Below are positions 1-64,000 of a DNA stretch of 64,000 nt, piece by piece; the stretch's first letter is position 1; every line of letters starts with the position of its first letter. The stretch spans positions 550,231 to 614,230 of the forward strand of contig NZ_VAHN01000001.1 of NCBI RefSeq assembly GCF_005796205.1, in the 5' to 3' direction. Made by a program: the position numbers and the translations under genes. Source of the DNA: Pseudarthrobacter sp. NamE2. Lineage in GTDB: Bacteria; Actinomycetota; Actinomycetes; Actinomycetales; Micrococcaceae. The notes under the pieces were generated by a model. That model did not search any database and was not told the origin of the DNA. It saw only the letters and a list, made by a program, of their open reading frames with translations.

Positions 1-1132
1 CGTCGACGCCGAACGTGCCTCCGGATTCCGCTACGGGCAGCGCGCTTTCCTGGTCCAGATCCGCCGCGAAGGCGCGGGCACCTGGCTGATCGATCCCGAG
101 CCGTTCGAAAACCTGAATATCATCAATGACGCTTTGCGCGGGGTGGAATGGATCCTGCACGCGGCCAGCCAGGACCTGCCCTGCCTGTCCGAGCTCGGCA
201 TGTGGCCGGACAAACTTTTCGACACCGAACTCGCAGCCCGCCTCGCCGGACTGCCCCGCGTGGGACTCGCCGCCGTGATCGAACAACTGCTGGGATTCGG
301 CCTGGCGAAGGAACACTCGGCGGCCGACTGGTCAACCCGCCCGCTGCCGGAGCCCTGGCTCCGCTACGCAGCGCTCGATGTCGAAGTCTTGACCGAGCTG
401 CGCGAAGAACTTGTTGAACTGCTTGAGGCCGACGGGAAGCTCGAATACGCGGAGCAGGAATTCGCCGCGATCCTCGCCGCCGGCATCGCCCCGCCACGGG
501 TGGACCCCTGGCGCAAGACCTCCGGCCTCCACCAGATCAGGGACCGCCGGCAGCTTGCCGCCGTCCGGGAACTGTGGCTGGAGCGCGACTCGCTCGCCCA
601 GAAGCGGGACGTGGCGCCGGGCCGGCTGATCCCCGACTCGGCCCTCGTGGCTGCCGCCAAGGCAATGCCCGCCACGGTGCCGCAACTGCTGGGCACCAAG
701 GGGTTCCACGGCAGGGCTGCTCAGCGCGAGGCGCCGCGGTGGCTGCGTTGCATCGCGACGGCCAGGGACCTGACGGAGCTTCCCCCGCTGCACCTGCCCA
801 CCAGTGCGCCCCCGCCCCCGCGCGTCTGGGCCGACCGCGACCCCGAAGCCGCCGCGCGGCTCGCCACTGCCCGCCCGCTGCTGCAGGAGAAGGCCGAACA
901 GCTGAACCTGCCGCTGGAGAACCTGCTGACCCCTGATTTCCTGCGGCGGTTGGCCTGGCGGCCGCCGGCCGAGGTCACCGAGGCATCGGTGGCTGCCGAG
1001 TTGCTGGCACTCGGAGCCCGGGAATGGCAGGTGGAACTGGCAACCCCCCTGATCACCAGCGCTTTCCTCAATCCGCAGTCCCTTCCGCCCAGGGAGGCGA
1101 AGGCGGCCACGGTTCCGGCGCCGGAACAGTAG
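1..1132 (+). CDS. rnd: Ribonuclease D (HRDC domain), 5' truncated by window edge
   Basis: 3'-5' exoribonuclease of the DEDDy family, expected to trim structured RNA 3' ends. The reading frame is open from base 2, so the N-terminus lies outside the window and the in-frame TTG at 134 is not the real start. Exonuclease motif I is visible at the edge (V-D-A-E), motif II as HAASQDLPCL, and motif III as YAALDVEVL with the Tyr and Asp of the DEDDy class. An HRDC-type helical region (about DPWRKTSGLHQIRDRRQL onward) and a second helical C-terminal part follow. The protein ends PVPAPEQ at the TAG. Established family knowledge: many actinobacteria keep this gene near dxs. Identity is secure; exact RNA targets are unknown. 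Confidence 0.9.
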   Translation, partial: VDAERASGFRYGQRAFLVQIRREGAGTWLIDPEPFENLNIINDALRGVEWILHAASQDLPCLSELGMWPDKLFDTELAARLAGLPRVGLAAVIEQLLGFGLAKEHSAADWSTRPLPEPWLRYAALDVEVLTELREELVELLEADGKLEYAEQEFAAILAAGIAPPRVDPWRKTSGLHQIRDRRQLAAVRELWLERDSLAQKRDVAPGRLIPDSALVAAAKAMPATVPQLLGTKGFHGRAAQREAPRWLRCIATARDLTELPPLHLPTSAPPPPRVWADRDPEAAARLATARPLLQEKAEQLNLPLENLLTPDFLRRLAWRPPAEVTEASVAAELLALGAREWQVELATPLITSAFLNPQSLPPREAKAATVPAPEQ

Positions 1133-1183
1133 CGGCAGGACCTGGGACCAGCAAGCGTTAAGGCCGCCGCTCCCCTTGCAGGC

Positions 1184-1202
1184 TAAGTTACCCACTAGTA
1201 AC
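1184..1202 (+). promoter_or_regulatory. Candidate promoter -10 and overlapping operator dyad of the beta-oxidation gene
   Basis: A TAAGTT hexamer (1184-1189) fits the actinobacterial -10 pattern TANNNT. It overlaps an inverted repeat, GTTAC-CCACTA-GTAAC (1187-1202), centred about 55 bases upstream of the start codon at 1250. An operator sitting on the -10 and start site is typical of a repressor, and TetR-family repressors often control fatty-acid degradation genes. The regulator itself is not in this window. Dyad seen directly; function inferred. Confidence 0.4.
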
Positions 1203-1249
1203 ATCAGGCCTGTTGTCCACTCCGCATCCGCAGCCAAAGGAGCCACGGT

Positions 1250-3409
1250 ATGAGCGCCGCAGACTTCGCCGACTTCGCCAGCCTGTTCCCGAACGAGACG
1301 GTTACCCACTCCTACGTTCGGGACATCGGGTTGCCCGCCGTCGGCGGGAAAGCGAGTCCCGGAACCCTTGCCCTGATCACTTTGGACAACGGCCAGGACC
1401 ACCCCACCACGCTGGGGCCCAACACCCTGGTGGAGCTCGGCACGGTGCTGGAAGGCCTCCGGGACAGGGCAGCGCGCGGCGGGATTGTGGGCGTGGGTAT
1501 CACAGGCAAACCGCCTTACCTGGTTGCCGGCGCAGACCTGTCGGTGGTGAAGTCGCTGGAGAAACGCGATCATGGCCTTTGGATGGCACAGCTTGGGCAC
1601 GACGTCTACCACACGCTGGCGAGCCTGGGTGTTCCCAGCTTCGCCTTCATCAACGGGGCAGCCCTGGGCGGCGGTCTGGAGGTGGCCCTGCAGTCCACCT
1701 ACCGCACCGTCTCCACGGAGGCAGGTGCGCTGGCACTGCCGGAAGCGTATCTCGGCCTGGTGCCGGGCTGGGGCGGGGTCTACCTGCTGCCCCGCCTGAT
1801 TGGCCCGGAGAACGCGGTCAAGGTGATGATTGAAAACCCGCTCAGCAACAACCGCGCGCTCACAGGGTCCGAGGCGTTCAAGCTCGGCCTGGCGGATGCC
1901 ATGTTCGGGCCGGCTGACTTCCTGGCGGAGTCACTGCAATGGGCGGCCGGGGTGCTCTCGGGCGAGGTGGTTCCGGAACGTCCGAACGCCGTCGATCCTG
2001 CTGCACCGGACGTTGCCGAGCGGTGGGCCGCCGCGGTGGCGGCAGGCCGGCAGTTCGTGGAGGCCAAGACGTCCAACGCGGCCCCCGCTCCAGGCTTGCT
2101 GCTGGACCTGATGGAAACCAACCGCACCATGAGCCAGGCGGAATCCGCGGCGCGTGAGTGTGAAACCCTGGCCGGGCTCATGCAGAGCGATGAGTTCCGG
2201 GCCACGGTGTATGCCTTCCTTGACCTCGTGCAAAAGCGGTCCAAGCGTCCGGCCGGTGCCCCTGACCGGAAGCTGGCCCGGCCGGTCGGCAAGGTGGGCG
2301 TGGTGGGTGCCGGACTGATGGCAAGCCAGCTGGCGCTGCTCTTCGCCCGCCAGCTCGAGGTGCCTGTGGTGATGACGGACATCGACCAGGCCAGGGTGGA
2401 CAAGGGCGTGAGCTACGTCCATGCCGAGGTGGACAAGCTCGCGGCGAAACAGCGAATAACCCCCATGGCCGCCGAGGGTATCAAAGCCCTGGTGTCCGGC
2501 TCGGTATCCAAGGAGGTCTTCGCCGACGCCGATTTTGTCATCGAGGCCGTCTTTGAGGAACTGGCCGTCAAGAAGCAGGTGTTCGCCGAGCTTGAGGGCA
2601 TTGTGCGGGCGGACTGCATACTGGCCACCAACACCTCGTCGCTGTCGGTGACTGCCATGGCCGAGGACCTGCGGCACCCGGAACGGCTGGTAGGTTTCCA
2701 CTTCTTCAACCCGGTGGCCGTCATGCCGCTGCTGGAAATCGTCCGGGCCCCGCATACCGGGGACGCGGTCCTGGCCACGGCATTCGAACTCGCCAGGAAC
2801 CTTCGAAAGACCGGGGTGCTGGTCAAGGATGCGGCCGCGTTCGTGGTCAACCGGGTCCTGCTGCGGCTTCTGGGTGAGGTTACCGCCGCCTTCGACGAGG
2901 GCACTCCGGCTGACGTTGCGGACAACGCCCTGCGCCCGATGGGGCTGCCCATGACTCCCTTCACGCTGCTGGCGATGGTGGGACTGCCGGTGGCGCAGCA
3001 TGTACAGGAATCCCTCCACGCTGCTTTCGGCAGCCGTTTCCAGGTCTCCGCCAATCTGCAGAAGCTCATCGACAACGGCGTAAAAGGCCTCTGGGAGACC
3101 GCGCCGGACGGCACCCGCACAATCCCCCGGGCCACGCTGTCCCTGATGTCCTTCGGGGGCGCCCCGTCGACCGGGGACGAGGTGTTGCGGCGCGTCCAGG
3201 ACGCCCTCGCCGAAGAGATCGGCCTGATGCTGGAGGAAGGCGTGGTGGCAGGCCCGGAGGACATCGACCTCTGCATGATCCTTGGCGCGGGCTGGCCCCT
3301 GTTCCTCGGCGGCATCACCCCTTACCTGGACCGGGTGGGGGCCGCGGAGCGGGTCAACGGCAAGCGCTTCCTGCCTCCGGGAGTGGCTTCCCGTCCCGCG
3401 GCGGGATAG
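1250..3409 (+). CDS. fadJ: Bifunctional enoyl-CoA hydratase / 3-hydroxyacyl-CoA dehydrogenase (FadB/FadJ type)
   Basis: Catalyses hydration of 2-enoyl-CoA and NAD-dependent oxidation of 3-hydroxyacyl-CoA in beta-oxidation. The 719-aa protein has an N-terminal crotonase domain (about residues 20-280) with the oxyanion-hole region GAALGGGLEVAL and the second catalytic Glu in ALPEAYLGL. A Rossmann domain follows (GVVGAGLMASQLALL) with the dehydrogenase motifs NTSSLSVT and GFHFFNPVAVMPLLEIV, and then the C-terminal dehydrogenase domains. ATG at 1250 is preceded by an AAAGGAG ribosome site. No thiolase gene adjoins it in this window, so the beta-oxidation thiolase must be elsewhere. It ends four bases from the stop of the convergent ECF ATPase gene. 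The choice between fadB and fadJ as a name is loose. Confidence 0.9.
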   Translation: MSAADFADFASLFPNETVTHSYVRDIGLPAVGGKASPGTLALITLDNGQDHPTTLGPNTLVELGTVLEGLRDRAARGGIVGVGITGKPPYLVAGADLSVVKSLEKRDHGLWMAQLGHDVYHTLASLGVPSFAFINGAALGGGLEVALQSTYRTVSTEAGALALPEAYLGLVPGWGGVYLLPRLIGPENAVKVMIENPLSNNRALTGSEAFKLGLADAMFGPADFLAESLQWAAGVLSGEVVPERPNAVDPAAPDVAERWAAAVAAGRQFVEAKTSNAAPAPGLLLDLMETNRTMSQAESAARECETLAGLMQSDEFRATVYAFLDLVQKRSKRPAGAPDRKLARPVGKVGVVGAGLMASQLALLFARQLEVPVVMTDIDQARVDKGVSYVHAEVDKLAAKQRITPMAAEGIKALVSGSVSKEVFADADFVIEAVFEELAVKKQVFAELEGIVRADCILATNTSSLSVTAMAEDLRHPERLVGFHFFNPVAVMPLLEIVRAPHTGDAVLATAFELARNLRKTGVLVKDAAAFVVNRVLLRLLGEVTAAFDEGTPADVADNALRPMGLPMTPFTLLAMVGLPVAQHVQESLHAAFGSRFQVSANLQKLIDNGVKGLWETAPDGTRTIPRATLSLMSFGGAPSTGDEVLRRVQDALAEEIGLMLEEGVVAGPEDIDLCMILGAGWPLFLGGITPYLDRVGAAERVNGKRFLPPGVASRPAAG

Positions 3410-3412
3410 CGG

Positions 3413-4957
3413 TCACCGTTCCGTCAGCCGCCCGCCCTCGAGGGCAAGGATCCGGTGCGCTGCCGTCCGTGCGTAAACCAGGTCATGGGTGACGAGCACG
3501 ACGGCGGCGCCCTCCTCCGCCGCGGACCGGACGGCCGAGTCCAGTAGTTGAAGGCCAGCGCCGTCCAGTGCCACGGTGGGTTCGTCCAGTGCCAGCACCG
3601 ACGGCCGGCGCGCCAGGACCGTCGCCAGGGCAAGCAGCCGTTGGCGGGACGCGGACAGCTCTGCCGGATGCTCCCCGGCTGCCGCCGCCAGATTGACGGC
3701 AGCCAGTGCCGCCTGGGCCCGCTCCCCCACCTCGTCCCGGGGGAAAATCCGGTCAAGGCCGAAGGCCACCTCGCGCTGGACTGTCCGCTCGAACAGCTGG
3801 TCCCGGGGATGCTGGAACAGCACGCCTACGGAGGCAGCCGTGACGCCGACAGGCACTCCTGATATGTCGGCACCGCCCACGAGGACCGATCCGCTGCCGG
3901 GCCGCAACAGCCCGTTGAGGTGTCGCAGGAGCGTGGACTTGCCGGCTCCGTTGGGTCCGGTGAGGGCCACGATCTGCCCCGGATGGACGGCGAGGTTGAC
4001 GTTTTGCAGGACGTCGGGCCGGCCATCCCGGGATGCGGGGCTTTGCTGCCGCCGGCGGAAAGGCCCGCTTCCCGGTCGGCTTGCTTCCGGCTGGTAGCCA
4101 AAGGACACGTCGCGGAGTTCCAGGGCGGGTACGGCACCAACCCGCACACGGGATACTCCGGCACCGGGCGCCGCCTGACTGGCCCCGCGGCATAGCGCAT
4201 CCGGCACCTTCCCAGCGGCCTTCAGCTCTGCCGGGGTTCCACTGGCGCGGACCGTGCCGTCCGCCAGGACAATCCAGGTGTCGGCATCCAGTAACGGCTG
4301 CTCCGCCGCCTGGCTGAGGATTACGACGGCGGTGCCCTCCTGCACGAGGTTCCGCACCAGGGCTGCCAGCTCCGCGGCACCGGCAGCGTCCAGCGAGGCG
4401 AACGGTTCGTCCATGACCAGGACGTGCGGCCGGGTGATAATGGCGCAGCCGATGGCCAGCCGGCGAAGCTGCCCGCCGGACAGCCGTGAGGGGTCACGTT
4501 CCAGCAATTCCCTTAGGCCGAGCAGTCCGCTCATGTGCTCCACCGCTGCCTGCATGGCGGCCCGATCCGCTCCCGCGTTCTCCAGGCCGAAAACCAGTTC
4601 TTCCGCCACGGTTGCCTTGACCGTGGAAAGGACGGCAGCGGGGTCCTGCGGGACGAAGCCCACGTGCCGGCCCCACTGCGCCGGATCGATCCTGGGATCG
4701 GCGCCGCTTCCGCTGAATTCGAGGCGGGTACCGGCCAGCTCCAGGTACCCTGCCAGGCTGCCGCTGACGCCAGGGGGGAGCCAGCCCGCGAGCAACCTTC
4801 CGAGGGTGCTTTTGCCGCTTCCGGAGGTGCCGAGGATGGCTGTGAGCGTCCCCGGGGCGAACGCCACATCCACCCCGCCCAGGACCGGCGCGCCGCCATC
4901 ATGGAAGGCGAAGTGCCGGATGCCGGCCGCAAGGGCTGGGCGGTTCTGTTCGGCCAC
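3413..4957 (-). CDS. ECF transporter ATPase, two ABC domains fused (EcfA/YkoD type)
   Basis: Energises the energy-coupling-factor importer encoded just upstream. The 514-aa chain contains two complete ATPase domains. The first has Walker A GTSGSGKST, signature LSGGQLRRLAIG and Walker B VLVMDEPFASLD. The second has Walker A GPNGAGKST and Walker B VLALDEPTVALD, but its signature reads LSASRQRLLALAT instead of LSGGQ, so one of the two composite ATP sites may be weakened. Most ECF systems use two separate ATPases (EcfA and EcfA'); a fused pair also occurs in YkoD-like and several actinobacterial systems. It starts three bases after the stop of the T component, so the genes are translationally coupled. 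Confidence 0.88.
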   Translation of the reverse strand: MAEQNRPALAAGIRHFAFHDGGAPVLGGVDVAFAPGTLTAILGTSGSGKSTLGRLLAGWLPPGVSGSLAGYLELAGTRLEFSGSGADPRIDPAQWGRHVGFVPQDPAAVLSTVKATVAEELVFGLENAGADRAAMQAAVEHMSGLLGLRELLERDPSRLSGGQLRRLAIGCAIITRPHVLVMDEPFASLDAAGAAELAALVRNLVQEGTAVVILSQAAEQPLLDADTWIVLADGTVRASGTPAELKAAGKVPDALCRGASQAAPGAGVSRVRVGAVPALELRDVSFGYQPEASRPGSGPFRRRQQSPASRDGRPDVLQNVNLAVHPGQIVALTGPNGAGKSTLLRHLNGLLRPGSGSVLVGGADISGVPVGVTAASVGVLFQHPRDQLFERTVQREVAFGLDRIFPRDEVGERAQAALAAVNLAAAAGEHPAELSASRQRLLALATVLARRPSVLALDEPTVALDGAGLQLLDSAVRSAAEEGAAVVLVTHDLVYARTAAHRILALEGGRLTER

Positions 4958-4960
4958 GTC

Positions 4961-5704
4961 CTAGCCTCCCGTCCCGGCGGGCCACAGCCTGGCAGCAACG
5001 GCAGCCGCAGCTGCCAGCACCAGGACGGCCCTCAGGAGCCGCTGTCCGGCAGGGTCGGGGACGACGCGGTAGTTCGTGCGCGGGCCGGTACTGCTGAAAC
5101 CGCGGGCCTCCAGCGCCGCAGCCCGCGTGCCGGCGTCGTCGACGAGCGACAGGACCAGCGGGACGGCCTGCAGCCGGAAGGCGGCCACTTTGTGCAGGAG
5201 GCCGCGCCGGACCACCAGCCCCCGGGATTCCTGCGCCTGGCGGATCCGCACGGCACGGTCCGCGATCGCCGGCAGCAGAGTCAGCGTGGACGCGGCCACA
5301 AACCCGAGGCGGCCCCGCACCCCACGGCTGGACAACACAGCCACCAGGTCCGGGATGCTGACAGTGAAGGACCATGCGAGCAGGACCAGGACCACCGCCG
5401 AGAGCAGGGATGCCCGCTCTGCGGCAAAAGCCAGGCCCTCGGATGTGATCCGCGCGGGACCCCACGCTGCGAGGACCGTGCTGCCTTCGGGAAACGCCAG
5501 GCCATGGACCATCAGCAGGGACATCGCCAAAGGCACCAGCACGGCAGCAGCCGCGGGCAGCAGCCGGCGCAGCGTGCCCGTCACGCCCGACACTCCAAGG
5601 GCAGCCGCGACCACGGCGAGGGACAGCGGCAGGCTCGCTGCCGCCGTCGTGATCACTGCTGTGCTGCCAGCAACCGCAAGCCCGGTCAGCGGATGAACGC
5701 GCAT
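4961..5704 (-). CDS. ecfT: ECF transporter transmembrane T component (CbiQ/EcfT family)
   Basis: Membrane scaffold that links the substrate-binding S component to the ATPases. The 247-aa protein shows several hydrophobic segments (first about residues 5-60) followed by a charged cytoplasmic part with the EcfT coupling-helix pattern: A-R-A-A-like stretches ADRAVRIRQAQESRGL and ALEARGFSSTGPRTNY. This matches the two short Ala-Arg-Gly motifs that dock on the ATPases. It lies 12 bases after the S gene stop and 3 bases before the ATPase start, within one minus-strand operon. Confidence 0.85.
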   Translation of the reverse strand: MRVHPLTGLAVAGSTAVITTAAASLPLSLAVVAAALGVSGVTGTLRRLLPAAAAVLVPLAMSLLMVHGLAFPEGSTVLAAWGPARITSEGLAFAAERASLLSAVVLVLLAWSFTVSIPDLVAVLSSRGVRGRLGFVAASTLTLLPAIADRAVRIRQAQESRGLVVRRGLLHKVAAFRLQAVPLVLSLVDDAGTRAAALEARGFSSTGPRTNYRVVPDPAGQRLLRAVLVLAAAAAVAARLWPAGTGG

Positions 5705-5716
5705 ACAGTCTGGTGC

Positions 5717-6577
5717 TTAGGGAACCTGCGGTGCGTTCGGTGCAGCTGTTTCCTGTACTGATGCCTCCGGTTCGGCCGCCCGTCCGGCCAGCACGCGGTG
5801 CCTGCGGACGAACGGGAACTGCAGGCGGGTGCGGCGCGGGAGCGCGTACACCAGGACGGCCACTGCGGTGAACACGATGGCCTTGTCCATGGGGTCGGAG
5901 ATGAGCGCCTGCTTGGTGATGGCGGCCAGGAGGGAGTCCCCCATGGAGCGGAAGGCGCTGACGATGGCACCGGTGGCCACGCCGGACGTGCCGCCAAACA
6001 CGAAAGCCGCCACCGGGGCGGAAACCACGCCGCCGATGATGCCGGTGACGAATCCGGCCACCGGAGCAAGGTAGAAGCGGCGGAACAGCCCGTAGCGGGC
6101 GGCCAGGCCGGCGAGGCAGCCGATCAGGGCGGCGCCGGCTGCGAACGGGAGGACTGTGGGGTTGAAAAAGGACCACACAATGCTGCTGAGCGCACCGGTA
6201 GCGGCGCCGGCCGCCGGACCCGCCAGGACAGCGATCAGGACCGTGCCGATCGCATCAAGGTAGAACGGCACCAGGGTGCTGCCGACGAACTGGCCAAGCA
6301 CGATGTTCAGGACCAGCGCCACCGGGATCAGCACCACAGTGGACGCCGGGAGGGTGGGCAGCACCGCGACGATGAGCAGCACGGCTCCCAACAGGAAGCC
6401 GGACAGGGCGATCAGGGCAGGCACGCTGCCCGGTCCGCCGGTGATGTCCGCGGGCTGGTTGAGCACAAGGTAGACGTAGGTTCCGGCGATGGCCAGGGCG
6501 CCGAGGATTTCCAGCAGCCGCCGCCTGCGGGCAGCGGCGGGGGCCGGGGACGGCAGCGTCAGGGAGGACGATGACAT
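5717..6577 (-). CDS. ECF transporter substrate-specific S component, substrate unknown
   Basis: Predicted membrane protein of 286 aa with a Ser/Ala/Pro-rich cytoplasmic N-terminus, about six or more hydrophobic segments, and a Pro/Glu-rich C-terminal tail (about 245-286). The stretch VPFYLDAIGTVLIAVLAGP (about 100-120) followed by small-residue-rich helices is typical of S components that bind vitamins or small precursors. The substrate cannot be read from the sequence. The neighbouring nucleoside hydrolase gene suggests a nucleoside, nucleobase or modified base. It begins at ATG 6577 behind a good AAAGGAACC ribosome site. The 160-base leader ahead of it contains a GC hairpin. Confidence 0.75.
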   Translation of the reverse strand: MSSSSLTLPSPAPAAARRRRLLEILGALAIAGTYVYLVLNQPADITGGPGSVPALIALSGFLLGAVLLIVAVLPTLPASTVVLIPVALVLNIVLGQFVGSTLVPFYLDAIGTVLIAVLAGPAAGAATGALSSIVWSFFNPTVLPFAAGAALIGCLAGLAARYGLFRRFYLAPVAGFVTGIIGGVVSAPVAAFVFGGTSGVATGAIVSAFRSMGDSLLAAITKQALISDPMDKAIVFTAVAVLVYALPRRTRLQFPFVRRHRVLAGRAAEPEASVQETAAPNAPQVP

Positions 6578-6606
6578 GGAGGTTCCTTTTGGGGTGCGGC
6601 ACGGAG

Positions 6607-6624
6607 GGCCCGGTGCGCCGGGCC
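6607..6624 (-). promoter_or_regulatory. GC hairpin in the leader of the ECF S-component gene
   Basis: Perfect 7-bp stem GGCCCGG / CCGGGCC around a 4-base loop (6607-6613 and 6618-6624), about 30 bases upstream of the S-component start codon. The 160-base spacer between the nucleoside hydrolase and the S gene is unusually long for this otherwise tightly packed operon. A TAGAAT hexamer on the minus strand within it (near 6700) could be an internal -10. I could not match it to the TPP, FMN, purine or preQ1 riboswitch consensus by eye. It could be a weak internal terminator, an attenuator or simply structure. Confidence 0.3.
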
Positions 6625-6737
6625 GTGCGGGACGCCGCCTATGTCACCTCGGCAGCAGCCGCACCGGAAATACCTGCCGGTGGGCCACGGACCATTCTAC
6701 TGCGTGCATTGCCTGCCCGTACCGTGCCCGGCTTTGG

Positions 6738-7763
6738 TCAACCCAGCCGGGCCGCGAGGCTTCCGACGGCGGACACCAGCTCCGCGAACGCCTGTTCCGG
6801 GTTGTTGTTGGTGACGATCCTGGCGTTTGGCGGGACGCCCCAGAGCCCGCGGAAATCCGCAACGGTGGTACCCAGCAGCAGCGCGGATTCCGTTTCTACA
6901 TCCACCGTGGCCGGCCGGGCGGTGTACTCCAGGGTTCCCGCCGCCACCCCCGCTGCGAAGAAGTCGTGGACATGCGCCAGGTATCCCTGGTCGTAGCGCC
7001 GGTGGAACTCGAAGTAGAAGCGCAGGGCATCGGACAGGTGCCGGACCACGGTGTTGTCCGAGGTGCTGCGCCGGCCCTCAGGCTGGTCCGGGAGCACCAG
7101 TTCGGCAACCTCCGCACCCGCTGCTTCGGCCAGCTGCCGGAGATGGTCCGGGTGCATCTCGATCCGTTCGGTGGTGTCCAGCGAGCAGACAAGCGGGAGT
7201 TTTTCCGCCGCCCGGCCGCGGTAGGCCGCATACACTTCCTTGGCGGCGTGCGGATCCACGTGGGTGTTCCACTCCGCGGTAGGGGTGGTGTTCCCCTGGT
7301 AGTAGAAGCTGCCGCCCATGATGACCACCCGGGCCAGCAGTTCGGGCAGGTCAGGTTCCTTGCGGAGCGCAAGGGCGAAGTTGGTCAGTGGCGCGGTCAG
7401 GAGGGCGGTCAGCTCGCCGGGCCGGGTCCTCGCATGCTCAATCCACAGGTCCACGGCATCCCGTTCCGACACCTTTCCTGCCGGTTCAGGGAGGACGGCG
7501 TGGCCGAGTCCCTGCGGCCCGTGGGTTTCCGGAGTGGTCAGCAGCGGCACGGACAGCGGCCTTCGTGCGCCTATGGCCACCTCGACGCCGGGACGCCCGC
7601 AGAGTTCCAGCAGGGCCAGCGTGTTGCGGGCTACCTGTTCGGCGTCTACGTTTCCGGGCGTTGCCGTCACCGAGACGAACTCGGTGTCCGGCAGGGCGGC
7701 CAGGTAGGCCAGGGCCAGGGCGTCGTCGATGCCGGTATCGACGTCAAGCAGGAAGGCGGTCAC
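6738..7763 (-). CDS. Inosine-uridine-type nucleoside hydrolase (IunH family)
   Basis: Hydrolyses the N-glycosidic bond of a ribonucleoside to free base and ribose. The 341-aa protein starts at GTG 7763 with the calcium-binding Asp cluster DVDTGIDDALAL (family pattern DTDPGxDDAxA). It has the family core LTALLTAPLTNFALAL and VVIMGGSFYYQGNTTPTAEWNTHVDPHAA, where the asparagine, the E-W-N-x-x-x-D-P motif and the small-residue loop contact ribose. The start lies 23 bases after the aldo/keto reductase stop with no clear ribosome site. It is followed by the ECF transporter genes. Substrate preference (purine, pyrimidine or modified nucleoside) cannot be called. Confidence 0.88.
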   Translation of the reverse strand: MTAFLLDVDTGIDDALALAYLAALPDTEFVSVTATPGNVDAEQVARNTLALLELCGRPGVEVAIGARRPLSVPLLTTPETHGPQGLGHAVLPEPAGKVSERDAVDLWIEHARTRPGELTALLTAPLTNFALALRKEPDLPELLARVVIMGGSFYYQGNTTPTAEWNTHVDPHAAKEVYAAYRGRAAEKLPLVCSLDTTERIEMHPDHLRQLAEAAGAEVAELVLPDQPEGRRSTSDNTVVRHLSDALRFYFEFHRRYDQGYLAHVHDFFAAGVAAGTLEYTARPATVDVETESALLLGTTVADFRGLWGVPPNARIVTNNNPEQAFAELVSAVGSLAARLG

Positions 7764-7786
7764 GGCTTTTTTCGGTTTTCTGGTGC

Positions 7787-8764
7787 TTAGAAGAGCGCGA
7801 TTCTGGGTGCGGCAGGGAAGATTTCGTCCAGTTCGGCGAGGTCTTCCGCCGTGGGCCGCCAGTCGGCGGCGGCGGCGTTTTGGCGGACCTGTTCGGGCCT
7901 GGTGGCACCGGCGATGACGCTGGCCACGGACGGCTGGGCGGCGAGCCAGGAGAACGCCACCTCGATCTCCGTGAGTCCGCGTTCTTTCGCGAACTGGCTG
8001 AACCTGCCCAGCTGCTCCCAGTCGGCGTCGTGCACCATGTGCTTCCGGGTATGGCTGAGCCGGGATCCTTCCGGCGCGTGGCCCGGCGAGTACTTGCCCG
8101 TCAGGAGGCCGTTGGCCAGCGGGAAGTAGGGGAGGACACCCAGCCCGAACTCTTCGGCCGCGGGCGTGACTTCCAGTTCGGCCCGCCTGTCCAGCAGGTT
8201 GTAGTGGTTCTGGGTGGAAATGAAGCGGGCGCTGCCCAGTTCACGGGCCACGTATTCGGCCTGCGCAATCTGCCAGCCTGAGCGGTTGGAGTGCCCGATG
8301 TAGCGGACCTTGCCGCTGGCCACCAGCGCATCGAGGGCTGACAATGTCTCGTCGATGGGGGTCAGCGGGTCAGGGGTGTGGAACTGGTACAGGTCGATCC
8401 AGTCCGTGCCGAGCCGCCGCAGGGACGCTTCCACGGCCTGGATGATGTAGCGCCGTGAGCCGCGGGCGCCGAAGTCCGGTCCGCTGGCCCCCTTCATGTC
8501 CATCCCGAATTTCGTGGCCAGCACGGCGTCGGCGCGGCGGTTGCCCAAGGCCTTGCCGAGCATGGTCTCGCTGAGCCCGGGTTCGCGGCCGTAGGTGTCG
8601 GCGACGTCGAACAGCGTGATTCCTGCGTCGAGGGCGGCGGAGACGACGGCGTTGGTGGCTTCCTGGGACTCCGTGGCGGTGTGGGCGCGGCCCAGGTTGT
8701 TGCAGCCCAGGCCCACGGTGGAGACGGTCAGGCCGGATTTACCGACGCGGCGGTAGCTGGTCAT
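7787..8764 (-). CDS. Aldo/keto reductase
   Basis: NAD(P)H-dependent oxidoreductase with a TIM-barrel fold, 325 aa. The longer open frame to 8995 is a shadow of the upstream gene. ATG 8764 has an AGGAG ribosome site and starts MTSYRRVGKSGLTVSTVGLG, the usual family start. The catalytic tetrad is visible: Asp and Tyr in FDVADTYGREPGLSE, Lys in VLATKFG, and His in DLYQFHTPDP. The C-terminal cofactor loop SVIAGATRPEQVRQNAAA is present. It resembles the voltage-gated-channel-beta / L-glyceraldehyde-3-phosphate reductase branch. Physiological substrate unknown. It starts 10 bases after the stop of the upstream unknown gene, in the dxs operon. Confidence 0.9.
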   Translation of the reverse strand: MTSYRRVGKSGLTVSTVGLGCNNLGRAHTATESQEATNAVVSAALDAGITLFDVADTYGREPGLSETMLGKALGNRRADAVLATKFGMDMKGASGPDFGARGSRRYIIQAVEASLRRLGTDWIDLYQFHTPDPLTPIDETLSALDALVASGKVRYIGHSNRSGWQIAQAEYVARELGSARFISTQNHYNLLDRRAELEVTPAAEEFGLGVLPYFPLANGLLTGKYSPGHAPEGSRLSHTRKHMVHDADWEQLGRFSQFAKERGLTEIEVAFSWLAAQPSVASVIAGATRPEQVRQNAAAADWRPTAEDLAELDEIFPAAPRIALF

Positions 8765-8774
8765 TAAGGTGCTC

Positions 8775-9335
8775 CTAGAGGCTGAAGCCGCTGGCGGGCT
8801 TGGCGGAGTGCTTGAGCTTGAAGGCGTCCGGCTGGGTGAACGGGGCCGCCGCGATGCTGAGCTTGGTGAAGTCCAGGTCCTCGCCGCGGGCGCAGACCTT
8901 GATGGCGTTGACCGCCTTGTTGACGTCCGGGCACAGGCAGAAGATGTTGAGCTTGAAGTCGGTGAATTCGGAGCGGTCCACGGTGCCGAGCCCACGCCAG
9001 GCCAGGTGGCTGATGAGTGCGTCGGTCGCCTTTTCCTGCAGGCGACGGTCCCGGTCCGTACCCTCCCTGGTTTTCAAAGCGAACTGCGCCACCACCCAGA
9101 ACTGTTCCTCGTCCGGAATTTCTGCGTAGCCGTCTTCGGCGCACTGCGCGGCGAAGGCGTCCAGCAGGTTCTCCGCAGCCGCGGGGTCGGCCACGTCCGT
9201 CTCTTCGGTCTTGCTTTGGTGTCCCACAATGCCGAAGTTCATTATGAACTGGCTGTACTCGTCGTCGAACCAGGCCTCCCGGAAGAGGAGCGTGCCCTCG
9301 TCGTCGCGCTTGTAGACCCTGACAATTCCGCTCAT
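8775..9335 (-). CDS. Conserved hypothetical protein, 186 aa
   Basis: No family recognised. Soluble, acidic, no membrane segment or signal peptide. It begins [22 protein letters not shown], a pattern that looks like a beta-rich start (request/response-like 'REAWFDDEYSQFIMNFGIVG'). The middle is mixed alpha/beta (EEQFWVVAQFALKT, DALISHLAWRGLGTVDRSEFTDFKLNIFCLCPDVNKAV), ending with an unstructured KPASGFSL tail. One CLC motif holds two cysteines. The start codon overlaps the stop of the DUF402 gene (ATGA) behind AAAGGGAC, and the aldo/keto reductase follows after 10 bases, so it belongs to the dxs-DUF402 operon. Function unknown. Confidence 0.7.
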   Translation of the reverse strand: MSGIVRVYKRDDEGTLLFREAWFDDEYSQFIMNFGIVGHQSKTEETDVADPAAAENLLDAFAAQCAEDGYAEIPDEEQFWVVAQFALKTREGTDRDRRLQEKATDALISHLAWRGLGTVDRSEFTDFKLNIFCLCPDVNKAVNAIKVCARGEDLDFTKLSIAAAPFTQPDAFKLKHSAKPASGFSL

Positions 9336-9946
9336 TTACGTCCCTTTGTGAACCATCCGACGTCCGTGCCGTCGAAGGGTGCCTGCTGTGCCTTGACGGC
9401 CTGGAAAAGCTGGTTGGCCGATTCCTGCAGTGATTCGGCCAGCGCCACGGGGTAGTCCATCTCCACCCGGTGCTCGGCGAATTCGTCCTCGTCATCGATG
9501 AACACGCCGCGGCTGGCTGTCCGGACGACGTCGAGGTCCATGTCGATGACATGGAACTCGGTGACCTTCGGCCGGATCGGGTTCCACTCATGGGCCACGG
9601 CGAGGTCGATGTAGATCCGTACGCCGCCCGGGTGGGCGTCGTCGTAGAACGTGGCCACCCAGTCGCCTTCCCGGGGCACCAGCAGCACGGCGTCGGACCG
9701 TGTGTAGAACGCGGCGCCGGGCCGCGAGCAGAACTCGTTGGTGCCCTGGAAGATCCACCAGCCGTACCGGTCCTCCCCCAGGTAGCGGCCCGGCACCACC
9801 CAGTGGGCCTTGCCGTTCCACTTCCGGTTGCGGGCAACCACGAGCTGCCCGGGCTCAAGCCGTTCAGGGACACGCGCGGCCAGCGGGTCCGCACCCTCGG
9901 GATCGGCCAGCAACCCCGGATACTTCAGGTCGTCCTCTCCCCTCAC
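9332..9946 (-). CDS. DUF402 protein (FomD-like nucleotide phosphatase superfamily)
   Basis: About 204 aa. The DUF402 core is clear: [25 protein letters not shown], then [11 protein letters not shown] and [12 protein letters not shown], giving the conserved Asp/Glu metal-binding set of this beta-barrel family. Known members (FomD; the staphylococcal nucleoside tri/diphosphatase) hydrolyse nucleotide phosphates. The N-terminal part ([23 protein letters not shown]) extends the barrel. I place the start at GTG 9946, which overlaps the dxs stop (GTGA); no good ribosome site precedes it, so a slightly later TTG is possible. The longer open frame up to 10276 lies inside dxs. Activity in this organism is inferred. 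Confidence 0.72.
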
Positions 9947-11916
9947 AGGATTGGAAGGCTGCCGGTGGTGGGGTGCTGCTGCCCCGGCAACGGGCGCGCA
10001 AACGGGACCTTCGTCCCCAAAACCTGCGCGACGACGTCGTGCGTAATCTGCTGTGCGGTGAGCCCAACGCGCTCCAGAACCTGGGAACGGGTGCCGTGGT
10101 CCAGGAACTCGACAGGCAGGCCCACCTCGTTGAGGGCGGTGTCCACCCCGGCTGCCCGCATCTCCTGCCGGATACGCGACCCTACGCCGCCTGCCCGGAC
10201 ACCGTCCTCGACGCAGATGACCAGGCGGTGGTGGGACGCCAGCGCGATGATGGAGCGCGGTACGGGAAGGACCCACCGCGGATCCACCACGGTGGTACTG
10301 ATGCCCTGGGCACCCAGCCGGTTGGCGACGTCGAGGGCAAGCTCGGACATAGCGCCGACGCTGACGATCAGGACGTCATTCTCCGTGGAGCCGGAGGGGC
10401 GCCGGGACAGGACATCCACGCCGTCGCTGAGTCGCTCCAGCGCTTCGACCTCGGCACCGACAGATCCCTTGGAGAAGCGGACGACGCTCGGGGCGTCGCT
10501 GATGGCGACACTTTCGCGGAGTTCCTCCCGCAGCCGGGTGGCATCGCGGGGGGCGGCGAGGTGCAGCCCGGGCACGATCTGCACCATGGACATGTCCCAC
10601 ATGCCGTGGTGGCTGGCGCCGTCCGGGCCGGTGACGCCGGCGCGGTCCAGGACGATGGTGACGCCGGCCTTGTGCAGCGCCACATCCATGAGCAGCTGGT
10701 CGAAGGCGCGGTTGAGGAACGTGGCGTACACGGCGACCACCGGGTGCAGGCCGCCGAAGGCCATGCCCGCCGCGGACGCGAGGGCGTGCTGTTCGGCGAT
10801 GCCGACGTCGATCACGCGCTCCGGGTGCCTGGCGGCGAACTTGTGCAGGCCCACGGGAATGAGCATGGCACCCGTAATGCCCACAACGTCTTCCCGCTCG
10901 TCTGCAATGTCCGCGATTTCGTTGGCGAACACGGAGGTCCAGGACTGCGCCCCGGCAGTGCCGGTGGGTTCGCCGGTCTCGGGATCGATGATGCCCACGG
11001 CGTGGAACTGGTCAGCCTCGTGCGCCCGGGCGGGAGCGTAGCCGTGCCCCTTCTCCGTCATCGCATGCACGATCACCGGCCCGTTGTAATGCCTCGCCGT
11101 GCTGAGGGCATGCTCCAGGGCCTGGAGGTTGTGCCCGTCCACCGGGCCGATGTACTTCATGCCCAGGTCCTCGAACATGCCCTGGGGAGCCCACCAGTCC
11201 TTAATGCCCTTCTTCATGGCGTGCAGGCTCTTGTAGGTGAACTGGCCCACCGGGCCGCCGCTCTGGAGTTTCTTTTTCCACCAGTCGAGGGCCACCTCGT
11301 ACGCCGGGGCTGCCCGGAAGGAATCGATGGTGGGCCGCAGCGAAGCGAGGTAGTCGGCGAACCCGCCGACGGTCGGGGCGTAGGAACGGCCGTTGTCGTT
11401 GACCACAATGACAACACGGCGGCGCTTGTCCGCGGCGATGTTGTTGAGAGCTTCCCAGGCCATGCCGCCGGTCAGTGCACCGTCGCCGACAACAGCGACG
11501 ACGTGCCGGTCGCCTTCACCCGTCAGCTGCCGGGCACGGGAGATGCCGTCCGCCCAGGAGAGGGACGATGAGGCGTGGGAGCTCTCCACGATGTCATGCT
11601 CGGATTCGGCCCGTGAGGGGTACCCGGACAGGCCGCCCTCCTGGCGGAGGGTACTGAAATCCTGGCGCCCCGTGAGCAGTTTATGGACATAGGACTGGTG
11701 CCCGGTATCAAAGACGATGCTGTCCCGCGGCGAGTCGAAGATGCGGTGCACGGCGAGGGTCAGCTCCACCACGCCGAGGTTCGGCCCGAGGTGTCCGCCC
11801 GTCTGGGAGACGTTTGTGATCAGGAAGTCCCTGATCTCCGAAGCCAGTTGCGTGAGCTGTTCTTCGGTCAACTCGTTCAGGTCCTGCGGATTCCGGATGG
11901 TGTCCAAGATTCCCAC
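9943..11916 (-). CDS. dxs: 1-deoxy-D-xylulose-5-phosphate synthase
   Basis: Condenses pyruvate and glyceraldehyde 3-phosphate to DXP using thiamine diphosphate, the first step of the methylerythritol phosphate route to isoprenoids and also a source for thiamine and pyridoxal. 657 aa, normal length. Visible motifs: [10 protein letters not shown], the ThDP/Mg motif [16 protein letters not shown], the transketolase pyrimidine-binding part [17 protein letters not shown] with its catalytic Glu, and the C-terminal domain ([12 protein letters not shown]). It opens a minus-strand operon whose next gene overlaps it by four bases. The aconitase terminator separates it from acnA upstream. Confidence 0.96.
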
Positions 11917-11979
11917 TGACCCCTCCTTCAGGTGGTAGACGTGCCGTTTAACTCTAACGCCTTGGCACAGATGGAAAGC

Positions 11980-12017
11980 CGAAGCCCCGGCTGGTCGGAG
12001 ACCGGCCGGGGCTTCGG
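11980..12017 (-). terminator. Hairpin terminator between acnA and dxs
   Basis: Inverted repeat of about 16 bp (cgaagccccggctggt ... accggccggggcttcg, one G-U pair) with a short GGAG-type loop, about 30 bases after the aconitase stop. The T run on the minus strand is weak (CTTTCC), but stem strength and position support a terminator for acnA. Confidence 0.6.
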
Positions 12018-12045
12018 GAAAGGTGCTGCCTGCTGGCAGAAACCG

Positions 12046-14871
12046 CTAGTTGGCGGAGATCTGGCGCAGCACGTACTGCAGGATGCCGCCGTTGCGGTAG
12101 TAGTCCGCTTCACCCGGGGTGTCGATGCGCAGCGTGGCGTCGAACGTGGTGGCGGAGCCGTCTTCGGCGGTGGCGGTGACCTTGAGGGTCTTGGGCGTGG
12201 TGCCCTCGTTCAGGGCGGTGACGCCCTCGACCGAGAAGGTCTCCGTGCCGGTCAGGCCCAGGGTCGCAGCAGACTCGCCGGCCGGGAACTGCAGCGGCAG
12301 GACGCCCATGCCGATGAGGTTGGAGCGGTGGATACGCTCGTAGCTTTCGGCGATGACGGCCTTGACGCCCAGGAGGGCGGTACCCTTGGCTGCCCAGTCA
12401 CGGGATGAACCGGAACCGTATTCCTTGCCTGCCAGTACCACCAGCGGGGTGCCGGCTGCCTGGTAGTTCTGCGCGGCGTCGTAGACGTAGGCCTGCGGGC
12501 CGCCTTCCTGGGTGAAGTCGCGGGTGAAGCCGCCCTCGACGCCGTCCAGGATCTGGTTCTTGATGCGGATGTTCGCGAACGTGCCGCGGATCATTACCTC
12601 GTGGTTGCCACGGCGGGAACCGTAGGAGTTGAAGTCCTTGCGCTCCACGCCGTTGGCCAGCAGGTACTGGCCGGCGGGGGTGTCGGACTTGAACGAGCCT
12701 GCCGGGGAAATGTGGTCGGTGGTGACGGAATCGCCCAGCTTCAGCAGGACGCGTGCGCCGGTGATGTCCTTGACCGGCTCCGGCTGCGCCTGCATGCCCT
12801 CGAAGTACGGGGGCTTGCGGACGTACGTGGAGTTCGGATCCCAGGCGAAGGTGTCGCCGGCCGGGGTGTCCAGTGCCTGCCAGCGCTCGTCGCCGTCGAA
12901 GACGCCTTCGTAGCCCTTGGCAAACATGTCCTTATCGATCGAGGAGTCGATGACCTGCTGCACCTCGGCCGGGTTGGGCCAAATGTCCTTCAGGAAGACG
13001 TCATTGCCGTTCTCGTCCTTGCCCAGGGCGTCGGTTTCGAAGTCGAAGTCCATGGAGCCCGCCAGGGCGTAGGCGATGACCAGCGGCGGGGAGGCCAGGT
13101 AGTTCATCTTCACGTCCGGGTTGATGCGGCCTTCAAAGTTGCGGTTGCCGGACAGGACGGCGGCCACTGCGAGGTCGTTGGCCTGGATGGCCTCGGAGAT
13201 CTCGGTTTCCAGCGGGCCGGAGTTGCCGATGCAGGTGGCGCAGCCGTAGCCCACGATGTAGAAGCCGAGCTTCTCGAGGTACGGGGTGAGGCCGGATTTC
13301 TCGTAGTAGTCGGTGACCACCTTTGAACCGGGAGCCACGGAGGTCTTGACCCACGGCTTGGCGGTGAGGCCCTTTTCGACGGCGTTGCGCGCCAGCACGG
13401 CGGCGGCCAGCATCACCGAAGGGTTGGAGGTGTTGGTGCAGGACGTGATGGACGCGATGGTGACGGCGCCGTGGTCCAGCTCGAACTCGCGGCCGTCGGC
13501 CATCCTGACCGGGACGGGGTTGGAGATGCGGCCGGCGGAGCCGTGGCCTGCGGAGAACTTCGGCGGTTCGCGGTCAGTGTCCGAGACGTGGGTTGCACCG
13601 CTGGTGAACGACGGGGCGTCGGAGGCCGGGAAGGTCTCTTCGAGCGACTCGTCCAGGGTGCCCGCGTTGGCGTTGTGGGAGACGTAGTTCTTGAGGTCGT
13701 GGCGGAACTCGTCCTTGGCCTCGGTGAGTTCGATGCGGTCCTGCGGGCGCTTGGGGCCGGCGATGGACGGAACAACGGTGGAAAGGTCCAGTTCCAGGTA
13801 CTCGGAGAACTTGATGTCGCGGGAGGGATCGTGCCAGAGGCCCTGTTCCTTGGTGTAGGCCTCCACGAGGGCAACGTTCTGCTCGGACCGGCCGGTGAGG
13901 CGCAGGTAGTCCAGCGTGACGTCGTCGATGGGGAACATAGCGGCGGTGGAGCCGAACTCCGGGCTCATATTGCCGATGGTGGCCCGGTTGGCCAGCGGAA
14001 CCTCGGCCACACCCTCGCCGTAGAACTCGACGAACTTGCCCACAACGCCGTGCTTGCGGAGCATCTCGGTGATGGTCAGCACCACGTCCGTTGCGGTGGC
14101 ACCGGCGGGGATGCTGCCGCTGAGCTTGAAGCCCACGACGCGCGGGATCAGCATGGAGACGGGCTGGCCGAGCATGGCAGCCTCGGCTTCGATGCCGCCA
14201 ACGCCCCAGCCGAGCACACCCAGGCCGTTGACCATGGTGGTGTGGGAGTCGGTGCCGACGCAGGTGTCCGGGTAGGCGCGCAGGACGCCACCCACTTCGC
14301 GGGTCATGATGGTGCGGGCCAGGTACTCGATGTTGACCTGGTGCACGATTCCGGTTCCCGGGGGCACGACCTTGAAGTCGTCGAACGCCGTCTGGCCCCA
14401 GCGTAGGAACTGGTAGCGCTCACCGTTGCGCTGGTATTCGATCTCCATGTTGCGCTCCAGCGCGCCGGAGTTGCCGAATGCGTCGATCTGGACGGAGTGG
14501 TCGATGACCATTTCGGCAGGTGCCAGGGGGTTGACCCGCTTGGGGTCGCCGCCCAGTTCCTTGACGGCTTCACGCATGGTCGCCAGGTCCACCACGCAGG
14601 GAACGCCGGTGAAGTCCTGCATGATCACGCGGGCGGGCGTGAACTGGATTTCTGTATCGGGCTCCGCATTGGGATCCCAGCCTGCCAGGGCGCGGACGTG
14701 ATCGGCAGTGATGTTCGCGCCGTCCTCGGTCCTCAGCAGGTTTTCAAGCAATACCTTGAGGCTGAACGGAAGGTTTTCTGCACCTTCAACGGAGTTCAAC
14801 CGGAAAATTTCATAGTCGGTTCCGGCTACATTAAGTTTGCCTTTTGAACCGAAGCTGTCCACAGTGCTCAT
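12046..14871 (-). CDS. acnA: Aconitate hydratase A
   Basis: Isomerises citrate to isocitrate in the citric acid cycle with a [4Fe-4S] cluster. 941 aa, within the range of actinobacterial AcnA (slightly longer than the ~890-aa E. coli AcnA because of an Asp/Glu/Ser-rich insert around residues 400-450). Cluster cysteines are in SCTNTSNPS and [11 protein letters not shown]. The substrate and swivel-domain motifs [22 protein letters not shown] and [15 protein letters not shown] are intact. ATG 14871 has a GAGAGGAG ribosome site. Established knowledge: AcnA can act as an iron-responsive RNA-binding protein in its apo form; this is not testable here. Confidence 0.97.
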
Positions 14872-14927
14872 CGCAGGACTCCTCTCGCAACAGTTTCATC
14901 TTTGTCGCGCGGTTGACCGCCTGCTAG

Positions 14928-15020
14928 TTAGGAGGCCCTAATTAGCGCCGGGGCCTGAAAATTGCACACGGCCGGCCGAGAATACGGGGCGCGACGTGGG
15001 ACTACTACGGCCATCGTAGT
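14928..15020. promoter_or_regulatory. Upstream region of acnA with two short dyads
   Basis: The 166-base region between acnA and the methyltransferase contains TTAGG-AGGC-CCTAA (14928-14941) about 57 bases ahead of the acnA start and ACTACG-GCCAT-CGTAGT (15004-15020) about 133 bases ahead. Either could be a protein-binding site for regulation of aconitase. The second has a different core spacing from the cyd operators. Sequence symmetry only; no regulator gene is adjacent. Confidence 0.25.
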
Positions 15021-15021
15021 C

Positions 15022-15051
15022 GAAAACGCCGCCGGCATCATGGAGCCGGCG
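15022..15051 (-). terminator. Terminator of the RNA methyltransferase gene
   Basis: Stem CGCCGGC / GCCGGCG (15045-15051 and 15030-15036) with an 8-base loop, followed on the minus strand by GCGTTTTC. It overlaps the last codons and stop of the methyltransferase gene and separates it from acnA. Confidence 0.55.
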
Positions 15052-16429
15052 TCAGCAGCGCCACGGTCTCCAGGTGGTGGGTGTGCGGGTAGATGTCGAA
15101 GGCCCGCAGCCCGGACAGCTGCCAGCCGGACTGGCGGAAGTAACCGACGTCACGCGCAAAGGACGCCGGATCGCAGGACACATAGGCAACGGCCCGGGGC
15201 CGGGAGGCGACCAGCTGGCCCGCCACTGCCCTACCGGCTCCGGCCCTGGGCGGGTCCAGGATCAGGGCATCGAAATTCCGCGGTTTCTGGCGGAGGACCC
15301 GTTCCACCCGGCCCTGCACAATCTCCACCTGCGGCGCCCCGTGCAAATTTTTTCGGGCGTCCCTGCTGGTCCCGGGGGCGCCTTCCACGGACAGGACGGA
15401 GCCCGTCTCCCCTACAGCGTCGGCCAGGACTGCGGTGAACAGCCCGGCTCCGGCGTACAGGTCCGCCACCACCGCGCCGGGGTGCAGGAACCCGCCGCCG
15501 TGCAGGAATTCCGTGACAGCACCCACAAGTGTTCCGGGCGCGTCGCGGTGGATTTGCCAGAACCCTGCCCCCGTAACCCGGTAATCGTGGCCAACGGCCG
15601 TTTCCTGTACCCAGGTGCGCCCCTTGAGCTGGGTGACTTCCTCGGTGGCGGGATCGAAGGAGGCAACAGACACGTCCCCGGGCAGCTGGGCGGCGACGGC
15701 CGCGAGCCGCTTCGGCTTGGTTCCCGGCGCCGGGGCCAACAGCACCAGCGGGCGGGAGCCGTTTGCGGGCGCGGCCACCTCCACCCGGTCCACACCCTGC
15801 AGGTCGAGGTCCCAGAGCCGGAGGGCGTTGATGGCGTCGGTTGCCAGGGGCATTTCGCGGACCGGGACGATGTGCCCGGACCGGTGGGCGTGCATGCCCA
15901 GCTTGCCGCCGGGGGTGACCGAGAAGCTGGCGCGCGTGCGCCACCCAAGGCCGGCGCCGCCGTCGTCCGCTGCTCCCCCACCCTCAGCGTCAGCGCCTAC
16001 TGCCTCCACCTCCAAGGACAGTTCCAGGCCGGCCAGCCGGCGGAGCTGTTCCGCCAGCACCTCCGCTTTGAGGCGGCGTTGCCGGGCCAGGTTGATGTGG
16101 CCAAATTCCGCACCGCCCACGGGCGGGTGGCCGTGCTGCCATGCCCGCGGCGAATCGGCCGGGCGCCAGAAGTGCTCCACCCGGTCCGGGGATGCCTCCA
16201 GCACGTCAACGGTGTCCGCCCGCCAGAACTTTGCCTTGTCCTCCGCATCGGTCAGCCGGACGCGGACTTTCTCGCCGGGGATGGCGTGCCGGACAAAGAT
16301 GACGCGGCCCTCATGCCGGGCAACGCAGTGGCCGCCGTGGGCAACGGGCCCGACGTCGACCACCGCTTCCCCGCCGGCGTGCCCGGTGTCCTGGACTGTT
16401 GCTGGCGGCGTGGAGGTTTTCGCGGTCAT
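15038..16429 (-). CDS. Class I SAM-dependent RNA (uracil-5)-methyltransferase-like protein with TRAM domain
   Basis: TrmA/RumA/RlmC-D family enzyme, 463 aa. N-terminal TRAM domain (VVDVGPVAHGGHCVARHEGRVIFVRHAIPGEKV), then the catalytic domain with the SAM loop VADLYAGAGLFTAVLAD, the DALILDPPRAG motif and YVSCDPASFARDVGY, where the nucleophilic Cys sits. A C-terminal HTHHLETVALL with the general-base Glu completes it. The start ATG 16429 overlaps the permease stop (ATGA); the open frame further upstream is a shadow. No [4Fe-4S] Cys cluster like RumA is obvious. The exact uridine (tRNA U54 or rRNA) is not determined. A homologue sits next to the same permease and ceoBC in mycobacteria. Confidence 0.85.
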   Translation of the reverse strand: MTAKTSTPPATVQDTGHAGGEAVVDVGPVAHGGHCVARHEGRVIFVRHAIPGEKVRVRLTDAEDKAKFWRADTVDVLEASPDRVEHFWRPADSPRAWQHGHPPVGGAEFGHINLARQRRLKAEVLAEQLRRLAGLELSLEVEAVGADAEGGGAADDGGAGLGWRTRASFSVTPGGKLGMHAHRSGHIVPVREMPLATDAINALRLWDLDLQGVDRVEVAAPANGSRPLVLLAPAPGTKPKRLAAVAAQLPGDVSVASFDPATEEVTQLKGRTWVQETAVGHDYRVTGAGFWQIHRDAPGTLVGAVTEFLHGGGFLHPGAVVADLYAGAGLFTAVLADAVGETGSVLSVEGAPGTSRDARKNLHGAPQVEIVQGRVERVLRQKPRNFDALILDPPRAGAGRAVAGQLVASRPRAVAYVSCDPASFARDVGYFRQSGWQLSGLRAFDIYPHTHHLETVALLTPAP

Positions 16430-18402
16430 TGGACGTCCTGCAGGTTTTTCGCTTCTTCGGATGATTTGAGCTGCCAGGGAACGCTGGCCACCATGACCCC
16501 CGGTTCGAAGTGCAGCCGGGTCTTGATGCGGAGCGCTGTCTGGTTGTGCACCAGCTGCTCCCACCACTTGCCCACCACGTATTCGGGAATGTACACCACA
16601 ATAAGGTCGCGCGGGGAGTCGCGCCGCATCTGCTTGACGTACTCCATGATCGGGCTGACAGTCTCGCGGTAGGGACTGGCCAGGACGGTCAACGGCACGG
16701 GGATCTCGAGCTTTTCCCAATCCGCCACCGTCTGGGCTGTTTCCTCCGGGTCGATATCCACCGTGACCGCGTCCAGCCGGGACGGCCTTGATGCGCGTGC
16801 ATATGCCAGCGCGCGCAGGACCGGCTTGCGCACATGGGACACCAGCAGCACGGCGTGCACCCTGGTGGGCAGGGCGCGCGGGGACGCGTCTTCGTCCACG
16901 GCCAGCTCCTTGGCCACGTTGTCGTAGTGCGCCCTGATACTCCACATGATCAGGAAGAGGATGAACATGGCCAGCAGTGCAATCCAGGCGCCCTGCTCGA
17001 ACTTGGTGACCAGGACGATGACCAGCACCAGTGCCGTCATGCCGAAGCCGATGCTGTTGATGGTGCGGGATTTGAGAATGCGCCGCCGCACCGCCTTTTC
17101 CCTGGCCAGCTTGAGCTGCCGGCCCCAGTGCCGGATCATCCCCAGCTGGCTTGCCGTGAAGGAAATGAAGACGCCCACGATGTACAGCTGGATGAGTTTC
17201 GTCACGTCCGCGTTGAAGGAAATGACCAGCACCAGGGCTCCGGCGGCGAGGGCCAGGACGCCGTTGCTGAAGGCCAGCCGGTCGCCGCGGGTCCTGAGCT
17301 GGCGCGGCAGGTAGCCGTCCTGGGCCAGGATGGAGCCCAACACCGGAAAGCCGTTGAACGCGGTGTTGGCTGCGAACACCAGGATGACGCCCGTGGCGGC
17401 CACCACGATATAGAAGGGGATGGAGCCCGGACCGAAAATGGTTTGTGCGATCTGGCTGATGGCCGGGTTCTGGATGTATCCCGCCGGCAGGGGCTGGCCG
17501 TTGAGCAGGAACTCCGTGGCCGGGTCCAGGACGATGTGGACCTTCGTGGCCTGCGCCAGGAACATGATGCCGGCAAGCATCGAAGCGCCGATGACGCCAA
17601 GCAGCAGCAGGGTGGTGGCCGCGTTCTTGCTCTTGGGCGGCCGGAAGTTGGGCACGCCGTTGCTGATCGCTTCCACGCCTGTCAGCGCCGCGGCGCCTGA
17701 CGAAAACGCGCGCAGCAGCAGGAATGCGCCGGCGAGCCCCACGAGTCCTTCATCGAAGCCCGGCGCGGGGACGATGGTGAAGTCGGCGGACGGCGCCTTT
17801 CCCAACTGGCCGGTGGCGGCCTGGAAGATGCCCACCGCCGTCATGCCCAGGATTGACGCCATGAAGATGTAGGTGGGGATGGCGAAGACGCTGCCGGCCT
17901 CCTTGACGCCGCGAAGGTTCACCAGGGCAAGGATCACGACGCCGATAGTGGCTATGGCGGCCTGCTGGCCGTGGAGTGCCGGGACGGCTGTGGTGAGGTA
18001 TGTGGCGGCTGAGGACATGGACACGGCCACCGTCAGGACGTAGTCCACCAGCAGGGCGGACGCCACAGTAAGCCCGGCATATTTGCCCAGGTTGTCGCCG
18101 GCGATCTCGTAATCGCCGCCGCCGGAGGGGTAGGCGTGGACGTTCTGCCGGTAGGAGGCCACCACGGTCAGGAGGACCACCATCACGGCAAGGCCCACCC
18201 ATGGGGAGAACGCCACCGCACTGACGCCGGCCAGCGCCAGGGTCAGCAATATTTCGTCCGGCGCGTAGGCCACGGAGGAGAGGGCGTCGGACGCGAACAC
18301 CGGGAGTGCGATCTTCTTGGGTAGCAGGGTGTGGGACATTCGGTCGTTCCGGAACGGCCTGCCCACCAGCACGCGTTTGACGGCGTTCAGTATTGTCAGC
18401 AC
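16426..18402 (-). CDS. APC-family permease, KimA-like (probable potassium importer)
   Basis: 658-aa protein with about 12 membrane segments in the first 490 residues and a cytoplasmic C-terminal domain (about 500-658, including AVTVDIDPEETAQTVADWEKL). The N-terminal FASDALSSVAYAPDEIL matches the substrate-site signature of the KimA/YdaO branch of APC transporters, which import K+ with protons. The divergent neighbours are two TrkA-type K+ regulatory proteins, supporting a potassium role. I choose GTG 18402, one codon inside the longest frame: there is no ribosome site, and a TAGCTT -10 lies exactly six bases upstream, fitting a leaderless message. An amino-acid permease function cannot be excluded. 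Confidence 0.75.
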   Translation of the reverse strand: MLTILNAVKRVLVGRPFRNDRMSHTLLPKKIALPVFASDALSSVAYAPDEILLTLALAGVSAVAFSPWVGLAVMVVLLTVVASYRQNVHAYPSGGGDYEIAGDNLGKYAGLTVASALLVDYVLTVAVSMSSAATYLTTAVPALHGQQAAIATIGVVILALVNLRGVKEAGSVFAIPTYIFMASILGMTAVGIFQAATGQLGKAPSADFTIVPAPGFDEGLVGLAGAFLLLRAFSSGAAALTGVEAISNGVPNFRPPKSKNAATTLLLLGVIGASMLAGIMFLAQATKVHIVLDPATEFLLNGQPLPAGYIQNPAISQIAQTIFGPGSIPFYIVVAATGVILVFAANTAFNGFPVLGSILAQDGYLPRQLRTRGDRLAFSNGVLALAAGALVLVISFNADVTKLIQLYIVGVFISFTASQLGMIRHWGRQLKLAREKAVRRRILKSRTINSIGFGMTALVLVIVLVTKFEQGAWIALLAMFILFLIMWSIRAHYDNVAKELAVDEDASPRALPTRVHAVLLVSHVRKPVLRALAYARASRPSRLDAVTVDIDPEETAQTVADWEKLEIPVPLTVLASPYRETVSPIMEYVKQMRRDSPRDLIVVYIPEYVVGKWWEQLVHNQTALRIKTRLHFEPGVMVASVPWQLKSSEEAKNLQDVQ

Positions 18403-18414
18403 CACACAAAGCTA
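18403..18414 (-). promoter_or_regulatory. Leaderless-type promoter of the KimA-like permease
   Basis: TAGCTT on the minus strand (18414-18409) followed by TGTGTG and then the GTG at 18402. No Shine-Dalgarno sequence is present. Matches the TANNNT plus 6-base pattern of actinobacterial leaderless starts. Confidence 0.45.
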
Positions 18415-18522
18415 GTCCGATTCCCTGGTGATGTCATGACGGCCCCTTGACAACTTCCCGCACGCGCTGTGGCGGTAGAGTTCTAGCTGCACAACCCTGC
18501 GCAGGAGGACAGAGGAGATACG

Positions 18523-19197
18523 GTGGCGCATTTCGTGATCATGGGATGTGGCCGGGTGGGGGCGACGCTGGCGCACACGCTGGAGGACGCCGGTCATTCC
18601 GTGGCCATCATCGACCAGGACGACCGCGCGTTCCGCCGCCTCCGGCAGGGCTTCACCGGGCGCAAAGTGACGGGCGTCGGCTTTGACCGCGACACCCTCA
18701 AGCAGGCCGGGGTGGCCGAAGCCTATGCCTTTGCCGCGGTGTCCAGCGGTGACAACTCGAACATCCTTGCCACCCGCGTGGCACGCGAGACATTCCACGT
18801 TCCGCACGTGGTGGCCCGCATCTACGATCCCGGCCGGGCGGAGATTTACCAGCGCCTTGGCATTCCGACCGTGGCGGCGGTGCGCTGGAGCGCGGACCAG
18901 GTGCTGCGCCGCATCCTTCCCGAGCAGCACCTTGCCGGGGATTTCCGTGAACCGTCCGGCCGCCTCGTTTTGGCCGAACTTGACCTTGATGCGGGCTGGA
19001 TCGGGCACCGGATCAGCAGCATCGAGCAAGCGGCCGACGTGCGCGTGGCCTACCTCACCCGTTTCGGTGAGGGCGTACTGCCTGAGGCGGGAACTGCGTA
19101 CCAGGACGGCGATACCGTGCACGCCATGCTGCAGGTTGACCGCAGCTCCCAAGTCGCCCAGATCCTGGCCCAAGCCCCCGCCAAGGAGTTGCAGTGA
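18523..19197 (+). CDS. ceoB: TrkA-family potassium uptake regulatory protein (CeoB-like)
   Basis: Cytoplasmic K+ channel/transporter regulator of 224 aa. Rossmann (RCK) NAD-binding domain with FVIMGCGRVGATLA at residues 4-17 and the acidic ribose-binding turn AIIDQDD. A C-terminal RCK_C/TrkA-C domain follows (GRLVLAELDLDAGWIGHRIS to the end). GTG 18523 has strong ribosome sites (AGGAGG and GAGGAG). The GTGA overlap with the next gene indicates co-translation; the two probably form a hetero-complex. No TrkH/TrkG pore gene is adjacent. The divergent KimA-like permease is the likely partner or at least belongs to the same K+ physiology. A TTGACA at 18447 and TAGAGT at 18476 lie upstream, but their spacing (23 bases) is long. 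Confidence 0.88.
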   Translation: MAHFVIMGCGRVGATLAHTLEDAGHSVAIIDQDDRAFRRLRQGFTGRKVTGVGFDRDTLKQAGVAEAYAFAAVSSGDNSNILATRVARETFHVPHVVARIYDPGRAEIYQRLGIPTVAAVRWSADQVLRRILPEQHLAGDFREPSGRLVLAELDLDAGWIGHRISSIEQAADVRVAYLTRFGEGVLPEAGTAYQDGDTVHAMLQVDRSSQVAQILAQAPAKELQ

Positions 19198-19952
19198 AAG
19201 TCGTTATTGTCGGCGCCGGAAGCGTCGGGTCGTCGATTGCCAGGGAACTGCTGGCGCACAAGCATGAAATTTTGCTGATCGACCTCAAGCCGGAAGTGAT
19301 CGGACGGAGCGGACTCCGGGGAGCGCACTGGCTGGTGGGTGACGCGTGCGAGTTGAGCACGCTCCAGGGCGCGAAGGTGGAAGAGGCGGACGTGGTGGTC
19401 TCCGCCACGGGTGACGACAAGGTCAACCTGGTGGTATCCCTGCTGGCAAAGACTGAATTCGGCGTTGGCCGGACGGTTGGCCGGGTGAACAACCCGAAGA
19501 ACGACTGGATGTTCAACGATTCCTGGGGAGTGGACGTGGCGGTGAATACGCCGCAGCTCATGACGGCGCTGGTGGAGGAAGCCGTGGAAATCGGCGACCT
19601 GGTCCGGCTCCTCACGCTACAGACGGGGGTGTCCTCGCTGGTCGAATTCACCGTCCCGCACGATTCCCACGTCATCGGCCAGACCGTCGGCCAGATCCGG
19701 TGGCCGGAGGACTCCACCCTGGTGGCTATCCTGCGCGACCACGCACCCATCACCCCCAGCCGTGACGACGTCATCGACGGCGGAGACGAACTGTTTTTCG
19801 TCACCACCATCGCGGCGGAAGACCACCTGCGTGCGCTGCTGTCACGGGACGCTGCAGAAACCGGGAACGGAACGGCCCAGGAAGGCGGAGTCCCTGCCAA
19901 TGCAGGGAGGCTGGAGCAGCAGGCCCTGGAGGACGACGGCTTCGACGGGTAA
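19194..19952 (+). CDS. ceoC: TrkA-family potassium uptake regulatory protein (CeoC-like)
   Basis: 252-aa partner of the preceding protein. Rossmann motif VVIVGAGSVGSSIARELL at the N-terminus, acidic turn LLIDLKPE, and the second half of the RCK_N fold (DVVVSATGDDKVNLVVSLLAKTEFG). The C-terminal TrkA_C domain (SLVEFTVPHDSHVIGQTVGQIRWPED) ends with a ~35-residue acidic tail not needed for the fold. GTG 19194 overlaps the ceoB stop. The stop is three bases from the end of the convergent DUF3159 gene. Confidence 0.88.
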   Translation: MKVVIVGAGSVGSSIARELLAHKHEILLIDLKPEVIGRSGLRGAHWLVGDACELSTLQGAKVEEADVVVSATGDDKVNLVVSLLAKTEFGVGRTVGRVNNPKNDWMFNDSWGVDVAVNTPQLMTALVEEAVEIGDLVRLLTLQTGVSSLVEFTVPHDSHVIGQTVGQIRWPEDSTLVAILRDHAPITPSRDDVIDGGDELFFVTTIAAEDHLRALLSRDAAETGNGTAQEGGVPANAGRLEQQALEDDGFDG

Positions 19953-19955
19953 CCG

Positions 19956-20735
19956 TCAGCCCTTCGGCGCCGGTTCCTCCCCAGTCAGATCCGCGGCCGG
20001 CGCCGGCCGGGTCACCAGCCAGGCGATCCAGACGCCCAGGATATAGAGCGGTGCGCCCATGAGCAGCCGGGTGGTGGCCAGTGCGGCCAGGCCGTCCGGG
20101 CCCATCAGGTACAGCGGAACCTGCACGATCAGCCGGAGAGCCAGGACCGCAACGATGATCCAGGTGCCCAGCCGGTAGGCCTTGAGGCGTGCCGGGTCCT
20201 TGCGCCAGTCCAGGCCCTCGTTGCGGATGAACCCGAACAGCAGGCCGGCCACCGGCCACTTGACCAGAATGGACGTCACCATGGCGACGATGTACGCGGC
20301 ATTGGTAAAGAAGCCGGGAAGGTAGAAGTCCTCGGCTTTCCCGGTGGTGTTGGCCAGCCAGGCGGAAATCCCGACGCCGGCCACGCCGGCGAGTGCCTGG
20401 GTCAGGGGCCGGCGCTGGATGAGGCGCACCACCGTGAAGATGGCGGCCGCCGCCAGGGCTGCAACCAGGGAGGGGCTGAGGTCCTGGGTGATGGTGAAGG
20501 TAATCAGGAACACCAGGCCGGGCAGGATGCTTTCAGCGATGCCCTGGACTCCCCCGGCGCTTCGCAGGACGTCCACGCGGCCGTCATGTGTCCTGTGCAG
20601 CCCGGCTTTGGCGGCATACCCGGCAGCGAGGCCGGCCACCGGCGAAGGCTCCGTACCCGCCTTCCCGTCCTGTTCCGGGCCGCCCTTTTCCGGGCGGGAT
20701 GCTCCGGGTGACGGGTTGGGCTGGGAGGCGCTCAT
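19956..20735 (-). CDS. DUF3159 membrane protein
   Basis: 259 aa with an unstructured N-terminus (about 60 residues rich in Pro, Gly, Glu) and roughly five to six hydrophobic segments beginning at SILPGLVFLITFTITQDL. It matches the actinobacterial DUF3159 family, whose members sit next to ceoBC. Function is not known. ATG 20735 follows AGGAG and overlaps the stop of the OB-fold gene (ATGA); the longer frame to 20870 is a shadow. The order dut, DUF3710, OB-fold, DUF3159 suggests one transcript. Confidence 0.8.
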   Translation of the reverse strand: MSASQPNPSPGASRPEKGGPEQDGKAGTEPSPVAGLAAGYAAKAGLHRTHDGRVDVLRSAGGVQGIAESILPGLVFLITFTITQDLSPSLVAALAAAAIFTVVRLIQRRPLTQALAGVAGVGISAWLANTTGKAEDFYLPGFFTNAAYIVAMVTSILVKWPVAGLLFGFIRNEGLDWRKDPARLKAYRLGTWIIVAVLALRLIVQVPLYLMGPDGLAALATTRLLMGAPLYILGVWIAWLVTRPAPAADLTGEEPAPKG

Positions 20736-21109
20736 TCGTTCTCCTGACGGGAAAGTATTTCGTAGCGGGGGTTGAACATGGTGGGCATGCCCGCGCTGCG
20801 GGACAGCATCCCTTCGAGCCGCAGTTCGGTGCCTGCCTCGATACCGGGCACCCGCCTGCGTCCCAGCCACACGACGCGGATCCTTGTCCGGGTACTTGTG
20901 CCGCTGCCGCGGCGTGCGGGATCGGAATCGGAGACGATGGCGCTGAAGGCCGCGCTCCGGTCCGCAGGGACATAGGTGATGGATTCGATCCGCCCCTGGC
21001 AGAACACCCTGCCCTTGGCCGGAAGCTCGTTGAAAGGTGTGGGGCGGGGGCCGCGCCGGGCTGCTTCGCCCGGCACGGGCTCAGCCAATCTGTGTGATTT
21101 CCGGACCAC
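20732..21109 (-). CDS. Small OB-fold nucleic-acid-binding-like protein
   Basis: 125 aa. The body GRVFCQGRIESITYVPADRSAAFSAIVSD ... TRIRVVWLGRRRVPGIEAGTELRLEGML has the five-strand OB-fold pattern seen in actinobacterial proteins at this locus. I chose GTG 21109 because an AGGAG lies seven bases upstream and the length matches homologues (~120 aa). This makes it overlap the DUF3710 gene by 29 bases. The open frame beyond 21109 belongs to the opposite reading of DUF3710. It could bind single-stranded nucleic acid, but this is inferred from the fold only. Confidence 0.7.
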   Translation of the reverse strand: MVRKSHRLAEPVPGEAARRGPRPTPFNELPAKGRVFCQGRIESITYVPADRSAAFSAIVSDSDPARRGSGTSTRTRIRVVWLGRRRVPGIEAGTELRLEGMLSRSAGMPTMFNPRYEILSRQENE

Positions 21110-21794
21110 GTTCAGGCTCCTGCAGGCGGGGAGCAGCCGGTGGAGGGGTTGCTGTCGCCTCCTTGGGAAGGCGCAGCTGGAGGAGGTCGCGCGGCGGCAT
21201 GGGGCTGTCACCGCGGACCACCACAACCTGCCGGAACAGTGCCTCGAGGGGTTCCGCTGCTTGGCGTTCCAGTGCCGCGGGTCCGCCCAGGACGCCGCGA
21301 AGGAACCAGCGCGGACCGTCAACGCCGATGAAGCGTGCCACCCGGTATCCCTGGCTGCCGTCCGGGAGGCCGGCGGGAAGCTTCGCGACAAGCTCCGTGC
21401 CGAATCCACCCTCAATTTCTTCAACCTGGCCGCCCTGGGCGCCTACGGACTGGCCAATCTGCCCCCGGATCTCCTCCCAAAGCTCTTCGGTCTTCGGAGC
21501 GGCAAAGGCCTGGAGCTGGAGGCTGGAACCGTTGAGGTCCATGGTCACCGCCACCACGCGCTGGGTTGCCTCTTCCACTTCAAGGCGCAGCTGCAAACCT
21601 TCACTGGGAGTGATCAGGAGCGCGCCGAGGTCAACGTAGCCGTCGCGGCTGGTGATCTCGGACTCGTCATACGGACCGTTGGCGCGGAGTCCGGTGCCGT
21701 CCGCCACCGCTTCCGCAGGGTCCGCGGCGGTCAGCTCTTCATCCGGTTCGGCTGCCTGTTCCTTCTTGGCTTTCCTGCCGAGCCCAAAGACCAT
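21081..21794 (-). CDS. DUF3710 protein
   Basis: 237-aa soluble protein. Charged N-terminal region with an acidic stretch (AEPDEELTAADPAEAV), then a conserved domain: NGPYDESEITSRDGYVDLGALLITP, LQLRLEVEEATQRVVAVTMDLNGSSLQLQAFAAPKTEELWEEIR, and GYRVARFIGVDGPRWFLRGVLGG. This is the actinobacterial DUF3710 pattern next to dut. No enzymatic motif is evident. A possible role in envelope or cell-cycle processes is not supported by sequence. The ATG at 21794 lies 102 bases after the dut stop with a hairpin between. Confidence 0.82.
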   Translation of the reverse strand: MVFGLGRKAKKEQAAEPDEELTAADPAEAVADGTGLRANGPYDESEITSRDGYVDLGALLITPSEGLQLRLEVEEATQRVVAVTMDLNGSSLQLQAFAAPKTEELWEEIRGQIGQSVGAQGGQVEEIEGGFGTELVAKLPAGLPDGSQGYRVARFIGVDGPRWFLRGVLGGPAALERQAAEPLEALFRQVVVVRGDSPMPPRDLLQLRLPKEATATPPPAAPRLQEPERGPEITQIG

Positions 21795-21863
21795 GAGGGT
21801 GTCTCCTTTATTGTGAAAGTTCCGGTCCGGCCCAAGGAGGCCCCGCCGTCGTGCTTGTGCTGT

Positions 21864-21886
21864 CCGCCGGCAGGAAGGGCCGGCGG
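21864..21886 (-). terminator. Hairpin between dut and the DUF3710 gene
   Basis: Perfect 8-bp stem CCGCCGGC / GCCGGCGG (21864-21871, 21879-21886) with a 7-base loop, ten bases beyond the dut stop. No T tract follows on the minus strand, so it may be a weak terminator or RNA-stability element that sets dut apart from the downstream genes. Confidence 0.4.
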
Positions 21887-21896
21887 GGTAGTCCGC

Positions 21897-22421
21897 CTAG
21901 GGAAGGGTGAAGCCGCCGGTGGACCCGAACCCGCCTGTTCCGCGCACGGACCCGCTCAATTCGGTGACGGGGACGAACTGCGCATGTTCCACGCGCTGGA
22001 TGACCATTTGGGCAATTCTATCGCCGCGGCGCAGCTCTATGGGCTGGCTGGCGTCGGTGTTCAGGAGCGTGACGGCGATTTCCCCGCGGTAGCCGGCGTC
22101 CACGGTTCCGGGGGCGTTTACGACGGTGAGGCCGTGCTTGGTGGCAAGTCCGGAGCGGGGGTGGATCAGGGCCACGAAGCCATAGGGCAGTGCGATCGAC
22201 ACGCCGGTAGGAACCAGCTTGCGTTCGCCCGGCCGCAGGACAACGTCTTCGCGCGCGCGAAGGTCTGCGCCGGCGTCGCCGGGATGGGCGTAGGAGGGTG
22301 GTTCCAAACCCGGGTCAAGCATCTTCAGCTGGACCTGGAGCGTGGGGGCGTGGTCCTCTATGGCCACGGGTGCATCGCCGGGGGCAGTGCCGAGCGTGGC
22401 GGGTTGATCAGTCACAGTCAT
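21897..22421 (-). CDS. dut: Deoxyuridine 5'-triphosphate nucleotidohydrolase
   Basis: Trimeric dUTPase that removes dUTP and makes dUMP. All five motifs are visible: [47 protein letters not shown], and the glycine-rich C-terminal arm [11 protein letters not shown]. 174 aa by the ATG at 22421. There is no ribosome site; a TAGAGT -10 lies two bases upstream of this ATG and eight bases upstream of the GTG at 22415. The real message may therefore be leaderless and begin at GTG 22415 (172 aa). Confidence 0.95.
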
Positions 22422-22423
22422 TC

Positions 22424-22429
22424 ACTCTA
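22424..22429 (-). promoter_or_regulatory. Candidate -10 of dut
   Basis: TAGAGT on the minus strand. It is too close to the ATG at 22421 for that codon to be translated from a leadered transcript, but eight bases before the in-frame GTG at 22415. It argues for a leaderless dut mRNA. Confidence 0.4.
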
Positions 22430-22495
22430 ACCCGCGCGGGCTTCACCGGCATCAGCCAAGATGAAATAGCCAGGCAAAGGTGGAAAGCTGGACCT

Positions 22496-22984
22496 ATGCC
22501 CGAATCAAGCTCTGCTGCGCCCGTTCCCAATTCGCCATCCACGGGAGCACAGGTGATTTACAGGGAAAAGCTCTGGCCCAATGCCTGGATCTGGATCATC
22601 GCGGCCGGGATTTCGGGTGCCGGCATCCTGGTGTTCGCCCCCATCAGCGCGGCCGCTGGATTCACGGCCGCCGCAGTGCTTTTTGCCATCATTGCTGTTC
22701 TCCTGGTGCTTTCCACGCCGGGCATCGTGGTCACCCAGGACTCCCTGACCATAGGACGCGCCACTATCGAGCGCAGGTTCCTTGGTGCCGTCGAGCAGTT
22801 TCGCGGCGAAGAAGCAACGGCTGAACGCGGGACCAGGCTCAACGGTTTGGCCTACCTCTGCATCCGCGGCTGGATAGATCCCGTGGTGAAAATCGAGATC
22901 ACCGACCCCGCGGACAGGACGCCGTACTGGCTCGCCTCCACCCGGCACCCGGACAAACTGGCGGCAGCTTTGATCCGCAGCTAG
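22496..22984 (+). CDS. DUF3093 membrane protein
   Basis: 162 aa. Short hydrophilic N-terminus, IYREKLWPNAWIWIIAAG leading into two hydrophobic helices (about residues 25-70), then a small soluble beta domain (GIVVTQDSLTIGRATIERRFLGAVEQF ... RGWIDPVVKIEITDPADRTPYWLASTRHPDKLAAAL). This fits the DUF3093 family found divergent from dut in actinobacteria; the C-terminal part resembles a bacterial PH-like fold. Function unknown. The longer open frame from 22298 overlaps dut on the other strand and is rejected; ATG 22496 has a purine-rich GGTGGAAAG upstream. Confidence 0.8.
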   Translation: MPESSSAAPVPNSPSTGAQVIYREKLWPNAWIWIIAAGISGAGILVFAPISAAAGFTAAAVLFAIIAVLLVLSTPGIVVTQDSLTIGRATIERRFLGAVEQFRGEEATAERGTRLNGLAYLCIRGWIDPVVKIEITDPADRTPYWLASTRHPDKLAAALIRS

Positions 22985-23140
22985 CTGCATACCCCCCGTT
23001 GCAACCGTTGCAACTCCCCCACACTTCCGGAAAGCCCGGGTGCAGCCCTGAAAATCGCGGCACGCCCGGTCCCTTGAGCCAAAACAGGACCGCCGGGTGG
23101 CAGAGTTTCGATTGATAGTAATGCCAGGGTGGAGGATTGT

Positions 23141-24499
23141 ATGCAGGATCTACGGCTTGTGGGGGTGCACGACGACGGGATGCACCTCCTGTTGAGCGGT
23201 GCCGGCGGCGAGATGTTCCAGCTGCCGATCGACGAAGCCCTGAGGACAGCCAGCAGGTCGACGGCCAAGCCTCCTTCGGCTGACCGGCCCTCCGTTCCCT
23301 TGTCCCCCCGCGATATCCAGGCCCGTATCCGTGCCGGCGCCACAGCATCGGAGGTGGCCGAACTGTCCGGCGTGCCGCTGGCGAAGGTTGAGCGTTACGA
23401 GGGCCCGGTCCTGGCGGAGCGGGAATACGTGGCGCAGCAGGCACGCAAGGTGGAGGTCGCTTCCCCTTCCCCCGGCCACGACATCTACCGGGCAGCCTTC
23501 GGCGACAACGCAGCCACTCTGGGTGACATGGTGGCGCACCGGCTCTCCGCGTATGGCATCGACCCGTCGACTGTGGAGTGGGACTCCTGGCGGCGGCAGG
23601 ACGGCACGTGGACCGTGTCGGCCAGCTTCGAAGCCAAGACCGGTGGCACCCCGGGCATTGGCGAGGAGCCACCCGCCCTGTGGATCTTCAATCCTTCACG
23701 GAAGTCGCTGCACAACTCCAACCGCTGGGCGCAGCAACTGAGTGAACTGGAGCCGCTGGACGGTCCAGTTCCGGCCCGCCGGCTCTCGGCTGTTTCGGAC
23801 CGGCCGTTCGACTTCGAGACCGACGCCGACGCCGGGCACCCCGCCGACCAGGCCTCCGGCAAGGAAGCCGACGGGCTCCTGGACATGCTCCGCTCCCGCC
23901 GTGGACAGCGGTTGGGCGTCGATGAAGATTCCGACGATGCCCTAGCACTGCTGCTGACACATGGCGTTCCGGCCGCCCACCCCCGCCCGTCCGAGGTCAT
24001 TCCCGAGCAGGAGGAGCCGGAACCGGAAGCCGAACCGCGGGAAGAAACCAGCGAGGCACCGGCGGCCAAGGGTGATTCTTTTATCCGCCAGCGCGACACC
24101 CGGCCCTCCATGTTGTCCAGGCTGAGCGTTATCCCGCCCTACCGCGACCCCGCCGAAGAAGCGCTGCGGCTTCACGACGGCGTAAGCACCAACACGCGCG
24201 AAATCACCATCGTCGCGTCCCCCGAACGACCCTCTGCTGCCGCCAATTCCGAATCAGCCGCCGGAGGAAAGGCCACCCCTTCGACTGGTACGGGCACGTC
24301 ACCGGGCGCGTCTTCGGGTGCCGGACTGAACGAGTTGCTGGGCGGCACCGCCCGGCGCAGGGCAACCCGGCATGATGACAGCGCACCGGTCACAGGCCAA
24401 CTGCCTGAGACGGAGGCCCCGGAGCGGCAGCCCTCGCGGCCCAAGCGCTCGAGCGTCCCTTCCTGGGACGAGATCGTTTTCGGCACCCGCGGCGACTAA
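23141..24499 (+). CDS. sepH: Septation protein SepH (DUF3071)
   Basis: Actinobacterial cell-division protein that binds FtsZ and promotes its assembly. 452 aa. N-terminal DUF3071 domain (MQDLRLVGVHDDGMHLLLSG through about residue 170) containing a helix-turn-helix-like part IRAGATASEVAELSGVPLAKVERYEGPVLAEREYVAQQA, typical of SepH. The rest is long, acidic and proline-rich, ending in a conserved short basic segment RPKRSSVPSWDEIVFGTRGD. ATG 23141 is preceded by GGTGGAGG; the in-frame GTG at 23129 is part of that ribosome site and is rejected. The role in FtsZ control is known from Streptomyces and Mycobacterium homologues. Confidence 0.9.
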   Translation: MQDLRLVGVHDDGMHLLLSGAGGEMFQLPIDEALRTASRSTAKPPSADRPSVPLSPRDIQARIRAGATASEVAELSGVPLAKVERYEGPVLAEREYVAQQARKVEVASPSPGHDIYRAAFGDNAATLGDMVAHRLSAYGIDPSTVEWDSWRRQDGTWTVSASFEAKTGGTPGIGEEPPALWIFNPSRKSLHNSNRWAQQLSELEPLDGPVPARRLSAVSDRPFDFETDADAGHPADQASGKEADGLLDMLRSRRGQRLGVDEDSDDALALLLTHGVPAAHPRPSEVIPEQEEPEPEAEPREETSEAPAAKGDSFIRQRDTRPSMLSRLSVIPPYRDPAEEALRLHDGVSTNTREITIVASPERPSAAANSESAAGGKATPSTGTGTSPGASSGAGLNELLGGTARRRATRHDDSAPVTGQLPETEAPERQPSRPKRSSVPSWDEIVFGTRGD

Positions 24500-24585
24500 C
24501 ACCCGCAACTAAGCTGCCCTGGCCGCCGGCAACGCCCATGCAAACGCAGTGCCAGTTCCCAGTCTTTGAAGGGTCTGGGGCGGGT

Positions 24586-26127
24586 TTACGGGTGTTGCAA
24601 GGGATTGGTCTGCAGGGCAAGCTCACGCCCAGCAGTCTCAGCCGGATTGCCGCGCACCCGGCCCGGTTCGACTTCAGTCAGGGCGGGTGGCCAGTGGGGT
24701 GGTTCCCAGTTCTGGTGTTCGCTGGTGTAGCGGCGTCCGGCGGGTGAGATCCAGCCGGGTGGTGCGTTTTTGGTGGCGGGGGTGGGTTGCCATGCGCTGG
24801 TGTGTTTCATCCGGTGGTGCTTGGGGCAGGGCTGGGCGAGGTTGGTGATCCCGGTGGTTCCGCCGTGGTGCCAGGCCAGCAGGTGGTCGGCTTCGTTGTC
24901 GAGGGAGTGGTTGCTGCAGCCGGGGAACGGGCATTTACCGTCGCGGAGCCTCAGCCAGCGGCGCATCGCTTCCGGGATCCGGTAGCTCTTCCGCCCGATC
25001 TCCAGCGGCGCCCCGTCCCTGGGATCGACCAGGACCCGGTGGAACGAGTCCGCCCCGCCGGCGACGAGTCTACGGGCCATCGACGCCGGGATCGGGCCGT
25101 GCCCGTCCAGCACCGCCGGTTCTTCCGTTAGGCCCAGGAGCGAGAACACCGGGACCGTGACGAGCACCTGCGCCCGCGGCGCCTGTGGCTCGGCAGGAGT
25201 GGTGCTGGTTTCGGGGCCACCGGCGTGAACGTGCTGTCCGGTGTCGAGGAGGGCTGTGACGCCGATGTCTGCCATCAGTTGCGGAAGGGTGCGGAACTCG
25301 TCCGGTCCCTGCAGTCCGCGGGCCAAGGCCCGGGTCCGGTTCCAGGCCGCGTTGGCCTGGTCTGCGGGCAGGTACATGGAGATCCAGGCCATCGCGTCCC
25401 GGTCGGGGGCGTATTCCATCCGCCGGTCCGCGGCACCTTTGGCGTGGCGTTTCTCGATTGAGTCGGGGTGGTGGCGTTCCCGCCAGGAGCGCACCTTTGG
25501 CCGCAACCTCGCCGGTGGCAGCACACCTGCGACACCACCAGGGCCGGCGCCGGGAGTATCGGGGTCAAGAAAGTGCCGCTCCAGCGCCGCAGTGGCGGCA
25601 GGGTCCAGCCCTGTGGTCTCATCGATGAGGACCTTCGTGTTCTGCCACGACACCTGCCCGGCCTGCAACGCGTCCAGCGCCGCCGGCAATGAACTGGTCA
25701 AGGCCTGGGCTTCACCGATCAGGGCACTTGCGGCGCGTTCACCGATGGTCAGGACGCAGGCGACCTCGGCCACGGACGCCATCTCGCGGCCCTTGGCCCA
25801 TTCCGGACCCGCCGCCGGGTCCTCCATCGCAGCGACGGCGCCGACGTGCCCGTCCACCAGCAACACCTTCACCGCGGCAGCGGCGGCCTCAAGCTTGCGC
25901 TGCACCGCCAAACCGTCCAGGCAGTCATCGGCGAACACCCGCAACGGGTCAAGACGGGCACCGGCATCAGAGGAGTCAGCATCAGGACTACCTGCAACAG
26001 CGGAGCCGCCGGCAACAATACGGGCGAGCTCATCCACGAAACCAGCCACCGACGCAACAGCAGCCAGAATCCCGGCCCTGCCACCCCCGCCCCAGGTCGC
26101 TCCGCTCCCGGCTACTCCACTTTCCAT
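24586..26127 (-). CDS. HNH endonuclease signature protein with DUF222 (13E12-repeat family)
   Basis: 513 aa. N-terminal DUF222 region (about 30-330, Ala-rich helices), then a C-terminal HNH motif: CPFPGCSNHSLDNEADHLLAWHHGGTTGITNLAQPCPKHHRMKH, with the cysteines, the D-H pair, the Asn and the final His needed for a metal-dependent nuclease. Such genes are multicopy in Arthrobacter and mycobacteria (13E12 repeats) and are thought to be mobile or selfish; their biological role is not settled. It sits as an isolated insertion between sepH and tdk, with a different, threonine/proline-rich C-terminal composition. Nuclease activity is likely but inferred. Confidence 0.85.
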   Translation of the reverse strand: MESGVAGSGATWGGGGRAGILAAVASVAGFVDELARIVAGGSAVAGSPDADSSDAGARLDPLRVFADDCLDGLAVQRKLEAAAAAVKVLLVDGHVGAVAAMEDPAAGPEWAKGREMASVAEVACVLTIGERAASALIGEAQALTSSLPAALDALQAGQVSWQNTKVLIDETTGLDPAATAALERHFLDPDTPGAGPGGVAGVLPPARLRPKVRSWRERHHPDSIEKRHAKGAADRRMEYAPDRDAMAWISMYLPADQANAAWNRTRALARGLQGPDEFRTLPQLMADIGVTALLDTGQHVHAGGPETSTTPAEPQAPRAQVLVTVPVFSLLGLTEEPAVLDGHGPIPASMARRLVAGGADSFHRVLVDPRDGAPLEIGRKSYRIPEAMRRWLRLRDGKCPFPGCSNHSLDNEADHLLAWHHGGTTGITNLAQPCPKHHRMKHTSAWQPTPATKNAPPGWISPAGRRYTSEHQNWEPPHWPPALTEVEPGRVRGNPAETAGRELALQTNPLQHP

Positions 26128-26197
26128 ACCCCAAGCATGCCAAGAGGGTCTGACAATCCCTGGCCAGAGGCCGGGAGCCCGGAAATCCCGGTTTCGA

Positions 26198-26239
26198 CAA
26201 GCTCAACCACCGGGTTGGTCAGCAAGCTCAACCACCGGG
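26198..26239. repeat. Two direct copies of a 17-bp intergenic repeat
   Basis: CAAGCTCAACCACCGGG occurs at 26198-26214 and 26223-26239, in the gap between the HNH gene and tdk; the first copy is preceded by GTTTCGA. Repeats of the form GTTTCGACAAGCTCAACCACCGG are, from memory, dispersed in Arthrobacter chromosomes. They may be intergenic repeat elements connected with the arrival of the HNH gene. Confidence 0.55.
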
Positions 26240-26250
26240 CTGCAACAGAC

Positions 26251-26985
26251 TCAGTCGGTACCCGGCCCCGTTCCGCCTCCGTTGGCACCCTGCCACAGGC
26301 AGGCGTCCACTTCGAAGGGCAGCAGCTGGTCCTGCTCGGCCATCAGGTGGGCGCCGTGGCCCGTGACCCGGCGCATGTAGTGGCGCCGGCACAACGTCTC
26401 ATACCCCACCACGGGAACATGGCCACTTCTAGCTGAGGCCAAAGGATCCGGAGCCATATCCACGTCCCCCACTACCACCTGGGCACCCTCCGTGACCATA
26501 ACGCCGTCGACCGTCCTCGCGTTGTGCGTGGCACGCCGCCCGCACCAGCACAGCGCCTCCACCTGCAGCACCTGCACCCGGTCAGCCAGCTCAATCAGCC
26601 GCTGGGAGCCGGGGAACAGCCGGGTGCGGAAGTCTGCGCTGATGCCGAACGCGAAGACGTCCACATCGATCTCGTCGACAACCTTTGCGAGCTGTTCCAC
26701 CTGCTCAGGAGAGTAAAACTGTGCTTCGTCGCAGATGAGGTAGTCAACGCGCTGCCCCTGGGTGCGCCGGCGCATGACTTCCTCCCAGAAGTCGGTGCTG
26801 TCCTCCACCTCCACAGCGTCCTTTTGAAGGCCCAAGCGGCTGGAGATGCGGGACTCGCCCGCACGGTCGTCCCGGCTGAAACGGACCCCGCCGCGCCCCC
26901 TCGCCCGGTGGTTGTGGTCCATCTGCAGTGCGAGCGTGGACTTGCCGCAGTCCATGGTGCCGGAGAAAAAGACGAGTTCAGCCAC
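26251..26985 (-). CDS. tdk: Thymidine kinase
   Basis: Salvage enzyme that phosphorylates thymidine. 244 aa, type II TK1 family. P-loop SGTMDCGKST at residues 8-17, DEAQFY with the catalytic Glu, lasso/substrate part around VFAFGISADFRTRLFPGS, and Zn ligands in CWCGRRA and CRRHY. A longer C-terminal tail (about 35 residues) than E. coli Tdk. It starts at GTG 26985 behind AAGGGG, overlapping the upstream gene by eight bases. Confidence 0.94.
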   Translation of the reverse strand: MAELVFFSGTMDCGKSTLALQMDHNHRARGRGGVRFSRDDRAGESRISSRLGLQKDAVEVEDSTDFWEEVMRRRTQGQRVDYLICDEAQFYSPEQVEQLAKVVDEIDVDVFAFGISADFRTRLFPGSQRLIELADRVQVLQVEALCWCGRRATHNARTVDGVMVTEGAQVVVGDVDMAPDPLASARSGHVPVVGYETLCRRHYMRRVTGHGAHLMAEQDQLLPFEVDACLWQGANGGGTGPGTD

Positions 26986-28210
26986 GGCGCGGCCCCTTGC
27001 CTGCCGCCGTAAAGCACAACAGCGGAACCTCGCGTTCGGCCTTGGTCAGCGAGCCGTGCTGGCCCACCACCTCCATCGCCGTGGGGCGGCTGCGCCGCGC
27101 GTCGTAAAGCGCCAGGCTGTCCCTGGCTGCGATCATCACATCGCCAATCCGGCCTTCGACGGCGGAACGTACCGGTCCGAACAGGCCTGCGGACAGTGCG
27201 TCCTCCCGCGTGAACGCCCAGATCCTGCCGCCGAACCGGGCACGCCAGGACGTCAGGACGCGTTCCCGGACAGCTGTGTCCGCGCCGTCCTCGAGGTACA
27301 GGTGCACCATCCGCGGCTCACCCGCTGTGTGCCGGACACCGTCCACCAACGCGGGATCGGCGGAAAAGTCGATGCGGTGCTGCTCCGGCACATCAAGCAT
27401 GCCGTGGTCCGCGGTCAGCAGGATGGTGGTGCCTGCAGGCAGTGACGCGTGCAGCCGCTTCAGGGTGGCGTCCAGTTCCTCGAGCTGGTGCTCCCATTGC
27501 TCCGATTGGCAGCCGTACCGGTGCCCCGCCTTGTCCAGCTCGTTGACGTAGAAGTACATCAGCGAACGCCCGGAGTCAGCCATGGCTTCCGCCGCCGCTT
27601 CAGTGCGCGCGTGGGCCGTCATCCCGGACACAAACCGTCCTCCGCGCAGGGCCGCGCGGGTCATGGGCGAGTTGCCGAACTGCGGCAGGCTGATGGTGGT
27701 GACATCCACCTGTTCCGCGGCGCGTTCCAGCACAGTGGGAAACGGCTGCCACGCTTCCGGATCCACCGCCGGATCCCAGTTGCCCAGCAGGTTAACCACC
27801 TTGTCCTGCTCCGGATCGAGCACGTCGTAGCCCACCATGCCGTGCTGGCCCGGCGGCAGTCCGGTTCCGAAGCTCGAGAGAGCAGCCGCCGTCGTCGAGG
27901 GAAACGCGGAGTCCAGCCAGACGGGAACCTCGCCCTGCCCGGACTGGATGACCGTGCGCAGGAATGGTGTGTGCGCCGTCTTTTGCTTCAGCAGGTTCCG
28001 GCCCAGGCCGTCGGCCAGGACCACGCAGGCGCGCGAGGCTTCGGGTAAGCCAAGGGTGTTGGAAAAGCCGTCGACGCCGAGGCTGGCCGCGGCGCTGGTG
28101 AGCACTTCAGCCACGGAGCGCCGGCCGTAGGCCGGAGCGGGAGGCAATCCGGTTTCCTGGCTGGCGGGGGCAGCGGGGATGCTGGGGGCCGGGTGCCGTT
28201 CTTCCGGCAT
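26978..28210 (-). CDS. Alkaline phosphatase superfamily protein (nucleotide pyrophosphatase/phosphodiesterase type)
   Basis: 410 aa. Metal-dependent hydrolase of the NPP/phosphodiesterase branch: the first metal Asp in CVVLADGLGRNLL, the nucleophile Thr in FPSTTAAALSSFGTGL, and later metal ligands in ELDKAGHRYG (D and H) and LLTADHGMLDV (D-H). No signal peptide or membrane segment is seen, so it is probably cytoplasmic. Start ATG 28210 overlaps the DUF5998 stop (TGATG); the open frame above it is a shadow. Homologues lie next to thymidine kinase in many Micrococcaceae. Substrate unknown. Confidence 0.85.
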   Translation of the reverse strand: MPEERHPAPSIPAAPASQETGLPPAPAYGRRSVAEVLTSAAASLGVDGFSNTLGLPEASRACVVLADGLGRNLLKQKTAHTPFLRTVIQSGQGEVPVWLDSAFPSTTAAALSSFGTGLPPGQHGMVGYDVLDPEQDKVVNLLGNWDPAVDPEAWQPFPTVLERAAEQVDVTTISLPQFGNSPMTRAALRGGRFVSGMTAHARTEAAAEAMADSGRSLMYFYVNELDKAGHRYGCQSEQWEHQLEELDATLKRLHASLPAGTTILLTADHGMLDVPEQHRIDFSADPALVDGVRHTAGEPRMVHLYLEDGADTAVRERVLTSWRARFGGRIWAFTREDALSAGLFGPVRSAVEGRIGDVMIAARDSLALYDARRSRPTAMEVVGQHGSLTKAEREVPLLCFTAAGKGPRRG

Positions 28211-28953
28211 CAGCGCTGCTGGTGGCCGCGGCTCAGCCGGGTACCGAAGACGCCGGCGCGGGGCCGCGGCGGCATTGACTGTGCGTGCGCCACCGGGCTG
28301 CTGGAGCCGGTGTTCACGGCGCGCAGCGCGCGGGCGAAGAGCTTTGCGTCCTGGACGGCCTGCAGCCCGTCCGCCTCGGCACTGATGCGCAGGACAATGT
28401 CCTCCTGCGCGATGGTTCCGGTGTAGCCGTGGTCGGCCTCGCACTGCGGATCACCGCAGCTGGCCGGGCCCATGTCCAGCCGCTGCCCGCCGGACCAGGC
28501 GATGGACAGCGTCAGTTCGCGGACAGGATCGGAGGGCTTGTAGTTCTGCGGCTGCGAATACATGTAGCTGAGGACCACGGAACGGATCTGGGCCACGGGC
28601 ACGGACTCCGTGGAAATCTGCGCGACGATCTGCTCGCCGGCATCGTCGAGCTGCTGGTCGTCAACGTGGGTGATCACCAGCATGTCCGAGGTCAGCACCA
28701 GCACCGTGATGTGGCGGCGGACCTCGGCCCGGTCGAAGTGGGTTTCCAGGTGCACCAGGTGGGCGACGCAGTCGCGGCCGTCGAGGGCATCATCCACCAC
28801 GTCGGCCACGAGGCGCGGGTAGAAGCCCGCCTTTTGCAGCGCGCCTTCCAGGGTCAAACCCTGCGAGGTGTGGCTGTGTGAGCTGTTGTGGCGGACTGCC
28901 TGGTTTTCGTTGCCGGGCGTTTCGGGTGCCGAAGCGGGAGGCTGAGAGCTCAT
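28210..28953 (-). CDS. DUF5998 protein
   Basis: 247 aa, soluble. Polar N-terminus (30 residues), then a conserved domain: LQKAGFYPRLVADVVDDALDGRDCVAHLVHLETHFDRAEVRRHITVLVLTSDMLVITHVDDQ, a beta-rich middle with LSIAWSGGQRLDMGPASCGDPQCEADHGYTG, where a C-x4-C and His could bind metal, and a disordered C-terminal tail. Matches the actinobacterial DUF5998 family; function unknown. No clear ribosome site. A GAAAAT lies six bases before ATG 28953, so it may be leaderless. Confidence 0.78.
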   Translation of the reverse strand: MSSQPPASAPETPGNENQAVRHNSSHSHTSQGLTLEGALQKAGFYPRLVADVVDDALDGRDCVAHLVHLETHFDRAEVRRHITVLVLTSDMLVITHVDDQQLDDAGEQIVAQISTESVPVAQIRSVVLSYMYSQPQNYKPSDPVRELTLSIAWSGGQRLDMGPASCGDPQCEADHGYTGTIAQEDIVLRISAEADGLQAVQDAKLFARALRAVNTGSSSPVAHAQSMPPRPRAGVFGTRLSRGHQQR

Positions 28954-28995
28954 GAGCCCATTTTCACAGATCGCCCGCTCACTTTGCGAACCGCC

Positions 28996-31680
28996 TCAGC
29001 CCAGCATGGCCCGCCGTGCGCTGTCCGTGCGCTGGGCAGCATTTCCGATCCGGACGTCCGCCGCCAGTATGGTTGCGCCGGACGTTCCGCACAGTACGGG
29101 GTTGAATTCCACGAGGGCGATTTCGGGATGGTTGTCCTTCAGCCAGGCCAGCCGCCCTGCCAGGTCCTCAAGGGCCGCAACGTCGACGGCGGGCAGCCCC
29201 TGGTACGCGAAAAGCTTCCTGGCTGCCCGGGGCGCGCGGATGAAGTCGTGCACGTCCGCGGCGGACAGCGGTGGCACCCGGTGGGCCCAGTCGTCCAGGA
29301 GGTTGACGGCGTCCCCGGCGAGACCGAACGAGATGACGGGTCCCAGCAGCGGGTCTTCGATGGCCCGGAAAGTGCAGGCCTGGCCCACGGGCGCCATCGA
29401 CTGGACCTCCAGCGCCGGATCTCCATAGGCGGCGAGCGTCCGCCGCATCTGCAGGACGTTCTGCCGGAGTGACTCCGGATCCTGGATATCCAGCCGGACC
29501 CCGCCAAGGTCCAGCCGGTGCCGCAGCGCCGGAGCGGTGGTCTTCAGCGCCACCGGCCAGCCCAGGGCCTCCGCAGCTTCAACAGCCTCCTCCGGAGTCT
29601 CGAAACCCACGGACGGCAGGACGGTGATGCCGTAGTGGCCCAGCAGGGATGCCGCGGCGGACGGGTCCAGCTGCTTGAGCTGCTCGCCCCGGACGTCCCG
29701 GAGCAGGACCTCGAGTTCGGCGCGGGCGCCGGCGGGGTTGCAGCCGGCCGGCTCCACAAAATGCCCCTGGTCGCGGGAGGCCCACTCCGAATATCGGACG
29801 ACGGCGGCGAGCGCCGCCACGGCCGCACCCGGATTGGAGAAACAGGGTACGGTCCGGTCCCGGGACCCCACCATCCCTTCCACATACACCGAGGGATCCA
29901 GGATGCCGGTAAAGGCGGCCACCACGGGTTTACCCGCCGCCGCCGAACAGTCGGCAAGGACCTCGGCAATGCTGTCCACTGTCAGCCCGTGGGCCGGCAG
30001 CAGCGCAGCGACGACGGCTTGCACGGCGTCGGATTCCAGCGTCTTCATGAGGGACGCACGCAGGGCCGGCAGGGCCACGGACCGCCCGGCGTCCAGGTCC
30101 ACTCCAGCCAACAGTTGCGTCACGGTCAATCCCTGGTCCTCCGCGCTGTCCGCCACCACTTTGCCCAGCGCCTGGGAGTTGCTGAAGATGGCCAGGCCCG
30201 GTCCGGCCGGCAGGGGCTGGCCGGATACAACCTGCGCCACGTCCACCAGCTGTTCGATGGTCTCCACCCGGATAACGCCCGACTGGCGCAGCATGGCGTC
30301 CAGCGCCCCGGCGGGCGCCTGGGTGGTGCGGACGGCGTGGCCGGGAGGCAGACGGAGCCCCATGGTGTCGGACTTGGCGACGATGACCGGTTTGGTGCGT
30401 GCCAGCCGCCGGGCGAGGCGGGAAAACTTGCGAGGGTTGCCGATGGACTCCAGGTAGAGGCCGACGGCGGAGGTATCGGAATCGTCCTCCCAGTACTGCA
30501 TCATGTCGTTGCCCGAGACGTCCGCGCGGTTTCCCGCCGAAAGGAAGGTGGACAGGCCGAGCCGGCGCCGGCTGGAGGCGGCGTACAGCGAGACGCCGAT
30601 TGCCGCGGACTGGGTGAACAGGCCCAGCCCGCCGCGCAGGGGAAGGGACGGTGCCATGGACGCGTTGAGCGAGACCTCAGGATGGGTGTTCACGATGCCA
30701 AGGGACGCCGGGCCGATGACCCGCATCCCGTTGGCCCTGGCCAGGCGCACCAGGTCCCGCTGCCGCTGAAGGCCGCGTTCGCCGTCGTCCGCGAAACCTG
30801 CCGAGGCAACCACCAGGCCCTTGACGCCGGCAGCCGCGCACTCGGCCACCACAGCGGGAACTTCCTCGTAAGGGACAGCGATCACGGCGAGCTGGACAGG
30901 ATCCGGCACTTCGGACAGCTTGCCGAAGGACATCATCCCCGCCAGCTCCAGCGCCTCAGGGTTGATGGCGTAGACCGGCCCCGGAAACTTGCCCTCGATA
31001 ATGTGCTCGAGGAGCTGGTAGCCCACCGTCCCCCACTTGCGGCTGGCACCGATGACGGCAACGGACGACGGCGTCAGGAGGTCGCGCACGCTCCTCGCCT
31101 CTGCGCGGTGCTCGCGGGATTCCATGACGGCGCGGGATTTCTCGGTGGGGTCGATGTTGAACCCGAGGCTCACCACGCCGTCGTCGAAATGGCGCCGGAC
31201 GTCATAGCCGGCATCGGAAAACACCATCAGCATCTTCCGGTTCTCCGGCAGGACCTCGGCGCTGAATCTGCTGATGCCGTTCTCATGGGCCGCGGCGGCC
31301 AGGTGCTCCAGCAGGATGGATCCCAGTCCCCTGCCCTGATGGGCGTCCGCGATGTTGAACGCCACCTCGGCCTCGGTGGGGTCATCCAGGCGGTCGTACC
31401 GGCCAATGCCGATGATTTCGCCGCGGCTGGTGATGACGAAAGCCACGCGGTCCTTGTAGTCGACCTCCGTGAAGCGTTTGAGCTCCTTGCTGGACAGCCT
31501 GGCCTTGAACGCGAAGAACCGCATGTAAATTGAATCCTGGGACTGCCGCATGTGGAAGGCCTGGATGGCGTCCGCGTCAGACGGATGGATGGGGCGCAGG
31601 TGCGCTGTTCCGCCGTCACGCAGGACGACATCGGCTTCCCAATGTTCCGGATATTCGCCGTCCCCGGGCTGATCCACCAT
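28996..31680 (-). CDS. Bifunctional GNAT acetyltransferase / acyl-CoA-ligase-like protein (Pat-type protein acetyltransferase)
   Basis: 894 aa. N-terminal GNAT domain (about 15-180) with the acetyl-CoA loop DAHQGRGLGSILLEHLA. Next come a CoA-binding domain (VAVIGASRKWGTVGYQLLEHI), succinyl-CoA-ligase-like domains, and a C-terminal ATP-grasp half (LLGHYGITVLPSVGFETPEEAVEAAEALGWPVALK). Family knowledge: this layout belongs to protein lysine acetyltransferases that control acyl-CoA synthetases. The segment that in active ADP-forming ligases carries the catalytic His (usually S-H-T-G-A) reads RTTQAPAGALDAM, so the ligase half is probably sensory rather than catalytic. Starts at ATG 31680 without a ribosome site; TAGGCT lies six bases upstream. 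Confidence 0.82.
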   Translation of the reverse strand: MVDQPGDGEYPEHWEADVVLRDGGTAHLRPIHPSDADAIQAFHMRQSQDSIYMRFFAFKARLSSKELKRFTEVDYKDRVAFVITSRGEIIGIGRYDRLDDPTEAEVAFNIADAHQGRGLGSILLEHLAAAAHENGISRFSAEVLPENRKMLMVFSDAGYDVRRHFDDGVVSLGFNIDPTEKSRAVMESREHRAEARSVRDLLTPSSVAVIGASRKWGTVGYQLLEHIIEGKFPGPVYAINPEALELAGMMSFGKLSEVPDPVQLAVIAVPYEEVPAVVAECAAAGVKGLVVASAGFADDGERGLQRQRDLVRLARANGMRVIGPASLGIVNTHPEVSLNASMAPSLPLRGGLGLFTQSAAIGVSLYAASSRRRLGLSTFLSAGNRADVSGNDMMQYWEDDSDTSAVGLYLESIGNPRKFSRLARRLARTKPVIVAKSDTMGLRLPPGHAVRTTQAPAGALDAMLRQSGVIRVETIEQLVDVAQVVSGQPLPAGPGLAIFSNSQALGKVVADSAEDQGLTVTQLLAGVDLDAGRSVALPALRASLMKTLESDAVQAVVAALLPAHGLTVDSIAEVLADCSAAAGKPVVAAFTGILDPSVYVEGMVGSRDRTVPCFSNPGAAVAALAAVVRYSEWASRDQGHFVEPAGCNPAGARAELEVLLRDVRGEQLKQLDPSAAASLLGHYGITVLPSVGFETPEEAVEAAEALGWPVALKTTAPALRHRLDLGGVRLDIQDPESLRQNVLQMRRTLAAYGDPALEVQSMAPVGQACTFRAIEDPLLGPVISFGLAGDAVNLLDDWAHRVPPLSAADVHDFIRAPRAARKLFAYQGLPAVDVAALEDLAGRLAWLKDNHPEIALVEFNPVLCGTSGATILAADVRIGNAAQRTDSARRAMLG

Positions 31681-31692
31681 AGGCTTAGCCTA
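31681..31692 (-). promoter_or_regulatory. Leaderless-type promoter of the GNAT/ligase gene
   Basis: TAGGCT (31692-31687 on the minus strand) followed by AAGCCT and the ATG at 31680. The same bases form a small palindrome, AGGCT-T-AGCCT, at 31681-31691. It lies in the 74-base divergent gap with parC. Confidence 0.45.
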
Positions 31693-31754
31693 GCCAAAAA
31701 CTTCCGCAGCACCCCGGAAAAGCTGCACAGTACCCAGAAGGATTTACCAACCCC

Positions 31755-34259
31755 ATGGCCCGCCGCCAAAGTTCAGCCCCCGTGGACACCACCCCCTACA
31801 CGGAGAACATCGTCGACATCGACGTCACTTCCGAGATGGAGGGCTCCTTCCTGGAGTACGCCTATTCAGTGATCTACTCACGGGCGCTTCCAGATGCCCG
31901 CGACGGGCTGAAGCCGGTGCAGCGCCGGATCCTCTACATGATGAGCGACATGGGCCTGCGCCCGGACCGCGGCCACGTCAAGAGCGCCCGGGTGGTGGGC
32001 GAGGTCATGGGCAAGCTCCACCCCCACGGCGACACCGCCATCTACGACGCCCTGGTGCGCATGGCGCAGGATTTCTCCCTGCGTCTGCCGCTGGTTGACG
32101 GGCACGGCAACTTCGGCTCGCTCGACGACGGCCCGGCGGCTCCGCGGTACACGGAGGCCAGGCTGGCGGCCGCCGCCCTCACCCTCACCGACCACCTCGA
32201 CGAAGACGTCGTCGACTTCGTTCCCAACTACGACAACCAGCTGACCCAGCCCGAGGTCCTCCCCGCGGCGTTCCCCAACCTGCTGGTCAACGGCGCCACC
32301 GGCATCGCCGTCGGCATGGCCACGAACATGGCCCCGCACAACCTGGTGGAGGTCATCTCCGCCGCGCGGCACCTGATCGCGCACCCGGATGCCAGCCTGG
32401 ATGACATCATGCGCTTTGTTCCGGGCCCGGACCTGCCCAGCGGCGGCCGGATCGTGGGACTGGACGGCATCCGTGACGCCTACGCCACCGGCCGCGGTTC
32501 GTTCAAGACCCGGGCCAAGGTGGAGATCGAGCAGCTCTCCGCACGGCGCACCGGCCTGGTGGTCACCGAGCTCCCCTACATGGTGGGCCCGGAAAAGGTG
32601 ATCGAAAAAATCAAGGACTCCGTCAACGCCAAGAAGCTGACGGGCATCAGCGACATCGTTGACCTGACCGACCGCAAGAACGGGCTGCGCCTGGTCATCG
32701 AGCTCAAGAACGGCTTCAACCCGAATGCCGTCCTCCAGCAGCTCTACCGCTACACGCCGATGGAGGACTCCTTCGGCATCAACAACGTCACCCTGGTGGA
32801 CGGCCAGCCGCAGACCCTGGGCCTGGTGGAGCTGCTGTCCGTCTATGTCAACCACCGGATCGACGTTGTCCGCCGCCGCACCGTGTACCGGCTGGGCAGG
32901 AAGAAGGACCGCCTCCACCTGGTGGAAGGCCTCCTGATCGCCATCGTGGACATCGACGAGGTCATCCAGATCATCCGGTCCTCGGACGAGGCCGCGGCCG
33001 CCCGTGAGCGGCTGATGTCCATCTACGACCTGTCCGAGGTGCAGGCGAACTACATCCTGGAACTGCGGCTCCGCCAGCTCACCAAGTACTCCCGGATCGA
33101 GCTGGAAAAGGAGCAGGAGGAGCTGCGCCGCGAAATCGAGGAGCTGGAGGCAATCCTCGGCTCCGAGGAACTGCTGCGCGGCGTTGTTTCGGACGAACTG
33201 GGCGACATTGCCGAAAAGCACGGCACTCCCCGCCGGACGGTGCTGCTGGAATCGGAAGCGGTGGCCCCCACCGTGGCCGCCGAACTGACAGGTGCGAACG
33301 GGAAGAAGGGCAAGCCTGCGCCGCTTGCCCTCGAAATCGCCGACGACCCCTGCTGGGCGATCCTCACCGCCTCGGGGCAGATCGGCCGCACGGGCAACCA
33401 GGAGCCGCTGGCCGAATCCGGGCCGCGGAGCAAGCACGATGTGTTTACGTCGGTGGTGAAGACGTCGGCGCGCGGCGAGATCGCGGCCGTCACCTCCCTG
33501 GGACGCATGCTCCGCCTGCAGGTCATGGACATGCCTGTGCTTCCGCCGGTGGCGGGCCTGCCCAACCTCGCCGGAGGCGTCCCGGCCAAGGAATTCCTGA
33601 CGCTGCTGAAGGGTGAAACCCTGGTGGCGTTCGTTCCGCTGGACGAGGTCCTGGCCATCGGCACCGCCCAGGGCGTGGTGAAGCGGGTGCAGCCCGACTA
33701 CCCGCTGAACCGCGAGGACTGGGAAGTCATCACCCTCAAGGACAAGGACTTCGTGGTGGGCGTGGTGCCGGCCGGGGCGGACGATGCCGAACTGGTGTTC
33801 CTCACCGCCCAGGCCCAGCTGCTGAAGTTCAGTGCGGCCAGCGTCCGGCCGCAGGGCCGCACGGCCGGCGGCATGGCGGGCATCAAGCTGGGCGCGGGCG
33901 ACCGCGTGATCTTCTTCGGTGCCGTGCAGCCCAGGGACGAGGCCGCCGTCGTGGTGACCATTGCCGGCACCAACGGCGCCCTTCCCGGAACCGCGCCGGG
34001 CACCGCCAAGGTGACCGCGATTGCCGAGTACCCGGCCAAGGGCCGTGCCACCGCGGGTGTCCGGGCGCACCGCTTCCTGAAGGGCGAGGATACGCTGCTG
34101 CTCGCGTGGGCAGGACACGGCCCGGCCAAGGCGTCCTCCTCCGCAGGCGTTGCCCGGTCCCTGCCGCAGGAGCACGGCCGGCGCGACGGGTCCGGCGTTC
34201 CGCTGTCCCAGCCGGTGGATGCGGTGGGTCCTGCCATGGCATGGCCTGATCCCGCCTAG
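31755..34259 (+). CDS. parC: DNA topoisomerase IV subunit A (ParC/GyrA family)
   Basis: DNA-cleaving subunit of a type IIA topoisomerase, 834 aa. The catalytic Tyr lies in [10 protein letters not shown], and the quinolone-region motif reads [17 protein letters not shown] with Thr at the E. coli Ser83 position and the Asp four residues later. A breakage-reunion core, coiled-coil ([19 protein letters not shown]) and C-terminal beta-pinwheel repeats (about 515 onward, such as [16 protein letters not shown] and [13 protein letters not shown]) are present. A strict gyrase GyrA-box is not seen, and the partner ATPase gene lies 8 kb away at 42478, which favours topoisomerase IV over gyrase. ATG 31755 with an AAGGAT ribosome site. 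Confidence 0.92.
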
Positions 34260-34262
34260 ACT
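34257..34262 (+). promoter_or_regulatory. Leaderless-type promoter of the DinB gene
   Basis: TAGACT, then GCTGCC, then ATG 34269. There is no ribosome site. The hexamer overlaps the parC stop codon, so the DinB gene probably has its own transcript. Confidence 0.5.
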
Positions 34263-34268
34263 GCTGCC

Positions 34269-34787
34269 ATGCCTATCGTTCCTGATGAGAAGGACTGGAC
34301 CTGGGTCCTGACCCGCCCATGCCCGGAGTGCTCCTTTGATGCCTCCACAGCCACCCCGGCAACGGTCCCCGGCAGCATCGAGAACATGCTGCCGCGGTGG
34401 CGGGCAGTCCTGCGCAGGCCCAACGCCGCGGAACGGCCCAACGACCACACCTGGTCAGCGCTGGAGTACGCCTGCCATGTGCGGGATGTCTTCAGCCTCT
34501 TCGACCAGCGCCTGGACCTCATGCTCGAGTCCGACAACGCCCGGTTCGAAAACTGGGACCAGGACCAGACCGCCATGGACAAGGACTATGCCAGCGCCGA
34601 TCCGGCGGTGGTCAGTGCCGAGCTGACCGCTGAGGGCAGGCAGGCGGCCGAGTCCTTCGCCCGTGTCCGGGAAGCGGACTGGGGCAGGAGGGGGCTGCGC
34701 AGCAACGGCTCGGAATTCACCGTCCTGACGCTGGCCCAGTATTTCCTGCACGACGTCGTCCACCACCTCCACGACGTGGACGGCTAA
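34269..34787 (+). CDS. DinB-family metal-binding protein
   Basis: 172 aa, four-helix DinB_2 fold. Metal-site histidines are expected in EYACHVRDVFSLF and in the C-terminal FLHDVVHHLHDV. Actinobacterial members are often mycothiol- or bacillithiol-dependent transferases or detoxification proteins; here the thiol cofactor would be mycothiol, which is known for Micrococcaceae. N-terminal CPECSF holds two cysteines. The stop overlaps the end of the convergent cydDC gene by four bases. Substrate unknown. Confidence 0.8.
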   Translation: MPIVPDEKDWTWVLTRPCPECSFDASTATPATVPGSIENMLPRWRAVLRRPNAAERPNDHTWSALEYACHVRDVFSLFDQRLDLMLESDNARFENWDQDQTAMDKDYASADPAVVSAELTAEGRQAAESFARVREADWGRRGLRSNGSEFTVLTLAQYFLHDVVHHLHDVDG

Positions 34788-37700
34788 GCCTCTCCCGCGT
34801 TTGTTCCGGCCGGGACCGCCAGCCCCTGGGCGCGGCGTTCGACGCCGGCCGGCAGGACGAGCCGTGCGTCTTCCGGATGGATGTCGTCCGGGTTGTGCGT
34901 TACCAGCACCACGGTCCGGTCCTTGAGGCCGGTTCGCAGGTCCGCCAGCATGTGGCGGGCGGAGCCGGCGTCCAGGTGCGCCGTGGGTTCGTCCAGCAGG
35001 ATTACTTCCGCCCCGGTCATCAGGGTCCGTGCCACGGCGAGGCGCTGGCGCTCTCCCCCGCTGAGGAAGGCGCCGCCGGGGCCGATCCGGGTGTCGAGGC
35101 CAGCGGGCAGCCGCTCCAGCAGGGCGTCGAGGCCCACGGCATTTAGGACGGCCCGCATGTCCGCCTCGGCACCGTCCCCACTGCCGTTTCCGGCTGCCGG
35201 CCGGCCCAGCAGCAGGTTGCCTCGGAAGGTCGAGTCGAAAAGGTGGGCCTCCTGCGGGCACCAGGCAGCCGGGCCGGTAACGCGCGCCTTCCCCGCCGCC
35301 GGCGGAAGGAAGCCAAGGAGGACCGAGAGCAGGGTGGATTTTCCGGAGCCCGAGGGGCCGGTGACGGCCAGCCAGCGGCCAGGCTCCGCCACGGCGTCCA
35401 GGCCTGAGAATACGGGTGCTCCTCCCGGCCAGGCGGCTGCCAGGGCCTCGAGTTCGACGCCGGGCCGGCCGCCGCTGCGCGCGGGGACCGCATGCAGCCC
35501 GTCGCGGCTGTCCTGCTCTGCATTCCCGGCGTCCAGGGCGCCGGACTCCCCCACCCGCTGCAGGACTGTCCGCAGCGCGGGGAACTGCCGTACCGCCGTC
35601 GTCATGGCCGCGAAAGGTTCCACCAGCGCCAGGAGCAGCAGGACCACCACGGCCGCCGTGGCCGGCGCGATGCGTCCGTCCAGCACCGCCGGTGCCGCCA
35701 GCCAGGCACCCGCGAGGGCCGCGGCACCGCACGCTGCGGTGGTGATGGCATGTCCCAGCCCGTCTGCCCACGCGGACCGCTGCGATGCCGCGGTGGCACT
35801 GCGGTCCTGTGCCTTCAGGTCTGCAAGCACGAGGGGCGCCACACCGTTGGCGTGCAGTTCCGCCCGGGCATCGAGCGCGGCCGCGACGCTGCGCAGCACC
35901 CCCGAGCGCAGGAGCCGCTCGGCGGTGGCCGACTTCCGGTCGCCCCACAGGGCAGCGGCCGGGGCTACGACAACACCGGCAATGCCTGCCGCGATAACGG
36001 CCGGCAGCACGGCGGGCACCAGCAGCCAGGTGGTGGTGACGGCAAGCACCGCAACGGCCGCTGCGGTGACCGGCGGCAGGACCACGCGGGGCAGGAGGTC
36101 ACGGACGGTATCGACGTCGTCAATCACGGTCCCCAGCACGTTGCCGCCCTGCAGCAGTCGCCGGAGCGAGAGGGCGCGCCGGCTCAGCGACTCCCAGAGC
36201 CGGCCCCGCAGCCGGGTCAGGGCCGCGAAGACGGCGTCGTGCAGCAGGAGCCGTTCGCAGTAACGGAACACGGCGCGGCCGATGCCAAAGAACCGCACGC
36301 CCACAATCGCCGAGAGCAGGTACAGGATGGGCGGCTGCTCGCTGGCGCGTATGATCAGCCAGCCCGAAAGGCCGGACAAGGCGACGGCGAAAACGGCCGC
36401 CAGCGTGCCGACCACCGCGGCGGCGGCAAACTTGCCCTGCACCGGGGCGAGGAGCGATCGCAGGAGCCGCGCGGGGCCGTGCCGTGGCGCCGGCGCGGCA
36501 TCGGGCATGCTGTGGGCCCCGGCGTGTGCGCTGCCAGTGCCGGCATCCTGTCCGGGTGCCGCATCCGCACCGGTGACGGCGGCAGGCAGCACCGGGGCTG
36601 CTGCTTCCTGCCCCTCCTCTGTACCGTGTCCGACCTTCACCACGTGGTCGGCCAGGTTCCGGGTGCGTTCCCCGTGCGCCACCAGGATCACGGTCACCTG
36701 GCCGCGCAGCCTGCGGACGGTGTCCTCCACCAGCATCGCGGACCCGTCATCCAGGTGTGCGGTGGGTTCGTCAAGCAGCAGGACGGTGGCGCCGGCCTCG
36801 ATCCGGGCCAGTCCGCGGGCCACGGCGACACGGCGGAGTTCGCCCGGGCTCAGTTCGGCCGGGTGCTTTCCGGCCAGGTGGACGGCTGCGGCGCGGGCCA
36901 GGCAGGACCGGGCAATCTCCTCTGTCCGGGCGCGGTCACGGGAATTGCGGGCATGTGCAGCGAGATAGAGCAGCACTTCGTCCAGGACCGTCCCGGCCAC
37001 CATCACCGGATGCTGCGGAACCCATGCCACGGCGCTGCGGTCCAGGCCCTTGACCGTGCCGGTGGTCTCCGTTCCGCCACCAGATCCGATGGTTCCGGCC
37101 AGGACTCCGAGAACCGTGCTCTTTCCGGCGCCGCTGGGGCCGTCCAGGGCTGTGATCCTGCTCTGCGGCGCCTCGAAGGTAAGGGGCCCGACGGCGGCGT
37201 GCGACCTTCCGCTGTAGCTGACTGTAAGCCCGGTGACGGTGATGGGGGCGCCGGGACGGCCGGCCGGGACAACGGCCAGCGGCTGCGGCCCGGGCGCTTC
37301 AGTGACCGAGGTGACCTCTGCGAAGGCGACGCGGCCGTCGTCGCTGGCGTGGTGCGCGGTGCCCAGCTCGCGCAGGGGCAGGTAGCAGTCCGGGGCAAGG
37401 ATCAGGGCCAGCAGCCCGGCCTCAAGCGGCATGCCGCCGTGAACCAGGCGCACGCCGATGAACACGGCCACCACGGCCACCGAAATCGTGGCGATCAGTT
37501 CCAGCGCCAGGGCGGACATAAACGCTGTGCGGAGCGTGCCCATGGTGCGGGCGCGGTATTCCTCGGAGATCTCCTCCAGTGCCTTGCGTTGTGCCGTGGC
37601 GCGGCCGAGTCCCACCAGGACCGGCAGGCCTTTTGCGAGTTCCAGCATATGGGCGGAAAGCCGGGCAAGGGTGGACTGCGCCTCGCGCACCTTGTCCTCC

Positions 37701-38221
37701 GTGTACCGGCCGATCAGCACCATGAACAACGGCACCAGCGGCACGGTAAGGACGATCACCACGGCGCTGACCCAGTCGGCGAACAGGATCCGGGCGCCCA
37801 GCAGCAGCGGGATGGCGGCGCAGTTGACCAGGGCGGGCAGGAACTGGGTGTAGTAGCTGTCCAGGGCGTCCAGGCCGCGGGTGGCCAGGACGGCAAGGCC
37901 GCCGTCCGCGGGGCCGGCGCCCCTGGCACCGTTCCGGAGTGCGCGCTCCAGCAGTCCGGAGCGCAGTTCCTCCTTGATGCCCAGGGCGGCGCGCCGGGCG
38001 GCGACCGCCTGGCCCCACACGGTGAGCGAGCGGAGGACGACGCCGGCCAGCCCCGGAATCAGCTGTCCGGCCCACTCCTGTTCCCCGGCGGCCAGTCCGG
38101 CCAGGACGGAGGCGACGGCCTGGCCCATGAGCACCAGCGACAGCGCCTTGAGCGCCGCCAGAAAGCCAAGCCAATAGATGGCGGACCGGGTGGCCGGGCC
38201 TGCGGGGAAGGATGGCCGCAC
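34784..38221 (-). CDS. cydDC: Fused CydDC thiol-reductant ABC exporter
   Basis: Single 1145-aa chain joining CydD and CydC, each with six membrane helices plus an ABC domain. The transporter exports glutathione/cysteine (or other thiols in actinobacteria) and is needed to assemble cytochrome bd. First ATPase: Walker A GPSGAGKST, signature LSPGELRRVAVA, Walker B VLLLDEPTAHLD. Second ATPase: Walker A GPSGSGKST, signature LSGGERQRLAVA, Walker B VILLDEPTAHLD. In E. coli the two halves are separate proteins; the fusion occurs in many actinobacteria. Start GTG 38221 is one base after the cydB stop with AAGGG upstream; the longer open frame overlaps cydB and is rejected. Confidence 0.92.
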   Translation of the reverse strand: MRPSFPAGPATRSAIYWLGFLAALKALSLVLMGQAVASVLAGLAAGEQEWAGQLIPGLAGVVLRSLTVWGQAVAARRAALGIKEELRSGLLERALRNGARGAGPADGGLAVLATRGLDALDSYYTQFLPALVNCAAIPLLLGARILFADWVSAVVIVLTVPLVPLFMVLIGRYTEDKVREAQSTLARLSAHMLELAKGLPVLVGLGRATAQRKALEEISEEYRARTMGTLRTAFMSALALELIATISVAVVAVFIGVRLVHGGMPLEAGLLALILAPDCYLPLRELGTAHHASDDGRVAFAEVTSVTEAPGPQPLAVVPAGRPGAPITVTGLTVSYSGRSHAAVGPLTFEAPQSRITALDGPSGAGKSTVLGVLAGTIGSGGGTETTGTVKGLDRSAVAWVPQHPVMVAGTVLDEVLLYLAAHARNSRDRARTEEIARSCLARAAAVHLAGKHPAELSPGELRRVAVARGLARIEAGATVLLLDEPTAHLDDGSAMLVEDTVRRLRGQVTVILVAHGERTRNLADHVVKVGHGTEEGQEAAAPVLPAAVTGADAAPGQDAGTGSAHAGAHSMPDAAPAPRHGPARLLRSLLAPVQGKFAAAAVVGTLAAVFAVALSGLSGWLIIRASEQPPILYLLSAIVGVRFFGIGRAVFRYCERLLLHDAVFAALTRLRGRLWESLSRRALSLRRLLQGGNVLGTVIDDVDTVRDLLPRVVLPPVTAAAVAVLAVTTTWLLVPAVLPAVIAAGIAGVVVAPAAALWGDRKSATAERLLRSGVLRSVAAALDARAELHANGVAPLVLADLKAQDRSATAASQRSAWADGLGHAITTAACGAAALAGAWLAAPAVLDGRIAPATAAVVVLLLLALVEPFAAMTTAVRQFPALRTVLQRVGESGALDAGNAEQDSRDGLHAVPARSGGRPGVELEALAAAWPGGAPVFSGLDAVAEPGRWLAVTGPSGSGKSTLLSVLLGFLPPAAGKARVTGPAAWCPQEAHLFDSTFRGNLLLGRPAAGNGSGDGAEADMRAVLNAVGLDALLERLPAGLDTRIGPGGAFLSGGERQRLAVARTLMTGAEVILLDEPTAHLDAGSARHMLADLRTGLKDRTVVLVTHNPDDIHPEDARLVLPAGVERRAQGLAVPAGTNAGEA

Positions 38222-38222
38222 G

Positions 38223-39272
38223 TCAGCCCTTCGTGGTGAACGCCTTGGCGGCGACGGCGGGCAGGAAGCTGTGGGCGTCCGGGATGGAAGCGGCGCTGAC
38301 GCGCCGGCGGAACACCCAGTAGGTCCAGGCCTGGTAGGCAATTACCAGCGGCAGGCCGAACGCGGCCGCAATGCTCATAAGGCCCAAAGTGTAGTCGGAC
38401 GAGGAGGCGTTCGAAATGGTGAGGTCGAACGCCCCGTCCAGGGTGGACGGCAGCACCACGGGGAACACGGCGCCGAAGATGGACGTGGTGCCCAGCACAA
38501 GGAACGCACCGAGGGCCACAAACGCTTTTCCTTCGGCTCCGGCACGGGCCAGCGTCCACGCCGCTGCCGCTGCTGTGACGGCGAGCAGGACGGCCGCCCA
38601 GGTCCATGGCTTCCCGTCCAGTGCCTGGATGGTGAGCGCCCAGGCCGCGATGGGAAGCAGCAGGACCGGAAGGAGGCGGACGAACCACCGGCGTGCCCGG
38701 TGCCGCACGTCGCCGTCGGTCTTCAACGCCAGGAACGCCAGGGCGTGGAGCAGCGAGAAGCCCACCACGGCGAGCCCGCCGAGGACGGCGTAGCCGCTGA
38801 ACCAGGCGAACGGTCCGCCTTCGCGGTCGCCGTTGGCGTTGAGGGGCAGTCCGGTGGTGGTCAGGGCCAGTGCGGCGCCCACGCCGAAGGCAGCGAAGAA
38901 GGAACCCAGCGCGATGGCCCAGTCCCAGCGGGCACGCCAGCGGTCGGTGTCCCCCTTGCCGCGGTATTCGAACGCCACGGCGCGGAAGATCAGGGCCACC
39001 AGCACCACCAGCAGCGGCAGGTAGAGGGCGGAAAACAGTGAGGCGTACCAGAGCGGGAAGGCCGCGAACGTGGCGCCGCCTGCCGTGAGCAGCCATACTT
39101 CATTGCCGTCCCAGACGGGTCCGATGGTGTTGAGGAGCACGCGGCGCTCGGTGTTGTTGCGGGCAAAGGCCTTCATCAGCATTCCGACGCCCAGGTCGAA
39201 GCCCTCAAGGAAGAGGTACCCGGTCCACAGGACCGCGATGGCGATGAACCAGATGGTAGGCAGCAGTTCCAT
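38223..39272 (-). CDS. cydB: Cytochrome bd quinol oxidase subunit II
   Basis: 349-aa integral membrane protein with about nine hydrophobic helices. The N-terminus IWFIAIAVLWTGYLFLEGFDLGVGML carries the conserved Trp, Glu-Gly-Phe-Asp signature of CydB (proton path and structural role). Works with CydA as a high-affinity terminal oxidase that reduces O2 without pumping protons. The cydA stop is 18 bases upstream, and cydDC starts one base after its stop. Confidence 0.95.
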   Translation of the reverse strand: MELLPTIWFIAIAVLWTGYLFLEGFDLGVGMLMKAFARNNTERRVLLNTIGPVWDGNEVWLLTAGGATFAAFPLWYASLFSALYLPLLVVLVALIFRAVAFEYRGKGDTDRWRARWDWAIALGSFFAAFGVGAALALTTTGLPLNANGDREGGPFAWFSGYAVLGGLAVVGFSLLHALAFLALKTDGDVRHRARRWFVRLLPVLLLPIAAWALTIQALDGKPWTWAAVLLAVTAAAAAWTLARAGAEGKAFVALGAFLVLGTTSIFGAVFPVVLPSTLDGAFDLTISNASSSDYTLGLMSIAAAFGLPLVIAYQAWTYWVFRRRVSAASIPDAHSFLPAVAAKAFTTKG

Positions 39273-39290
39273 TGTCGAGTTCCTCTGCTC

Positions 39291-40892
39291 TTAGTAGGCG
39301 AATGCCAGGACGTCGTCTGCGGGTTTGCCGTTGCCGCCCTTGTCCGCGGGCGCCTGGTCCTCGTTTTCGTCCGCCGGGGCATGCGCGAGTTCCGGCATGG
39401 CGGAGACGACGCCGCCGCGGACGTACTTCACCAGCAGCTTGACCTCGACCACCAGCAGGACGGCGTAGACCCCAGTCAGGGTGACGAGCGAGGCCAGCAG
39501 TTCACCGGCCGAGACTCCGGGGGAAACTGCTGCGGCGGTGAACATGAATACCTGGTCGATGCCGTTGGGGTCCGGGTTGGGTGCCACCACGAAGGGCTGC
39601 CGGCCCATTTCAGTGAAGATCCAGCCGGCGGCGTTGGCGCCAAACGGAGCCATGATTCCCAGGACGGCCAGGCGCATGAGCCAGCGTGATTCGGGAACGG
39701 TTCCGCTCCGGGTGAGCCAGAGTGCCCCGAACGCGGCCAGCGCGGCCAGGCCGCCGAAGCCGATCATCATGCGGAAGCCCCAGTAGGTGACTTCCATGAC
39801 CGGAAGGTAGTCAATTTCCTGCCCGGCCCGTTCGCCGTAAATCGGGTTGTCGGGAAGGTGGGTGCCGTAGTTTTCCTTGTACTCGGGCAGCAGGGTGTTG
39901 ACGCCCTTGACCTCGGTGGTGAAGTCGCCCTTCGCGAGGTAGGAGAGGATGCCGGGGACTTCGATCAATGCCACGATGTCGTCGCAGTTCTGTGCGCCCA
40001 GGTTGCCGATGCTCAGGACGGAGAACCCGGTACCGTCATGGCAGGCTGCTTCAGCCGCCGCCATCTTCATGGGCTGCTGTTCGAACATCAGCTTGCCCTG
40101 GAGGTCGCCCGTGACGGCGGTGCCGGCGAAGGAGATCATCGCCACCACGGCTCCGATCCGCAGTGAACGGATCCAGACGGTGTGGTCGCCGCGGTCGCGG
40201 CCGGGGATGGTTGCCGACTCGCCGGGGACCACTCTGCCGTCGGCACCCACGGTGTCGACGCCGTCGCGCCGGCGCCGCCAGAGGTGGTACCACGCAATGC
40301 CGAGCAGGAAACCGCCGGCCACCGCCAGCGCGCCGAAGAGGGTGTGCGGCACGGCCACCAGTGCGGTGTTGTTGGTGAAGACTGCCCAGGCGTCGGTCAT
40401 TACGGGGCGGCCGTCCACCATCTCCACACCCACCGGGTGCTGCATCCAGCTGTTCGCCACGATGATGAAGTAGGCGGAAAAAACCGAACCGATGACGGCC
40501 ACCCAAAGGCAGGCGAGGTGGATGGCCGGCTTCAGCTGCTTCCAGCCGAAGATCCACAGGCCCAGGAAGGTGGACTCGACAAAGAACGCCAGGAGGGCCT
40601 CCAACGCCAGCGGGGCGCCGAAGACGTCGCCCACGAACCGGCTGTACTCGCTCCAGGCCATCCCGAACTGGAACTCCTGCACAATGCCGGTGGCCACGCC
40701 CATGATGAAGTTGATGAGGAACAGCTTTCCCCAGAACTTGGTCATGCGCAGGTACTCGGGTCTGCCGGTGCGGTGCCAGGCGGTCTGGATGATGGCCACC
40801 ACCAGGCCAAGGCCGATAGTCAGCGGAACCATCATGAAGTGGTAGACCGTGGTGATACCGAATTGCCACCGTGCGATTTCCAAGGCGTCCAA
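39291..40892 (-). CDS. cydA: Cytochrome bd quinol oxidase subunit I
   Basis: Heme-bearing subunit, about 533 aa. I start at TTG 40892, which has AGGG six bases upstream and gives the family N-terminus ALEIARWQFGITTVYHFMMVPLTIGL. His18 then matches the heme b595 ligand His19 of E. coli. The GRQPW signature is present as EMGRQPFVV with Phe for Trp. The quinol loop is of the short type and contains several charged residues. The C-terminus is polar with an Asp/Lys-rich tail. The upstream 205-base gap to blaI carries three BlaI-type dyads; expression is probably repressed by BlaI. Confidence 0.93.
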   Translation of the reverse strand: MDALEIARWQFGITTVYHFMMVPLTIGLGLVVAIIQTAWHRTGRPEYLRMTKFWGKLFLINFIMGVATGIVQEFQFGMAWSEYSRFVGDVFGAPLALEALLAFFVESTFLGLWIFGWKQLKPAIHLACLWVAVIGSVFSAYFIIVANSWMQHPVGVEMVDGRPVMTDAWAVFTNNTALVAVPHTLFGALAVAGGFLLGIAWYHLWRRRRDGVDTVGADGRVVPGESATIPGRDRGDHTVWIRSLRIGAVVAMISFAGTAVTGDLQGKLMFEQQPMKMAAAEAACHDGTGFSVLSIGNLGAQNCDDIVALIEVPGILSYLAKGDFTTEVKGVNTLLPEYKENYGTHLPDNPIYGERAGQEIDYLPVMEVTYWGFRMMIGFGGLAALAAFGALWLTRSGTVPESRWLMRLAVLGIMAPFGANAAGWIFTEMGRQPFVVAPNPDPNGIDQVFMFTAAAVSPGVSAGELLASLVTLTGVYAVLLVVEVKLLVKYVRGGVVSAMPELAHAPADENEDQAPADKGGNGKPADDVLAFAY

Positions 40893-40921
40893 GGCAGTCC
40901 CTACTGTTAGCCGATGCGGTC

Positions 40922-40938
40922 TTCTACGCTTCGTAGAA
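40922..40938. promoter_or_regulatory. BlaI-type operator 1 (cydA/blaI intergenic)
   Basis: 17-bp dyad TTCTACGCTTCGTAGAA: arms TTCTACG/CGTAGAA around CTT. It lies 30 bases upstream of the cydA TTG start. Confidence 0.7.
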
Positions 40939-40945
40939 CTCCAAC

Positions 40946-40962
40946 TTCTACCGAGTGTAGAA
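40946..40962. promoter_or_regulatory. BlaI-type operator 2 (cydA/blaI intergenic)
   Basis: TTCTAC-CGAGT-GTAGAA, same length, spacing and arms as operator 1. The centre lies 24 bases from operator 1, about two helical turns and slightly more. Confidence 0.7.
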
Positions 40963-40977
40963 CAACTTTGGGACATG

Positions 40978-40994
40978 TTCTACTCCATGTAGAA
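40978..40994. promoter_or_regulatory. BlaI-type operator 3 (cydA/blaI intergenic)
   Basis: TTCTAC-TCCAT-GTAGAA. The centre lies 32 bases (about three turns) from operator 2 and is the closest to blaI. A TAGATT hexamer at 41013 may be the blaI -10, with operator 3 over the -35 region. BlaI/MecI repressors bind as dimers to TACA/TGTA-type dyads of this kind. Confidence 0.7.
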
Positions 40995-41097
40995 AGTGCG
41001 GCGGATTCGCGGTAGATTTGTACTTGTAGTTGAAGAAACCGCGTGCAGTCACCGGTGCCACAGGGCGCATGGTGCGGGGAAACAAAGGAAAAGTGCA

Positions 41098-41466
41098 ATG
41101 GCGAGTCTTGGTGAACTGGAACGGGCAGTAATGGATCTGCTCTGGGCGGGCCAGGAAGCGGCTACGGCGAACACCCTCCGGGACCGGTTGGCCTCCGCGG
41201 GCTCCGGCCACGAGGGCAAGGAACTCGCCGTCACTACCGTGCTCACGGTGCTGTCCCGGCTGGAGAAGAAGGGGCTGGTGGAGCGCGAACGCGGCACCCG
41301 TCCGCACCGCTACCAGGCGGTGTCCAGCCGCGAAGAGCACACCGCGGAGCTGATGCATGAAGTCCTGGGTTCGGCTCCGGACCGAGAAGCCGTGCTGGCA
41401 CGCTTTATCGGTTCCGTTTCCGAGGGTGAAGCCGAGACACTGCGCAAGCTGCTTGGCCACCTCTAG
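41098..41466 (+). CDS. blaI: BlaI/MecI/CopY-family transcriptional repressor
   Basis: 122 aa. Winged-helix DNA-binding domain at the N-terminus (LGELERAVMDLLWAGQEAATANTLRDRL, then LAVTTVLTVLSRLEKKGLVERERGTRPHRYQAV) and a helical dimerisation tail. The family is inactivated by proteolysis by an adjacent M56 protease. ATG 41098 has an AAAGGA ribosome site; a longer frame from 40996 is rejected because it runs through the operator region. In M. tuberculosis BlaI (Rv1846c) controls genes including its own operon; here the divergent cyd operon is the likely main target, through the three dyads. Confidence 0.92.
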   Translation: MASLGELERAVMDLLWAGQEAATANTLRDRLASAGSGHEGKELAVTTVLTVLSRLEKKGLVERERGTRPHRYQAVSSREEHTAELMHEVLGSAPDREAVLARFIGSVSEGEAETLRKLLGHL

Positions 41467-41472
41467 CCACCC

Positions 41473-42462
41473 ATGTTCTGGGCCTCTTACCTGCTGGCGG
41501 TCCTGGCGGTAGTACTGGCCTGGCCGGTACCCATCCTGCTTTCGCGTGCACAATGGCCCGCACGTTCCCCTTTCACCGCCATGCTGCTCTGGCAGGCCAT
41601 CGCCCTTGCCGGCGGGCTGTCAATGATTGGCGCCATGCTGGTGTACGGACTCGAGCCGATCGGCGACAACCTGATCGCCGGGCTCCGGGCCCTCGCCGGC
41701 ATGGTGCTCTTCAATGCCCCCACCACGGCGCTGGGGTTCTGGCATATCTTTGCGTTGTCGGCAGCCGCGCTGCTGACGGCCCACCTGGTTTTCACGCTGC
41801 TGCTGACCTATTACAAAATCGAACGCCAGCGGCGGCGGCACCGCGAACTGCTGGCCCTGCTCGCCTCGCCTTCGGGGCAGGACGCCGCAACCCTCGTCAT
41901 CAGCCACGACTCCCCCGTCGCGTACTGCCTGCCCGGAGGTTCCCGCTCGGTGACCGTCCTGTCCGACGGCCTGATGGCGGCACTGGAGCCGGCGGAGCTG
42001 CGCGCCGTGTTGATTCACGAAAATGCCCACCTCAGCCAGCGGCACCATCTCCTCCTGTGGGCTTTCGCGGCCTGGCGGCAGGCCCTGCCCTGGCTGCCCA
42101 CCACGCGGCTTGCCCAGGAATCCGTGAACTCGCTTATTGAGATGCTCGCCGACGACGTGGCGCTGAAGACCGAGAGCAAGGCCACGCTGATCAAGGCGAT
42201 TGCCATCGTGGCCAGCGGGTCGGCACCTGCCGGTTCGACCGGGCTGCAGCCGGCAACGTCCAGCCTTGTACTGTCCGGGCTCGACAACGGGACGGGCGGG
42301 GCAGGCTCGGATTCGGCCCGGACCACCGCCTCAAGGGTCAGCCGGCTCCTGTCGCCCCAGCCCCAGCTTCCGGCGGCACTGCGGAACCTTGTCCTTGCCG
42401 GCTGCATCCTGCTGCTGGCGCTGCCGACGGCCCTGCTGGTGGTGCCCGGCCTCCTCGGGTGA
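41473..42462 (+). CDS. M56-family membrane metalloprotease (BlaR1/MecR1-like, no penicillin sensor)
   Basis: 329 aa. Three N-terminal membrane segments (about 3-25, 38-60, 84-116), then a cytoplasmic zinc-protease domain with HENAH (His182, Glu183, His186) and the downstream Glu in LIEMLADDVALK. A last membrane helix lies at about 303-329. BlaR1 has in addition an extracellular penicillin-binding domain; here nothing follows the last helix, so the signal is sensed by the membrane part. It starts six bases after blaI, so the two form an operon. Expected to cleave BlaI on receipt of a respiratory or envelope signal. That link is inferred. Confidence 0.87.
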   Translation: MFWASYLLAVLAVVLAWPVPILLSRAQWPARSPFTAMLLWQAIALAGGLSMIGAMLVYGLEPIGDNLIAGLRALAGMVLFNAPTTALGFWHIFALSAAALLTAHLVFTLLLTYYKIERQRRRHRELLALLASPSGQDAATLVISHDSPVAYCLPGGSRSVTVLSDGLMAALEPAELRAVLIHENAHLSQRHHLLLWAFAAWRQALPWLPTTRLAQESVNSLIEMLADDVALKTESKATLIKAIAIVASGSAPAGSTGLQPATSSLVLSGLDNGTGGAGSDSARTTASRVSRLLSPQPQLPAALRNLVLAGCILLLALPTALLVVPGLLG

Positions 42463-42477
42463 CGCCCCGCCGTCGGG

Positions 42478-44583
42478 CTAGGCGTCGATGCGCTCCCGGT
42501 CCAGGCTGGAGGCGCCAGCAATGATGAAGTCCTTGCGCGGGGACACGTCGGAGCCCATCAGCAGGTCGAAGATCTCCTCCGCCTGCTTGGCGTTCTCAAT
42601 GCCCACCTTTCGCAAGGTGCGGTGCCGCGGATCCATGGTGGTCTCCGCCAGCTGCTCGGCGTCCATTTCCCCCAAACCCTTGTAGCGCTGGATGGGTTCC
42701 TTGTACCGCTTGCCCTCCTTGGCCAGCCGCGCCAGCAGCGCGTGCAGTTCGGCCTCGGAGTAGGTGTAAATCATCTCGTTGGCCTTCTGGCCCGGGTTGA
42801 TCACCTCCACCCGGTGCAGCGGGGGCACGGCGGCGAAGACCCTGCCCTCGTCGATCATGGGGCGCATGTACCGGAAGAACAGGGTCAGCAGGAGCGTGCG
42901 GATGTGCGCGCCATCCACGTCGGCGTCGGTCATCAGGATGACCTTGCCGTAGCGTGCGGCGCTGATGTCGAAGCTGCGCCCCGATCCCGCCCCCACCACC
43001 TGGATCAGCGCGGCGCACTCGGCGTTGGAGAGCATATCTCCCACCGATGCCTTCTGGACGTTCAGGATCTTGCCGCGGATGGGCAACAGGGCCTGGAAGT
43101 CGGAGGACCGGGCGAGCTTGGCGGTTCCCAGCGCCGAGTCGCCTTCCACGATGAACAATTCGGAGCGTTCGACGTCGTCCGTGCGGCAGTCGGCCAGCTT
43201 GGTGGGCATCGAGGAGGTCTCCAGCGCGTTCTTGCGCCGCTGGGTCTCCTTGTGCACGCGGGCCGAGATCCGCGACTTCATTTCGCTGACGATCTTTTCG
43301 AGCAGCAGCGCGGTCTGCGACTTGTCGTTTTTGTTCGACGAGGTGAGCTTGGCCGTGATTTCGCGCTCCACCACCCTGGCAACGATGGCGCGGACAGCCG
43401 AAGTGCCCAGGATCTCCTTGGTCTGCCCCTCGAACTGCGGCTCGGCCAGCCGGACCGTGAGCACGGCCGTGAGCCCGGCGAAGATGTCGTCCTTTTCGAT
43501 CTTGTCGTTGCCGGCCTTCAGCTTGCGGGCGTTGCTCTCCACGGCCTTCCGGAAGGTCTTCACCAGGGCCTGTTCGAAGCCGGACTGGTGCGTTCCGCCC
43601 TTGGGTGTGGAGATGATGTTGACGAAGCTACGGACGGTGCTGTCGTAGCCGATGCCCCAGCGCAGGGCGACGTCCACTTCGCAGTCGCGCTCCACCTCGG
43701 CGAGCTGGCTGTGCCCGCGCTCATCGAGGACCGGGACCGTTTCCTTGAACTTGCCCGAGCCGTGCAGCCGCCACACATCGGTGACGGCGGGATCGGCCGC
43801 CAGGAATTCCACGAACTCGGAGATGCCGCCGTCGTGGTGGAACACTTCCTCGTGGGGGCCGGACTCGCCGGGCGTGCCGGCGATCCTGCGCTCGTCGCGG
43901 ACGGTGATCTTGAGTCCGGGGACCAGGAACGAGGTCTGCCGGGCGCGGGAAACGAGTTCGTCGTACTGGAACTTCGCGTCCGGGGTGAAGATCTGCCGGT
44001 CTGCCCAGTACCGGATCCGGGTACCGGTGATGCCCCTCTTGGCCTTGCCCACGACGTCCAGGACCGAGTCCTCGATGAACGGACTGAAGGACGCAGCCGG
44101 GTCAGGCCGGCTGCCGTCCTGGAACCGGCCGGGCTCACCGCGGCGGAAGGACATCTTGTAGGTCTTGCCGCCGCGGTCCACTTCCACGTCCAGGCGCGAG
44201 GACAGGGCGTTCACCACTGAAGCGCCCACGCCGTGCAGGCCTCCGGAGGCGGTGTAGGAGCCGCCGCCGAACTTGCCGCCGGCATGCAGCTTGGTGAAGA
44301 CCACTTCGACGCCGGTGAGTCCGGTCTTCGGTTCCTTGTCGATGGGGATGCCGCGGCCGTCGTCGTGGATTTCCACGGAGTTGTCCGCATGCAGGATGAC
44401 TTTGATGTCATGGCCGAACCCGGCCAATGCCTCGTCCACGGAGTTGTCGATGATCTCCCAGAGGCAGTGCATGAGCCCCCGGGAGTCGGTGGAACCGATG
44501 TACATGCCCGGGCGCTTACGGACGGCTTCAAGGCCCTCCAGCACGGAAAGGTGCCGGGCGGTGTACTCAGAACTTGGTGCCAC
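42478..44583 (-). CDS. parE: DNA topoisomerase IV subunit B (ParE/GyrB family)
   Basis: ATPase subunit of the type IIA enzyme, 701 aa. GHKL motifs: EIIDNSVDEALAG, DDGRGIPIDKEP, GGLHGVGASVVNALS. TOPRIM motifs: LFIVEGDSALGTAKLAR (EGDSA) and LMTDADVDGAHIRTLLL (DxDxD). The C-terminal QRYKGLGEMDAEQLAETTMDP is the conserved end. It lacks the long insert of E. coli GyrB. ParC is 8 kb away on the other strand, and chromosomal gyrA/gyrB are expected near the origin, so I call ParE. ATG 44583 is reached from the upstream intergenic region shared with the DUF7455 gene. Confidence 0.92.
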   Translation of the reverse strand: MAPSSEYTARHLSVLEGLEAVRKRPGMYIGSTDSRGLMHCLWEIIDNSVDEALAGFGHDIKVILHADNSVEIHDDGRGIPIDKEPKTGLTGVEVVFTKLHAGGKFGGGSYTASGGLHGVGASVVNALSSRLDVEVDRGGKTYKMSFRRGEPGRFQDGSRPDPAASFSPFIEDSVLDVVGKAKRGITGTRIRYWADRQIFTPDAKFQYDELVSRARQTSFLVPGLKITVRDERRIAGTPGESGPHEEVFHHDGGISEFVEFLAADPAVTDVWRLHGSGKFKETVPVLDERGHSQLAEVERDCEVDVALRWGIGYDSTVRSFVNIISTPKGGTHQSGFEQALVKTFRKAVESNARKLKAGNDKIEKDDIFAGLTAVLTVRLAEPQFEGQTKEILGTSAVRAIVARVVEREITAKLTSSNKNDKSQTALLLEKIVSEMKSRISARVHKETQRRKNALETSSMPTKLADCRTDDVERSELFIVEGDSALGTAKLARSSDFQALLPIRGKILNVQKASVGDMLSNAECAALIQVVGAGSGRSFDISAARYGKVILMTDADVDGAHIRTLLLTLFFRYMRPMIDEGRVFAAVPPLHRVEVINPGQKANEMIYTYSEAELHALLARLAKEGKRYKEPIQRYKGLGEMDAEQLAETTMDPRHRTLRKVGIENAKQAEEIFDLLMGSDVSPRKDFIIAGASSLDRERIDA

Positions 44584-44779
44584 GGGTGTTGAACTCCTTC
44601 AGGTGAAACAGGCGCCGAAAGCGCTCCCTCTAGGGTAATCGGCCCCGGCGCGGAGGACGGTCTGCCACACCCTGGAGGCAGTGTGCACCGCGCCACTCAC
44701 CGCTGTCCGTCCGTGGCGCGGGCAGATCTTGACTGAACCTTGTGGATACGCGCACAGCGAACTTGCCCCATCCTTGCGA

Positions 44780-44809
44780 TTGTTTTGTTACGAATACTGG
44801 TTATATAGA
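44780..44809 (+). promoter_or_regulatory. Candidate promoter of the DUF7455 gene
   Basis: TTGTTT (44780-44785) and TATAGA (44804-44809) with an 18-base spacer. An A/T-rich patch in an otherwise GC-rich region, about 27 bases ahead of the start codon. Confidence 0.45.
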
Positions 44810-44835
44810 CGTACAGATCTACTAGGGAGGCCGAT

Positions 44836-45057
44836 ATGACAACAGCAGTGGCAGACCGCACACTCAACGCACTGGACCGTTGCGACCGTTGCGGAGCCCA
44901 GGCATATGTCCGGGTTGTACTCGAGTCCTCCGGCGGTGAGCTGCTGTTCTGCGCCCACCACGCACGTGCGGTGGAGGCCACGTTGAAGCCGTTGGCCTCG
45001 GACTGGCACGATGAGTCGGCCAAGCTTCACGAAAAGGCCGCCGTAGACGTCGACTAG
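44836..45057 (+). CDS. Small zinc-ribbon-like protein (DUF7455)
   Basis: 73 aa, actinobacteria-specific. A zinc-ribbon-like pattern is seen: CDRCGAQAYVRVVLESSGGELLFCAHHARA, with CxxC and C-x-x-H providing four ligands. The tail is acidic. Often located next to sigA and found as a highly conserved small protein; function unknown. ATG 44836 follows GGGAGG at five bases. It has its own terminator. Confidence 0.85.
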   Translation: MTTAVADRTLNALDRCDRCGAQAYVRVVLESSGGELLFCAHHARAVEATLKPLASDWHDESAKLHEKAAVDVD

Positions 45058-45076
45058 GTTCACCAGGACCAGTAAA

Positions 45077-45110
45077 GGATGGGACCCCTCCGCCCGGAGG
45101 GGTCCCATCC
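45077..45110 (+). terminator. Strong intrinsic terminator after the DUF7455 gene
   Basis: Perfect 15-bp stem (45077-45091 with 45096-45110), GCCC loop, followed by TTCGTT. It lies between two convergent genes and could act in both directions. Confidence 0.85.
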
Positions 45111-45157
45111 TTCGTTAACGAAACCTTCGTTTATTGACGCCGCCGCTTAACGAGGGA

Positions 45158-45202
45158 GGGGTTATCCGCGGCCCATCCTTCCGATGCGCCGCGGACAACC
45201 CC
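45158..45202 (-). terminator. Terminator of sigA
   Basis: 15-bp stem (45188-45202 pairing with 45158-45172, one G-U pair) with a 15-base loop, 23 bases beyond the sigA stop on the minus strand, followed by TCCCTCGTT. Confidence 0.7.
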
Positions 45203-45224
45203 TGTTCGTGGAGCTCGCCCTCGA

Positions 45225-46535
<1,311 letters not shown>

Positions 46536-46876
46536 AGAAAACCTTTCTAGCGGTGGTCTGTGGAATCACCATACGGGCAACACCACTATGACCCTGTCAA
46601 GTCCGTGGTGAAAACCAGGCGCCACCACGGCCGGCAGAGTCTGTTAAGACAACTGCCGGTGCGGCTGCAATGTTCCCGGAAAGGCTCATTCGCAGGCACC
46701 CGATACACGGACCCAACCGGGTCTCGGCATCCATTGTCTCATGTTTTCGCCCCGGCGGGCCTCCCCGCCTTTCAATTACTACCGCTACGGCTGCTGCTGC
46801 GGCCGCGGGCATGACCGCCCCGGCGCCACCTCTTTAGCCGGCACGTGCCGTAGCCCCAACTCCGGATAAGGCCACC
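46536..46876. other. 341-base intergenic region upstream of sigA
   Basis: No gene in either strand with coding character. Holds the sigA leader and promoter (exact hexamers unclear; TTGACA at 46600-46595 minus strand is the best -35). It also contains a 6-bp hairpin GGCGGG/CCCGCC at 46754-46769, whose T-rich side (TTTCAATT) is on the plus strand, and otherwise GC-rich sequence such as the GCTGCTGCTGCGGC run near 46790. No RNA gene could be supported. Confidence 0.5.
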
Positions 46877-48103
46877 TCAGAACTTGTGCCAGGCTGCGTC
46901 CTTCCTGGCCGCCCAGCCGCAAATGGCCCCGCGGCCCACCAGTTCCAGCAGCAGTTCCGCCAACCGGTAGCCGGGCTCAACGTCAAGGGCTTCGGACAGA
47001 TGCGCGGCGGCGTACGATCCCCGGCCGCGGCTCCATGCGATCCAGCCGCGAAGCGTCAATGACGCTGCGGAGGCCGGACCGCCGAGCGCCGCGAGTTGCT
47101 CCAGGACCAGATCCAGTGCGTTCAGCCGTTCCCAGTCAGGGACAGCGGGGGCCACACCCATCAGCACTTCCGCGTACCCGGGACCAGGGCTGTCCCCCGC
47201 GCAAGCATCCGCTGCATCGAGGTTCGCCCTGTTGCCCGCCAGGGGCTCGCCGGGAGGCGCAACAGGGTGTGGGCCCGTGCCGGCATGGAGGATCCCGAAC
47301 TGGTCAGCACCAGCTTCCGCGGCGTGCTTTCCGGCCGCGGCCATGACCAGCAGGGCATCCCGCCAGGCCGGAATCAACAGGGACGCCCGCAGGAAGGCGT
47401 CACGTTCCACGCCCGGAGGCCAAGGCTCTCCGCTCCGCCGGCACAGCAGGACTTCCCACGCCTCCAGGACAGCAACAAACTGCGCGCGGCTGTCCCGGCG
47501 GCAGTCCAGGACTTTCCGCCATCCTTCCTGTGCTTCCAGGACGGCGGACCGGTAAAGGCTCGAAACGGGAGGGACAGGTCCGCCCTTTGCGCCCGGTGCA
47601 GGGCCCACGCTGCTGCCCCGGTAGACCATCTCCGCATTCAGGGTGCTGTCCAGGATTGCCTGCAGCGGCCTTCCCTGGGGCGGACAGCAGGAAGCGTCAG
47701 TGCAGTAGGCGTCCCGCCAGTAATCATCGCCGATGTACCAGGCCTCCCGAACGGGCAAACCCGCCTCTTCCAAAACGCAGTCCAGCCCGGACAGCAACGC
47801 GTCGTACTCGAAGTCCACCACCTTGGGACCGGGGGACGAACCGCCCTTACTGGTGAAGAAGGCCAGCAGCGTGCCGTCGGCCTGCTTGTCCGCATCGAGG
47901 TACCCGAGGACCAGGCGGACGTACTTACAGGGGTCGGCCAGGACCTCCGGTCCCGGAAGGTCCAGCCGCAGGGTTGCGCCGAGCAGGTTGCCGTGCATCG
48001 TGATGGCCACGAGGCTGGACTCTGGCCAGTAGCCCAGCGAGTGGGGTATGAACCCGAGGATGTCTTCAGGCCCGGATATCCGAAGCCGTTCTGGAGCTGT
48101 CAT
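46877..48103 (-). CDS. DUF4192 protein
   Basis: 408 aa. Starts RISGPEDILGFIPHSLGYWPESSLVAITMHG, the signature of the actinobacterial DUF4192 family, with the usual WYIGDDYWRDAYCTDASCCPPQGRPL motif (Cys-rich, possibly metal binding). The C-terminal part is helical (AAAHLSEALDVEPGYRLAELLLEL) like a tetratricopeptide-type repeat. No known function. Isolated between sigA and the MFS gene on the same strand. Confidence 0.85.
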   Translation of the reverse strand: MTAPERLRISGPEDILGFIPHSLGYWPESSLVAITMHGNLLGATLRLDLPGPEVLADPCKYVRLVLGYLDADKQADGTLLAFFTSKGGSSPGPKVVDFEYDALLSGLDCVLEEAGLPVREAWYIGDDYWRDAYCTDASCCPPQGRPLQAILDSTLNAEMVYRGSSVGPAPGAKGGPVPPVSSLYRSAVLEAQEGWRKVLDCRRDSRAQFVAVLEAWEVLLCRRSGEPWPPGVERDAFLRASLLIPAWRDALLVMAAAGKHAAEAGADQFGILHAGTGPHPVAPPGEPLAGNRANLDAADACAGDSPGPGYAEVLMGVAPAVPDWERLNALDLVLEQLAALGGPASAASLTLRGWIAWSRGRGSYAAAHLSEALDVEPGYRLAELLLELVGRGAICGWAARKDAAWHKF

Positions 48104-48179
48104 GGCTCCAGCTTCCGCCCCGCCGTTACGGGCAGTCCCCGGCAGATTCCGCTATGTGCGCAACCCGCCCTGTGGAGGG

Positions 48180-49526
48180 CTAGTCGCCGTCGATAGGAGT
48201 TGCCTGCCGGCGGCGCGCGAGGTTTTCACGGCGTTGCCGGGCCAGGGCGGTCCGCAAGGGCGGGACCACCACGCCCTGGGCTGCCATCTGGCGGCGTACC
48301 TTGCGCCGGGTGGCGAAAACGGCGGCCGCTCCGGAGCCGAGCAGCACGAACTGGACGCTCAGGGCGATGCGGAACGGGTCAAGGCCATACAGGGCATTGG
48401 AAAAGCCGCTGGCGTAAAGGACGTCCAGTACCAGCCCGATCAGGAAGATCGCGATCAGGGCGGCAATGAAGCCGCCCACGTTGACGATGCCGGTGGCAGT
48501 TCCAATCCGGTGCGCAGGGTTGAACGTCCGGGCGAAGTCGAAACCGATCATTGAGCCCGGCCCACCAATGGCAAGGGCTACCACCAGGCCCGCCAGCAGC
48601 CACAGCGGTGCCCGGCCGGGCATCAACAGGACGGCGGCCCACGCTCCGGCAGTGATTGCAGCGATCAGGAGGACCATGGTGGAACGACGCAGCGGATGCC
48701 GCGACACAAAGCGTCCGATAAACGGCCCCACGGCCATCCCGGCGGCAACGTACAGCCCCATGAGGGCGGCCACCGTCCCGCCGTCCAGCCCCTGGCCGGA
48801 AATAAGGAAGGGGTATCCCCAGGTCATGGCGAACACCGTGCCGCTGAACTGGATGGTGAAGTGGCTCCACATGCCCAGCCGGGTACCGGGCTGGCGCCAC
48901 GCCCGGGCAAGCGAGACTCCGGTAGCTTTCAGCCCCTGCTGCGCCTGCGGCCGGTCGGTGCCCGGCGGGACGTCCTTGAGGAGCAGGACCACCAGGACCA
49001 CCGCCACGGCAGACATCCCTGCCAGCATCAGGAACGCTGGGGTCCAGCCGGCCGAGTGCAGGACGAACGCGAACGGGATCACGCTGACCAGCTGTCCCAG
49101 CTGGCCGGTCATGCCCGTCAGCTGGGTAACGAGGGGTACGCGGGCCGGAGCGAACCACAGCGGAATCAGGCGGATCACCGAGATAAAGGTCATGGCGTCG
49201 CCGGCGCCGACGAGGACCCGGCCCAGGATGCCGCCGGGGACGCTCTCGGCAAAGGCGAGCTGGAGCTGGCCGAGGCCCATCAGGACGGCACCGCCCGCGA
49301 TCATGGCCCGCGAACCAAACCTGTCCACCAGGAGCCCCACGGGGATCTGCAGCCCCGCATAGACAAGGAGCTGGAGGACAGTGAAGAAGGAGATCGCGGA
49401 GGCGGTGGCATGGAAGCGCTCAGTGGCCTCAAGGCCCACGACGCCGAAGGACGTCCGCTGCGACACCGCCACCAGGTACCCGAAAATCCCAACGGTCCAG
49501 ATAAGCCAAGCGCGGGGTGCAGTCAC
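48180..49526 (-). CDS. MFS transporter
   Basis: 448 aa with about 12 hydrophobic segments. The loop between helices 2 and 3 contains LLVDRFGSRAMIAGG, the D-R-x-G-x-R motif A of the major facilitator superfamily; the helix 8-9 loop repeats it in part as RFVSRHPLRRS. Related to oxalate/formate-type or NarK-like permeases by its N-terminal LIWTVGIFGYLVAVSQRTSFGVVGL. Substrate unknown. A basic C-terminal tail of ~50 residues. Starts at GTG 49526 with CATAAT six bases upstream and no ribosome site. Confidence 0.85.
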   Translation of the reverse strand: MTAPRAWLIWTVGIFGYLVAVSQRTSFGVVGLEATERFHATASAISFFTVLQLLVYAGLQIPVGLLVDRFGSRAMIAGGAVLMGLGQLQLAFAESVPGGILGRVLVGAGDAMTFISVIRLIPLWFAPARVPLVTQLTGMTGQLGQLVSVIPFAFVLHSAGWTPAFLMLAGMSAVAVVLVVLLLKDVPPGTDRPQAQQGLKATGVSLARAWRQPGTRLGMWSHFTIQFSGTVFAMTWGYPFLISGQGLDGGTVAALMGLYVAAGMAVGPFIGRFVSRHPLRRSTMVLLIAAITAGAWAAVLLMPGRAPLWLLAGLVVALAIGGPGSMIGFDFARTFNPAHRIGTATGIVNVGGFIAALIAIFLIGLVLDVLYASGFSNALYGLDPFRIALSVQFVLLGSGAAAVFATRRKVRRQMAAQGVVVPPLRTALARQRRENLARRRQATPIDGD

Positions 49527-49538
49527 GTCTTCATTATG
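49527..49538 (-). promoter_or_regulatory. Leaderless-type promoter of the MFS gene
   Basis: CATAAT (49538-49533 minus strand), GAAGAC, then GTG 49526. Close to the TATAAT consensus. Confidence 0.5.
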
Positions 49539-49592
49539 CCCGGATGCCTCCCCCCGCCCTTGAGCCCGGGGCGGGGAACAGGCAGCAATGCC

Positions 49593-50531
49593 CTACTGCG
49601 CCGGGTTCTCCCGGGCCAGGTACGCCTCGACGGCGGCCCCCAGGTCGTCGGCGTCGGGAAGCTCGTCGTTTTCGTTTGCGAGCAGCGAGCGGCGCACAAT
49701 GCCGTCGGCCTTTTCGTCGTAGCGGGTCTCGAGCCGGGACACCACCTGCTGCACTTCGTCGGACGCGTCGATCTGTTCGGCGATCTGCCGGGTCACTTCG
49801 CGGCCGGCCTCGCGGAGCCGGTCGGTGGGCAGCATCAGCGAGGTCGCTGCGCCCAGGTATTCAAGGCCGGCAACGGCGGCCGTGGGGTACTCGGCTTCGG
49901 CCAGATAGTGCGGGACGTGGATAACATAGCCGGCCACGTTCCGGCCGGCCTCGACCAGCCGCAACTCCAGGATGTGGCCCACGGCGGCGGGAACCTCCAC
50001 GGTAGGCTTCCAGACGGAAATGCCCTCGATCAGCTCGGGACGGTTGCCGTGCACCGTCACGCCAACGGGACGGGTGTGCGGCACCGGCATCGGGATGGAG
50101 TGGATCCAGGTAACCAGGTTGACGTCCAGTTTCTCGACGATGCCAACCACGGCACGGGCGAACCGCTCCCACTGCAGGTCCGGCTCGAATCCCGCCAGCA
50201 GCAGGAAGGGTTTGCCCAGGCCGTCAACAAGCCGGTATAGCGCCAGCCGCGGCTCCTGGTAGTCCTGCAGGTGGTCCTCGACGAACGTCAGGTGCGGCCG
50301 CCGTGACCGGTAGTCGATCAGCTGGTCCGCATCAAACACAGCTACGGGCTTGGCGTCAAGGGAGTCCAGCAACTCGGCATTAATCTGTTTCACCACGTGC
50401 CCGGCGTCGGCGAAACCGGTGAAACCCATCACCAGGTTCAGCCCGCGGAGTTCCGGGCTGTGGAACAGCTCAATGTTGCTCGCGTAGAGCGCGTCAGGGT
50501 CCAGCAGGGAGCCGGAGATCCGTTCAAGCAC
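49593..50531 (-). CDS. PAC2-family protein
   Basis: 312 aa, belongs to the PAC2 superfamily (proteasome-assembly-chaperone fold). Core motifs: LNLVMGFTGFADAGHVVKQI, KPVAVFDADQLIDYRSRRPHLTF, and GKPFLLLAGFEPDLQWERFARAVVGIVEKLDVNLVTWIHSIPMPVPHTRPVGVTVHG. A C-terminal segment with EVTRQIAEQIDASDEVQQVV follows. In actinobacteria such proteins occur with proteasome-carrying genomes, but a link has not been shown and no proteasome gene is in the window. Starts at GTG 50531 with AAAGGAA upstream; divergent from pepA. Confidence 0.87.
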   Translation of the reverse strand: MLERISGSLLDPDALYASNIELFHSPELRGLNLVMGFTGFADAGHVVKQINAELLDSLDAKPVAVFDADQLIDYRSRRPHLTFVEDHLQDYQEPRLALYRLVDGLGKPFLLLAGFEPDLQWERFARAVVGIVEKLDVNLVTWIHSIPMPVPHTRPVGVTVHGNRPELIEGISVWKPTVEVPAAVGHILELRLVEAGRNVAGYVIHVPHYLAEAEYPTAAVAGLEYLGAATSLMLPTDRLREAGREVTRQIAEQIDASDEVQQVVSRLETRYDEKADGIVRRSLLANENDELPDADDLGAAVEAYLARENPAQ

Positions 50532-50651
50532 GGCATGTTCCTTTCATGGATGCGGGTGGACATCAATTACAACGCGGTCCGGCGGCAGGGCATTCCACCG
50601 CGCGGTGTGGCGCACATCTCAGAAGATTCTTCCGCCGGGGCGCCATGGGAC

Positions 50652-50657
50652 TACGAT
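50652..50657 (+). promoter_or_regulatory. Candidate -10 hexamer of pepA
   Basis: TACGAT matches the actinobacterial -10 pattern, about 130 bases ahead of the pepA start within the 257-base divergent gap. No convincing -35 seen. Confidence 0.3.
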
Positions 50658-50788
50658 CGGAACTGGCCTGCCGCACGGGCTGAACATTCCCGGACGGCGT
50701 CCGGAACGGCCGTGCCCGGCAGCCGGGGCAGCGCGCCGAACATGCAGCCCTGCCCGTACCAGCTCTCGAGAATTGAGGACTCATCCCT

Positions 50789-52312
50789 GTGGTCAAGAAT
50801 ACTGAAATCAACCTTAGTACCCTCTCCCGCGACCTGAAGAAGAGCCCAAGCGACGCCGTTGTCGTCGGCGTGGGGCAGGGAACCGACGGACCGGTACTGC
50901 TGGCCAACCCGCTCGCAGCAAAGTCCGCCGAAGCACTCACCGACTCGCTCAAAGCACTGGGCGTCACCGGCGCCGCGGACCAGATCGTCCGCCTGCCCGG
51001 CCTCCCCGAGACCGGCGCGGGCATCCTGGTCCTTGCCGGAGTGGGTAAGGTCAACGCCGCCCCGCCCACCGGCGAAGCGCTCCGCCGGGCCGCCGGATCC
51101 GCCATCCGCCAGCTGGCCGGCCTGGGCACCGTCGTGCTCGCCTTCCCGACGGCGTCCGCCGCCGACGTCGCGGCAGTCGCCGAAGGTGCCGCGCTGGGCG
51201 CCTACTCCTTCACCGAGTTCCGTTCGTCAAAGGAAGGGCTGAAGGATCCCGTCCGCAAGGCCATCATCTTCACCGATGTCGCTGACCATCAGGAAACCGC
51301 CGCGGCCCTGAAACGCGCAGCCCTGGTGGGCAAGGCGGTCAACGCCACGCGCTCCCTGGTCAACACCCCGCCCAGCCACCTTTACCCGGAGACGTTCGCG
51401 GAGGCCGCCAAGGACCTGGCCAAGGGCCTTCCCGTCAAGGTGACAGTCTGGGACGAGAAGCGGCTCGAAAAGGAAGGCTTTGGCGGCATCATGGGTGTTG
51501 GCAAGGGGTCAGCCCGCCAGCCCCGCCTGGTCAAGGTGGAGTACTCCCCCGCCCGGCCGGTCACCAAAATCGCCCTGGTGGGCAAGGGCATCACCTTCGA
51601 CACCGGCGGCATTTCCATCAAGCCGGCCCTGGGCATGGGCGACATGAAGAGCGACATGGCCGGTGCCGCCGTCGTCCTTAATACTGTCCTTGCCCTCGCC
51701 GGCCTGGGCCTGCCGGTCAAGGCGACCGCCTGGCTCTGCATCGCCGAGAACATGCCCTCGGGAGCCGCATCCCGCCCGGCCGACGTCCTCACGATGTTCG
51801 GCGGCAAGACCGTCGAGGTGCTTAACACCGACGCCGAGGGCCGCCTGGTCATGGCCGACGGCATCGTGGCGGCAAGCCAGGAATACCCGGATGCAATCAT
51901 CGACGTGGCCACGCTGACCGGCGCCCAGCTGATCGCGCTCGGCAACCGGACCGCGGGCGTCATGGGTGCGGACTCCGTCACTGCCGCCCTCAAGGCTGCC
52001 GCAGACCGTGCGGGCGAACTGGTATGGCCCATGCCGCTTCCGGAGGAGCTCCGCCCGAGCCTGGACTCGCAGGTGGCGGACCTGGCCAACATCGGCGAAC
52101 GCCACGGCGGCATGATGACGGCCGCCGTCTTCCTGCAGGAGTTCGTGGGCAAGGACAAGGACGGCGGCCGGATCCCGTGGGCCCACATCGACATCGCCGG
52201 CCCTTCCTTTAACACCGGAAGCCCCTACGGCTACACCCACAAGCAGGGAACGGGGTGCACTGTCCGCACGCTGGTGGCCTATGTGGAGGACGTCATCGCC
52301 GCCGCCGCCTGA
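50789..52312 (+). CDS. pepA: Leucyl aminopeptidase (M17)
   Basis: Two-metal cytosolic aminopeptidase that removes N-terminal residues from peptides. 507 aa, normal length. The N-terminal macro-like domain is about 170 residues. The catalytic domain contains VGKGITFDTGGISIKP (Lys and Asp ligands), MKSDMAGAAVV, and the signature NTDAEGRLVMADG (Asp, Glu and Arg). GTG 50789 follows GAGGA at nine bases. In mycobacteria the homologue pepB sits near dlaT/lipB, the same context as here. Confidence 0.95.
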   Translation: MVKNTEINLSTLSRDLKKSPSDAVVVGVGQGTDGPVLLANPLAAKSAEALTDSLKALGVTGAADQIVRLPGLPETGAGILVLAGVGKVNAAPPTGEALRRAAGSAIRQLAGLGTVVLAFPTASAADVAAVAEGAALGAYSFTEFRSSKEGLKDPVRKAIIFTDVADHQETAAALKRAALVGKAVNATRSLVNTPPSHLYPETFAEAAKDLAKGLPVKVTVWDEKRLEKEGFGGIMGVGKGSARQPRLVKVEYSPARPVTKIALVGKGITFDTGGISIKPALGMGDMKSDMAGAAVVLNTVLALAGLGLPVKATAWLCIAENMPSGAASRPADVLTMFGGKTVEVLNTDAEGRLVMADGIVAASQEYPDAIIDVATLTGAQLIALGNRTAGVMGADSVTAALKAAADRAGELVWPMPLPEELRPSLDSQVADLANIGERHGGMMTAAVFLQEFVGKDKDGGRIPWAHIDIAGPSFNTGSPYGYTHKQGTGCTVRTLVAYVEDVIAAAA

Positions 52313-52340
52313 GGCAGGCTGCGGCCGGTGCGCGCGCCTG

Positions 52341-52365
52341 GTGGCGGGGGTGATCCCTCCGCCAC
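52341..52365 (+). terminator. Possible weak terminator after pepA
   Basis: Stem GTGGCGG/CCGCCAC with an inner GGG-TGAT-CCC, 28 bases after the pepA stop. No T tract follows. Confidence 0.35.
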
Positions 52366-52429
52366 TAAGCGGCGTGACACTCGACACAAAGCGCTCCACA
52401 AACGCTGTGCCAAGGTGGAGCATGGATAG

Positions 52430-52451
52430 GTGGTTCGCTAAGGTGAACCAC
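52430..52451 (+). promoter_or_regulatory. lpdA promoter -10 inside a dyad
   Basis: 7-bp inverted repeat GTGGTTC (52430-52436) / GAACCAC (52445-52451) with the hexamer TAAGGT (52439-52444) exactly between the arms. A protein bound here would block or mark the lpdA promoter. This gives a leader of about 115 bases before the lpdA GTG at 52566. Symmetry is seen; the regulator is unknown. Confidence 0.45.
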
Positions 52452-52565
52452 GATAGTCACAAATGCAAGAGAATTGGCCTGCTGACATAATCACGGCAGG
52501 GCAAGATCCAAGACCAGATGATGCGCGGCAGAAACGCGTCATCGTTCACGCGAGGGAGCGTTTAA

Positions 52566-53948
52566 GTGGCCGATCAGGCAACTGCGCAAGAATTCGACAT
52601 CCTGGTACTCGGCGGCGGAAGCGGCGGATACGCCGCCGCGCTGCGGGCGGTACAGCTTGGCTTCACCGTCGGCCTCGTGGAGAAGGCAAAGCTGGGCGGC
52701 ACCTGCCTCCACAACGGCTGCATCCCCACCAAGGCCCTGCTCCACTCGGCCGAACTGGCCGACCACGCCCGTGACTCCGCCAAGTACGGCGTGAACGTCA
52801 CCCTCGACGGCATCGACATCACGGCCGTCAACGCGTACAAGGACGGCATCATCGCCGGCAAGTACAAGGGCCTCCAGGGCCTCATCAAGTCCAAGGGCAT
52901 CACCGTCATCGAAGGTGAGGGCAAGCTGCAGGGCACCGACACCATCGTGGTGAACGGCACCGCCTACAAGGGCAAGAACATCATCCTGGCCACCGGCTCC
53001 TACTCCCGCACGCTGCCCGGCCTCGAAATCGGCGGCAAGGTCATCACCTCGGACCAGGCGCTGACCATGGAGTCGATCCCCAAGAGCGCCATCATCCTGG
53101 GCGGCGGCGTGATCGGCGTCGAGTTCGCCTCCGTCTGGAAGTCCTTCGGCGTCGACGTCACCATCGTTGAAGGCCTGCCCTCCCTCGTTCCGAACGAGGA
53201 CGCCACCATCGTCAAGAACTTTGAGCGCGCCTTCAAGAAGCGCGGCATCAAGTTCTCCACCGGTGTCTTCTTCCAGGGCGTCGAGCAGAACGACAACGGG
53301 GTCAAGGTCACCCTCGTGGACGGCAAGACGTTCGAAGCAGACCTCCTCCTGGTGGCCGTAGGCCGCGGGCCCGTCACCGCCAACCTCGGGTACGAGGAAG
53401 CCGGCATCACCATCGACCGCGGCTTCGTGATCACCAACGAGCGCCTGCACACCGGCGTGGGCAACATTTACGCCCTGGGCGACATCGTCCCGGGCGTCCA
53501 GCTGGCCCACCGCGGTTACCAGCAGGGCATTTTCGTGGCCGAAGAGATCGCCGGCCTGAAGCCCGTGATCGTCGAGGACATCAACATCCCCAAGGTCACC
53601 TACTCCGACCCTGAAATCGCCACCGTCGGCTACACCGAAAAGGCCGCCAAGGAGAAGTTCGGCGAAGACCAGGTGCAGATTCAGGAATACAACCTCGCCG
53701 GCAACGGCAAGAGCTCCATCCTGGGCACCTCCGGCCTGGTGAAGCTGGTCCGCCAGAAGGACGGCCCCGTGGTGGGCGTCCACATGATCGGCGCCCGCAT
53801 GGGCGAGCAGGTGGGCGAGGCCCAGCTGATCGTGAACTGGGAAGCCTACCCGGAGGACGTGGCCCAGCTGGTACACGCCCACCCCACCCAGAACGAGGCC
53901 CTGGGCGAAGCCCACCTGGCACTCGCGGGCAAGCCGCTGCACGGCTAG
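52566..53948 (+). CDS. lpdA: Dihydrolipoyl dehydrogenase (E3)
   Basis: FAD enzyme that re-oxidises dihydrolipoyl groups of the 2-oxoacid dehydrogenase complexes, passing electrons to NAD+. 460 aa. FAD motif [14 protein letters not shown] near the N-terminus, redox disulfide [14 protein letters not shown] (Cys47 and Cys52), NAD motif [16 protein letters not shown], and the C-terminal [13 protein letters not shown] with the catalytic His-Glu pair. GTG 52566 follows AGGGAG. The E2 gene follows after 113 bases; no E1 gene is adjacent. Confidence 0.96.
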
Positions 53949-54061
53949 TCTCCCCCAGCACCACCGTGCATGGTGCCCCGGCGCCGCTGGCCGGGTGCAC
54001 CATGCATACCCTCAGGCAGCATTCAATCGCACTAAAGACCAATAAGGAGAACGGGGACGAC

Positions 54062-55807
54062 ATGTCTGAATCCGTTAACTTGCCCGCCCTCGGTGAGAGC
54101 GTCACCGAAGGAACCGTCACCCGCTGGCTTAAGCAGGTAGGTGACCGGGTAGAGGTGGACGAACCGCTGCTCGAGGTTTCCACCGACAAAGTAGACACTG
54201 AAATCCCCTCTCCTGTAGCTGGCGTGATTGAGGAAATCCTGGTCGCCGAAGACGAGACGGCCGAGGTCGGCGCACCCCTGGTGCGCATCGGCGACGGCTC
54301 CGGCGGCGGTTCCGCCCCGGCAGCAGAAGCACCGGCAGCCGCTCCCGCCCCGGAAGCACCGGCACAGGAAGCACCGGCCGCCGCACCGGCTGAAGAAGCT
54401 CCCGCCCCGTCAGCCCCTGCAGCCGGCGGCGGTGAAGGCCACGAAGTCACCCTCCCCGCCCTTGGCGAGAGCGTGACCGAGGGAACCGTTACCCGCTGGC
54501 TCAAGGCCGTTGGCGACACTGTTGAGGTGGACGAACCCCTGCTCGAGGTCTCCACGGACAAGGTGGACACCGAGATCCCGTCGCCGGTTGCCGGCACGCT
54601 CCAGGAAATCCGCGTCAGCGAGGACGAGACCGCCGAGGTCGGTTCCGTCCTGGCCGTCATTGGTTCCGGTGCCGCCGCTGCTCCGGCCGAGGCGCCCGCC
54701 CCGGCCGCGCCGGCGCAGGAAGCACCCGCTCCTGCCCCCGCGCAGGAAGCCCCGAAGGCTGAAGCTCCCAAGCAGGAAGCCCCCGCTCCGGCTGCAGCTC
54801 CGGCCCCCGCGCCGCAGGCTGCTCCGGCTCCGGCAGCACCGTCTGCTCCGCAGGCCGCCCCGGCAGCAGGTTCCGACTCCGGCTACGTGACCCCGCTGGT
54901 CCGCAAACTGGCCAACCAGCACGGCGTGGACATTGCGTCGCTGTCGGGCACCGGCGTCGGCGGCCGCATCCGCAAGCAGGATGTCATGGCCGCTGCCGAA
55001 GCGAAGGCAGCACCTGCCTCCGCTGCTCCGGCCGCCTCCGCACCGTCTGCTGCTGCCCCTGCAGCCTCCGCCGCAGCGTCCCCGCTCCGCGGCACCACCC
55101 AGAAGGCACCGCGCATCCGCCAGGTCATTGCCCGCCGTATGCGCGAATCCCTCGAAATCTCCACCCAGCTGACGCAGGTCCACGAAGTGGACATGACCAA
55201 GATCGCCAAGCTGCGCGCCCGGGCCAAGAACACGTTCCAGGCCCAGAACGGCACCAAGCTGACGTTCCTTCCGTTCATCGCCAAGGCGGTGGCCGAAGCC
55301 CTCAAGCAGCACCCCAAGCTCAACGCTGCGTACGACGAGGACAAGCAGGAGATCACTTACCACAACGCCGAGCACCTGGCGATCGCCGTCGACACGGATA
55401 AGGGCCTGCTGGTCCCGGTCATCTCCGATGCCGGCAACCTGAACCTTGCCGGCCTGGCGGGCAAGATCGCTGACGTCGCGGCACGCACCCGTGACGGGAA
55501 GATCGGCCCGGACGAGCTGTCCGGCGGCACCTTCAGCATCACCAACATCGGCTCCGTGGGCGCCCTGTTCGACACCCCGATCATCAACCAGCCGCAGGTG
55601 GGTATCCTCGGCACCGGCGCCATCGTCAAGCGCGCCGTTGTGGTGTCGGATGAGAACGGTGACGACTCGATCGCCATCCGCTCCATGATGTACCTGTCGC
55701 TGACGTACGACCACCGCCTGGTGGACGGCGCGGACGCCGGCCGTTTCCTCCAGACCCTCAAGGCCCGCCTGGAAGAGGGCGCCTTCGAGGCGGACCTCGG
55801 TTTGTAA
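54062..55807 (+). CDS. sucB: 2-oxoacid dehydrogenase E2 (dihydrolipoyl succinyl/acetyltransferase), two lipoyl domains
   Basis: 581-aa core subunit of a 2-oxoacid dehydrogenase complex. Two lipoyl domains (about 1-80 and 125-205) with the lipoylated lysines in STDKVDTEI (Lys43 and Lys167) are joined by Ala/Pro/Glu-rich linkers. A peripheral-subunit-binding domain ([21 protein letters not shown], about 280-310) precedes the catalytic domain ending in [16 protein letters not shown] with His and Asp of the active site. In actinobacteria this E2 often serves pyruvate dehydrogenase (DlaT) or both complexes, so the substrate cannot be called from sequence. ATG 54062 has AAGGAGAA; the longer frame from 53966 is rejected. 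Confidence 0.93.
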
Positions 55808-55820
55808 CAGCCGGCCACGG

Positions 55821-55877
55821 ACGACGGCGGTGCGCGCCAATGGTGGGAAAACCACCTGCGGTGCGTGCCGCCGTCGT
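55821..55877 (+). terminator. Terminator after sucB
   Basis: 10-bp perfect outer stem ACGACGGCGG/CCGCCGTCGT, extended by G-U-containing pairs, with an inner GGTGG-GAAAA-CCACC hairpin. Followed by TAATTAA. 13 bases after the sucB stop. Confidence 0.6.
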
Positions 55878-55912
55878 TAATTAACCACCAGTCGCCGAGG
55901 CACCCGGCGCCT

Positions 55913-55929
55913 TACTACAGGCTGTAGAA
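55913..55929. promoter_or_regulatory. BlaI-type dyad upstream of the 116-aa membrane protein gene
   Basis: TACTAC-AGGCT-GTAGAA, the same 6-5-6 layout as the three cyd/blaI operators with one base changed in the left arm; it can also be read as CTACAG-G-CTGTAG. It sits over the -35 position of the promoter whose -10 is TAGACT at 55938, so binding would repress. Confidence 0.6.
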
Positions 55930-55937
55930 CTACTGGC

Positions 55938-55943
55938 TAGACT
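55938..55943 (+). promoter_or_regulatory. Leaderless-type -10 of the 116-aa membrane protein gene
   Basis: TAGACT followed by GGTCCC and ATG 55950. No ribosome site. Identical hexamer and spacing to the DinB promoter at 34257. Confidence 0.55.
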
Positions 55944-55949
55944 GGTCCC

Positions 55950-56300
55950 ATGAACATCCTCTACAACATTGTGGTCTTCCTGCACATCGTCGGCGCGGCA
56001 ATGATCGTGGGCATCTGGATCGGGCAAATGAAGAAGCCCACAGTCCACCCCCGGCAGTTCGACGGCGCCATGACGCAGCTCCTCACCGGCGTCGTCCTGA
56101 TGGGGCTCATCCCCGCACTGGATATGGACGCCAACTACGCCAAGCTCGGCATTAAGCTGGTCATTGCCGTGGTTGTCGGCGTCCTGGCCTTCATCGGCCG
56201 CCGGAAGTACAAGGCGGGAGAGGCGGTCAGCCCAGGCCTGGCACACGCGGTGGGCGGCCTGGCGCTGTTGAACATTGCCATCGCCACCATCTGGGACTGA
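55950..56300 (+). CDS. Small four-helix membrane protein, unknown function
   Basis: 116 aa, almost wholly membrane. Four hydrophobic segments: about 2-25 (ILYNIVVFLHIVGAAMIVGIWIG with His12 inside the membrane), 42-58, 65-82 and 94-114. A conserved-looking K-K-P-T-V-H-P loop lies after helix 1. Intramembrane His residues are common in heme- or copper-binding membrane proteins, but a family could not be named. The BlaI-like dyad in front of it suggests co-control with cytochrome bd. It is preceded by the sucB terminator and so has its own promoter. Confidence 0.7.
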   Translation: MNILYNIVVFLHIVGAAMIVGIWIGQMKKPTVHPRQFDGAMTQLLTGVVLMGLIPALDMDANYAKLGIKLVIAVVVGVLAFIGRRKYKAGEAVSPGLAHAVGGLALLNIAIATIWD

Positions 56301-56381
56301 CACAGCGCCGCCGTTTCCCGGGGCTGCGGAGTCATAATCCACCAGCGGCGGATGCCGGATGCACGCCCCCGGTGAAGTCCC

Positions 56382-56387
56382 TAGGAT
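56382..56387 (+). promoter_or_regulatory. Candidate -10 of osmC
   Basis: TAGGAT, about 60 bases ahead of the osmC start. Gives a leader with a good ribosome site. No clear -35. Confidence 0.35.
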
Positions 56388-56446
56388 GGGAGACGGCGGG
56401 GTGTGGCAGCAGCCGGCCCCGGTAGAAATCGATTTGAGGAGTGGAC

Positions 56447-56875
56447 ATGGCAGCAACACGCACCGCACACACCGTCTGGAACGGCGACCTGATGTCGGGC
56501 TCGGGTAACACTACGCTCGACAGCTCCGGCCTGGGCACCTACGACGTCACCTGGAAGGCGCGCACCGAGGCTGCCAACGGCAAGACCAGCCCCGAGGAAC
56601 TGATCGCCGCCGCCCACTCGGCCTGCTTCTCCATGGCATTCAGCCACGCGCTGGCGCAGGCCGGCCACGCTCCCGAGGAGGTCAACACCAAGGCTGACGT
56701 CACCTTCGTACCCGGGACCGGCATCACGGGCAGCCACCTGACCATGTCCGCAAAGATCCCCGGCATCTCCGAGGAGGAGTTCCAGAAGATCGCGGCGGAA
56801 GCCAAGGTGGGCTGCCCGGTTTCCGGTGCCCTGGCCAGCATCGACATCACCCTGGACGCCACGCTGCAGTCCTGA
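56447..56875 (+). CDS. osmC: OsmC-family peroxiredoxin
   Basis: 142 aa. Reduces organic hydroperoxides with two reactive cysteines: one in AAHSACFSMAFSHAL and the second in KVGCPVSGALA. A conserved Glu/Arg set surrounds the first Cys (PEELIAAAHSACF). ATG 56447 follows GAGGAG at five bases; a GTG six bases earlier is part of the ribosome site. The nearest neighbours do not include an OhrR-type regulator. Whether it is OsmC or an Ohr-like protein is not certain; the short N-terminus and the NGDLMSGSG start favour OsmC. Confidence 0.88.
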   Translation: MAATRTAHTVWNGDLMSGSGNTTLDSSGLGTYDVTWKARTEAANGKTSPEELIAAAHSACFSMAFSHALAQAGHAPEEVNTKADVTFVPGTGITGSHLTMSAKIPGISEEEFQKIAAEAKVGCPVSGALASIDITLDATLQS

Positions 56876-56898
56876 TCCGGCTGTTGCCGGACACCTAG

Positions 56899-56941
56899 AA
56901 GGCCCTGCCTGGCCGGAGTCTGTCCGGTCACGCAGGGCCTT
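56899..56941. terminator. Bidirectional terminator between osmC and the tricorn protease gene
   Basis: 10-bp stem AAGGCCCTGC / GCAGGGCCTT with an inner CCGGA-TCCGG pair. Followed by TTCC on the plus strand and by T-rich sequence on the minus strand side. It lies between two convergent genes. Confidence 0.75.
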
Positions 56942-56960
56942 TTCCGTTAAGACCGGCGGC

Positions 56961-59900
56961 CTAGCTCCCCTGGCGGCGGGCAGGCAGCGGCGCCGGACGC
57001 AGCCGCCGGTACCCTTCGCGGGCAGGGGGGCGGTCGGTGGGCAGTTCCTGGATCATCTCCTTCAGCGCGCCGATGCCGTACTCCAGCTGCGGGTCCCGTC
57101 CGGCTGCGTAGGCGTGCGGCGGGAAGGTCACTTCAATGTCCGGGTCCACGCCATAGTTTTCGACGCTCCATCCCACGCCGCCGCTGAACCAGTTGGCATA
57201 TCGCGGCTGGGTGACGCCGGTGCCGTCAGCCAGTGAGAACCTGTTGTCGATGCCCACCACGCCGCCCCATGTCCGCGTTCCGATAACAGGCCCGATCCCC
57301 CGCAGCTTGGAAACCTGGGTGATGATGTCACCGTCCGAGCCGGCAAACTCGTCAGCGAGGACAACCACCGGGCCCCGCGGCGCGTGGTGCGGGTAGGTGC
57401 GCGGTTTCTCCCCGCGCGGCATGCTCCAGCCCGTCACCTTGCGACCGATCAGTTCCGCCACCAGCTGCGACGTATGGCCGCCGCGGTTCCGCCGCACGTC
57501 CACGATGAGTCCGTCCAGCGCCGTCTCCGTGTCCAGGTCCCGGTGCAGCTGCGCCCAGCCGTTGGCCATCATGTCCGGAACGTGCAGGTAGCCGAACGTT
57601 CCGCCCGAGGCTTCCCGGACGGTCCGGCGGTTGGCGGCAACCCACTCCTGGTACCGCAGGCGTTCCTCATCCTTGACAGGCACGACGGCGACACGGCGGC
57701 GGGTGCCCGCCGCCCCGCCGTGTCCCGGCCCGTTGAGTAGGGTCAGCTCGACGGCGCGGCCCGCCGACCCGACCAGCTGCATTGCCGGGGTGACGGACGC
57801 GGAGAGCGGGACGCCGTCGATGGCCAGCAGGATGTCGCCGGCCTTCGCATCCACTCCGGGCCGGGCGAGGGGCGAGTCAGCCAACGGATCGGAGGATTCA
57901 CCGGCCAGGATGCGGGTGATTTCCCACCCGGCCGGGGTGTGGGACAGGTCTGCGCCGAGCCGTCCCTGGCCCTGGCTGCCGTTCTCCGTTACCGGCGCGG
58001 GACGGACATACGCGTGTGAGGTACCCAGCTCACCGTGCATCTCCCAGAGGAGGTCCACCAGGTCGTCGTGCGAGCCGAGGCGGTCAACCAGGGGGCGGTA
58101 GCGCCGATGGACTGACTCCCAGTCCTGGCCGGCCATGTCCTCGGCCCAGAAGAAGTCCCGCTGCAGCCGCCATGCCTCGTCAAAGGCCTGGCCCCAGACG
58201 CTGAGCGGATCCATCATCACCCGGATCCGGCCGAGATCCACCTTGACGAGCTTTCCGGACTCTTCGTCCGCCTTGGCATCGGCAGGGACGGCGGTGACCT
58301 GCTTGTCGTTCACCAGAACCACGGTTGCCCTGTCGCCCGAGAGGCGGTAGCTGTCCAGCGCCTCCACGAGCGTGAATTTCTTCCGCCGGCCAAGGTCGTA
58401 CCGGACAAGGCCGGGACGGGTGTCCTTGTCCTCCTGGCTCGCCTTGCCGTCGCCGGTGACACCGGCGAGGGGACGGTCCAGCCACAGCAGGGCTCCGTCC
58501 GTAGCCTCCAGCGACGTGTAGTTACCCTGGGGCACCGGGACGCTGATGACGCGGTGGGCCAGCCCGTCCCGGTCAACCACCACTTCCGGGGACGGTTCCG
58601 GCGTGCCCTCGTCTTCGCCGCCGGCGGGTGCTTCGTCGCCGTCCGGTGCCACCGACGGGCCGAAGGGCGACGGCGTCCCGGCGGCGAGTGCCACAAGGTA
58701 CGGCTTGATGGGGCTGGGGAAGGACAGGTCGAACGAATGGCCGTCGTACACCGGGTCGAAGCTGCGGTTGGACAGGAAGGCGAGGTACTTGCCGTCAGGG
58801 GTGAAGGTCGGCGACGTGTCGCAGAACCGTCCGTCGGTGACGTCCACGGGGTCCGCGCCGGGTTGCCCGACGTTCGCCATTCGAAGCCTGCTGCGCGAGC
58901 CAAAGGAGGTGACGGGCTCGGACCATGCCAGCCACCGTGAATCCGCGGACCAGGCCAGGTTCCCAATGGTGCCTTCGCCAATGCTGGCCAGAAGCGTCAC
59001 GTCCCCTGTCCGGCTGTCCACCAGCTGCACCTCGCCGAAGGACGTGCCTGCCGCCACCCAGCGTCCGTCCGGGCTGGTCTCCAGCGAGCTCGCGCGCGAC
59101 GACAGGGGGACCACAACTGCCGCTTCCGCTACAGACTGGGCATCCGCCGCGGACGCAGCACCTTCCGGAGCAACGTCCGCCTGGCCGGCATCCGCTGCCT
59201 GGGCGGCGTGCTGGTCGTCAGCTGGAACAAAGGCAGCACCCCCGGCCAGGACGGCAGCACCGGCAGCCGGGACGGGCTGCGGCAGGAGCGGAGCATCGGC
59301 TGCGTCGGCTTCGGTTGCGGGCATGCCTGCAGCCCCACCAGAGTCCTTTCCGGGAGCGGCCGGGGCGGTGTGCGGCACCGGCGCCACAATGTCCCGGATG
59401 TGCAGGGCTTCAACACCGCCGTGGTCGGCAATGTAGGCGATCCTGCCGTCGGCCAGCGGCCTGGGCAGGCGGCCGCGGACGCCGGGAGTTGCCTCGATGA
59501 TCCGGGAGGGACCGTCCTTGTGGCGCAACCAGTGGATGGTGCCGTGCGCCTCCACCGCGCTGGCGGTACCGGCAGTATTCGGCACCACGGCGCCCAGGTG
59601 CTTTGCAACCTTCAGGAGGGCGGGCCGGCGGGACTGCGAGGCGGAACCCAGCGTGATGTCCAGGCGCACGGCTTCCGAGTTAAGGTCATGCAGGACCCAC
59701 AGCTCACCGGCGGACTCAAAGATGACGCGCTTCCCATCAGTGGCGGCATGACGGACGTAGAAGTCCTCATGGTCCGTGTGCCGGCGCAGGTCCTTCCCGT
59801 CGGGAAGGACCGAGTAAAGGTTCCCGTAGCCCTCATGGTCGGACAGGAAGGCGATGCGGCCGTCCACCCACATGGGATCGGCGAGGTTGCCGTCAAGGTC

Positions 59901-60467
59901 GGGCAGCAGGCGCTCGAACTCCCCGTTGCCATCCGTGTCGATCCACAGTTTCCCGGCGGTGCCGCCCCGGTACCGCTTCCACCACGCGGGTTCGCGGGAC
60001 AGTACGCTGCCCACCACCACGGGCCGCTCGTCCCCTACTTCGGGACCGAAGGCCACCGATTCCACGGGTCCAAACGGCAGCTCTTCGGCCCACCCGCCCT
60101 CCACCGGAACGCTGTAGGCGTGCGTGTGGCGGCTCTCAGCCTGCCGGAAGGCACTGGTCACCAGGACCGCCCCACCGGCTGTGAAGCCCTTGACCCGGGT
60201 GGTGCTGTGCCCGAAGTACGTTAACTGCCGGTAGTTTCCGCCGTCGACGTCCGCTGCCACCACTTCCGGCGCCGTCCCCTGTACCACCGTCCACACCAGC
60301 TTCTTTCCGTCGGGGGTGAAGCGGGGATTGCGGGCGGGCAGCTGCAGCGAGGAGACGCGCCAGGCGCGGCCCCCGCCGAGGGGCGCGACCCACACGTCGT
60401 CCTCGGCCACGAATGTGACCAGATCGCCGTGCAGATGCGGGAAACGTAAGTAGCTCGAAGAGGTCAT
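56961..60467 (-). CDS. Tricorn-type protease (S41 family)
   Basis: 1168-aa soluble protein. N-terminal PD40/beta-propeller repeats (to about 700, with motifs such as PRFTPDGKKLVWTVVQG and SPTFTPDGKYLAFLSN), then a PDZ domain (LGADLSHTPAGWEITRILAGESSDPL) and a C-terminal S41 protease domain with the nucleophile Ser1044 in DEFAGSDGD. Tricorn degrades peptides released by the proteasome in archaea; bacterial homologues are similar. A low-complexity Ala/Asp/Gly-rich insert (about 410-480) splits the propeller part and is not part of the fold. ATG 60467 with no ribosome site; TATGAT six bases upstream. The longer frame from 60614 is rejected. Confidence 0.9.
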   Translation of the reverse strand: MTSSSYLRFPHLHGDLVTFVAEDDVWVAPLGGGRAWRVSSLQLPARNPRFTPDGKKLVWTVVQGTAPEVVAADVDGGNYRQLTYFGHSTTRVKGFTAGGAVLVTSAFRQAESRHTHAYSVPVEGGWAEELPFGPVESVAFGPEVGDERPVVVGSVLSREPAWWKRYRGGTAGKLWIDTDGNGEFERLLPDLDGNLADPMWVDGRIAFLSDHEGYGNLYSVLPDGKDLRRHTDHEDFYVRHAATDGKRVIFESAGELWVLHDLNSEAVRLDITLGSASQSRRPALLKVAKHLGAVVPNTAGTASAVEAHGTIHWLRHKDGPSRIIEATPGVRGRLPRPLADGRIAYIADHGGVEALHIRDIVAPVPHTAPAAPGKDSGGAAGMPATEADAADAPLLPQPVPAAGAAVLAGGAAFVPADDQHAAQAADAGQADVAPEGAASAADAQSVAEAAVVVPLSSRASSLETSPDGRWVAAGTSFGEVQLVDSRTGDVTLLASIGEGTIGNLAWSADSRWLAWSEPVTSFGSRSRLRMANVGQPGADPVDVTDGRFCDTSPTFTPDGKYLAFLSNRSFDPVYDGHSFDLSFPSPIKPYLVALAAGTPSPFGPSVAPDGDEAPAGGEDEGTPEPSPEVVVDRDGLAHRVISVPVPQGNYTSLEATDGALLWLDRPLAGVTGDGKASQEDKDTRPGLVRYDLGRRKKFTLVEALDSYRLSGDRATVVLVNDKQVTAVPADAKADEESGKLVKVDLGRIRVMMDPLSVWGQAFDEAWRLQRDFFWAEDMAGQDWESVHRRYRPLVDRLGSHDDLVDLLWEMHGELGTSHAYVRPAPVTENGSQGQGRLGADLSHTPAGWEITRILAGESSDPLADSPLARPGVDAKAGDILLAIDGVPLSASVTPAMQLVGSAGRAVELTLLNGPGHGGAAGTRRRVAVVPVKDEERLRYQEWVAANRRTVREASGGTFGYLHVPDMMANGWAQLHRDLDTETALDGLIVDVRRNRGGHTSQLVAELIGRKVTGWSMPRGEKPRTYPHHAPRGPVVVLADEFAGSDGDIITQVSKLRGIGPVIGTRTWGGVVGIDNRFSLADGTGVTQPRYANWFSGGVGWSVENYGVDPDIEVTFPPHAYAAGRDPQLEYGIGALKEMIQELPTDRPPAREGYRRLRPAPLPARRQGS

Positions 60468-60479
60468 CGTTCGATCATA
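60468..60479 (-). promoter_or_regulatory. Leaderless-type promoter of the tricorn protease gene
   Basis: TATGAT (60479-60474 minus strand), CGAACG, ATG 60467. One base from TATAAT, in a 72-base divergent gap with the epimerase gene. Confidence 0.55.
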
Positions 60480-60539
60480 GTCAACCGTCCTGCGGCCCTG
60501 CGGGAGGTACCGAAGCACGGGTCCGTGGTGAGATAGACC

Positions 60540-61451
60540 ATGCGCATCGTCATCGCAGGAGCCTCCGGCCTGCTCGGCACCTCCATGTCCGAAACCTTCC
60601 GCAACGCCGGACACGACGTCGTCTCCCTGGTGCGCCGCGGGGCGGCCTCAGCGGATGAAATCAGCTGGGACCCGGGGGCCGGGCGGCTGGACCCAGGCGC
60701 CCTCGCCGGGGCGGACGCCGTCGTGAATCTCTCTGGCGCCGGCATCGGGGACCGGCCGTGGACGCGGAAGCGCGTTGAGGAGCTGTTCAGCTCGCGTGTG
60801 GGCCCCACCGTAACGCTTGCCAACGCCATGTGGCAGTTGGATGTTCCCCCCGCGGTCTTCATCAGCCAGTCCGGTTCCGGGTATTACGGCGATGCCGGAA
60901 ACACCGTCCTGCGCGAGTCAGCGCCGGCAGGATCAGGCGTCCTGTCCCGTATCTGCATGGAGTGGGAGGCCGCTGCAGCCACGGTTCCTGCGGGGGTGCA
61001 GCTGGTGGTTCCGCGCACCGGTGTGGTGTTCAGCCGCACCGGTGGCGCCCTGGGCCGGCTGCTTCCGCTGCTGAAGCTCGGCGTTGGCGGCCCCCTTGGC
61101 AACGGCAGGCAATTCTGGCCGTGGGTCACGCTGCCCGACGTTTCCGCTGCCTTTCTCTTCCTGTTGGAATCAGGGATCAGCGGGCCCGTCAACCTCTGCG
61201 CGCCGGAAGATGGGGATGTCAACGCTATCGTTGCTGCCCTTGCCCGCGCCCTGCACCGCCCGGCCGTGCTGAGGGTTCCGGCGCCGGTGCTCCGGCTGGT
61301 GATGCGCAACCTGGCCGAGGAGTTGCTGTTGTCGAGCCAGCGGATGGAACCGGCAGTCCTGGCCGCTGCCGGTTTCAGGTGGCAGCATCCAACTTTGGCG
61401 GCTGCGGCACAGTGGGTGGCAGGCAGGGAAGGCGCGGACGCGCTCAGCTGA
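60540..61451 (+). CDS. TIGR01777 family NAD(P)-dependent epimerase/dehydratase-like protein
   Basis: 303 aa, SDR fold. N-terminal GASGLLGTSM (GxxGxxG) Rossmann motif, then VNLSGAGIGDRPWTRKRVEEL and a C-terminal DUF1731 domain (VLRVPAPVLRLVMRNLAEELLLSSQRMEPAVLAAAGFRWQHPTLAAA). The SDR active-site Tyr lies in SGSGYYGDAG. Family members include plant giant-chloroplast protein; bacterial function is unclear. Homologue is adjacent to dlaT/lipB in M. tuberculosis (Rv2216), as here. Confidence 0.88.
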   Translation: MRIVIAGASGLLGTSMSETFRNAGHDVVSLVRRGAASADEISWDPGAGRLDPGALAGADAVVNLSGAGIGDRPWTRKRVEELFSSRVGPTVTLANAMWQLDVPPAVFISQSGSGYYGDAGNTVLRESAPAGSGVLSRICMEWEAAAATVPAGVQLVVPRTGVVFSRTGGALGRLLPLLKLGVGGPLGNGRQFWPWVTLPDVSAAFLFLLESGISGPVNLCAPEDGDVNAIVAALARALHRPAVLRVPAPVLRLVMRNLAEELLLSSQRMEPAVLAAAGFRWQHPTLAAAAQWVAGREGADALS

Positions 61452-61470
61452 CAGGTGTCCCACGCTGCGC

Positions 61471-63108
61471 TCACGACCCCGGGAGGATCTCGCTGATCCG
61501 CCACGCCCCGTTCACGGACACGAGGACCAGCCGGAGGGGCCGGCCGGCACTGGCCGCCCCTGTGGCCACCACAGATCCCCGGGCATCCAGTTCCTGGTAG
61601 GCGGACGTAGCGGCGGTAGCACGGACCACTGCCCGGTCAGCGGTGGCCCCGTCCTCGGTGGCCACGCCGGACAGCGTGCTTGAGAGACCGCCCAGCACAA
61701 GGCCGGCATCGCGCAGCCGGTCTCCGGTCCGTTTGTCCGCTTGCGCTGCCGGTGACCCTGCAGCGTTCACCTCTTCCAGGAGGTCAAGCTTCCCGCTGGC
61801 GAAAGCCAGGTTCCGCAGGGCTGCAAGTCCGGCCAGCGCGCGGGCAGGATCTTTGTCCGCAGCCTGCCCGCGGGCAGCCCCGGTGGCGTCCGCTTCTTCT
61901 GCCGGCGCTTCCGTGGCCGCCGGCGGCGCTCCCGCGGACGCGGTTGCATTGCCCAAGGCAGGCGGCAGCGGGTCCCGCGTTCCCGCAAGCCCCCACAGAG
62001 CCGCTGCTGCGGCCAGTACTGCCATTGCAGGAAGGGCCCAACGCTGCGCTTTTCCGCCCATTGCAGAAGCTCCGGGCTTCAGCGCGTGTTTCCCGTGGGC
62101 GGGGGCGTCCCCGGCTGCGGGAAACGGGAGCCGATGCGCGCGCTGCCCACCGGCAGTGTGGAGGCGCCGGCGAAAGCCGGCGAGTTTCTCCCCGACGCCA
62201 AGCTTTTGGTTCATCCTGTCCAGAGCGGACGACGGCGGCACGTGCCTCCGCGTCACAAGCTCCGGCATGACGGTGGGATGGACGGCAGCAGCCAGGTCAA
62301 GCGGACGGGGTGGTGCGCTGCGGTAGACGGCAGTGGCCAAAGCAGCCGCGGTGGGTCGAAGCCGCCGGTCTTCGGCGAGCCCGGATTCGAGGGCAGCGGC
62401 CAGGTCCCTGGGAACCTCCGGGACGAGCAGGGTGAGCGGCGGGCGGTCGGCCGTCCGCGCAGGTACTTCCCCGGTGAGGCAATACCAGCCGAGGGCGGCG
62501 GCCGAGTAGACATCACGTTCCGGCTGCAGCCCCGCCCGCACCGCATCCACCGGGGCGGGATCCAGGAAACCGGCCGTTCCCCAACTTCCAGCACGCCCGG
62601 CCTCACCTGCCATCCTGGCAATGCCAACATCGGACAGCAGGGCTTTGCCCTGGCCGGTGAACAGAACGTTGCCCGGGGAGACGTCGGCGTGGGTGAAGCC
62701 GTTGTTATGCAGGTAGTTCAGCGCCTGGGCGATGGGGGTCAGCACCGTGACCGTCTCCCCCACGGTGAGTCTCCCGCGGGCGGCAACGAGGTCCGCGAGG
62801 GAGCCCCCGGAGGCGTAGTCCATGACCAGGGCGGCGCCCCCGGGACCTCCTTCGTACCGGACGGCCTGGTGTGCCTTCACCAGGTGCTCGTGGTCAAGGA
62901 CGGAGAGGATGCGGATTTCGCGCCGGATCGCCTCGTCCTCCAGGCCTTCGCTGCCATGGGCGCCGCCCGGTCCTGCGCGGAAACACTTCAGCGCGACGTT
63001 GCGGCCCGTGCGCTGCTCTGTTGCCAACCAGACCGAAGCGGTACCACCCTCGCCCAGCAGGCGCCCGACGGTGTATCCGGAAACCTCTGGAGTCTTCGCA
63101 TCTTCCAT
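61471..63108 (-). CDS. Serine/threonine protein kinase with atypical catalytic loop
   Basis: 545 aa. Kinase domain in the first ~290 residues: glycine loop GEGGTASVWLA, Lys in NVALKCFR, and the helix C Glu in REIRILSVLDHEHLV. The catalytic loop is HADVSPGNVLF where HRDxKPxN is usual (Arg to Ala, Lys to Ser; catalytic Asp and Asn kept), and the metal motif is SDVGIAR instead of DFG. One membrane helix (ALPAMAVLAAAAALWGLAG, about 355-375) and a C-terminal extracellular part of ~160 residues follow. So a Pkn-type receptor kinase that may be weakly active or a pseudokinase. Starts at ATG 63108; TAGACA lies six bases upstream. Confidence 0.83.
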   Translation of the reverse strand: MEDAKTPEVSGYTVGRLLGEGGTASVWLATEQRTGRNVALKCFRAGPGGAHGSEGLEDEAIRREIRILSVLDHEHLVKAHQAVRYEGGPGGAALVMDYASGGSLADLVAARGRLTVGETVTVLTPIAQALNYLHNNGFTHADVSPGNVLFTGQGKALLSDVGIARMAGEAGRAGSWGTAGFLDPAPVDAVRAGLQPERDVYSAAALGWYCLTGEVPARTADRPPLTLLVPEVPRDLAAALESGLAEDRRLRPTAAALATAVYRSAPPRPLDLAAAVHPTVMPELVTRRHVPPSSALDRMNQKLGVGEKLAGFRRRLHTAGGQRAHRLPFPAAGDAPAHGKHALKPGASAMGGKAQRWALPAMAVLAAAAALWGLAGTRDPLPPALGNATASAGAPPAATEAPAEEADATGAARGQAADKDPARALAGLAALRNLAFASGKLDLLEEVNAAGSPAAQADKRTGDRLRDAGLVLGGLSSTLSGVATEDGATADRAVVRATAATSAYQELDARGSVVATGAASAGRPLRLVLVSVNGAWRISEILPGS

Positions 63109-63235
63109 CCCCTATGTCTAGCCGAATCCGCCACGGTCTGCAGAAGTTATCCACAGGTACCCGGCGCGCGCCGGTCACATCCCGTGGAGAGTGGTGAGCT
63201 TAAGCACTAAACCCGGCCGGAAGCGCTCCACGGTC

Positions 63236-63241
63236 TAAGCT
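63236..63241 (+). promoter_or_regulatory. Leaderless-type -10 of lipB
   Basis: TAAGCT followed by seven bases (GGAAGGC) and ATG 63249. The GGAAGG is only one base from the ATG, too close for a ribosome site, so a leaderless start is more likely. Confidence 0.45.
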
Positions 63242-63248
63242 GGAAGGC

Positions 63249-63917
63249 ATGACTCTTGAGTTTTCAAGGCTCGGTCTCGCCCCCGACTATGTCGACTACC
63301 AGCAGGCCTGGGACAGCCAGCGCGAGCTGCACGGCAAAGTGGTCGCAGGTGAAGCGCCGAGCACGGTGCTGCTGTTGGAGCACGCTGCCGTATACACAGC
63401 CGGCAAGCTCACCGAAGACCACGAGCGGCCTTTCGACGGCACCCCCGTGGTTGCCGTGGACCGCGGTGGAAAGCTCACCTGGCACGGACCCGGCCAGCTG
63501 ATCGCCTACCCCATCGTGAAATTGAAGAACCGCTCCGGTATCCGTGACTACGTTGAGCGACTGGAAGCCATCATGATCGCCGTCATGGCGGACTACGGCA
63601 TCAAGGCAGAACGCATCAAGGGCAGGGCCGGAGTCTGGATCAAGGCCGATGACAAAGGCCCGGACCGGAAAATTGCCGCCATCGGCATTCGCGTCCTGAA
63701 CGGCGTCACCATGCACGGGATTGCCATCAACTGCAGCAATGACCTCGCGCCCTACGCCCAGATTATCGCCTGCGGAATTACCGATGCCGGCGTGACCACG
63801 ATGTCCCTGGAAACCGGGCGGGACATCCGCCCCGCCCGGATCGTCGACCGCCTTGTGGAAGAGTTCCGCAAGCATGAAGAAGCACTCGTTTCAAGCCCCG
63901 AAGGAGCTCTCCTGTGA
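63249..63917 (+). CDS. lipB: Octanoyltransferase
   Basis: Transfers octanoyl groups from acyl carrier protein to lipoyl domains, the first step of lipoate synthesis. 222 aa. Motifs: the RGGxxTWHGPGQ box ([18 protein letters not shown]), [16 protein letters not shown] with the catalytic Lys, and the nucleophile Cys in IACGITDAG. Supplies the E2 protein encoded 7 kb upstream. lipA overlaps its stop codon. Confidence 0.95.
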
Positions 63918-64000
63918 CATTGGCACCTGAAGGCCGGAAGATGCTGCGGATCGAGCAGCGTAATGCGGCTGTCCCGGTGGAGCGCAAGCCGGACTGGATT
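63914..64000 (+). CDS. lipA: Lipoyl synthase, 5' part only
   Basis: GTG 63914 overlaps the lipB stop (GTGA) with AAGGAG seven bases upstream. The visible 29 codons read [21 protein letters not shown] and continue VERKPDWI, matching the LipA N-terminus (…R-N-A-x-x-P-x-E-x-K-P-x-W-I). LipA is a radical-SAM enzyme that inserts sulfur into octanoyl-proteins; its cluster cysteines lie beyond the window. Confidence 0.88.

Follow-up and report, generated by a model that had tools for sequence, protein, structure and literature searches.

Exact dyads between cydA and blaI in Pseudarthrobacter sp. NamE2 as predicted operators of a wide respiratory BlaI regulon

BlaI of Mycobacterium tuberculosis is reported to bind the promoters of the cytochrome bd and ATP synthase genes (PMC5473688, citing Sala et al. 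2009). The mycobacterial BlaR is described there as lacking an extracellular sensor domain as well (PMC5473688). The atp genes are named as BlaI targets in several reports (PMC5874750, PMC7924339, PMC12565901, PMC8265638). According to one of these, mycobacterial BlaI binds at Rv1303 and lowers the expression of the Rv1303 homologue, and a knock-down of blaI led to no rise in ATP (PMC12565901). For most Actinomycetota the control of haem supply and of terminal oxidase choice is poorly known. A review from 2024 on the coproporphyrin-dependent haem pathway presents known regulation in the actinomycetotes Corynebacterium glutamicum and C. diphtheriae, and the name BlaI is absent from its main text as far as accessible (PMC10991733).

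Here we analyzed a stretch of 64 kb from Pseudarthrobacter sp. NamE2 (in the following the window), in which cydA and a blaI gene are divergently orientated around a gap with three identical dyads. We consider it likely that these dyads are operators of the adjoining BlaI, which would repress the aerobic respiratory chain together with the haem and copper supply until an M56 protease cleaves it.

Genes and dyads of the cydA–blaI gap

To the left of the gap are located cydA, encoding cytochrome bd oxidase subunit I (39291-40892, minus strand; PF01654, 506 bits), cydB, encoding subunit II (38223-39272, minus strand; PF02322, 339 bits), and the gene of a fused ABC exporter (34784-38341, minus strand) with two ABC_tran stretches and one ABC_membrane stretch according to Pfam. 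All three are orientated leftwards. The exporter is probably CydDC, a name suggested by the place of its gene. Its ORF overlaps the end of the cydB gene, which leaves the actual start codon uncertain. To the right, blaI (41098-41466, plus strand) encodes a BlaI/MecI-family repressor of 122 aa (PF03965, 77.8 bits with a cut-off of 22.6). It is followed by the gene of an M56/M48-type membrane zinc protease without sensor domain (41473-42462, plus strand; 329 aa; PF01435, PF05569), and both genes are orientated rightwards. Since the gap between them is only 6 bp, they probably form one operon. The start of cydA is most likely the TTG at 40892, outside the dyads; a TTG, ATG or GTG was found at the aligned position in all 78 relatives scored. 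The complete cyd–blaI block is flanked by two genes that resemble those of GyrA/ParC- and GyrB/ParE-type topoisomerase subunits (31755-34259 and 42478-44583, named by eye) and face each other.

Within the gap the pattern TTCTAC-N5-GTAGAA was found three times without mismatch. Dyad 1 (TTCTACGCTTCGTAGAA, 40922-40938) lies in the cydA leader, dyad 2 (TTCTACCGAGTGTAGAA, 40946-40962) over the putative -10 element of cydA and dyad 3 (TTCTACTCCATGTAGAA, 40978-40994) near the putative -35 element of blaI; each of them is a predicted BlaI operator. The centres are located at 40930, 40954 and 40986, and the scan thereby confirmed the first-pass annotation, which had reported three exact dyads at these positions with centres 24 and 32 bases apart. 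No other exact copy was present in the 64 kb. With up to three mismatches allowed, the window contained 13 matches compared to a mean of 4.46 (sd 1.97) after shuffling, and none of 100 shuffles reached 13.

The putative promoter elements were read from an alignment of 14 gaps. Inspection suggested TACACT (40954-40959, minus strand), located inside dyad 2, as the -10 element of cydA, and invariant AxTGTA columns were seen at dyad 2. For blaI the putative -10 element is TAGATT (41013-41018, plus strand), 18 bp after dyad 3, where TAxATT was invariant in 14 of 14 aligned gaps. A scan of the cydA–blaI gap for sigma-70 consensus promoters and terminators returned none, the two putative -10 elements included. 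The longest invariant runs of the alignment were the dyads themselves. Additionally, an imperfect fourth dyad (TTGTACTTGTAGTTGAA, two mismatches, 41018-41034) is located just past the putative -10 element of blaI and is not conserved in the aligned relatives.

Relatives of the gap were found via the protease gene, and the best 80 of 139 were fetched. Of these best 80 of 139, 78 carried a pair of exact dyads near cydA, spaced by 23-26 bp, and one further exact dyad 111-132 bp before the blaI start. The dyads are therefore not absent from orthologous cyd–blaI gaps, the outcome which the first-pass annotation had named as speaking against its proposal. Two relatives (L038, L039) had no cydA in the fetched stretch and kept the blaI dyad 112-113 bp before blaI. 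That the dyad core is unbroken in the relatives is partly due to selection, because the dyads were found as exact matches. The dyad spacer and most of the flanking positions were variable, with some positions strongly kept around dyads 2 and 3.

In 76 relatives, 86-212 bases lie between the starts of dyads 2 and 3. In two others (L063, L064) the distance is 3.4-3.7 kb, and each part of the split set stays with its own gene. In the window this distance is 32 bp, with positions 40963-40977 in between. The short spacing suggests a local deletion of approximately 55 bp, which may have removed an old -35 element of cydA.

Sites and targets in the genome, the family and beyond

The genome of 4.04 Mb contained 7 exact dyads compared to 1 copy of the reversed control pattern, and 0.026 exact copies would be expected from base composition. 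Chance palindromes as the origin of the dyads were ruled out by the shuffles, the control pattern and this expectation. Outside the gap, exact sites were located before hemQ-hemH-hemC (NCBIfam HemQ_actino, hemH, hemC), before a histidine-phosphatase-resA-ccdA-resB operon for cytochrome c maturation (ResB, 481 bits), before the gene of a PF12900 flavin-oxidase-like protein and before the gene of a 119-aa membrane protein without Pfam match.

Seven one-mismatch sites were found outside the exact set, six before genes and one inside a gene. Five of them precede qcrC, the gene of a 112-aa membrane protein, sucCD, an ABC-ctaA operon and atpB, the last with the gene of a small membrane protein in between. 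Another one (TACTACAGGCTGTAGAA, 55913-55929) is located in the window before an ORF for a 116-aa membrane protein without Pfam match, here named Mem116 (55950-56300, plus strand). Exact dyads also precede relatives of Mem116 in three further genera, and related dyads do so in all three genomes of the family f21 described below. Mem116 is likely a member of the regulon and looks like a core one.

By number the one-mismatch sites showed no excess (14 versus 11 control sites), and their counts alone were dismissed as uninformative; it is the positions alone that separate the two groups. Sites with at most one mismatch were located before genes in 13 of 14 cases compared to 2 of 11 control sites (Fisher p 2.4e-4), and 9 of the 11 reversed-pattern control sites lay inside genes. 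Both the cyd and the atp promoters are among the targets, as judged by site and not by binding, with exact dyads at cyd and a one-mismatch dyad before the atpB operon. Since the same or nearly the same dyads are present at cyd, haem, cytochrome and ATP-synthase genes, the BlaI–protease pair is predicted to be their common respiratory switch.

At least one exact copy was present in 90 of 100 genomes of the host family (Micrococcaceae), which represented 31 genera. In total, these 100 genomes carried 472 exact copies compared to 38 for the control (our own sum of the control column). The annotation of 15 family genomes covered 105 of 107 exact sites, three of them the window's own; one site each of G016 and G012 was left out. 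Genes were called with our own codon-usage script and named after their BLAST matches in a panel to which these same loci had contributed, and Pfam backs many of the labels, not all. The truncated globin (L141), the AtpI-type genes (L176, L215), hmp (L209) and the membrane genes beside CopC or YcnI were labelled by our own reading.

Outside the window, the annotated sites of the 15 genomes belonged to 84 loci. At 61 of them the gene behind the dyad is a respiratory, haem, copper or globin gene, sucC or blaI. Another 16 loci have a member of one of three recurring families without known function in this place, and at 7 the site lies before or in a gene without evident link to respiration. Besides cyd, the most common target was hemQ (13 of 15 genomes; cydA in 13 and in the window's). 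Flavohaemoglobin was a target in 7 of 15 genomes and the ABC-ctaA operon in 4, while ctaB, ctaC, SURF1, sdhC, hemA/hemE (one genome), qcrC and copC were targets in one to three of the 15 each. The 119-aa membrane protein (L008, 5090-5449) recurred as a target in 8 of 15 genomes and the PF12900 flavin-oxidase-like protein (L005, 4562-4987) in 5 of 15. No beta-lactamase or cell-wall enzyme gene was recognised behind the sites of the annotated loci, with Pfam applied to part of the flanking genes. A motif restricted to cyd, blaI and a few co-regulated genes, the case that the first-pass annotation wanted checked, was thus too narrow an expectation, since the targets comprise the haem and respiratory machinery in general.

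The BlaI, MecI and CopY operators have TACA/TGTA as their core. The centre of the sites resembles this core, reading TACR-N3-YGTA in 75 of 105 cases.

Among 198 genomes of the host order, an exact copy was found in 36, all of which belonged to four families (the host's, f6, f14 and f18). In f6 (L201, L212) and f18 (L206, L207, L208, L210, L211) dyads are located between cydA and blaI-M56. Other sites of f6 and f18 were found at detached CydDC-like exporters (L206, L208), at resA-ccdA (L218) and at an hmp-like gene (L209), and the f6 sites L199, L200 and L202 gave no match to known functions. The dyads of f14 (L203, L204, L205) precede a PepSY_TM gene that adjoins another blaI-M56 pair, and therefore the operator may serve another use there.

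In three genomes of f21, a family more distant from the host's, the blaI promoters carry TACGAC-N5-GTAGTA. A search with at most one mismatch to TACTAC-N5-GTAGTA gave 25 places, of which 24 were annotated. Of the latter, 14 were located before blaI (3/3 genomes), cydA (3/3), the Mem116 relative (3/3), ctaA (2/3) or the ATP-synthase I gene (2/3), and 10 were off-pattern, 8 without a link seen and 2 inside genes. Because the raw counts of f21 one-mismatch sites were below control (8, 7 and 10 versus 28, 21 and 32), the case for f21 is made by position and gene identity. Furthermore, 13 blaI upstream stretches from outside the host family were compared. A dyad of the TAC/GAC-N5-GTA type was present in seven (L201, L203, L205, L232, L233, L234, L250), five had no dyad and one had another repeat only. 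The dyads at the blaI promoters of f14 and f21 are of the same 17-bp build with different flanks.

BlaI, the protease and the genomes that carry them

In the whole genome PF03965 was found in one protein only, the BlaI encoded next to cydA. Compared by sequence with the PDB it matched 2G9W (E 1.3e-17), and the best Foldseek matches of a structure model were 2G9W (8.1e-7) and MecI (5.8e-5). From this model of the monomer, BlaI is predicted to have the BlaI/MecI winged-helix dimer fold.

The protease matched PF01435 (M48) with 38.6 bits, passing the cut-off of 20.3, and PF05569 (M56) with 22.9 bits, below the cut-off of 31. Both domains were found in many of the 120 listed relatives of the protease. 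These peptidase domains were the only Pfam matches along its 329 aa, and the earlier statement that this M56 protease has no penicillin-binding domain holds. By sequence the protease had no match in the PDB up to E = 1, and therefore folds were compared instead. Its structure model was nearest to BlaR1 and suggests a BlaR1-type transmembrane protease fold with an HExxH zinc site.

The HExxH motif, E223 and C152 were invariant in 29 of 29 protease sequences. Cys152 is located within an A-Y-C-x-P motif, 30 residues ahead of HExxH, and is a candidate thiol or metal sensor. By our own reading it is carried by 12 of 26 phylum-wide M56 matches. It therefore marks a wider subgroup, and the idea that Cys152 is specific to the respiratory M56 proteins was not upheld.

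Scans for BlaI and CydA covered 80 of the 100 family genomes, including every genome with a low site count. Ten had no full-length BlaI; nine of these had no exact site and one (G058) had a single site. A cydA gene was present in five of the ten, including four of the nine without sites. Conversely, four genomes with BlaI and without cydA carried 5, 5, 5 and 15 exact sites. That the motif goes with cyd and not with BlaI was ruled out by these genomes with only one of the two. The p-value for the co-occurrence of BlaI and sites (5e-7) overstates independence because the genomes are related. Of the 66 genomes having both genes, 60 had blaI no more than 1.2 kb from cydA, and in G034, L063 and L064 the two genes are apart, each keeping dyads. 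There were exceptions: G087 carried BlaI beside cydA and no exact site, and each of the four g11 genomes had one site and a blaI gene distant from cydA.

The highest number of exact dyads (15) was found in G012 (L179-L192), which has no cydA; they are located before ctaB, ctaC, SURF1, sdhC, hemQ and copC-type genes. The regulon therefore outlives the bd oxidase.

Based on the distribution of the sites, the co-occurrence and the f21 dyads, BlaI is very probably the regulator of the dyads, and its regulon is very probably far wider than cyd. The first-pass annotation had proposed the pair as a switch of cyd. This stood insofar as the dyads follow BlaI rather than cyd and mark respiratory genes, but a scope of cyd and a few further genes was too narrow. 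A wide respiratory regulon of BlaI with the cyd–blaI gap as its hub is strongly supported by these sequence comparisons.

Proposed mechanism, rival readings and known systems

In the mechanism we propose, one BlaI dimer would bind to each dyad. At cydA, dyad 2 would cover the -10 element and dyad 1 would be located at the transcript start, and dyad 3 would be located at the -35 element of blaI, a placement that would give repression and autoregulation. The targets comprise the bd oxidase, haem, cytochrome c maturation, bc1-aa3 parts, copper handling and NO globins, and this set points to a failing haem-copper oxidase branch as the signal. Less certainly, and as a guess, the sensor-less protease would read this failure from an altered redox state or copper supply at the membrane, possibly via Cys152. 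By cutting BlaI it would raise bd oxidase, haem synthesis, cytochrome c maturation and bc1-aa3 biogenesis together and, in relatives, the NO-detoxifying globins too.

A more far-reaching version is put forward tentatively, since we doubt it somewhat more than we believe it. In the Actinobacteria, BlaI and the sensor-less M56 protease could be the ancestral system by which aerobic respiration as a whole is switched. A single proteolytic relay, responding to the redox state or to a metal at the cysteine near the zinc motif, would set bd oxidase, haem synthesis, cytochrome c maturation, bc1-aa3 biogenesis and ATP synthase jointly, and the mycobacterial control of beta-lactamase would be a late recruit.

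Copper and haem are the main rival signals. In a copper switch of the PetRP kind, copper would control the M56 protease and BlaI would balance the copper-free bd oxidase against the haem-copper chain. A precedent is the pair of PetR (BlaI type) and PetP (BlaR1-like protease), which governs plastocyanin and cytochrome c6 and in which PetP is activated by copper (PMC7896320, PMC13421787). Genes of the CopC, CopD/CtaG and YcnI types are among the targets in some relatives. However, fewer than half of the 15 genomes have copper genes among their targets, and no copper proteins are encoded by the haem, ATP-synthase and flavohaemoglobin targets, which makes a copper switch rather unlikely in our opinion. 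The pair might also sense haem or its shortage and tune haem synthesis together with the haem-using enzymes. The rank of hemQ among the targets (13 of 15 genomes, with hemA/hemE in one) would fit, nearly all named targets make or use haem, and in Corynebacterium a similar role is played by HrrSA (PMC7337898). However, haem synthesis is intracellular, no feature of the protease points to haem, and haem proteins make up only part of the atp, sucCD and SdhC-type targets; we regard haem as an unlikely signal.

The pair could also serve the classical response to beta-lactams or at the cell wall, with the respiratory genes targeted only secondarily. This is suggested by the family name and by the precedent in Staphylococcus aureus and M. 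tuberculosis, where exposure to beta-lactams induced blaI-blaR together with cydAB (PMC5473688). Such a response appears quite improbable for a protease that has no penicillin-binding domain, and with none of the annotated site loci located before a recognised beta-lactamase or cell-wall gene (Pfam on part of the flanking genes). The dyads could finally be bound by a regulator other than BlaI, as the few genomes that break the correlation between BlaI and sites might indicate. This is very improbable, given that the dyad is found upstream of blaI as well, stays with blaI where cydA is located elsewhere and is nearly confined to genomes with a full-length BlaI, and that the f14 and f21 blaI promoters share its 17-bp build with other flanks.

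If a BlaI-controlled respiratory regulon, the reading preferred here, is true, respiration and haem would be regulated by a repressor family known from antibiotic resistance, which would also explain why M. tuberculosis BlaI is found on respiratory promoters. The BlaI (Rv1846c) and BlaR (Rv1845c) of M. tuberculosis are similar to the pair described here in the repressor family (2G9W, E 1.3e-17) and in the sensor-less protease. The cyd and atp promoters are involved in both, there by reported binding and here by predicted sites (PMC5473688). M. tuberculosis BlaI has been studied as a regulator of the beta-lactamase blaC, and the accounts of it, as far as accessible, name no targets in haem synthesis, cytochrome c maturation or flavohaemoglobin, whereas such genes are among the predicted targets here. 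Unlike in M. tuberculosis, blaI adjoins cydA here and the operator is TTCTAC-N5-GTAGAA.

With cyanobacterial PetR-PetP the pair shares a BlaI-type regulator, a neighbouring BlaR1-like protease and targets in electron transport (PMC7896320). PetR-PetP, however, has a four-protein regulon, a copper signal and a dual activator-repressor role (PMC7896320), and the set predicted here is much wider. BlaI-BlaR1 and MecI-MecR1 of S. aureus are similar in the repressor fold and the protease fold as far as our models indicate, but the beta-lactam-binding sensor domain of S. aureus BlaR1 is absent from the protease described here. HrrSA of C. glutamicum likewise coordinates haem synthesis and terminal oxidase choice (PMC7337898). 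It is a two-component system and thus fulfils an analogous task with unrelated parts.

The first-pass annotation had called such control of bd oxidase little described in Micrococcaceae. For this family no report in which BlaI controls cyd, haem or cytochrome genes was found in the open-access literature, in a search partly swamped by off-topic matches, but BlaI at cyd and atp promoters is known in M. tuberculosis (PMC5473688). The kind of control is therefore known from mycobacteria; as far as searched, the operator, the gene linkage and the scope over haem and cytochrome genes are new.
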